Positions 1-25,401 of a DNA stretch of 25,401 nt are shown in pieces. The notes beneath the pieces are model-generated. The model made no database searches. It was not told the DNA's origin and was given only the letters and a program-made list of their open reading frames with translations. Made by a program: the position numbers and the translations under genes. The DNA comes from a virus. Within the stretch, counting starts at the first letter, position 1, and every line of letters starts with the position of its first letter. The stretch is from IMG/VR virus record IMGVR_UViG_3300029309_000317, positions 1 through 25,401 of that record, one strand, 5' to 3'.

Positions 1-503
1 TTGCTTTTATCCATATCACCTTCCTTTACCCAGCTTTCAACTGTTAAAACACCACTTACTCTATCTTGATGTTGGTAAGTAGCTTTATGATGATTGTTAT
101 GTTTTAAGTATAACTCACTAGCCTTTCTAACAGTTTCTGGAGAAAAGTATACATAGTAGTCACTATCTGTCTGCGCGTCATATCTATAGATTTGCTTGTT
201 TGGAATAAGAGCTGGGGACACCACCATTCTCTTTTCTTCATCTATTTTAGCTAAAGTAAGATTGTTCTTTGATTTATTAAAGTATACAAAATCTTGTTCA
301 ATAGCTGGGGCAGTAACTAAACTGATGGCATCAATAGCTAAACTTTCATTCTCATCATTGATAACTAGCTCAACTATTTTAGTTTCATTTAAATCTTCAT
401 AGTAATCTTTGTTATCAGCTTCACATTCAGCTTTTGTTTTATACTCGCATTTACCAGTATTACCAAACTTGTAGTTTCCATTTTCACATTTTTTGCAAGG
501 CAT
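1..503 (-). CDS. XkdF-like prohead protease, 3' end outside window
   Basis: 167 codons are visible from the ATG at 501-503 and the frame is open at the left edge. The protein begins with a Cys-rich leader (MPCKKC, then C19 and C27) that looks like a small metal-binding knuckle. It then has the pattern of XkdF-type proteases of Bacteroidota phages: SLAIDAISLVTAPAIEQDF, a segment around VVSPALIPNKQIYR, a YYVYFSPETVRKAS helix and the histidine-containing YQHQD followed by VESW. Proteases of this family mature the prohead by cutting scaffold and capsid protein, and the major capsid protein is usually next downstream, so it is expected just beyond position 1. No Shine-Dalgarno sequence precedes the ATG. 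The placement after the tape measure gene is unusual. Family assignment is from motif memory; catalytic residues beyond the edge cannot be checked. Confidence 0.8.
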   Translation of the reverse strand, partial: MPCKKCENGNYKFGNTGKCEYKTKAECEADNKDYYEDLNETKIVELVINDENESLAIDAISLVTAPAIEQDFVYFNKSKNNLTLAKIDEEKRMVVSPALIPNKQIYRYDAQTDSDYYVYFSPETVRKASELYLKHNNHHKATYQHQDRVSGVLTVESWVKEGDMDKS

Positions 504-539
504 ATTATTATATATATTTTAAATTAATTTATTTGATTT

Positions 540-2486
540 TTATATTGTACTCCTTCTTCTAATATTAGCTAACTGGTTCTGGCTTGATGTCATTTCATCT
601 GTCACTACAAAAGCTTTTAATGGTTCAGGTTCTTGCCCTCCAGTAAGTTCAAAAGAACCTCCTAAAGCATTACCATTTGGTATACCGCTACCACCACCTG
701 CACTACCACCACCACCTACATTACCTACACCACCACTACCACCACTACCACTTGGATCAGTTGAAACAATTTTTTGAATTTGTAAAGCTGAAAATGCAGC
801 TGCTAAACCTGCTTGTATTGTAGGATATGCTGGAAATACAGCTGTTACTGGTGATTTTTGAGCTGTACTAAAAGCATTTTGTACACCCTGTATACCTGAT
901 ATAGTAGCATCAGCAATAGCTACAGCTTTTCCTATTTTAGAACCTTCACCAGCTATCTCACTAACTAATCTTAAACCACTTCTAGCTAGAGCTACTGATT
1001 GGTCTCTTACAATCTTTTTTCTTATTATTTCCTTTTTAGCATCTTCTTCTTCTTCTTGTTCAAATTTCTCTCTAAACTTTTGAGTTATAGCATCATTTTC
1101 CTCTTCAAATAATTCTTTGTTCAATAGTAGTAATCTATTCTTTTCCTTTTCATCAGTTACAGTTTCATGTATTTGATTTAACCTCCTTTCATTCTGTCTT
1201 TCAATCAAAGCTCTCTCCCTTTCTTCCTCATCTTGAATACTATTAATTCTATTATCTTCAAGTATCTTGTTAAAATCTTCTATTGTTTTTGCTTGAGCAT
1301 CAGCTCTTCTTTTTTCATCAGCAATTCTTTTATCTTCAGCTTCTTTTCTTTTAGCTTCATTTTCCCTTTCAGTTTTTCTTCTAATAGTGTTAGCTCTAGC
1401 TTCTACAGTTTGCTGCCTTCTAGCACTCTCTCTTCTTATGTTTGCTAGTTTTATTTCAGCTTCCGCAATTTGCTCTAAATCTTTTTGTAGATTTTCACCT
1501 TGCCCTTTTTGTGCTTTTAATATTCTTACATTCTCTTCAGCATTAGCTACTTTTTTAGCATTTAATTTTTCTTCTATTTCATTAGCATCTTCTAAAGCTT
1601 TTAACCTCTCTTTATCACTTAAAGTTAAATCTTCAGATTTTAATTTTAGCTTTTCTATTTCAGCTCTTCTTTGTGCAAACTCTACATTTAAATCTCTCTC
1701 TCTATCAACTAAATCTTGTAAACTCTTTTTTAGAGCTACAGCTACAGTAGTTTCTCTTACTATCTCATCACCTATTCCTGTAAACTGATCTTTTAATTTT
1801 GTTAATCCAGCACCAAACTCACCACTAAACAATAAACCAACACCATCTACTAAACCAGATATCCTATCTACTACTACTTTTATTCCTGCACTTAAACCAG
1901 TTAAACCTCTTTGTAAAAGTTCAGCTCCTCTTTTAGTTTGTGTTAAATAAGTTATAAGAGTACCAAAAGCTACTACAAAAGCACCTATACCTGTTGAAAT
2001 TAATCCAGCTTTTATAGTTGCAAAAGATGCTTTAGCTACAGGTATAATACCAGCAAAACCTTTTTTAATACCATTAAGAGAAACACCGAATACTTTAAAA
2101 TCAGCAATCTGATCACCTAAAGTTTTAACAGTTTCTTTGTTTGCTACATTAAATTGTTTTACTTCTTCTTTAGCTTCTTTTTGTTCTTGTTTTATTTGTT
2201 TTAATCCTAATTTTTGATTTTGTAATTCAGCTGTTACATTCCTGATATCTTCATTTAACTTTGCTTGTCCAGCATAAAAAGCACCTTTAGGTATACTATC
2301 TTGAATTTGTTTTAATCTTAATAATTCTTTTTCTAACTCAATAATGTTTGTATTTTGAGCATTTAAACTAGCATTTAATTCTTTTACATTATCTTGAGCT
2401 TGTTTTAAACTTTTAGTATATTCTCGAGTATCTTTTGTAGCTGATTTTGTATCAGATTTTATACTCATATAAATTTCTTCTGCCAT
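540..2486 (-). CDS. Tail tape measure protein
   Basis: This 648-residue protein has the layout of a tape measure. Residues 20-120 are a heptad-like coiled coil rich in K, E, Q and N. Residues 132-225 form a hydrophobic Gly/Ala-rich block likely to be membrane-active during DNA entry. A second long charged coiled coil spans about 250-490. A Gly/Ser-rich linker (about 585-615) leads to a C-terminal tail, PEPLKAFVVTDEMTSSQNQL then RRRST, which I recognise from flavobacterial phage tape measure proteins. At about 1.5 angstrom per residue the length predicts a tail near 100 nm. The start MAEEIYM is chosen because the ATG lies 10 bp after the upstream stop; an internal ATG at 2466-2468 is an alternative. 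Confidence 0.85.
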   Translation of the reverse strand: MAEEIYMSIKSDTKSATKDTREYTKSLKQAQDNVKELNASLNAQNTNIIELEKELLRLKQIQDSIPKGAFYAGQAKLNEDIRNVTAELQNQKLGLKQIKQEQKEAKEEVKQFNVANKETVKTLGDQIADFKVFGVSLNGIKKGFAGIIPVAKASFATIKAGLISTGIGAFVVAFGTLITYLTQTKRGAELLQRGLTGLSAGIKVVVDRISGLVDGVGLLFSGEFGAGLTKLKDQFTGIGDEIVRETTVAVALKKSLQDLVDRERDLNVEFAQRRAEIEKLKLKSEDLTLSDKERLKALEDANEIEEKLNAKKVANAEENVRILKAQKGQGENLQKDLEQIAEAEIKLANIRRESARRQQTVEARANTIRRKTERENEAKRKEAEDKRIADEKRRADAQAKTIEDFNKILEDNRINSIQDEEERERALIERQNERRLNQIHETVTDEKEKNRLLLLNKELFEEENDAITQKFREKFEQEEEEDAKKEIIRKKIVRDQSVALARSGLRLVSEIAGEGSKIGKAVAIADATISGIQGVQNAFSTAQKSPVTAVFPAYPTIQAGLAAAFSALQIQKIVSTDPSGSGGSGGVGNVGGGGSAGGGSGIPNGNALGGSFELTGGQEPEPLKAFVVTDEMTSSQNQLANIRRRSTI

Positions 2487-2496
2487 ATCTTATATT

Positions 2497-3375
2497 TTAT
2501 AAACTAACATTTGTTGTTATTTGTGTTATAGTTACATTCATACACCATTCTAAAGTTTGATTTGTATTACCTCTACATTGTAAAGCTAAAGTATTACCGC
2601 TTCCTACAGCTGCTAATATTCTCCAATTTGTAACAGTACCTTGAGTTTTTATTGTATCTCTCTCTCTTTGTATACTTGCTGTACCACTCTTATTTATTAT
2701 AACACCTCTCTCAACATAAGATGCATAATCACCTACTGATCCTGTACCTGAAGAGCCACCTGTCCTTACAGCTATTGTATCAGCATGAAAATATATTATA
2801 CAATTATCAGGTATTGCATATCTTACACCACTTACATTATTTATACCACTTGATACATTTGATGTACCTGTAGTTTGGCAACCATAAAGCACTTGAATAG
2901 ATTGCCTTTCACCTAATAAATCATCAGTAGTATTACCACCAATATATAGTGAATTGCTTGTAGTTACATTAGCTAACCTACCTATAGTTATACTATTATT
3001 TACACCATTTGCTATAGTATGTTGATTACCTAAAGTTAAATCATTAAAATTTTTACCATTAAAAGTATTCTTGCTTCCACTTACTACATTGTTTACTACT
3101 CCTGTTCTTATAGTATTACCTGCACCTTTTACTACATTATTTTGCTTTCTTTCATCTTTTATTAAGTTTACACCACCTGTAAAAGCATAACATGTTGATG
3201 TAGTTTTATCATATCTATAACCATATGCCTCGCAGGTTTCTTGGTCTACAACTATAATATTTTCACCATCTTGTGTAAATAAAACTCTTCCGCTAGGTGT
3301 AGTTACAGTAGGCTTCAATACTTTGCCATCTAATTTTTCTATTACGCTTCTTGTTCTAGGTGTTCTACTACTCAT
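2497..3375 (-). CDS. Tail appendage / adhesin-like protein with beta-roll repeats
   Basis: This 292-residue protein has a short N-terminal region with KPTVTTPSGRVLF, then about residues 75-150 made of repeating units of the type NxV-x-G-xxNT (VVKGAGNTI, VVSGSKNTF, TIANGVNNSITIG, SLYIGGN). Such Asn-spaced units form left-handed beta-rolls in trimeric YadA-type adhesin heads. The C-terminal about 130 residues look like a beta-rich terminal domain shared by phage fibres, ending in WCMNVTITQI. A structural role at the tail tip or as a side fibre, possibly binding the host surface, is inferred from the repeats and from its place between hub and tape measure. Its ATG shares one base with the stop of the upstream hub gene (TAATG), so the two are probably translationally coupled. 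Confidence 0.6.
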   Translation of the reverse strand: MSSRTPRTRSVIEKLDGKVLKPTVTTPSGRVLFTQDGENIIVVDQETCEAYGYRYDKTTSTCYAFTGGVNLIKDERKQNNVVKGAGNTIRTGVVNNVVSGSKNTFNGKNFNDLTLGNQHTIANGVNNSITIGRLANVTTSNSLYIGGNTTDDLLGERQSIQVLYGCQTTGTSNVSSGINNVSGVRYAIPDNCIIYFHADTIAVRTGGSSGTGSVGDYASYVERGVIINKSGTASIQRERDTIKTQGTVTNWRILAAVGSGNTLALQCRGNTNQTLEWCMNVTITQITTNVSL

Positions 3376-6197
3376 TATGGTATCATTATTAATTCTACAG
3401 TTGATAAATCTTTTGGTTTGTAATCAATTCTATTTACTCTAAATACTCTTTGTTTTATGTATACTAAATCAAAAAATGAAAAAGTATTTATATCTGATGC
3501 TGATAAATTTATTTTTAGTGTAAGTATTCTAGTATTTGAATTATATAACTCACTTAAATAAGGCAACCAATATAGATTAAATAAATTGTTAAGTGTAGGG
3601 CTACCTACTCCACTAAATAGATTTGCACTTTCAAACACAAAATCATAACTAGCACTATTACATGGTACTTCAGTTGTATGGCTAAATTGTAAGAATTTTT
3701 TATAATCACTATCACCAGGCACTCCATTTTGTGATGGATATCCATAGTGTTCATTACTCATTACTTTCTCACCACAATTAAATAGTATTCTAGCTTCGTT
3801 ATCAAAACCTTTAAAATTACCATCACTAAAAGCACACAAAGAAGGCACTATTAATTCTGATAAATAATTTTCTAGTGGCTTTATTACTGTTGCTGCAAAA
3901 GGTTCAGCTTCAATTACCTCTTCACCATCTAATATAGTAGCACCACTAGCATCATACTCTTTACTACCATACTCTCTTCTAATAGCTTTAAAATATACAT
4001 TTGCAAAATGGTCATCAGGATCATCTACAAATTTAAATACAGTATTTTTATTTAATTCTGTTAAAGGTGTTAATTTTATTTCTTGTGCATCAATTTTATA
4101 AGTCCAATCATTTACAATACCTCTAGCTTTTAAATCTACGTTACCACTACCTGGATTAGTAGGATTAGGCTTTTTAAACACATCTCTCCATGTTTCAAAC
4201 TCAATCTCTTGAGGATAGTTTTCACTAGGTATTGTAAGCATGTTAAACATGGTAAGTAATCCACTTAAAAACTCCCATTGTTTCATCTCACCTCTTTTTG
4301 TAGTAAGCAAATCAGCAGAAGCTACTGATGTTACTGATATATTAAATAAGCAATTTCCATGAATGTTATTAGGTAAAATAGGTGTTGCAATAGTTGTATA
4401 AACTTGATCTATTCCTGCTGTGTCGCATTTTATCTCTAAACTAAAGCTATCAAGATTATTTAAGTTTATTTGAGTAACAACATTAGGCGTAAAATATATA
4501 TCATCACCTGGCCCAATACCAAGTGGTACAACATCTACAAATTGAGCTTGAGGATTTATAATCTGATTTACACCTCCGATAGTAGCATTTACTTGAGTAA
4601 AAATAGTAACTCCTGTTGTTGGACTTGTATTTCTAAAAGCAATAGAGTAATCAATTATAACCTCCATATTATCACTATCTGATGTGAAAACATCAGTTGA
4701 ATAATTCATTTGAGGTATTGTTGGTTGAGTAAAAGGAGGAGCCAAAACAGTACCACCATCTACAAATTCTATAGTACCAAAAGATGCAGTAGGTATAGAT
4801 TTTAAACCTAATGTACTACCAGTTCCTAATGAATTAAATTCTATTCTTTGGTCATTTAAAGATGAAAAAGATTTAGGCATACCATCATCACCCCAATTAA
4901 AATCCATGTATAACTTTTCAAAATCATCACTATCAAAAAATGTGCTTTTAAAAGTAAAAGGTGTATTAGCAAATATTCTATTTAATATGTACTTGCATTG
5001 TATCCATGGTCTATATGCATCTTCTAATCTCTCAAGTAAAGGCATTCCATCAGCATCATAATCATACTGATGCTTCCAATCACAAAATGGATATCTTAAA
5101 GTTGCATAAGTTTCTCTAAAACCTGATGTAGATGGATTGAGATATGTAATACTAGAACCTGTATCATGAGCTGTTGCTTTTATATTTGTTGCATTATAAT
5201 CATGCTCCAATTCAGTAAAATCTAAATCACCTATAGTTAAATCACCTAAATAATCTTTAAGAGCTACAGTTTCACTATATAAGTTTATGCTATAACTTAC
5301 CTCACCATTTTTATCACTTACATCAATCAATCTTAAATATCCTTGAAATACCACTATTCCATCTACTCTTAATATGCACTCCGTTCTTTTGTAAGGATTG
5401 AATATTATACCATCATCTGATCTAGTTATATCAAATATATTATTGAATGTTCTTTTATTTCTTTTCGTTTCAGGAATGTTAAAGCTCTTACTATAAGATT
5501 GCACTTTTTCAGCAACCTTTGTAAAATCATCTATACTTAAAGTTAAAGGTATATCTTCATCTTCATATAAATCTAAAAGCACCTCACCACTCAAAGATAA
5601 ATTATTAATAATAGGTGGCTGTACAGCTGAATTTAACAACTCAATAGTATCAAGCACTACAAACGCTGAACCTCCCTCATATTCTATAACTAAAGTTGGT
5701 GTAGGTGAAGAAAATGTTACAATATATTGATAAGCTACATTACTAGCTGTAACTGTAAAAGGTGTAAGTGTAGTAGTATTAACAAGTGTAGTACCATTAT
5801 ACTCATGCAACTTCATAAAGTTAGCAACAGTAGATGCATAAGTATTTACTTGAATTTTAAATACATAGTTAGCTCCAACTATAATATTATTTACTCTTTG
5901 AATGTAACAAGTTTGCTCTTGAGGAAATAATAATAACCCTGCTGCAACTGATGGTTGAGCCCCACCAGTACTTGAACCACCTAAATATGAGGTGTTTATT
6001 TGTATACCACCTGTAACACCTGAAAAATGATTTATTTGATCTTGTACAAAACTTGTAGATGGTGTAGCTATACTGTTTACATTTGCTGAACTTAAATAAA
6101 GAAAATTATCACCATCAACCCAGTAGTTATAATTCATATTATTTAAATATGATAAATCTATTTCGTTTTGTGGGAATACACCTAATTGTACAGCCAT
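3375..6197 (-). CDS. Tail hub / tip protein with inserted carbohydrate-binding-like domain
   Basis: This 940-residue protein carries a block at about residues 200-320 that is characteristic of flavobacterial phage tail tips: LDLYEDEDIPLTLSIDD, then SKSFNIPETKRNKRTF, then ILRVDGIVVFQGYLRL. The remaining C-terminal part, to about 930, is long and mixed alpha/beta and ends in VNRIDYKPKDLSTVELIMIP, as expected for a protein that forms the hub closing the tail tube. Before the core, about residues 25-190 read as a Thr/Asn/Ser-rich beta-sandwich resembling carbohydrate-binding modules. The upstream gene ends 1 bp before this ATG and the downstream gene overlaps its stop. Hub function is inferred from family and position; I cannot tell whether it also has lytic activity and see no lysozyme or peptidase motif. 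Confidence 0.65.
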   Translation of the reverse strand: MAVQLGVFPQNEIDLSYLNNMNYNYWVDGDNFLYLSSANVNSIATPSTSFVQDQINHFSGVTGGIQINTSYLGGSSTGGAQPSVAAGLLLFPQEQTCYIQRVNNIIVGANYVFKIQVNTYASTVANFMKLHEYNGTTLVNTTTLTPFTVTASNVAYQYIVTFSSPTPTLVIEYEGGSAFVVLDTIELLNSAVQPPIINNLSLSGEVLLDLYEDEDIPLTLSIDDFTKVAEKVQSYSKSFNIPETKRNKRTFNNIFDITRSDDGIIFNPYKRTECILRVDGIVVFQGYLRLIDVSDKNGEVSYSINLYSETVALKDYLGDLTIGDLDFTELEHDYNATNIKATAHDTGSSITYLNPSTSGFRETYATLRYPFCDWKHQYDYDADGMPLLERLEDAYRPWIQCKYILNRIFANTPFTFKSTFFDSDDFEKLYMDFNWGDDGMPKSFSSLNDQRIEFNSLGTGSTLGLKSIPTASFGTIEFVDGGTVLAPPFTQPTIPQMNYSTDVFTSDSDNMEVIIDYSIAFRNTSPTTGVTIFTQVNATIGGVNQIINPQAQFVDVVPLGIGPGDDIYFTPNVVTQINLNNLDSFSLEIKCDTAGIDQVYTTIATPILPNNIHGNCLFNISVTSVASADLLTTKRGEMKQWEFLSGLLTMFNMLTIPSENYPQEIEFETWRDVFKKPNPTNPGSGNVDLKARGIVNDWTYKIDAQEIKLTPLTELNKNTVFKFVDDPDDHFANVYFKAIRREYGSKEYDASGATILDGEEVIEAEPFAATVIKPLENYLSELIVPSLCAFSDGNFKGFDNEARILFNCGEKVMSNEHYGYPSQNGVPGDSDYKKFLQFSHTTEVPCNSASYDFVFESANLFSGVGSPTLNNLFNLYWLPYLSELYNSNTRILTLKINLSASDINTFSFFDLVYIKQRVFRVNRIDYKPKDLSTVELIMIP

Positions 6198-6198
6198 T

Positions 6199-7641
6199 CT
6201 AAATACTTTGAGTTCTTAATATTTTAGTTTTTTCTATTTCAAATGTAAACTGAATTAAGTTATCATTTGCTTTAGTTTTTCTTGTAATACTTTGTGTAGT
6301 TAATCTACAAGGTATAACATAATTATTGTTAGCATTTTCATCAAATTCACTAGATGTTTCTTCTACATAATCTGTTAATATTCTTACTTCAGGGCTATTT
6401 ATTAAAACCTCAAAAGCTTTACCTTCTTCTTCTGAAATATAATCAGTATTAATTGTAATCTTTTCTGTAGTATTCATTCTAAAAGATTTCATTCCTCCTT
6501 TAAAGCTATTTAATTTATAAGCTACTTTATCCCAGCTACCACCTAACTGATTATAAGTGCTACCTTTTGTTGTAAAAGTTTTTGTAGATTTCATATTAAA
6601 AGTATAGTAATCCCAGCCACCCCATTGATTTAACCAACAAAGCCTAATAGGTTCAAATCCCTTCAAGGTAGGGCAATTAACTGTAAACCTCATAGTATTA
6701 CCTACTTGAACGTTACTATTATTTTGAGGTGTTATAGTATAAAAATCAATATCACCAGCAGTTAAAAGAGTATCAAATGCACTTATATATTGCCTTATAT
6801 TTGCAGGTCCACATCCTAAATATATAAATTGCCTTTGTATATTGCTTCCTAAATTTGTTGCTGATGATGCTCCATTAGCTGAAGATAAAAGTAATGTAAA
6901 CGCACTACTACCAGTCCCAGAATGAGTAGTCCATGTTATACGAAATCTATCAAGTGTATCATTTCTAAAAAAAAGTAAAGTACCATAATCTTTAGCATTT
7001 ACAAATTGTCTTACAGGCATATTAGTCATAAATCTTGCCTGCGTTGAACTTCCTAACTCATAGTTATTAGGATGAGTTCGCATATCAAAACCAAAAGAAT
7101 TTCCATGAGGTCCACCTATTTGAAAAGTATCATCATGAAATACATAGCCATTAAATATAAAATGATTTGAGCTATTTCTGAAATCAGCTTGTACTATCTC
7201 ATTAAATGTAGGTGAACCTACTGTTTGATCTAAAAACTCTACATGAAATTGTACAGCAAAATGCCTAGCTAAATTTCTATTCCTTGAAAATTTATCTATA
7301 ATATGTAGAGGATAAGTACCACCATTTTTTTCTTCATCATCTTCACCTTTTACTAAAGCTCTAAAAGCTGTTAGATTATCAGATGATACAAAGCTTTCAA
7401 TAATATCTCTAAAATTAAATATACCAGCTCCAGCATTATTTGGTACTGTTTTGAAAGTACCTATCAAATCATCTGTTGATGCTAGGTTAGGAGGCTCTCC
7501 ATCACTTATATGTACTTGAGCTACAAACTTAACTTGTATTTCATTATTTACTATTCCATCATTTTTTAATGAAAATATTAAATCCTGTCCTACTGGTACA
7601 GGTTTTCTAAATAATATTCTTTGCCTAATTGATGTTGCCAT
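6199..7641 (-). CDS. Putative distal tail structural protein
   Basis: This 480-residue protein starts MATSIRQRILFRKPVPVGQD and is predicted to be mostly beta. It has a central conserved-looking Trp-rich stretch, IRLCWLNQWGGWDYYTFNMK, and a C-terminal half that reads like a second beta domain (VLINSPEVRIL). Proteins with this Trp motif sit directly upstream of the hub in flavobacterial siphophages. Its place suggests a distal tail or hub-adjacent ring component, but no catalytic motif or named family is certain. It ends with TAG, 1 bp before the hub start, and begins 1 bp after the upstream stop, so it is part of one tight tail operon. Confidence 0.55.
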   Translation of the reverse strand: MATSIRQRILFRKPVPVGQDLIFSLKNDGIVNNEIQVKFVAQVHISDGEPPNLASTDDLIGTFKTVPNNAGAGIFNFRDIIESFVSSDNLTAFRALVKGEDDEEKNGGTYPLHIIDKFSRNRNLARHFAVQFHVEFLDQTVGSPTFNEIVQADFRNSSNHFIFNGYVFHDDTFQIGGPHGNSFGFDMRTHPNNYELGSSTQARFMTNMPVRQFVNAKDYGTLLFFRNDTLDRFRITWTTHSGTGSSAFTLLLSSANGASSATNLGSNIQRQFIYLGCGPANIRQYISAFDTLLTAGDIDFYTITPQNNSNVQVGNTMRFTVNCPTLKGFEPIRLCWLNQWGGWDYYTFNMKSTKTFTTKGSTYNQLGGSWDKVAYKLNSFKGGMKSFRMNTTEKITINTDYISEEEGKAFEVLINSPEVRILTDYVEETSSEFDENANNNYVIPCRLTTQSITRKTKANDNLIQFTFEIEKTKILRTQSI

Positions 7642-7642
7642 A

Positions 7643-8218
7643 TTATCTTGTTTCTTTTCTTATTAAATCTATAACACTTAAATTAAATTCTTTTGCAAAC
7701 TGATTTTGAAAGTTCTTATATGTAACCCTTAAAGCATTTTGAAAAAAGCTTATACCTTTTATTCCTTTTGTCCATAGCACCTTTACCATAGCTATCTTTA
7801 ATCCTACAGTTGTTTGAAATTGCCCTAGCTCGTTTCTAGGTTGTAAACCCTTTTTTCTAATAAAAGAACCTATACCTTTATATATACTACCAGATGACCT
7901 TCCACTACCAAACCTAAAAGGTGTATTTAAAACTTCTGATTTCCAGTTTTTATATTGATTGATACCATCATAAGTACCAGCATGTTTACCTGTTTTTATT
8001 TTTCCACCAGCTCCACTTACACCTTTATCTACAAAAGCTCCATAATCCTCCATGATAAAATCTAAAGTATAAACATCATTATTTACATTTATACTGTATT
8101 TCAAACTACTTTCTAAATTACCACCACCTTTACCTCTTCTTTGTAGATTACCAGCTGATAAGTTTACAAGCTTTTGCCCAAAATCATTTATAGAATTTTC
8201 TAACCTTCTATTTACCAT
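7643..8218 (-). CDS. Tail completion / neck protein, HK97 gp10-like
   Basis: This 191-residue protein has the signature of gp10-like tail completion proteins in Bacteroidota phages: MEDYGAFVDKGVSGAGG near residues 56-72, then IGSFIRKKGLQPRN, and a C-terminal GIKGISFFQNAL helix. These proteins sit at the head-tail joint and help stabilise the completed tail. The protein is basic and lacks membrane segments. The ATG overlaps the stop of the upstream gene as TAATG. Assignment rests on the YGAFVDKG motif, the length and the neighbouring tail genes. Confidence 0.7.
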   Translation of the reverse strand: MVNRRLENSINDFGQKLVNLSAGNLQRRGKGGGNLESSLKYSINVNNDVYTLDFIMEDYGAFVDKGVSGAGGKIKTGKHAGTYDGINQYKNWKSEVLNTPFRFGSGRSSGSIYKGIGSFIRKKGLQPRNELGQFQTTVGLKIAMVKVLWTKGIKGISFFQNALRVTYKNFQNQFAKEFNLSVIDLIRKETR

Positions 8219-8670
8219 TATGTTAAACCGATAAATAATTCACATTGTACATCTGTACTACCATAAGGTTTAACAGCTATGCTCTCTAGTGTTTGTAATG
8301 TTGCTGGTAAAGATGGTGTAGTACTAGCTTCACCTATCATAACCGCTTCACCATTATATAGTAGATGAGAACCTCCAGGTCTTACCTTTACTGTATAACT
8401 TGTTGCACCAGATATTACAGCTACATATATTGCATCTGTAGTACTCAGGTTTGTTACTCTTACATATGCTACATTTTCTACATCTATAGCACCAGGGCTC
8501 GCATGAGGTGTAGTACCAAAAACAGCTATCTTTGTAGTGTTTGAATGGGCACATGTCAATATTCGTTCCATTACATCTACAATACCTGTAGTAGTTAGTG
8601 TATTACTTGAACCTCTTAAAGCTCCATTAAGTGTAACACTCTCACTTATCGTTGTTGTTAAATCTGCCAT
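8218..8670 (-). CDS. Putative virion structural protein
   Basis: This 150-residue Thr/Ser/Val-rich beta protein starts MADLTTTISESVTLNG and has alternating strands with the motif YVRVTNLSTTDAIYV at the centre, then KVRPGGSHLLYNG. Small proteins of this type recur in marine and flavobacterial phages between head and tail genes, and I read it as a minor structural component, possibly tail tube or decoration. The exact role cannot be fixed from sequence. It is followed with a TAATG overlap by the gp10-like gene and preceded by a 22-bp AT-rich gap. Confidence 0.5.
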   Translation of the reverse strand: MADLTTTISESVTLNGALRGSSNTLTTTGIVDVMERILTCAHSNTTKIAVFGTTPHASPGAIDVENVAYVRVTNLSTTDAIYVAVISGATSYTVKVRPGGSHLLYNGEAVMIGEASTTPSLPATLQTLESIAVKPYGSTDVQCELFIGLT

Positions 8671-8692
8671 ATTTTTTTTGTTTATTTATTTA

Positions 8693-9469
8693 TTATTTTT
8701 TTTTACTTTTTGGATGTTTCTTTGGTAATAGATCATAATCAGTTGTATATTTAGGATTTTGAGGTCTACCATTCTTTACTAAATACAAGTAAGCATTAAC
8801 CCTAGCAAAAGCCCATTGTGATGGTGATTTTACTTTAGGTGAATGAGATGTATTGAAAGCTCCTAACCCCCTTTGAAAAACAGCTTTTAACTGTCCTAAT
8901 GTAACACCATAACCTAATTTATCTTTATATCTTTTATTGAAATCATCTGATTTCTTTTGTAGTGTAGCTTTATCTTTTGCTGATACCTTCGCCCCTCTTG
9001 ATGTAGATGCATCACCTTTAGCACTCCCTTTACCTTTTGGTTTCTTTGTAGGTGTATCACTCTTTGGTGCTTTAGGGCTTTTCTTAACACCACCTCTAGG
9101 TCCTGTAGTAGCTAACTTTTCTTTATCTATTTCTTTTAGTTTACTTATTGCCCAGTTAACACCTGCTGAACCGCCCCAGGCGTCCCAAGCTAATCCCCCA
9201 CACCCTTCCGAGTATGGTACATCTTTATTCTTTTGATGTCTTTTGAATGATGCCATCCTAGCAATCGTGTCTCTTGAGATAGGCATTTTTTTAGCTAACA
9301 TGTTGGCTCTTCGTTTTCCTACATTAGTTAAGCAACCACCCCATCCATTCTTTTCAACCCACTTTAAAACTCTTTTAGCATTGTTTACCGCACCTTCTGG
9401 ATAATCATTATAGCTTTTAAGTTTTATACTAATTTCTTCTAGCTTTTCTATTACATCTTCATAGTTCAT
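8693..9469 (-). CDS. Head-associated two-domain protein of Bacteroidota phages
   Basis: This 258-residue protein has two recognisable blocks. Residues 22-113 match a domain common in Bacteroidota phage portals and proteases: PEGAVNNAKRVLKW, then GGCLTNVGKRRANMLA, SRDTIARMASFKRHQKN and AWDAWGGSAGVNWA. A Lys/Pro/Ser-rich linker (about 120-165) joins it to residues 170-250, which carry LGQLKAVFQRGLGAFNTSH and SPSQWAFARVNAYLYL, another module widespread as an appendage of phage structural proteins. The end is very basic (HPKSKKK). The role is unknown; a virion or packaging role is inferred from partners of both domains. Here the two domains form a separate gene instead of being fused to portal or protease. 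Confidence 0.55.
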   Translation of the reverse strand: MNYEDVIEKLEEISIKLKSYNDYPEGAVNNAKRVLKWVEKNGWGGCLTNVGKRRANMLAKKMPISRDTIARMASFKRHQKNKDVPYSEGCGGLAWDAWGGSAGVNWAISKLKEIDKEKLATTGPRGGVKKSPKAPKSDTPTKKPKGKGSAKGDASTSRGAKVSAKDKATLQKKSDDFNKRYKDKLGYGVTLGQLKAVFQRGLGAFNTSHSPKVKSPSQWAFARVNAYLYLVKNGRPQNPKYTTDYDLLPKKHPKSKKK

Positions 9470-9555
9470 ATTTTTATACTTATTTTAGGTGGTATTATTT
9501 GTATTTCTACTTTGCCCAGTTTTATCTTATTTAATTTTTTTATATATTCAATCAT
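9466..9555 (-). CDS. Small hypothetical protein, 29 residues
   Basis: A short open frame encodes MIEYIKKLNKIKLGKVEIQI plus a 9-residue tail. Its ATG follows the upstream stop by 1 bp, and its TGA overlaps the next ATG (ATGA), so it exactly fills the gap between two real genes. That arrangement is the main reason to believe in it. It is basic, contains PPK, and has no recognisable domain. Confidence 0.4.
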   Translation of the reverse strand: MIEYIKKLNKIKLGKVEIQIIPPKISIKI

Positions 9556-9556
9556 A

Positions 9557-10105
9557 TTAATATCCTGCTCCTTCTTGAGTTACTGGTATATCACATGTTT
9601 GGAAATCATTTTGTACTACTACATTAACATTAAAAACCCACCCAGCACATAAATTATCAAACCTTTCCTGAAATGGTTCTATACTAAATTGCCCATCTGT
9701 AAAATATAAAGGATTATTAATATCATTTACACCTGCTAAACTTTGCCTTTCTGAATGTCTTAATATTCCTATCAAATCTGTAGCTATCTGTAAACACTCA
9801 TTAAATACATCTTGCTCATTATTAAGCTGTTTTACTAATTTAGTAAAGTTTGCATTTTCATTATTCTTTATCCAGTTCTTATCCTCGCTTACCATATCCA
9901 TAATAAATATCTGAAAGTTATAAATCAACTCACTATCACCAGTACTTACAGCTGTAGGTGTAATATGCATTAAAGGAAATTTTGTATCCTTATCCATATC
10001 TATTTGCCATATATCACCAACTGATGTTGTAAATATTTGATCATGAAATTCGCCTATCCGAAGAATAGTGTTTACTACATTATTGTATGTCTTATTATTA
10101 ACCAT
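9557..10105 (-). CDS. Tail terminator-like protein
   Basis: This 182-residue protein resembles a group of tail terminator or minor tail proteins in Bacteroidota phages: an N-terminal helix (NNVVNTILRIGEFHD), the motif GDIWQIDMDKDTKFPLMHI, a beta strand with NFQIFIMDMV, and a C-terminal FDNLCAGWVFNVNVVVQNDF. Such proteins cap the tail tube at the neck end. The start overlaps the stop of the frameshifted chaperone frame by 8 bp. Function is inferred from these motifs and the tail context. Confidence 0.6.
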   Translation of the reverse strand: MVNNKTYNNVVNTILRIGEFHDQIFTTSVGDIWQIDMDKDTKFPLMHITPTAVSTGDSELIYNFQIFIMDMVSEDKNWIKNNENANFTKLVKQLNNEQDVFNECLQIATDLIGILRHSERQSLAGVNDINNPLYFTDGQFSIEPFQERFDNLCAGWVFNVNVVVQNDFQTCDIPVTQEGAGY

Positions 10106-10349
10106 TTATTTGTACTTTGTTTTGTTCTTGTAAATCTATTTCATAACTTAACCATGTTAAACATTCTAACAATTCTAACTTTGCTATCTTTTCTAAATTT
10201 ACTATCTTACCTTCTGTTAATCTATACATCACTCCAAACCAACCCCACTTGTTTGCAAAATCTCCGTTGTATTTGATTTTAGTTTCATCAGTTTGGTTTT
10301 CATCAAATATGATTGCAAAGTCGTTAATAACTCGCTTCCGAAATTCCAA
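10098..10349 (-). CDS. C-terminal extension of tail chaperone, probably made by -1 frameshift
   Basis: This frame, 83 residues from the TTG at 10347-10349, overlaps the 3' part of the upstream chaperone gene in the -1 frame and has no ATG ahead of its conserved part. It contains FANKWGWFGVMYRL and LELLECLTWLSYEIDLQEQ, which match the C-terminal helices of chaperone-like proteins in flavobacterial phages. The conserved Trp residues lie upstream of the first internal Met, so expression as an independent protein from ATG is unlikely. A -1 slip on the T9 run at 10348-10356 would fuse it to the first 174 residues of the upstream frame, giving about 257 residues. TTG initiation is an alternative. 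Confidence 0.65.
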   Translation of the reverse strand: MEFRKRVINDFAIIFDENQTDETKIKYNGDFANKWGWFGVMYRLTEGKIVNLEKIAKLELLECLTWLSYEIDLQEQNKVQING

Positions 10350-10870
10350 AAAAAAACCAGAGCAGTTTGCACTTCATTAGCTTTCATGTTTTTAAATATC
10401 TTTTTCCTTTCTTCAATATTACCATTATAACCTTCTATAGTATAATCTTTACCATCTTTTTTTATTACAGGTCTATACAATACAGCCATTATTTCTGGTA
10501 AATAGTTTATGTAACCATCTTCCATAAAATGCTCTAAATCTGCATACTCACCTAATGTTATTTCTTCTAGGTTAGGATGAAAACCATACTCTTTATCTTC
10601 AATAGTAATTATATCTTTAAGTGATGTGTTTTCCATAGTTTGTATATCTACCATATTAGATAACACTTGAGTTATATCATGTAAGCTTAAAGCTTCAGCA
10701 AACTTTTTAGGAATATCACTCATAGCTTGAATAAGCATATAAGCTTCATCAGTATTACTTTTCTTTTTGTAAGATATAAGTTTTGCGTATGTTTCAAGAT
10801 TTACATCCTCCCAGCTGTTTATTAATGTAAACTTGTTTTCTTTACCATCCTTGTTAATAGTTACTTGCAT
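10229..10870 (-). CDS. Tail assembly chaperone, zero-frame product
   Basis: This 213-residue protein has the layout of the small tail-chaperone of Bacteroidota phages: an N-terminal strand domain, SWEDVNLETYAKLISYKK near 19-36, GFHPNLEEITLGEYADLEHF near 96-115, then EIMAVLYRP and EVQTALVFFWNFGSELLTTL. In the lambda model, the short form and a frameshifted long form coat the tape measure during tail assembly. The T9 run encodes the VFF before WNF, and the zero frame continues 39 residues past it. ATG at 10868-10870 is the first start after the terminase hairpin. Function is inferred from family resemblance and the frameshift arrangement. Confidence 0.65.
   Translation of the reverse strand: MQVTINKDGKENKFTLINSWEDVNLETYAKLISYKKKSNTDEAYMLIQAMSDIPKKFAEALSLHDITQVLSNMVDIQTMENTSLKDIITIEDKEYGFHPNLEEITLGEYADLEHFMEDGYINYLPEIMAVLYRPVIKKDGKDYTIEGYNGNIEERKKIFKNMKANEVQTALVFFWNFGSELLTTLQSYLMKTKLMKLKSNTTEILQTSGVGLE
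10348..10356 (-). other. T9 slippery site for -1 frameshifting
   Basis: On the minus strand the zero-frame codons are GTT TTT TTT TGG, so the heptamer T TTT TTT satisfies the X XXY YYZ rule for -1 slippage. Slipping back one base after the second TTT moves reading into the 83-codon frame, whose own reading is open back only to 10373. No strong downstream stem-loop was apparent by eye. Confidence 0.6.
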
Positions 10871-10887
10871 ATTATATTATATAAAAA

Positions 10888-10917
10888 TTGTTTTTTTAGT
10901 TTATTGTTTTATCTTTG
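10888..10917 (+). promoter_or_regulatory. Possible plus-strand Bacteroidota-type promoter
   Basis: TTG at 10888-10890 and TATCTTTG at 10910-10917 are separated by 19 bp and match the TTTG / TAnnTTTG pattern of Bacteroidota sigma factors. It points rightward, against all genes. A start near 10923 would give a transcript of under 70 nt before the hairpin at 10962-10990. In such AT-rich DNA a chance match is possible. Confidence 0.35.
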
Positions 10918-10961
10918 CCCTTCATTTCATTTTTTTCTATCATTTCTCTTGTCGTAAATTT

Positions 10962-10990
10962 GGGAGCTGCTAATCAAGTAGCTCCCTTTT
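10962..10990 (+). terminator. Hairpin after terminase gene, with T-tract on plus strand
   Basis: A 7-bp stem (GGGAGCT at 10962-10968, AGCTCCC at 10980-10986) with an 11-base loop is followed by TTTT at 10987-10990 on the plus strand. On the minus strand it begins directly after the terminase stop codon but is followed by AAATTTACG, not a good T-tract. It could terminate a plus-strand RNA, act in both directions, or protect the 3' end of a terminase message. Confidence 0.55.
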
Positions 10991-12299
10991 ACTGTACAAA
11001 GTATTTACCATAATTACCATCTATTTCATAATACATTCTCATAGCTAGAGCATCAGCATAATCTGGTGATCTACCTAATATAGCTTTTACATTATCCTTT
11101 TGTATTATTTGTAGCTTATTATCTTTATCAGCATCTTTTGTTCTTACTTGTTCAAGCTCTTCTATTATATAGTTTTTTACATTTACATCACTACAGCTTA
11201 TACCTACCTGTGCTTTATTTACTAGATCAGATAGCTTGTAATAACATTGTGTTTTTAAATTCTGATAGTTTTCGTTTTTCAAAGCCCTTGCATTATTCAC
11301 AAACGATTGGCATCTCAAGTAATCAGTAACACCACCACCCACTCCATCACTATCTACTATTATGTTTCTAATTGGTACAGCATTTTCTTGTTGTAACTTC
11401 TTAACTTCATCTACAACATCATTTACAGCTGATTTAAGCAACGTTTTAATATACATAGCATGTAACCCCTTCCAAAGTATAATAACTGTTTTATCGTTAC
11501 CAAAACGAGCTACATCACATGATATGTATTTATCACCCTCAACACCCCTTTGATTGAATAGATTTAGTATAGCATCATAATCTATTAAGCTATCATTTGT
11601 AGCATCATACTCCCAGTTTCCATATAGCAATCTTTGTTTGCTTAACTCATCAAGTTCAAATAATTGCTTTTCATAATGTTTAGATATGTATGCATTATCA
11701 CCAACTAAACTTTGTATAAACTTTCTGTATGGTTTTATTGTATTATCTTTTGCTGGTCTATAGTATTCTGTATACACCCAGTTTTTTGCTGGATTGCAAG
11801 TCATCAACATTTTAGGTATTAAATTGTTTTCATCTAGCTTATATCTTAATCTACTAGCTACCACATTCTTTGCTTTTTCTGTTATTTGATTTGCTTCATC
11901 TATAAAAGCTCCTGTTATTTCTAATGAACCTAAACTATCAAAGTTTCTATCACTAGGATATAAGAATAAATCTTTAAGTATTATTTCTGAACCATTTATA
12001 AAAGTAATAATATTACTTGATGCATTGAATGTAAAGTGTTCACCAGATTTAATTTTCCATGCATTACAAACCTCAAAGAAAGTATTAAGTGTAGTTTTCT
12101 TTAGAGCATCTAGTTTACTCCTACCCATCAAGTATCTTGTACTAGGATATTTCATACATAATAGTAGTAACCATGCACACCCTACCCATGATTTACCACC
12201 ACCAGCTGCACCACCAAACAAAACCTCTTTTGTTTTTTTATCAAACAAATACTCTATAGCTAATTGTTGAGTAGCTGTAAATACTGGTTTAGTGTTCAA
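10989..12299 (-). CDS. terL: Terminase large subunit
   Basis: This 436-residue packaging motor has a complete ATPase: Walker A GGAAGGGKS at 29-37, Walker B with catalytic acids in EITGAFIDEA at 127-136, and the coupling motif MTCNPA at 166-171. The nuclease domain shows the three acidic sites: D262 in SCDVARFGNDK, D316/D318 in VDSDGVGGG and D413/D416 in SPDYADALAM. It translocates DNA into the prohead through the portal and cuts the concatemer. The start is TTG at 12297-12299, overlapping the small subunit gene by 11 bp; an in-frame stop lies three codons upstream and the next ATG falls beyond Walker A, so TTG is required. Confidence 0.95.
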   Translation of the reverse strand: MNTKPVFTATQQLAIEYLFDKKTKEVLFGGAAGGGKSWVGCAWLLLLCMKYPSTRYLMGRSKLDALKKTTLNTFFEVCNAWKIKSGEHFTFNASSNIITFINGSEIILKDLFLYPSDRNFDSLGSLEITGAFIDEANQITEKAKNVVASRLRYKLDENNLIPKMLMTCNPAKNWVYTEYYRPAKDNTIKPYRKFIQSLVGDNAYISKHYEKQLFELDELSKQRLLYGNWEYDATNDSLIDYDAILNLFNQRGVEGDKYISCDVARFGNDKTVIILWKGLHAMYIKTLLKSAVNDVVDEVKKLQQENAVPIRNIIVDSDGVGGGVTDYLRCQSFVNNARALKNENYQNLKTQCYYKLSDLVNKAQVGISCSDVNVKNYIIEELEQVRTKDADKDNKLQIIQKDNVKAILGRSPDYADALAMRMYYEIDGNYGKYFVQ

Positions 12300-12642
12300 C
12301 TCCTTTTATGTTTACGCTTACATTGAATGGATTTTCTCCATTGTTTACATCAAGCTCCTGCCTTTCAACATAACCTCTTTTCTTACCTTTAGTTTTCAAA
12401 TAAAAGATTGTAGCTGATGTATTGCCATCTCTCATTTGAGAATGTAATTGAGATTCAGCAAAATCTAAAGCTATATTCTCTATTTCTTTTACAGCTTTTG
12501 CAAACTCTTGATCTTCTTTTAACCACTTGTAGTATGTACTTCTAGGTGTATCTGATTGCTTACATGCTACAGTTACAACCCCTAAACTCTTTTCTAAAGC
12601 TTGTAACATTGATTCCTTTTTTATGTGTCTACTTTTGTCCAT
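12289..12642 (-). CDS. terS: Terminase small subunit
   Basis: This 117-residue protein has an N-terminal helix-turn-helix (MLQALEKSLGVVTVACKQSD, then TPRSTYYKWLKEDQEF) and a central helix (ENIALDFAESQLHSQMRDGN) followed by ATIFYLKTKGKKRGYVERQE. That sequence is typical of phage terminase small subunits, which recognise viral DNA and hand it to the large subunit. It directly precedes terL with an 11-bp overlap, and its ATG overlaps the stop of the preceding 40-residue gene as TAATG. Confidence 0.85.
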   Translation of the reverse strand: MDKSRHIKKESMLQALEKSLGVVTVACKQSDTPRSTYYKWLKEDQEFAKAVKEIENIALDFAESQLHSQMRDGNTSATIFYLKTKGKKRGYVERQELDVNNGENPFNVSVNIKGVEH

Positions 12643-12764
12643 TACATTCCTTTTATTGGTACTTTCATTACTGGATTAAAATCAAAACTCTTTTTACTAC
12701 TCTTATCTCTTATTATAACATCTTTACCCCACTTTTTCTGAAGAGCAAAAAATTTAACTTTCAT
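12642..12764 (-). CDS. Small basic hypothetical protein, 40 residues
   Basis: The frame encodes MKVKFFALQKKWGKDVIIRD plus 20 more residues ending PIKGM. It overlaps the end of the ParB-like gene by 11 bp and its stop overlaps the terS ATG as TAATG, so it bridges the two genes without a gap. It is very basic and has no recognised domain. The coupling at both ends argues that it is translated. Confidence 0.5.
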   Translation of the reverse strand: MKVKFFALQKKWGKDVIIRDKSSKKSFDFNPVMKVPIKGM

Positions 12765-13368
12765 TTTTAATTTTATTAATAGCTTGTATACCATCTACTA
12801 CTCTAGCTAAACCATTTCTGAAATGTTTACCAGCTTGATTTCTAGCTTGTACTTTTGTTAGTTCAAATAAATTGTTAGCATATATCCAATCAATATCTTT
12901 TGTAAATTTCAATAAAATATAATTACATTCTGTATCTATTTCTTTCGCAAAAGGATTATCACTTTCTGAATTTACAGGATTCTTAATTTCTTTTACATCA
13001 TCTTCAGTCATCCAAACATCCATCCCCCATTCATTAAGCTTTTTATTATCCCACTCATTAGCTAAATTATCCCAATCCCAATCCCCAAAGTTTAAATTAT
13101 CTTTTACTATAAACTCATCTTTTTGCTCATCAGATAATCCTTCTGCTATATCTATCCATACCTCTTTTAAACCAGCATCTCTACTAGCCTTCCATCTCAT
13201 ATTACCTCCTAGTATCATCATGTTTTCATCCACTACTATAGGTCGTAGCTTTAACATTTCAGGAAAATCTTTTATAGATTGTACAAGCTTTCTATACTTA
13301 TCATTTTTAATTATTCTAGGATTGTTTGGATTACCCTGTATTTTATAACTTTTGATTTGTTTTTTCAT
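12754..13368 (-). CDS. ParB-like nuclease domain protein
   Basis: This 204-residue protein has an N-terminal ParB/sulfiredoxin-fold domain: KIQGNPNNPRIIKNDKY, then KLRPIVVDENMMILGGNMRW with the GGNMRW motif at 54-59, and KEVWIDIAEGLSDEQKDEF. In phages, such proteins are found near terminase or DNA modification genes and may bind or nick DNA or hydrolyse NTP. The C-terminal about 80 residues are not recognised. It lies just upstream of the terminase genes; whether it acts in packaging is open. Confidence 0.75.
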   Translation of the reverse strand: MKKQIKSYKIQGNPNNPRIIKNDKYRKLVQSIKDFPEMLKLRPIVVDENMMILGGNMRWKASRDAGLKEVWIDIAEGLSDEQKDEFIVKDNLNFGDWDWDNLANEWDNKKLNEWGMDVWMTEDDVKEIKNPVNSESDNPFAKEIDTECNYILLKFTKDIDWIYANNLFELTKVQARNQAGKHFRNGLARVVDGIQAINKIKNES

Positions 13369-13369
13369 A

Positions 13370-13633
13370 TTATTTAAAATCTTCGTTTATACCTCTATCA
13401 CCTATCATTTTTTCCTTTGCACTTTTCCATAGTTTATCACCTTTCATTTTCATACTTAAACTAGCTTCTGTTCTTTTAAGATTAGGTATACCATCAGTAG
13501 GTTCACTATCCATCCATTTACCACAACTACATACAGCTTCTTTACAAACCCACTTATTATCTCTATATACTATAGTTGCTTTAGCTACTTCTATTTGCTC
13601 TTTACAACATTCACATTTATAAACTGTCATCAT
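13370..13633 (-). CDS. Cys-rich zinc-ribbon-like small protein
   Basis: This 87-residue protein has Cys at 7, 9, 10, 30, 35 and 37, in the layout YKCECC ... WVCKEAVCSCGKWMDSEP, followed by GIPNLKRTEASLSMK. The spacing suggests a zinc ribbon. Similar small proteins accompany early or middle genes of Bacteroidota phages; their role is unknown. Two adjacent ATG codons could start it; the first is used here. It overlaps the upstream DUF3310 gene by 17 bp. Confidence 0.6.
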   Translation of the reverse strand: MMTVYKCECCKEQIEVAKATIVYRDNKWVCKEAVCSCGKWMDSEPTDGIPNLKRTEASLSMKMKGDKLWKSAKEKMIGDRGINEDFK

Positions 13634-13832
13634 TTAATTTGTCAAGTTCAAAGTGCAAATGATGTATAGCTTTTTTAATATCCTGTATTCCACCATCATC
13701 ATGTTTGTTTTTACTTCTTAAAAGATATGTTACAGCTGTACCTATATTGTATGATAAATCAAAATTCATTACAACATCAATAGCCATGTAACCTTTTTTA
13801 CCTTTATAATATTCTGGTATTTTATTTTTCAC
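13617..13832 (-). CDS. DUF3310 family protein
   Basis: This 71-residue protein matches DUF3310 (SaV-like): IDVVMNFDLSYNIGTAVTYL, LLRSKNKHDDGGIQDIKKAI and HHLHFELDKL. These small phage proteins are sometimes called nucleotide kinase-like, but the activity is unproven. The start is GTG at 13830-13832, overlapping the 46-residue membrane peptide gene; no upstream ATG is in frame before a stop. Confidence 0.75.
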   Translation of the reverse strand: MKNKIPEYYKGKKGYMAIDVVMNFDLSYNIGTAVTYLLRSKNKHDDGGIQDIKKAIHHLHFELDKLNDDSL

Positions 13833-13962
13833 CTTTGTATCTTTTTAAATTTTTATAAAATTCTTTTTTTTCATGTTGTTTAAGCTTGTAATCTAATATC
13901 ATAGCCATAATAAAAATGGTGATGATTATAATTCCTAAACAAAAAAATGTAAATTCTATCAT
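13822..13962 (-). CDS. Small membrane protein, 46 residues
   Basis: The frame begins MIEFTFFCLGIIIITIFIMA, one strongly hydrophobic segment, and ends with a 25-residue charged tail (DYKLKQHEKKEFYKNLKR...). That is the pattern of a single-pass membrane peptide with a basic cytoplasmic tail. It starts 3 bp after the preceding gene's stop and overlaps the GTG start of DUF3310, so it fills a 133-bp gap. Function is not known. Confidence 0.55.
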   Translation of the reverse strand: MIEFTFFCLGIIIITIFIMAMILDYKLKQHEKKEFYKNLKRYKGEK

Positions 13963-13965
13963 AGT

Positions 13966-14364
13966 TTATTTGTATTTATTATAAATTCTTTTTAATCCTT
14001 CAAAGCATGAACTTAAACATGAACCACAATTAGTACCATAACTATAGCTAGTACCATGTATAGTATTGTAAAGCTCTATCATTCTTTTCTTTACAGAAAC
14101 ATCTTTAGCTTTTCCTGTTTTTATATCAGGCCATACATTTTTTACAGCTTCAATTATTTCTGTAGGTAGCTGATTAGGTGTTTCGATTTCAGTTGTTTTT
14201 TCCCAGTAACCTTTGGGGCAGCCCATAGGGGCAAGCCTAGATTTGACCTTCATAAAACAACCACAAACCTTACATGAACCTGTTAAGCTAAAGTAATACT
14301 CACATCCTTTACAGATAGCTATCCTCTCTTCATATATATAATCTGGTACAAAAAATTTCATCAT
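13966..14364 (-). CDS. Cys-rich phage protein with two metal-site-like clusters
   Basis: This 132-residue protein has an N-terminal cluster, C18xxC21 ... C31xxCxC36 ... C49 (ICKGCEYY, GSCKVCGCFMKVKSRL, GCPKGYW), resembling a zinc ribbon found in Bacteroidota phages. After a linker and a helix (EIIEAVKNVWPDI) a second cluster follows, C113xxC116xxxC120 (TNCGSCLSSCFEGLKRIY). A nucleic-acid or protein-binding role is possible but not shown. The ATG overlaps the stop of the 39-residue gene upstream (AAATGATG). Confidence 0.6.
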   Translation of the reverse strand: MMKFFVPDYIYEERIAICKGCEYYFSLTGSCKVCGCFMKVKSRLAPMGCPKGYWEKTTEIETPNQLPTEIIEAVKNVWPDIKTGKAKDVSVKKRMIELYNTIHGTSYSYGTNCGSCLSSCFEGLKRIYNKYK

Positions 14365-14480
14365 TTAGTCCACAATCTTCTGTAAGTCATTGTTTTAGGC
14401 ATTTCAAAACCAAACATCATTATCCATGTATTGTTCTTTACTGGATCATAATATTTAGTGTTCTTCCTTTTCTTTTTCAT
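14361..14480 (-). CDS. Small basic protein overlapping the sigma-like gene, 39 residues
   Basis: The frame starts MKKKRKNTKYYDPVKNNTWI and runs to MTYRRLWTK. Its ATG lies inside the last codons of the sigma-like gene in another frame (26-bp overlap), and its TGA overlaps the ATG of the next gene. The 90-bp gap between the larger genes is otherwise unexplained. The Trp/Met-rich middle (TWIMMFGFEMP) and basic ends look protein-like. No family is recognised. Confidence 0.5.
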   Translation of the reverse strand: MKKKRKNTKYYDPVKNNTWIMMFGFEMPKTMTYRRLWTK

Positions 14481-15060
14481 GTATTTTATCTTTTATGATT
14501 GTTCTAACTTTATCTATAGTAGTATATATACTATTTCTACTTATTTTAGTTTTAGATGCTAAACTATCTAATGTGTTGCCTTCATAATAATATAGCTGAA
14601 ATATTTTAGAATCATACCAATGGCAATTATCTAGTATCTTATCAATATCTTCTAATTGTTTCCACATACCTTTGCTTTTGATTTCTGGTATGTTTTCCAC
14701 ATCTTTATTATTGTAATAATTATCTTGGTTATAATGTAAGTTAGCAGTTTTAGTAGTAACAAAACAAGTGCTATCAATATGTGAGTAATATTTTTTGTAT
14801 TTATAATAATAAGGGCTAGTTTTACTTGTTAAACTTCTATTTAAAATTATTGTACCAAATTTAATTACACCAGTCTCTCCATCATTTGTAAAGATTTTTT
14901 TAAGTAAATCTGGATTCATCTGTAGAAAATACAAGTAAAGCTCCTGTACACTCTCATCTATTTCATTTACATCTTTTGTATTTCTACCAGCTATTTTTCT
15001 AAACCTATCATAAAGCTTTGATATTTTTATGTATATATCATTCATCTTTGATAGGGTCAA
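14455..15060 (-). CDS. Sigma-70-like phage transcription regulator
   Basis: This 201-residue protein has an N-terminal helical part (KISKLYDRFRKIAG, then DVNEIDESVQELYLYFLQMN), a less conserved middle, and a C-terminal helix-turn-helix resembling sigma region 4: IFQLYYYEGNTLDSLASKTK then ISRNSIYTTIDKVRTII. Proteins of this form in Bacteroidota phages are annotated as sigma-like regulators that may turn on late genes. It lies before the packaging and tail genes, which fits late control, but the target promoter was not found. The ATG at 15058-15060 overlaps the upstream gene; an alternative ATG is at 15043-15045. Confidence 0.6.
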   Translation of the reverse strand: MTLSKMNDIYIKISKLYDRFRKIAGRNTKDVNEIDESVQELYLYFLQMNPDLLKKIFTNDGETGVIKFGTIILNRSLTSKTSPYYYKYKKYYSHIDSTCFVTTKTANLHYNQDNYYNNKDVENIPEIKSKGMWKQLEDIDKILDNCHWYDSKIFQLYYYEGNTLDSLASKTKISRNSIYTTIDKVRTIIKDKIHEKEKEEH

Positions 15061-15397
15061 GTTTTTCTATTTTATTTACTGTATCTTCTAGTACTTCCTG
15101 TAATACTAATCTGTAAGCTCTTATAGTACCAGCTTTTTGCCTACTCTCTACTCCAGCAAAAAAACCCTGTGTCATTACAGAAACATTGATAGGTATTATC
15201 ATTAACCAATCCCAGTAATTGTTTTCTTTTGCACCAGCTCCATAGTTATTATGGTAATCTATGATAACCTTTAAAACTTCTTGATATGATTGGTATTTTG
15301 ATTTAGTTCCTATATCTTGAGCAAACCCATCACACACCGATAAAAAGCTTTCTATCGTTTGTTTATGCTGTTCATTTGCATAAATTGGTGTACTCAT
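15038..15397 (-). CDS. Hypothetical phage protein, 119 residues
   Basis: I do not recognise this protein. It is predicted to be mostly helical, with an acidic C-terminus (VNKIEKLDPIKDE). A moderately hydrophobic middle (WDWLMIIPINVSVMTQGFF) could be a buried helix or a weak membrane segment. It overlaps the sigma-like gene by 23 bp and lies 21 bp after the NinG-like gene, so it belongs to the same operon. Confidence 0.6.
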   Translation of the reverse strand: MSTPIYANEQHKQTIESFLSVCDGFAQDIGTKSKYQSYQEVLKVIIDYHNNYGAGAKENNYWDWLMIIPINVSVMTQGFFAGVESRQKAGTIRAYRLVLQEVLEDTVNKIEKLDPIKDE

Positions 15398-15418
15398 ACG
15401 ACAAAGTTAAAAAAAAAG

Positions 15419-15823
15419 TTACTCTATTCCTAAATCTAATTTTAAGTTTTTAACAAAGGTTTTGTAATAACCTATCTCATTTTCATAATCTACTCTAGTC
15501 ATTTTAACAGTTGAATGAGCTAAAATAAATAAATCTTGAGATGTACTTTTACCATACTTTGCATCTAAATTATTGCCAAATTGCCATTGGCAACCCTGTT
15601 GAAACATATTACATTTTAGGCATTGTACTTGGCAATTATGCTCATTCCACCTTGTTGCTGTATGCCTTCTTGATTGGAAGTGGCCACATTGTAACCTCTT
15701 GTAAAATTCCCTCTTACCGCATGTGAAACACTCTGTTATTCCACCAGGGCTAGCATCTCTTAACCTAATATATAAGCTGAACCACTTATCTAGTTCTTTT
15801 TTTAATTTACTTATTGATTTCAT
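15419..15823 (-). CDS. ninG: NinG-like HNH-type recombination nuclease
   Basis: This 134-residue protein resembles lambda NinG (Rap), a structure-specific nuclease acting on recombination intermediates. The key parts are WFSLYIRLRDASPGG at 14-28, the knuckle ECFTCGKREF (C32, C35), LQCGHFQSRRH (C46, H48), and EHNCQVQCLKCN (H62, C68, C71), followed by GNNLDAKYG. The Cys/His layout fits a zinc-bound HNH fold. It is shorter than lambda NinG. It couples by TAATG to the 116-residue gene upstream and fits with the Rad52-type and SSB-like genes. Confidence 0.75.
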   Translation of the reverse strand: MKSISKLKKELDKWFSLYIRLRDASPGGITECFTCGKREFYKRLQCGHFQSRRHTATRWNEHNCQVQCLKCNMFQQGCQWQFGNNLDAKYGKSTSQDLFILAHSTVKMTRVDYENEIGYYKTFVKNLKLDLGIE

Positions 15824-16173
15824 TAATATTCAAAGTAACCTCGCTGTTTAGGTACTTTACAGCTATTATCTATAGGATATCCTAGCTTTTCCTTCATGTG
15901 ATTTGTAAGTTTTGTTTTTCTCTCATAATACCTATCACCTCTTAACTTAATGTTTTCTTCTTGTACTTTTCTACGCATCCTAGTAATACCTTCAGTATTA
16001 TGTAGTTTCCCTGTAGCAAACAAACACAAAAACTCATAAGCTGTTATTTTTTTTACATCAATTCCTTTTGCTTCTAACTCATTACTCCAAAACCTAGCAA
16101 TCAATTTACTATCACTATCTCTCAATCTTTTATCATGAGTTAAAAGTTTAATAATTTCATTTTTAGTTTTCAT
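15823..16173 (-). CDS. Conserved phage hypothetical protein, 116 residues
   Basis: This basic helical protein has the pattern KLLTHDKRLRDSDSKLIARF, then NELEAKGIDVKKITAYEFL and RMRRKVQEENIKLRGDRYYE. I recall similar proteins next to NinG-like or replication genes in Bacteroidota phages, without known function. DNA binding is plausible given the charge. It is the first gene after the 155-bp inverted-repeat element; the right end of its leader lies in that element. Confidence 0.65.
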   Translation of the reverse strand: MKTKNEIIKLLTHDKRLRDSDSKLIARFWSNELEAKGIDVKKITAYEFLCLFATGKLHNTEGITRMRRKVQEENIKLRGDRYYERKTKLTNHMKEKLGYPIDNSCKVPKQRGYFEY

Positions 16174-16188
16174 TTTTAAAAGTTTTAT

Positions 16189-16343
16189 AAATTATATGAG
16201 TAAAGAACCCTATCCAGTATAAATTAGTTTTTTTATTTAATTTATTTTAATTATTGTTGTTTATCAAAGTAGGGCAGTAACTTCCACAAAGTATAACCGC
16301 TCAATTATTATTAGTTTCAATTACAACTTTACTCATATAATTT
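16189..16343. repeat. 155-bp element with perfect 17-bp terminal inverted repeats
   Basis: AAATTATATGAGTAAAG at 16189-16205 is repeated exactly in inverted orientation at 16327-16343, with 121 bp between. An inner pair, CCCTA and TAGGG, could extend pairing. The interior has two CAAAGTA copies, is otherwise non-coding, and lies in the longest gap of the window (16174-16419). It could be an origin or structured leader RNA, a small MITE-like insertion, or a regulatory site for the gene at 16173. In minus-strand mRNA the arms can pair, sequestering ATGAG near one arm. No target-site duplication was seen. Confidence 0.7.
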
Positions 16344-16419
16344 TGTTTCAAATTTAGTATAAATATGTTTTAGTTTTATATAGCTCAAAATATTTATTAA
16401 CTTTTTAGCTGTTAATATC

Positions 16420-16482
16420 TTATTCTTTTAAGTTATTTATAATGATCATAAAGACACCAGTTATCAAAACCCATCCTATCAT
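16420..16482 (-). CDS. Possible membrane micropeptide, 20 residues
   Basis: The frame MIGWVLITGVFMIIINNLKE begins 1 bp after the methyltransferase stop and consists of one hydrophobic helix with a short charged end. Position and composition resemble the other coupled small genes, but at this length chance cannot be excluded. Nothing else is coding between here and 16174 apart from the inverted-repeat element. Confidence 0.3.
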   Translation of the reverse strand: MIGWVLITGVFMIIINNLKE

Positions 16483-16483
16483 T

Positions 16484-17077
16484 TTAAAATATAGTTAATT
16501 GTTGTTTATGTTTTTCTATTCTTTTAATAGCTGCTTCGTAATATTCTTTGTCCAACTCACAAGCAGTCAAGTCGTATTTAAGATTATGACAAGCTATTGC
16601 AATACTTCCACTACCCAAATGAGTGTCTAATATTTTATCTCCTTCTTTTGCATAATTTATTAAAAGCCACTCGTACAGTTTTACAGGTTTTTGTGTTGGG
16701 TGTATTCTATTAGGGTTTTGTGGGGCAATTTCTATCCATTTAGATGTAGTCCCTAGGTTTTCCGATAGGCTTGCAACTTCTAACATTGACATTGTAAAAG
16801 ATATTCCTATTGTCTTTTTTTTCCAAGCAACAAACCCTTTCCATTGAGGCAATTCAAAATTATTAGCACCCCAAATTATTTGTTCCTTACTTACTCTAAA
16901 TAATTCGTTAAAATATTCTTTTGATGGTCTTCCCTCTAAACTTTTCATTGAACCATTTGCTCTCATATCTTTAGTGGGTTGGTTGCTATCTCTGTAAGGA
17001 GGGTCAACGATAGCAAGGTCAAAGTAGTTATCTTCATATCTTGACATTAACTCTATATTATCTTCATTAGTGATCAT
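16484..17077 (-). CDS. DNA methyltransferase, N6-adenine / N4-cytosine type
   Basis: This 197-residue enzyme has the amino-methyltransferase catalytic motif DPPY at 25-28, early in the chain, a target-recognition stretch between about 40 and 120, the motif PTQKPVKLYEWLL at 127-139, and the S-adenosylmethionine loop DTHLGSGS at 151-158. The order (DPPY first) is that of the beta class. It probably methylates adenine in phage DNA, giving protection from host restriction. No partner nuclease is present. The start overlaps the stop of the 41-residue gene upstream (AATGA). Confidence 0.9.
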   Translation of the reverse strand: MITNEDNIELMSRYEDNYFDLAIVDPPYRDSNQPTKDMRANGSMKSLEGRPSKEYFNELFRVSKEQIIWGANNFELPQWKGFVAWKKKTIGISFTMSMLEVASLSENLGTTSKWIEIAPQNPNRIHPTQKPVKLYEWLLINYAKEGDKILDTHLGSGSIAIACHNLKYDLTACELDKEYYEAAIKRIEKHKQQLTIF

Positions 17078-17199
17078 TTTTTTATTTTTTTTAATTTAAA
17101 ATATATGTAACTAACAAATGGTGTACCTAATATAATTGATAGTATACTAGGATGAGGTTCACCACATAAACCTGTAATATGTTTAAAAAACTCAATCAC
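17074..17199 (-). CDS. Small membrane-associated protein, 41 residues, GTG start
   Basis: The frame reads (M)IEFFKHITGLCGEPHPS, then ILSIILGTPFVSYIYFKLKK. The start is GTG at 17197-17199, overlapping the upstream TGA (GTGA), and the stop overlaps the methyltransferase ATG. I recall similar GLCGExH small proteins with one hydrophobic helix from flavobacterial phages. The hydrophobic segment (about 19-34) suggests membrane insertion. Function is unknown. Confidence 0.55.
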   Translation of the reverse strand: MIEFFKHITGLCGEPHPSILSIILGTPFVSYIYFKLKKIKK

Positions 17200-17564
17200 T
17201 TCAATAGCTTTTGTTTATCTTGATAGTACAAAACTTTATCAGCTGGTTTACCTAAAGTGTTTACTTCATAGTATGAATTATCTATTACTTTTTTGTGAGC
17301 ATAAACCCACTTATAAAAAGTTCTTATATTCAAAAATGGTTCATCTTTACCAAACCTAACTCCCTGATGAAAAGCATCCTGAACCTGATTGAAAGTTAAA
17401 TTTTTAAATCTTTTTTCATTTTGTAAATCACTAGCAAAAATTTTTGATAAACTAGCCATAGTTTTACCATCTGTTTTATGTCCTATTTCTATTGAGGTTT
17501 TAGCTATAAGCTCATAAACTTTTTTAGTTAAATCATTTAATGTTTCTTGTTCTATTGTTTTCAT
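17196..17564 (-). CDS. Replication-module protein, possible loader-like
   Basis: This 122-residue helical protein includes KTMASLSKIFASDLQNE, FNQVQDAFHQGVRFG and FLNIRTFYKWVYAHKK. That arrangement (a helix with xAFxxGVR, then FxxxNxxTFxxW) recurs in proteins next to the replication initiator in Bacteroidota phages and may serve as a helicase loader or partner. The evidence is position and a weak pattern. It overlaps the initiator gene by 4 bp (ATGA). Confidence 0.5.
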   Translation of the reverse strand: MKTIEQETLNDLTKKVYELIAKTSIEIGHKTDGKTMASLSKIFASDLQNEKRFKNLTFNQVQDAFHQGVRFGKDEPFLNIRTFYKWVYAHKKVIDNSYYEVNTLGKPADKVLYYQDKQKLLK

Positions 17565-18190
17565 AAATATTCTTTTCCCTTTAAGTATTCATTCATTTGA
17601 GCATCTAATTTACTCATAGTTGTTTTGATTTGTTTTTTGTTCTTGTTTCTCCTTTCCCATGTTCTTAATGCTGCCTTCCAACATTTCATTTTACTTTTTC
17701 CTACTAACCACCCTTTACTTTCATAGAAATCATAAAATTGATTAGCATCTACACTTAATCTTTTACCATGTATATAATTTTCAATCCATTCAATTTCTGG
17801 TTTAGTAAAGGTTTTATTATTTATTTTTATTTCTTTATTCTTATTAATAGTTGTTAAGTTTGTTGAGTTCAAGTTGTTTAGTTTCTTAATAACTTGTTCT
17901 TCATTTATTTTAAAGTATTGTTTAGCTGGAATACCTTTTCTTTTAACTTCTATTAACTTATTATCTATCAACACTTTAATAGCTTTTCTTTGTTGATATG
18001 GTGTAAGAGTAGTATCATCTTCAATATTTTTTTCAGTATTAAAAAACCATCCATCTACCATACCATTAGCAATAAAGTACTCTTCCTTACTAATTAAATC
18101 TGCAAGTAGTACAGCTCCTTTCAAACCAATACTTTTAGTTAAACTCTTATTGATAATTAAAAATGCTGTACCACTTAACAAATGTTTCAT
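17561..18190 (-). CDS. Replication initiator / replisome organiser-like protein
   Basis: This 209-residue protein has an N-terminal winged-helix region (about 20-105: SIGLKGAVLLADLISKEEYF, TLTPYQQRKAIKVLIDNKLI, KGIPAKQYFKINEEQ), an Asn/Lys-rich linker, and a C-terminal motif (about 147-178: FYDFYESKGWLVGKSKMKCW then KAALRTWERR). That tail is typical of phage replication proteins of the DnaD or lambda O type, which bind the origin and recruit the helicase. No helicase or polymerase gene was seen, so host machinery is probably used. It overlaps both neighbours with ATGA junctions. Confidence 0.7.
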   Translation of the reverse strand: MKHLLSGTAFLIINKSLTKSIGLKGAVLLADLISKEEYFIANGMVDGWFFNTEKNIEDDTTLTPYQQRKAIKVLIDNKLIEVKRKGIPAKQYFKINEEQVIKKLNNLNSTNLTTINKNKEIKINNKTFTKPEIEWIENYIHGKRLSVDANQFYDFYESKGWLVGKSKMKCWKAALRTWERRNKNKKQIKTTMSKLDAQMNEYLKGKEYL

Positions 18191-18699
18191 AACATAACCC
18201 AGTTTAATTTTTTACTATAACCTTTCATAGCTTTTTGTACTAAATCATAATCATTAGCAAAATTATAATAATTAGAATAGAATTGATAGCTTACATCTCC
18301 AGTTTTCAAAGTAAATAAAATTTCTTTTGTTTTGCTATTTTTCAAACCAAATTCTTCAAGATGTTTTATTAACCATGCTTTCTCTAAAAAAACCTTACTT
18401 GTTTCTTTATAACCATTAATCTCTTTAAGTATTTTTGTATAAGATTTAGCATAATTAATATCACTATCAAATCTTTTATCATGCTCTTTATAAAAGTAAT
18501 AAGTAGAGGTTCTGTGTCTATTTAATAGATCAGCTACAGTATTTCTATCAATACCTTTATTTAAACCTACAACAATCGCTATTTGCCTAGCTGTAGATAA
18601 ATCAGCTTTTCTACTTTTACCTACTAAAGAATTTTCAGGTAATTGTAAAGTTCTAGTTACTATATTACAAATATCAGTAAACTTTTCTTTATCTCTCAT
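18187..18699 (-). CDS. Stand-alone DnaA domain-IV-like DNA-binding protein
   Basis: The start at 18697-18699 is chosen because it is one base after the SSB-like stop; a longer frame to 18816 would read through that gene out of frame. Of the 170 residues, the first 75 resemble DnaA domain IV: LVGKSRKADLSTARQIAIVV, then GLNKGIDRNTVADLLNRHRT and STYYFYKEHDKRF. This parallels the basic loop, the aRxiA helix and the GRDHSTV recognition helix of DnaA. There is no AAA+ ATPase domain. The rest is helical and unknown. It may bind DnaA-box-like sites at the phage origin. The similarity is by eye. Confidence 0.6.
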   Translation of the reverse strand: MRDKEKFTDICNIVTRTLQLPENSLVGKSRKADLSTARQIAIVVGLNKGIDRNTVADLLNRHRTSTYYFYKEHDKRFDSDINYAKSYTKILKEINGYKETSKVFLEKAWLIKHLEEFGLKNSKTKEILFTLKTGDVSYQFYSNYYNFANDYDLVQKAMKGYSKKLNWVML

Positions 18700-18700
18700 T

Positions 18701-19042
18701 TTAGAATGGTAAATCAACATCATTATCATCAGATGTAACAAACTCTTGAGTATTGTGTACTTCTGCATTTTTATTATTAAATCTAAAAGCTTGTATAGTT
18801 GTAAAGTATTTTCCATTCCACTCTCTACTACCTACAAAACAATCCATATCAACAGTATCACCTTCTAAACATTTATTTAACTTATCTATCTTTTCAGCTC
18901 CAAAAGCTTCTATACAAACTACAGGATTATACTCCTGATCTTGTTCTATTAAGAATAATTGTTTTTTCCATTCTTTACCTGCTTTTGATACACCTGTTTG
19001 TAAAGGTAAAATCTGTTTTATTTTTCCATGTATATTTATCAT
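18701..19042 (-). CDS. DUF3127 single-strand DNA-binding-like protein
   Basis: This 113-residue protein matches DUF3127: IHGKIKQILPLQTGVSKAGK, then EWKKQLFLIEQ, a central CIEAFGAEKIDKL, and VGSREWNGKYFTTIQAF at 71-87. The predicted OB-fold is followed by an acidic tail ending DDNDVDLPF, like the DDxxPF tail of bacterial SSB that recruits partners. It probably coats single-stranded DNA for replication and annealing, beside the Rad52-like gene. No typical SSB gene is present in the window. Confidence 0.8.
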   Translation of the reverse strand: MINIHGKIKQILPLQTGVSKAGKEWKKQLFLIEQDQEYNPVVCIEAFGAEKIDKLNKCLEGDTVDMDCFVGSREWNGKYFTTIQAFRFNNKNAEVHNTQEFVTSDDNDVDLPF

Positions 19043-19043
19043 C

Positions 19044-19268
19044 TTATTTTTTCTTTTTAGTTTTAGTACTCTTTTTAATTATTTCTACATTACTTTTTTC
19101 CATCTTACAAGTAAACCCATCTAGTGTAGATAGTATCACATAATCAACACCATTCTTTTCATATTCTTTTACAATATGCAGCTGGTTTTTGAATTGCTGT
19201 AACATATCTGTATCTCTAAAATGGTTAATACCTATTTTAGAAAAATCTTTAATTTTTACGTTTTTCAT
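19044..19268 (-). CDS. Hypothetical small protein, 74 residues
   Basis: The protein starts MKNVKIKDFSKIGINHFRDT, has a helix (DMLQQFKNQLHIVKEYEKNG) and strands (VDYVILSTLDGFTCKME), and ends in a Lys/Thr run (KKSTKTKKKK). I do not recognise it. It lies between the annealing protein, with an ATGA overlap, and the SSB-like gene, so a role in DNA metabolism is plausible. Confidence 0.55.
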   Translation of the reverse strand: MKNVKIKDFSKIGINHFRDTDMLQQFKNQLHIVKEYEKNGVDYVILSTLDGFTCKMEKSNVEIIKKSTKTKKKK

Positions 19269-19738
19269 AATTTTTGATTTTTAATTTTCCAGTTAATATA
19301 ATTAGTTAAAGTTTCACCATCAAAGATTAATTTATCCTTTTCTGGTATGTAAGGATACTCCCTACCATTTGTATATTTCTTTGTTTTAAGTGTTTGTATA
19401 GGTAATCTATATAAAAACCTCCCTACACCCCATGAAACACATGCTCTTTTAAAAGCATCAGATACATGTCCTTTTTCTTTTTCTACATTACTTTCTGATC
19501 CTGTATCAGATTTGAAAACCCATTCATTAAGCTTTTCATTCCATATACCTACCTTACAGAAAAGTAAACCACTTTCTTCATAATATATGCTTTGCCAGTT
19601 TTCAGCTCCACATACTTCATCTAGTAAATCTTGACAATCTCTAGCATCTATATAAGCTACACATGCAGCTCTACCATTTCTAATACTTTGTACCCTCCAT
19701 TTATAAGGTAACTCTTTTTTTAAATCATTTAATTTCAT
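19265..19738 (-). CDS. Rad52-family single-strand annealing protein
   Basis: This 157-residue protein matches the core of Rad52/Rad22-type phage recombinases: YKWRVQSIRNGRAACVAYID then ARDCQDLLDEVCGAENWQS, the strand LLFCKVGIWNEKLNEWVFKS, DTGSES, and the signature SDAFKRACVSWGVGRFLYRL at 93-112. It would anneal complementary single strands in recombination-dependent replication and repair. The length covers the conserved core without the eukaryotic C-terminal half. It overlaps the following 74-residue gene, with SSB-like and NinG-like genes further on. Confidence 0.85.
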   Translation of the reverse strand: MKLNDLKKELPYKWRVQSIRNGRAACVAYIDARDCQDLLDEVCGAENWQSIYYEESGLLFCKVGIWNEKLNEWVFKSDTGSESNVEKEKGHVSDAFKRACVSWGVGRFLYRLPIQTLKTKKYTNGREYPYIPEKDKLIFDGETLTNYINWKIKNQKL

Positions 19739-19763
19739 ATCTCTAGTTTTTTTTGTAAATATA

Positions 19764-19970
19764 TTATTTATTTTTTATATGCTTAATAAGTGCTTTTTTT
19801 ATTTCTTTTATATTGTTCTTATCTATCCACTCTAAAAAATCATAACTATCCCACCATACTGTAAACTGTTTACCATATTCATCAGTTCCACCTAAACACA
19901 CTTCATTTTCATGTGCCATAAAAGTATTTATGTTATTCATTCTTTTTATTATTTCTTTATCTTTTTTCAT
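19764..19970 (-). CDS. Hypothetical small protein, 68 residues
   Basis: The start at 19968-19970 is chosen because it forms TAATG with the upstream stop; a start at 19994 would overlap that gene by 25 bp. The protein begins MKKDKEIIKRMNNINTFMAH and has an aromatic acidic middle (KQFTVWWDSYDFLEWIDK) and a basic end. No family was recognised. A 25-bp AT-rich gap separates it from the Rad52-like gene. Confidence 0.5.
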   Translation of the reverse strand: MKKDKEIIKRMNNINTFMAHENEVCLGGTDEYGKQFTVWWDSYDFLEWIDKNNIKEIKKALIKHIKNK

Positions 19971-20242
19971 TATCTTGCATTTAAAATTAAACATTCTTTT
20001 TTCTCATTATACAGTTGTAACCATTCAGGTTTTGTATCAATAGTAAAGCTATCTCTTAATTGCCATCCATGATTTCTCAACATGTATCTAAACTTATCTC
20101 CTATTTGTTCTTTGGTACCCACTACTACAACACACCCACCTGAATTCTTATAATCAACACATTTAGTATCAGTATTATAATCATAAACAGATACAGCATC
20201 ATAGCACCCTTTGAGTACCCAGTATTCGCTTAATAATTCCAT
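19970..20242 (-). CDS. Hypothetical protein, 90 residues
   Basis: The start MELLSEYWVLKGCYDAVSVY at 20240-20242 is preferred over the upstream 20293, which would overlap the preceding gene by 64 bp. The protein contains strands with GGCVVVVGTKEQIGDKF and a helix RYMLRNHGWQLRD. It resembles small phage early proteins but no function is assigned. Confidence 0.5.
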   Translation of the reverse strand: MELLSEYWVLKGCYDAVSVYDYNTDTKCVDYKNSGGCVVVVGTKEQIGDKFRYMLRNHGWQLRDSFTIDTKPEWLQLYNEKKECLILNAR

Positions 20243-20502
20243 TGTATATATAATAAAAGTGAACACATAAAAGCAACACACATTACACCACATAAAACAT
20301 AAAACTGTAAATCTGTAATAGGTTCTTTTTTCTTTTCATTATTCCAGATGTATCTTACCACCTCATAATCTTTATTCCAGTTAATGAATTTACCTCTAGC
20401 ATTTTTAGTATTCATAAACTTTGAGTATTCATCACTACTCATAATAAAAGTATAACCATGTATTTTATGCTTATACTCAACTACATAATTTAATTTTTCC
20501 AT
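20230..20502 (-). CDS. Small C-terminally anchored membrane protein
   Basis: Of the 90 residues, the first 65 are soluble and charged (MEKLNYVVEYKHKIHGYTF, then FINWNKDYEVVRYIWNNEKK) and residues 66-86 form one membrane segment (FYVLCGVMCVAFMCSLLLYI). The likely topology is a cytoplasmic domain anchored by its tail. No family is recognised. It is preceded by a strong GC hairpin and overlaps the next gene by 13 bp. Confidence 0.5.
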   Translation of the reverse strand: MEKLNYVVEYKHKIHGYTFIMSSDEYSKFMNTKNARGKFINWNKDYEVVRYIWNNEKKKEPITDLQFYVLCGVMCVAFMCSLLLYIQWNY

Positions 20503-20518
20503 TTCTCTATTTTTTTAT

Positions 20519-20536
20519 GGGGGCTGTTACGCCCCC
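20519..20536. terminator. Strong GC hairpin between early genes
   Basis: GGGGGC at 20519-20524 and GCCCCC at 20531-20536 enclose a 6-base loop. It stands out in AT-rich DNA and lies between the 80-residue gene and the 90-residue membrane gene. Neither strand has an immediate T-run (minus strand continues CATAAAAAAATAG), so it may be a weak terminator or an mRNA processing or stability element. Confidence 0.5.
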
Positions 20537-20543
20537 TGTTAAT

Positions 20544-20786
20544 TTAATTATTTTTATTTATTATATTTTTAATTGCTTCAATTTGAAAATTCCAATATTC
20601 ATTTGCTGTCATAACATTATCAAAAGACCATAACCATTTTCGTTTGTCAATTTCAAATTGTTTTATTGTTTCCCATTCTTTTGACGTTAATTCTTGGTCT
20701 GTTTCATCGTACTTAAATGTTAATTCTTTTAAGTATTTAAGTGTTAATAAGTGTTGTTTACAAGATTTTAATATTTCTTTTTCCAT
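20544..20786 (-). CDS. Early hypothetical protein, 80 residues
   Basis: The ATG at 20784-20786 is taken because the promoter at 20825-20856 would start transcription near 20818; the longer frame to 20879 would have its start upstream of the promoter. The protein starts MEKEILKSCKQHLLTLKYL and is helical and charged (DETDQELTSKEWETIKQF, RKWLWSFDNVMTANEYWNF). It is unrecognised. As the first gene after the promoter it may be an early anti-host or regulatory protein. Confidence 0.55.
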   Translation of the reverse strand: MEKEILKSCKQHLLTLKYLKELTFKYDETDQELTSKEWETIKQFEIDKRKWLWSFDNVMTANEYWNFQIEAIKNIINKNN

Positions 20787-20824
20787 TTCTGTTTTCTTTA
20801 AATTAATTATTTTTTTTAATACCA

Positions 20825-20856
20825 CAAAGATATAAAAAAAAATAATAACTAACAAA
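20825..20856 (-). promoter_or_regulatory. Bacteroidota-type promoter for the early/replication operon
   Basis: On the minus strand TTTG (20853-20856) is followed after 20 bp by TATCTTTG (20825-20832), a full match to the Bacteroidota pattern TTTG / TAnnTTTG. Transcription would start near 20818, about 30 bp before the ATG at 20786. The -33 element lies inside the 12-bp direct repeats, so a protein bound there could block or replace sigma contact. Confidence 0.75.
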
Positions 20857-20881
20857 ATAACTAACAAAGTTATTAACAAAG
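20846..20881. repeat. Three tandem 12-bp direct repeats over the promoter
   Basis: Plus-strand units TAACTAACAAAA (20846-20857), TAACTAACAAAG (20858-20869) and TTATTAACAAAG (20870-20881) follow each other without spacers. They differ by one to three bases. Near-helical spacing and overlap with the -33 element fit an operator or iteron array. The DnaA-like protein or another phage regulator could be the ligand, but that is speculation. Confidence 0.65.
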
Positions 20882-20931
20882 TATATGTGAATAAAGTAAA
20901 TTACTTGATATAAGAGCTTTAAAAAATTAAG

Positions 20932-21051
20932 CTATATGCAACTATTAAAAACTTTAAAAAGTTCTTTAGATGCTATTAAAATAAGTAATAGGATGTAAAT
21001 AATAGATATTGTAGATACAGTAAGTATTAATATCTTACCAATAGCTTTCAT
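20932..21051 (-). CDS. Small single-pass membrane protein, 39 residues
   Basis: The frame reads MKAIGKILILTVSTISIIYI then LLLILIASKELFKVFNSCI. It has one long hydrophobic segment (about 6-27) with a short charged tail. It starts 27 bp after the phosphoesterase stop, in a gap otherwise empty until the promoter repeats. It could be a lysis accessory (holin or antiholin-like) given the nearby endolysin, or a stray hydrophobic frame. Confidence 0.5.
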   Translation of the reverse strand: MKAIGKILILTVSTISIIYILLLILIASKELFKVFNSCI

Positions 21052-21078
21052 TAGAAAAGAAAAAATATAATATATACA

Positions 21079-21876
21079 TTACAGCTCCATTAATAAATTG
21101 ATAGGTGTCTTACCATTGTTTAAGACTACAGCACAACCTACAGCTGGTCTTTTTCCATACTTTGCATAAGCCATAGCATAAGATTTATGATCAATACCAC
21201 ATCCAGTTTGTAATCCGAATACTCTAAACTTCTTACCAACATAATGCTCACAGTAGGCTTGAGTATGTAGATGTCCCTGTACTGTATTCATCATATCAGC
21301 CCTACACTTTGTCCTAGCTGTACCTCCTTCACCATGTATGTACTGTACATCATCTTTTTCATATCTCTCTACAAAATTCCATTCAGGTACTTCTAAAACA
21401 TCTTTGTATGATTTTATCCATTTACTAGGTATTGATGATGTTTGTGCCTTCCTCATTATAATCCTATCATGATTTCCGATTACCACAGTAGCCACAGGAA
21501 AAGCATTTCTCCATCTTTGTATACGTTCTATGGCTAGATTTAATTCAGTTAAACCACCTAACCCATCGGCACTTGTTTCATGGTATGAGCTAAAATGATT
21601 ATCAATTATGTCTCCAATAAAAACCACTTCAGTACACATGTACTCATAGTATTTATCTATACAAAAGCTTAAGTAATCATCTAGGCAAAAAGGCTCATGA
21701 AGGTCGCCGATAACAAGAACATTCCTCTTATCAGCGTCCCTCATTTGTTCTAAAGCATGTATTTCATGCTTTTTTAACCTATACCTATTATTTGCGTTCT
21801 TTACCAAAATCAGCTGCTGATTGTCCAAGTAACATAGCCAATAGTGAATACCATATCTTTGATACAGCTTCTTCAT
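21079..21876 (-). CDS. Calcineurin-like metallophosphoesterase
   Basis: All metal motifs of the family are present in 265 residues: GDLHEP at 57-62, GDIIDNH at 88-94, GNHD at 134-137, HGEGG at 181-185 and GHLHTQ at 201-206. The enzyme would bind two metal ions and hydrolyse a phosphodiester or phosphomonoester; the substrate is unknown, with nucleic acid or nucleotides likely. Similar phage enzymes occur in Bacteroidota phages. The ATG used overlaps the holin-like gene by 89 bp; a start nearer residue 24 (TTG) or the ATG at residue 45 is possible, because conserved sequence begins at about KKHEIHALEQM. Confidence 0.85.
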   Translation of the reverse strand: MKKLYQRYGIHYWLCYLDNQQLILVKNANNRYRLKKHEIHALEQMRDADKRNVLVIGDLHEPFCLDDYLSFCIDKYYEYMCTEVVFIGDIIDNHFSSYHETSADGLGGLTELNLAIERIQRWRNAFPVATVVIGNHDRIIMRKAQTSSIPSKWIKSYKDVLEVPEWNFVERYEKDDVQYIHGEGGTARTKCRADMMNTVQGHLHTQAYCEHYVGKKFRVFGLQTGCGIDHKSYAMAYAKYGKRPAVGCAVVLNNGKTPINLLMEL

Positions 21877-21973
21877 CAGCTCCTAAAAAGTTTGCTACCA
21901 TAGGAATGATAATAGATGATATACCTAACCATACCTTTTTTGATTTTAGTAATTGTGTTAAAATAAATTTCAT
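21788..21973 (-). CDS. Holin-like small membrane protein
   Basis: This 61-residue protein starts MKFILTQLLKSKKVWLGISS, has hydrophobic segments at about 15-30 and 40-52 (IIIPMVANFLG; IWYSLLAMLLGQ), and ends GQSAADFGKERK. The KSKKxW start and GQSAADFGK end recur in holin-like proteins of marine and flavobacterial phages. It follows the endolysin gene, as expected for a holin that opens the inner membrane for lysis. Confidence 0.65.
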   Translation of the reverse strand: MKFILTQLLKSKKVWLGISSIIIPMVANFLGADEEAVSKIWYSLLAMLLGQSAADFGKERK

Positions 21974-22009
21974 AATAAATTAATTTAGTTAATATTCAAA
22001 TTTAAAAGC

Positions 22010-22369
22010 TCAATAGAGCCATATTACATCTTCATCTTTTGTTTTATCAACATCTGCATGTATAAAAGTCTTACCTATTCCAAATCTGTTTACTCCTACT
22101 ATCATCAAAGCATTGATTATCAAATACCTTTCTCTACTTCCTTTGTATGCTATATCAACAGCTAAACCCTTTTTATGGCTTGATCCTACTCTACCACCTA
22201 TTTTAGTATTATGAGCTGCTGTCCTATATCCAGAATTTATCTTGAAAGGTATACCAGCAATTCCTCTAGCTGTATCTAATCTTCTTAAAAAATCTTTATT
22301 CATTCTATATCCTGAACCAACCTCATCAGGGCTATCAAACTCTGAAATCTTAAAATAAATTAAATTCAA
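22010..22369 (-). CDS. Endolysin, M15-type peptidase
   Basis: The zinc peptidase fold of D-Ala-D-Ala carboxypeptidase / endolysin type (Peptidase M15) is clear: FKISEFDSPDEVGSG, FKINSGYRTAAHN, GSSHKKGLAVDI with H65 and D72, and FIHADVD with H104. It would cut peptide stems of host peptidoglycan. The TTG at 22367-22369 is chosen as start, 1 bp after the upstream TAG, giving 119 residues, a usual length for this phage family. An ATG at 22448-22450 would add 27 residues that lack family resemblance and overlap the 43-residue gene. Confidence 0.85.
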   Translation of the reverse strand: MNLIYFKISEFDSPDEVGSGYRMNKDFLRRLDTARGIAGIPFKINSGYRTAAHNTKIGGRVGSSHKKGLAVDIAYKGSRERYLIINALMIVGVNRFGIGKTFIHADVDKTKDEDVIWLY

Positions 22370-22370
22370 A

Positions 22371-22502
22371 CTAGAGGCAGTATAGTTTATATATTTTGCA
22401 TCCCTTAACTTCTTTAACAAATTCTTTGCGTACCTTAATATCATTTTCATTTGATTTTATATACTTTGGATTAGTTGAGTTTAGTTTGCGTTTTTTAGGC
22501 AT
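22371..22502 (-). CDS. Small basic protein, 43 residues
   Basis: The frame begins MPKKRKLNSTNPKYIKSNEN and is followed by KVRKEFVKEVKGCKIY. It overlaps the holin-like gene upstream by 8 bp and ends just before the TTG start of the endolysin, so it fills the gap in the operon. It is strongly basic, with no recognised domain. The alternative is that this DNA is the N-terminus of a longer endolysin. Confidence 0.45.
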   Translation of the reverse strand: MPKKRKLNSTNPKYIKSNENDIKVRKEFVKEVKGCKIYKLYCL

Positions 22503-22653
22503 TTTTATTGTATTTGAAAAACTTAAAAATCGTAAAGGATATAGCCAGTATAAGTGAAACAAATGTAAGTATTTCATTACATTCAGTTATACTAAAACCT
22601 ATTGCTGTACTATTTGCTACAGCTACTTGTACTGTGTCCCTTACTTTTTCCAT
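22495..22653 (-). CDS. Holin-like single-pass membrane protein, 52 residues
   Basis: The protein starts MEKVRDTVQVAVANSTAIGF and then has ITECNEILTFVSLILAISFT with a short basic tail. The pattern ANSTAIG followed by NEIL and one membrane segment is one I recall from small holin-like proteins of flavobacterial and marine phages. It sits directly upstream of the endolysin region. It overlaps the 38-residue gene by 44 bp in another frame. Confidence 0.6.
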   Translation of the reverse strand: MEKVRDTVQVAVANSTAIGFSITECNEILTFVSLILAISFTIFKFFKYNKNA

Positions 22654-22726
22654 TTGTATTATTTTTATCTAAATATGATTTCAATTTAGTTACGTTAGTT
22701 TTTTTTGGTTTGTAATATTTTTTCAT
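22610..22726 (-). CDS. Small basic protein, 38 residues
   Basis: The frame starts MKKYYKPKKTNVTKLKSYLD and ends in a Ser/Lys tail. Its ATG overlaps the stop of the connector gene as TAATG. It is very basic and lacks a recognised domain. Its second half overlaps the holin-like gene, so the last 14 codons may be constrained by that frame. Coupling makes translation plausible. Confidence 0.45.
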   Translation of the reverse strand: MKKYYKPKKTNVTKLKSYLDKNNTNGKSKGHSTSSCSK

Positions 22727-23301
22727 TATGAGTAATCAGATGCATTTAAAAAGTTTCTCAAAGTAAGTTCAGTACCCTGCCTTGGTTTTTCAAGATTCAT
22801 GCCATTATAATAGGCATTAGGATCAGGATCTACATCAGCCCCAGTATTTGTATTGTATTCTGGGAAAAAGCTTATATTTTGCCTTACATAGTCAATCATC
22901 CTCTCTGTGTAATATTCGGCAGTATTCCTGATTTCTTCTCTCAAATGTTGGCTTTCTTCAGTTGTTAAGCTTACACCAGTTTCTGATGTTTTAGAATATA
23001 TATTGCCATTCTCTACTTTAAATCTTAAGAATGGGACAGCATGATAAAAAGCCCAGTTAGGAAGCATGTCGCCTATATAATCATCAACTAAAGTTTTGTA
23101 GTTTTCATTACCTACATTACCTAGAGTACCATTTTTAACTAAATCTTTTAGCTTATCTGTTAGTTTAGTACCTAGCTTACTCTCTACATAAAGCTTTTGA
23201 GCTTGTCGTACATAAGGCAATAGTATTTCTGTATCTAAATTTTGAGCTATTGCAGTACTTTCTTTTAATTTTTGTTCACTAATTAGTAATATATATGCCA
23301 T
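22726..23301 (-). CDS. Head-tail connector (adaptor)-like protein
   Basis: This 191-residue helical protein resembles the neck adaptor of Bacteroidota phages (DUF6712-like): ISEQKLKESTAIAQNLDTEI, LLPYVRQAQKLYVESKLGTK, MLPNWAFYHAVPFLRFKVEN, then NTAEYYTERMIDYVRQNISF and a C-terminal extension ending KPRQGTELTLRNFLNASDYS. It would dock to the portal and connect to the tail. It directly follows the portal gene by 12 bp. The connection to a named family is from motif memory. Confidence 0.65.
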   Translation of the reverse strand: MAYILLISEQKLKESTAIAQNLDTEILLPYVRQAQKLYVESKLGTKLTDKLKDLVKNGTLGNVGNENYKTLVDDYIGDMLPNWAFYHAVPFLRFKVENGNIYSKTSETGVSLTTEESQHLREEIRNTAEYYTERMIDYVRQNISFFPEYNTNTGADVDPDPNAYYNGMNLEKPRQGTELTLRNFLNASDYS

Positions 23302-23313
23302 GTCTTATCTTTT

Positions 23314-25401
23314 TTATTTAGGTAAAAAACCTCTATCCTTCATTCTTTTAGGTGGTTTAGCAACTAGATTATCATTTTTTTCAGCTGTAAACCCTTCACT
23401 TCTTGCTTTAGTATATCCTATTAATTGGCTATCATTTATCTTGCTTTTAGCACCTCTTAAAGATGTTTTGTATATCCTTCTTAACCAGAAATGATGGCAA
23501 TTACCACCTCCTTTGTAAAATTCATGTTTATCAGATTTACTACAACATTGTTGGTCAGCTAACCATATTGAGTAAGTTAAATCTCCTTTTGGTCCCCATC
23601 CTATATTTCTGTTTTGCCTATCAGAATAATAGTAATCATTTACAACCATGTTACTCATTTGTAAGATATCTTCTTTACGATAAACTTTACCAGCTTCCAT
23701 CATCTTAATACAGAAAGGTCTTTCAGCTCCTGTTTTGCTTTTCAAAAATTCATCTTCAGCATATACATATCTTACCTTATAAAAATCATTACCTGATTTA
23801 TTTAATCCATCTTGCTCACTTCTAGCATTAGGTCTAGCAGTTCCAGTACTTGCTAGTTCTGTTTTTAAATAAGCAAAATCATTTAGAGTACGTTCAAAAT
23901 CAAACTCTTGATGTTCACCATCTACAACCTCTTCACTTATTAACTCCCATTCATCTGGTACATCTTCCATACCATCTATAAAAGCATCAAACTCTTGTTT
24001 ATGTTTTAGCTTTAAACCTTTTATTTGATCATGGTTTTCACAAGGCATGTAGTAAGTTTTACCATCTTGCGTATGCGAATGCGAACCGCTACAACCAATT
24101 CTTTTAGCTTCAGCTTCAGCTTCTTCAATCGTATCATATAGAGGTAATTCTTTACCATCTGTAATCATACTACCTACTTTAGCTAAATCTTCTTTTACTA
24201 CCACCTCTTCATCTAATGGTGGCAATCCTAGTTCCTCTCTTATTTCATCCTGCGTCATCACAGCCATTAAATCTTGATTTGTAAATCTTGTAGTAATAGG
24301 TTTTAACTGTACAAAGTTTACAGGCATATCCATGTTATTCACTTGGAATATTTTTCTTAACTCTTTTACTATATGGTCTTGGAATGGTTTTACAACTGTA
24401 TTCAAATAGAAATTGGCAGCACTATTGATTTCGTCAGCATTATTTCCTAAACCTGTGTCACTCTTGATTCCCATGAGCATTGGCGAAGTGACACGATGGC
24501 CAGTAAGAATGTTTTGAACGAGTAGCTCTTGTAAGGCGAGATATTGCTTGTCTAAATCAGCTGTATTCAAAGGCATCAATTCTGGGGCTCTACTTTTATC
24601 GTCTGAAAAAGTAAGTACAAAGCGGCCAGCGGCCTTACTACCAGTAAATTTTTCTTTTAAGCTTTCTTCTATCTGATATCTCTCTTCAGCTGTTGGCACC
24701 CCATTATTGAAGGAAATCATGTAACTACCACTAAAAGAATTAGTTACATTATTTAGGTGAAATTCAGCAATTTTTTGATCACATAAAGCCCAATTATTAG
24801 CAGCAACATAATCAGGTGTATGATAGACATTCATACTAGGGCTGTATAACCCACTATACATTATTTGATTTGGTGATGTTCTATCATTAACATTAAAAGC
24901 TGGTATCCTTATAGGTTTATTATGCCTAGTATTAGCCCAGTCTGATGATAAATAATAAGCTCTAACTTTACCAAATTCATCTGGTCTTTCAGCTCTAACC
25001 TTTTCTACAGGGACATGATAGATTTCAGCTATTTCAGTTCTATCTTTTGTCCAAACAATATTTAAGGCAAAAGCTCCTTGTAACTTAAAATCAAAAGCTA
25101 TCTTTTTTATAACCTCATGTAAGCTCTCATTACCATTTGCTCTATTTATAAAGTTTTCAAGTTTAACTCTAGCTTCAAGATTTCTATCCTCTTCATCTTC
25201 AATCACTAAAGCTTCAGCTGATATCATTTCAGATGTAGCATTTATAATAGCGGCCTGTGTAGATGAGTTATAATATAAATCAATTAAAAACTGTGGATAT
25301 AAATTAGCCCAGTTTTCAGTACCATAAGTAATATATTCTTTATTGCTTACTTCTTTTATTTCAGGTGCTGTACTTGTTTCTAAATTAATATTTACTATTT
25401 C
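23314..25401 (-). CDS. Portal protein with C-terminal Cys/His-rich extension, 5' end outside window
   Basis: The frame is open to 25401; the first visible residues are EIVNINLETSTAPEIKEV, followed by ITYGTENWANLYPQFLIDLY. An ATG at 25225-25227 is internal and should not be taken as the start. At least 695 residues are visible. The first about 390 form the portal body (YHVPVEKVRAERPDEFG, TPDYVAANNWALC, SPMLMGIKSDTGLGNNADE, QDEIREELGLPPLDEE). Near 436-458 a Cys/His motif follows (GCSGSHSHTQDGKTYYMPC). A C-terminal domain has WLADQQCCSKSDKHEFYKGG then GNCHHFWLRRIYK. The portal ring passes DNA during packaging. The extension resembles modules appended to structural proteins of Bacteroidota phages. 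Confidence 0.85.
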   Translation of the reverse strand, partial: EIVNINLETSTAPEIKEVSNKEYITYGTENWANLYPQFLIDLYYNSSTQAAIINATSEMISAEALVIEDEEDRNLEARVKLENFINRANGNESLHEVIKKIAFDFKLQGAFALNIVWTKDRTEIAEIYHVPVEKVRAERPDEFGKVRAYYLSSDWANTRHNKPIRIPAFNVNDRTSPNQIMYSGLYSPSMNVYHTPDYVAANNWALCDQKIAEFHLNNVTNSFSGSYMISFNNGVPTAEERYQIEESLKEKFTGSKAAGRFVLTFSDDKSRAPELMPLNTADLDKQYLALQELLVQNILTGHRVTSPMLMGIKSDTGLGNNADEINSAANFYLNTVVKPFQDHIVKELRKIFQVNNMDMPVNFVQLKPITTRFTNQDLMAVMTQDEIREELGLPPLDEEVVVKEDLAKVGSMITDGKELPLYDTIEEAEAEAKRIGCSGSHSHTQDGKTYYMPCENHDQIKGLKLKHKQEFDAFIDGMEDVPDEWELISEEVVDGEHQEFDFERTLNDFAYLKTELASTGTARPNARSEQDGLNKSGNDFYKVRYVYAEDEFLKSKTGAERPFCIKMMEAGKVYRKEDILQMSNMVVNDYYYSDRQNRNIGWGPKGDLTYSIWLADQQCCSKSDKHEFYKGGGNCHHFWLRRIYKTSLRGAKSKINDSQLIGYTKARSEGFTAEKNDNLVAKPPKRMKDRGFLPK

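Follow-up and report, generated by a model that had tools for sequence, protein, structure and literature searches.

A conserved run of nine T joins two frames of a putative tail-assembly chaperone gene in phages of apparent Flavobacteria hosts and may be a site of RNA-polymerase slippage

The window, that is the whole stretch of DNA analysed here, is a 25.4 kb virus record from IMG/VR (25,401 nucleotides). On its minus strand, a gene predicted to be recoded was found between the terminase large subunit (TerL) gene and a gene for a protein with a tail-terminator fold. The features of the locus are as follows.

10989..12299, minus strand: terminase large subunit, directly upstream of the recoded gene
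10098..10870, minus strand: the recoded gene in full; its predicted fusion of 257 aa has continuous ORFs (phrog_25418) as homologues, the homology running across the junction
10229..10870, minus strand: zero-frame ORF of 213 aa, the predicted short product and the N-terminal part of the fusion (phrog_32199)
10348..10356, minus strand: T9 run, the putative slippage site, read GTT TTT TTT TGG in the zero frame, with the heptamer T TTT TTT at 10355..10349
10098..10349, minus strand: C-terminal domain in the -1 frame, 83 codons from TTG at 10349, with a conserved FxxKWGW motif
9557..10105, minus strand: next gene, 182 aa, tail-terminator fold (AlphaFold2 pLDDT 80; Foldseek against the PDB)
7643..8218, minus strand: neck or tail-completion-like protein, 191 aa (phrog_29822), whose member in phage P12024L weakly matches phrog_5 (E 4e-4)
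540..2486, minus strand: tape measure protein (phrog_9483, E 2.9e-13)

The tail module also encodes a 258-aa protein (window positions 8693-9469) matching DUF5824 and phrog_2859, neither of known function. A strong inverted repeat, GGGAGCTGCTAATCAAGTAGCTCCC, lies at 10962-10986, after the stop of TerL and before the recoded gene, and is terminator-like on the plus strand.

The zero frame (10870..10229) and the -1 frame (10349..10098) overlapped on the minus strand from 10229 to 10349. The run at 10356..10348 contained exactly nine T; the -1 frame reads TTT TTT TTG GAA there, and was open from GGT TTT TTT TTG through the stop at 10098. An earlier sequence-only reading had described frames of 213 and 83 codons overlapping by 121 bp in the -1 relation, the codons GTT TTT TTT TGG with a perfect T TTT TTT heptamer, a fusion of about 257 residues, and conserved-looking Trp residues in the second frame. 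The coordinates and translations bore out the two frames and their 121-bp overlap, and the heptamer was present within the nine T. The predicted fusion was 257 aa long, with the junction sequence ...TALVFF-LEFRKR..., and the W-G-W of the -1 frame was highly conserved among homologues, being among the best-conserved parts of that domain. The -1 frame and the next gene overlapped by 8 nt, and in relatives there was usually an overlap of a few bases between the -1 stop and the next gene's start.

The T9 and both frames were kept in three close relatives (73-85% identity). When more relatives were searched for with the -1 domain as query, 80 loci were obtained; one pattern of that search, GFFLEFRK, covers the junction, and three further scans were run with patterns placed away from the junction as a check on search bias. 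The junction-free scans agreed with the first, one giving T9 in 71 loci and T10 in 7, and another giving T9 in 76 of 76. Each scan returned only its best 80 loci, so that the resulting 253 related loci are a sample; among these matches the two frames stood in the -1 relation at the run in every one, which is far more than chance would give. Of 224 distinct complete genes, 217 carried T9 and 7 carried T10, none had a shorter run, and the relation was always -1. The homologues were 21% to 89% identical to the window (median 46%). The T9 lay in codon phase 1 in 210 of the 217 genes, in phase 2 in four and in phase 0 in three. The configuration of the run switched approximately nine times on the 224-gene tree by parsimony, yet the run was always 9 or 10 T long. 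Beyond the slip site the zero frame remained open for 25-87 codons. In this respect the comparison with homologous phages proposed by the sequence-only reading came out in its favour, since the slippery run was conserved and both frames were intact.

The T9 was also present in Nonlabens phage P12024L, in which the two frames are annotated as two separate hypothetical ORFs right after TerL; the gene was held by both P12024L and P12024S. Further T9 copies were found in two Flavobacteriia MAGs, one of Flavobacterium and one of Winogradskyella, and in a Flavobacteriaceae genome at 2.64 Mb of a chromosomal contig. Because copies of the gene occur in these two MAGs and in a Flavobacteriaceae chromosome, the hosts of this large phage group are apparently Flavobacteria. 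The Winogradskyella MAG (G002) held two copies of the recoded gene, on contigs C58 and C107. Other T9 runs were observed elsewhere in some of the related loci. In L073 (position 6126) and L080 (6013), another T9 occurred at a conserved WQREFFFKA within a downstream frame of 355-437 codons, with the zero frame remaining open, and in L023 (2632) and L155 (4333) a T9 was found in a small ORF downstream of the recoded gene; this ORF has a hydrophobic N-terminal stretch (ALYQFFFFSVREVKS).

Distant homologues of the gene were found as a single continuous ORF of 259-301 aa in Duneviridae (laban6-1, Ingeline_1, FPSV-F7, 23T and 2A), in Helgolandviridae (Leef_1) and in a Microcystis phage. When the profile of the inferred fusions was compared with that of the continuous ORFs by hhalign, the match had a probability of 98.1% and an E value of 1.3e-13 over 212 columns spanning the junction, with VFF-LEFRKR of the fusion aligned to LFF-GAMQQY of the continuous ORFs. 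No long T run was present at the junction position of the continuous homologues. As these distant ORFs align across the junction, the frameshifted product would be the real full-length protein. Homologues fused in frame and lacking the run, which the sequence-only reading had named as evidence against recoding, do exist, but they form a separate lineage, and the members seen of the T9 lineage all keep the run. The split gene of Flavobacterium phage 6H (L166) was considered as an intermediate and rejected: its gp10 is shortened compared to FPSV-F7, 23T and 2A by an indel relative to these continuous siblings, a local difference at about 10370-10410, approximately 20 codons upstream of the junction. 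Two separate PHROG families, phrog_32199 (zero frame) and phrog_38404 (-1 domain), are here joined into one gene that annotation had split, with phrog_25418 as its continuous homologue; all three families are listed as function unknown.

Homopolymers are error-prone, and the sequence-only reading had allowed that a T was miscounted or that one gene was disrupted. A sequencing miscount, a decayed gene or a phase-variable DNA switch at the homopolymer is nevertheless hardly credible here. The same state was found in all 253 loci among the matches listed, as well as in isolate phages and a bacterial chromosome, and these approximately 250 assemblies rule out a miscounted T or a disrupted gene. 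With the commonest flanks, the T9 form accounted for 95 distinct genes among the homologues, while the fused T10 variant gave no match in the viral collection, and the T8 variant gave seven matches, all in unrelated DNA. The seven T10 genes among the homologues still require a -1 shift; a T10-fused state was seen neither among the homologues nor, with the commonest flanks, in the viral collection, on which grounds phase variation was rejected. In moderate-distance pairs, the difference at the third position of -1 codons was 0.22 per site in the overlap compared to 0.36 before it and 0.32 after it, and the sequence comparisons showed both frames to be under purifying selection. It is also very unlikely that the -1 frame is a separate gene translated from TTG 10349 or another weak start with no fusion being made. 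That frame does begin with TTG, and P12024L is annotated as two genes, but the start falls within the T run, wobble positions relevant to slippage alone are fixed, and the fusion aligns through the junction to continuous ORFs.

The site has features of two slippage mechanisms. As expected of transcriptional slippage, the frames join at an A/T homopolymer at least about nine bases long whose length is conserved; as expected of ribosomal frameshifting, a heptamer of the form X XXY YYZ lies in the required phase (T TTT TTT in all genes). In a lambda-style programmed -1 ribosomal frameshift, P- and A-site tRNA-Phe would shift back by a single base on T TTT TTT and give the same fusion product, and since the run always contains this heptamer such a shift is possible. 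A peptide spanning VFF-LEF would look the same whether it came from an mRNA with ten U or from a -1 ribosomal shift, and so does not discriminate between the mechanisms. A clean discriminator is offered by a doubly silent T-to-C change at the wobble position of the second Phe codon, which is TTT/TTC in the zero frame and TTR/CTR in the -1 frame and would leave the heptamer T TTT TTC. Both UUC and UUU are prone to shifting in E. coli, where the tetramer U_UUC ranks above U_UUU (PMC4066793); Flavobacteria may differ from E. coli in this. On the 224-gene tree, no T/C change was found at this position in the T9 form, compared to 45 and 35 changes at the comparable codons Phe97 and Phe205, respectively. 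Four T/C changes were found at the junction Phe site, all in the T10 form, where TTC closes a run of ten. Elsewhere in the recoded genes, 31% of Phe codons are TTC. The Val172 codon was GTT in 188 of 188 genes, compared to only 32% of Val codons elsewhere. The missing silent C is the strongest single argument, because the Ts outside the heptamer partly overlap codons for conserved hydrophobic or aromatic residues.

The other ORFs of these loci (1,103 ORFs, 0.81 Mb) contained uninterrupted T runs of at least nine at just five places; in these ORFs both A runs (20 observed, 80 expected) and T runs (5 observed, 11.5 expected) of at least nine were rarer than expected. A large proportion of bacterial genomes show selection against polymerase slippage at length nine (PMC1088944), and E. 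coli RNA polymerase slips preferentially on T runs (PMC6260861). The length of the run itself looks to be under selection in these sequence comparisons. Stimulators of ribosomal frameshifting, either an upstream Shine-Dalgarno (SD)-like element or a downstream structure, are common though not obligatory. An SD-like element upstream of the site was found in 5 of 72 genes, and downstream folding, computed in windows for structures free of pseudoknots, gave a mean z of -0.5 with no peak at the site.

Because the uninterrupted T9 appears to be selected and a stimulator was not found, slippage by RNA polymerase is favoured over the lambda-style ribosomal shift. The ribosomal mechanism is a possibility to be taken seriously, though one we regard with some doubt. 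In its favour, every gene offers a perfect, correctly phased heptamer, the two-product design is that of the conserved ribosomal frameshift of long-tailed phages (PMC5009743), and low-level shifting may work without a stimulator. Yet seven T would be enough for the ribosome, and the run was never shorter than nine; T TTT TTC was absent from the T9 form, although it is doubly silent and, in E. coli, no less prone to shifting; no alternative heptamer such as A AAA AAG occurred in the 224 genes; and the site was marked neither by a general SD-like element nor by a folding peak in the windows computed. The sequence-only proposal of a programmed -1 recoding like that of lambda gpG/gpGT is upheld as regards recoding on the T run and the conservation of the frames; a ribosomal mechanism is not established, and selection on the T9 points to the polymerase.

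The recoded gene probably encodes a tail-assembly chaperone pair, judging from context and structure prediction. A short product and a frame-shifted long product with a common N-terminus were predicted in 224 of 224 genes, and the gene lies in the tail gene module, with a terminator-fold neighbour and a tape measure gene downstream. The best PDB matches of the 182-aa next gene by Foldseek were the tail terminators of R4C, T5, lambda and Mu, and that of T4 was also matched. The zero-frame protein was modelled by AlphaFold2 as mainly helical with moderate confidence (pLDDT 63). This model matched phage proteins that are themselves uncharacterized, gave a weak match (E 7e-4) to a single viral model named as a tail assembly chaperone, and had no match in the PDB. 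The Phage_TAC_7 profile weakly matched 2 of 77 family members and was found in none of 60 Flavobacteriaceae genomes, and a profile search for solved relatives gave a single insignificant match. A chaperone pair is the best explanation of these findings because a helical protein predicted in two forms lies in a tail module next to a gene with a tail-terminator fold. That the recoding is real and the protein is some other component of the tail or connector, made in a short and a long form, is a doubtful but possible reading. It agrees with the lack of a significant match to known chaperone families, with the position of the gene between TerL and the terminator, away from the tape measure, and with the Duneviridae homologues, which yield the long form alone from one ORF. 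The neck-like protein and the tape measure come after the terminator-like gene, and the recoded gene is not adjacent to the tape measure. On the other hand, siphophage chaperones typically come in two forms that share an N-terminus, the model consists largely of helices, the neighbouring genes have tail functions, and the one weak fold match with a name was to a chaperone. The tail-chaperone identity put forward in the sequence-only reading is thus plausible from the tail-terminator fold next door, although the searches gave no significant match to a known chaperone family.

Our main reading, to which we give a probability of about 0.5, is that one gene would make two proteins by RNA-polymerase slippage on the T9, the two likely being a chaperone pair like gpG/gpGT. 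Most mRNAs would carry nine U and give the short 213-aa protein. On the T9, the host RNA polymerase would slip, so that some mRNAs would gain one U (or lose two), and these would be translated into the 257-aa form, whose C-terminal domain is different and conserved. Together, the short and long forms would then most likely act as a tail-assembly chaperone pair, the short one abundant and the long one rare. We infer recoding in cells, the polymerase as the slipping machine, the product ratio and the chaperone role from the evidence given above. More tentatively, a lineage of Flavobacteria phages might set its tail-chaperone ratio by polymerase slippage on a frozen T9, in place of a lambda-like ribosomal frameshift. 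The T9/T10 lineage would then offer a natural and directly testable case of polymerase slippage setting the ratio of phage proteins.

Tail-chaperone recoding and bacterial transcriptional slippage are each already known. Known tail chaperones use ribosomal shifting, and no paper treating a tail chaperone as transcriptional slippage was found in the literature searched, which took in few subscription papers. As in lambda G/GT and the frameshift of long-tailed phages, a gene of the tail module is predicted to give two proteins with a common N-terminus, one short and one extended in the -1 frame. Compared to lambda G/GT, a T9 is kept as such instead of varied heptamers, the overlap is longer, with 25-87 zero-frame codons after the slip, and the gene lies between TerL and the tail terminator; sequence homology to the lambda proteins was not demonstrated. 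As in the bacterial slippage genes (Thermus dnaX with A9, Shigella mxiE and spa genes, and Citrobacter tssM with A11), two frames are connected by a stretch of A or T some nine or more bases long. In contrast to these genes, the present case is a phage structural gene, known from its sequence alone, in which 9-10 T have been kept through deep divergence.
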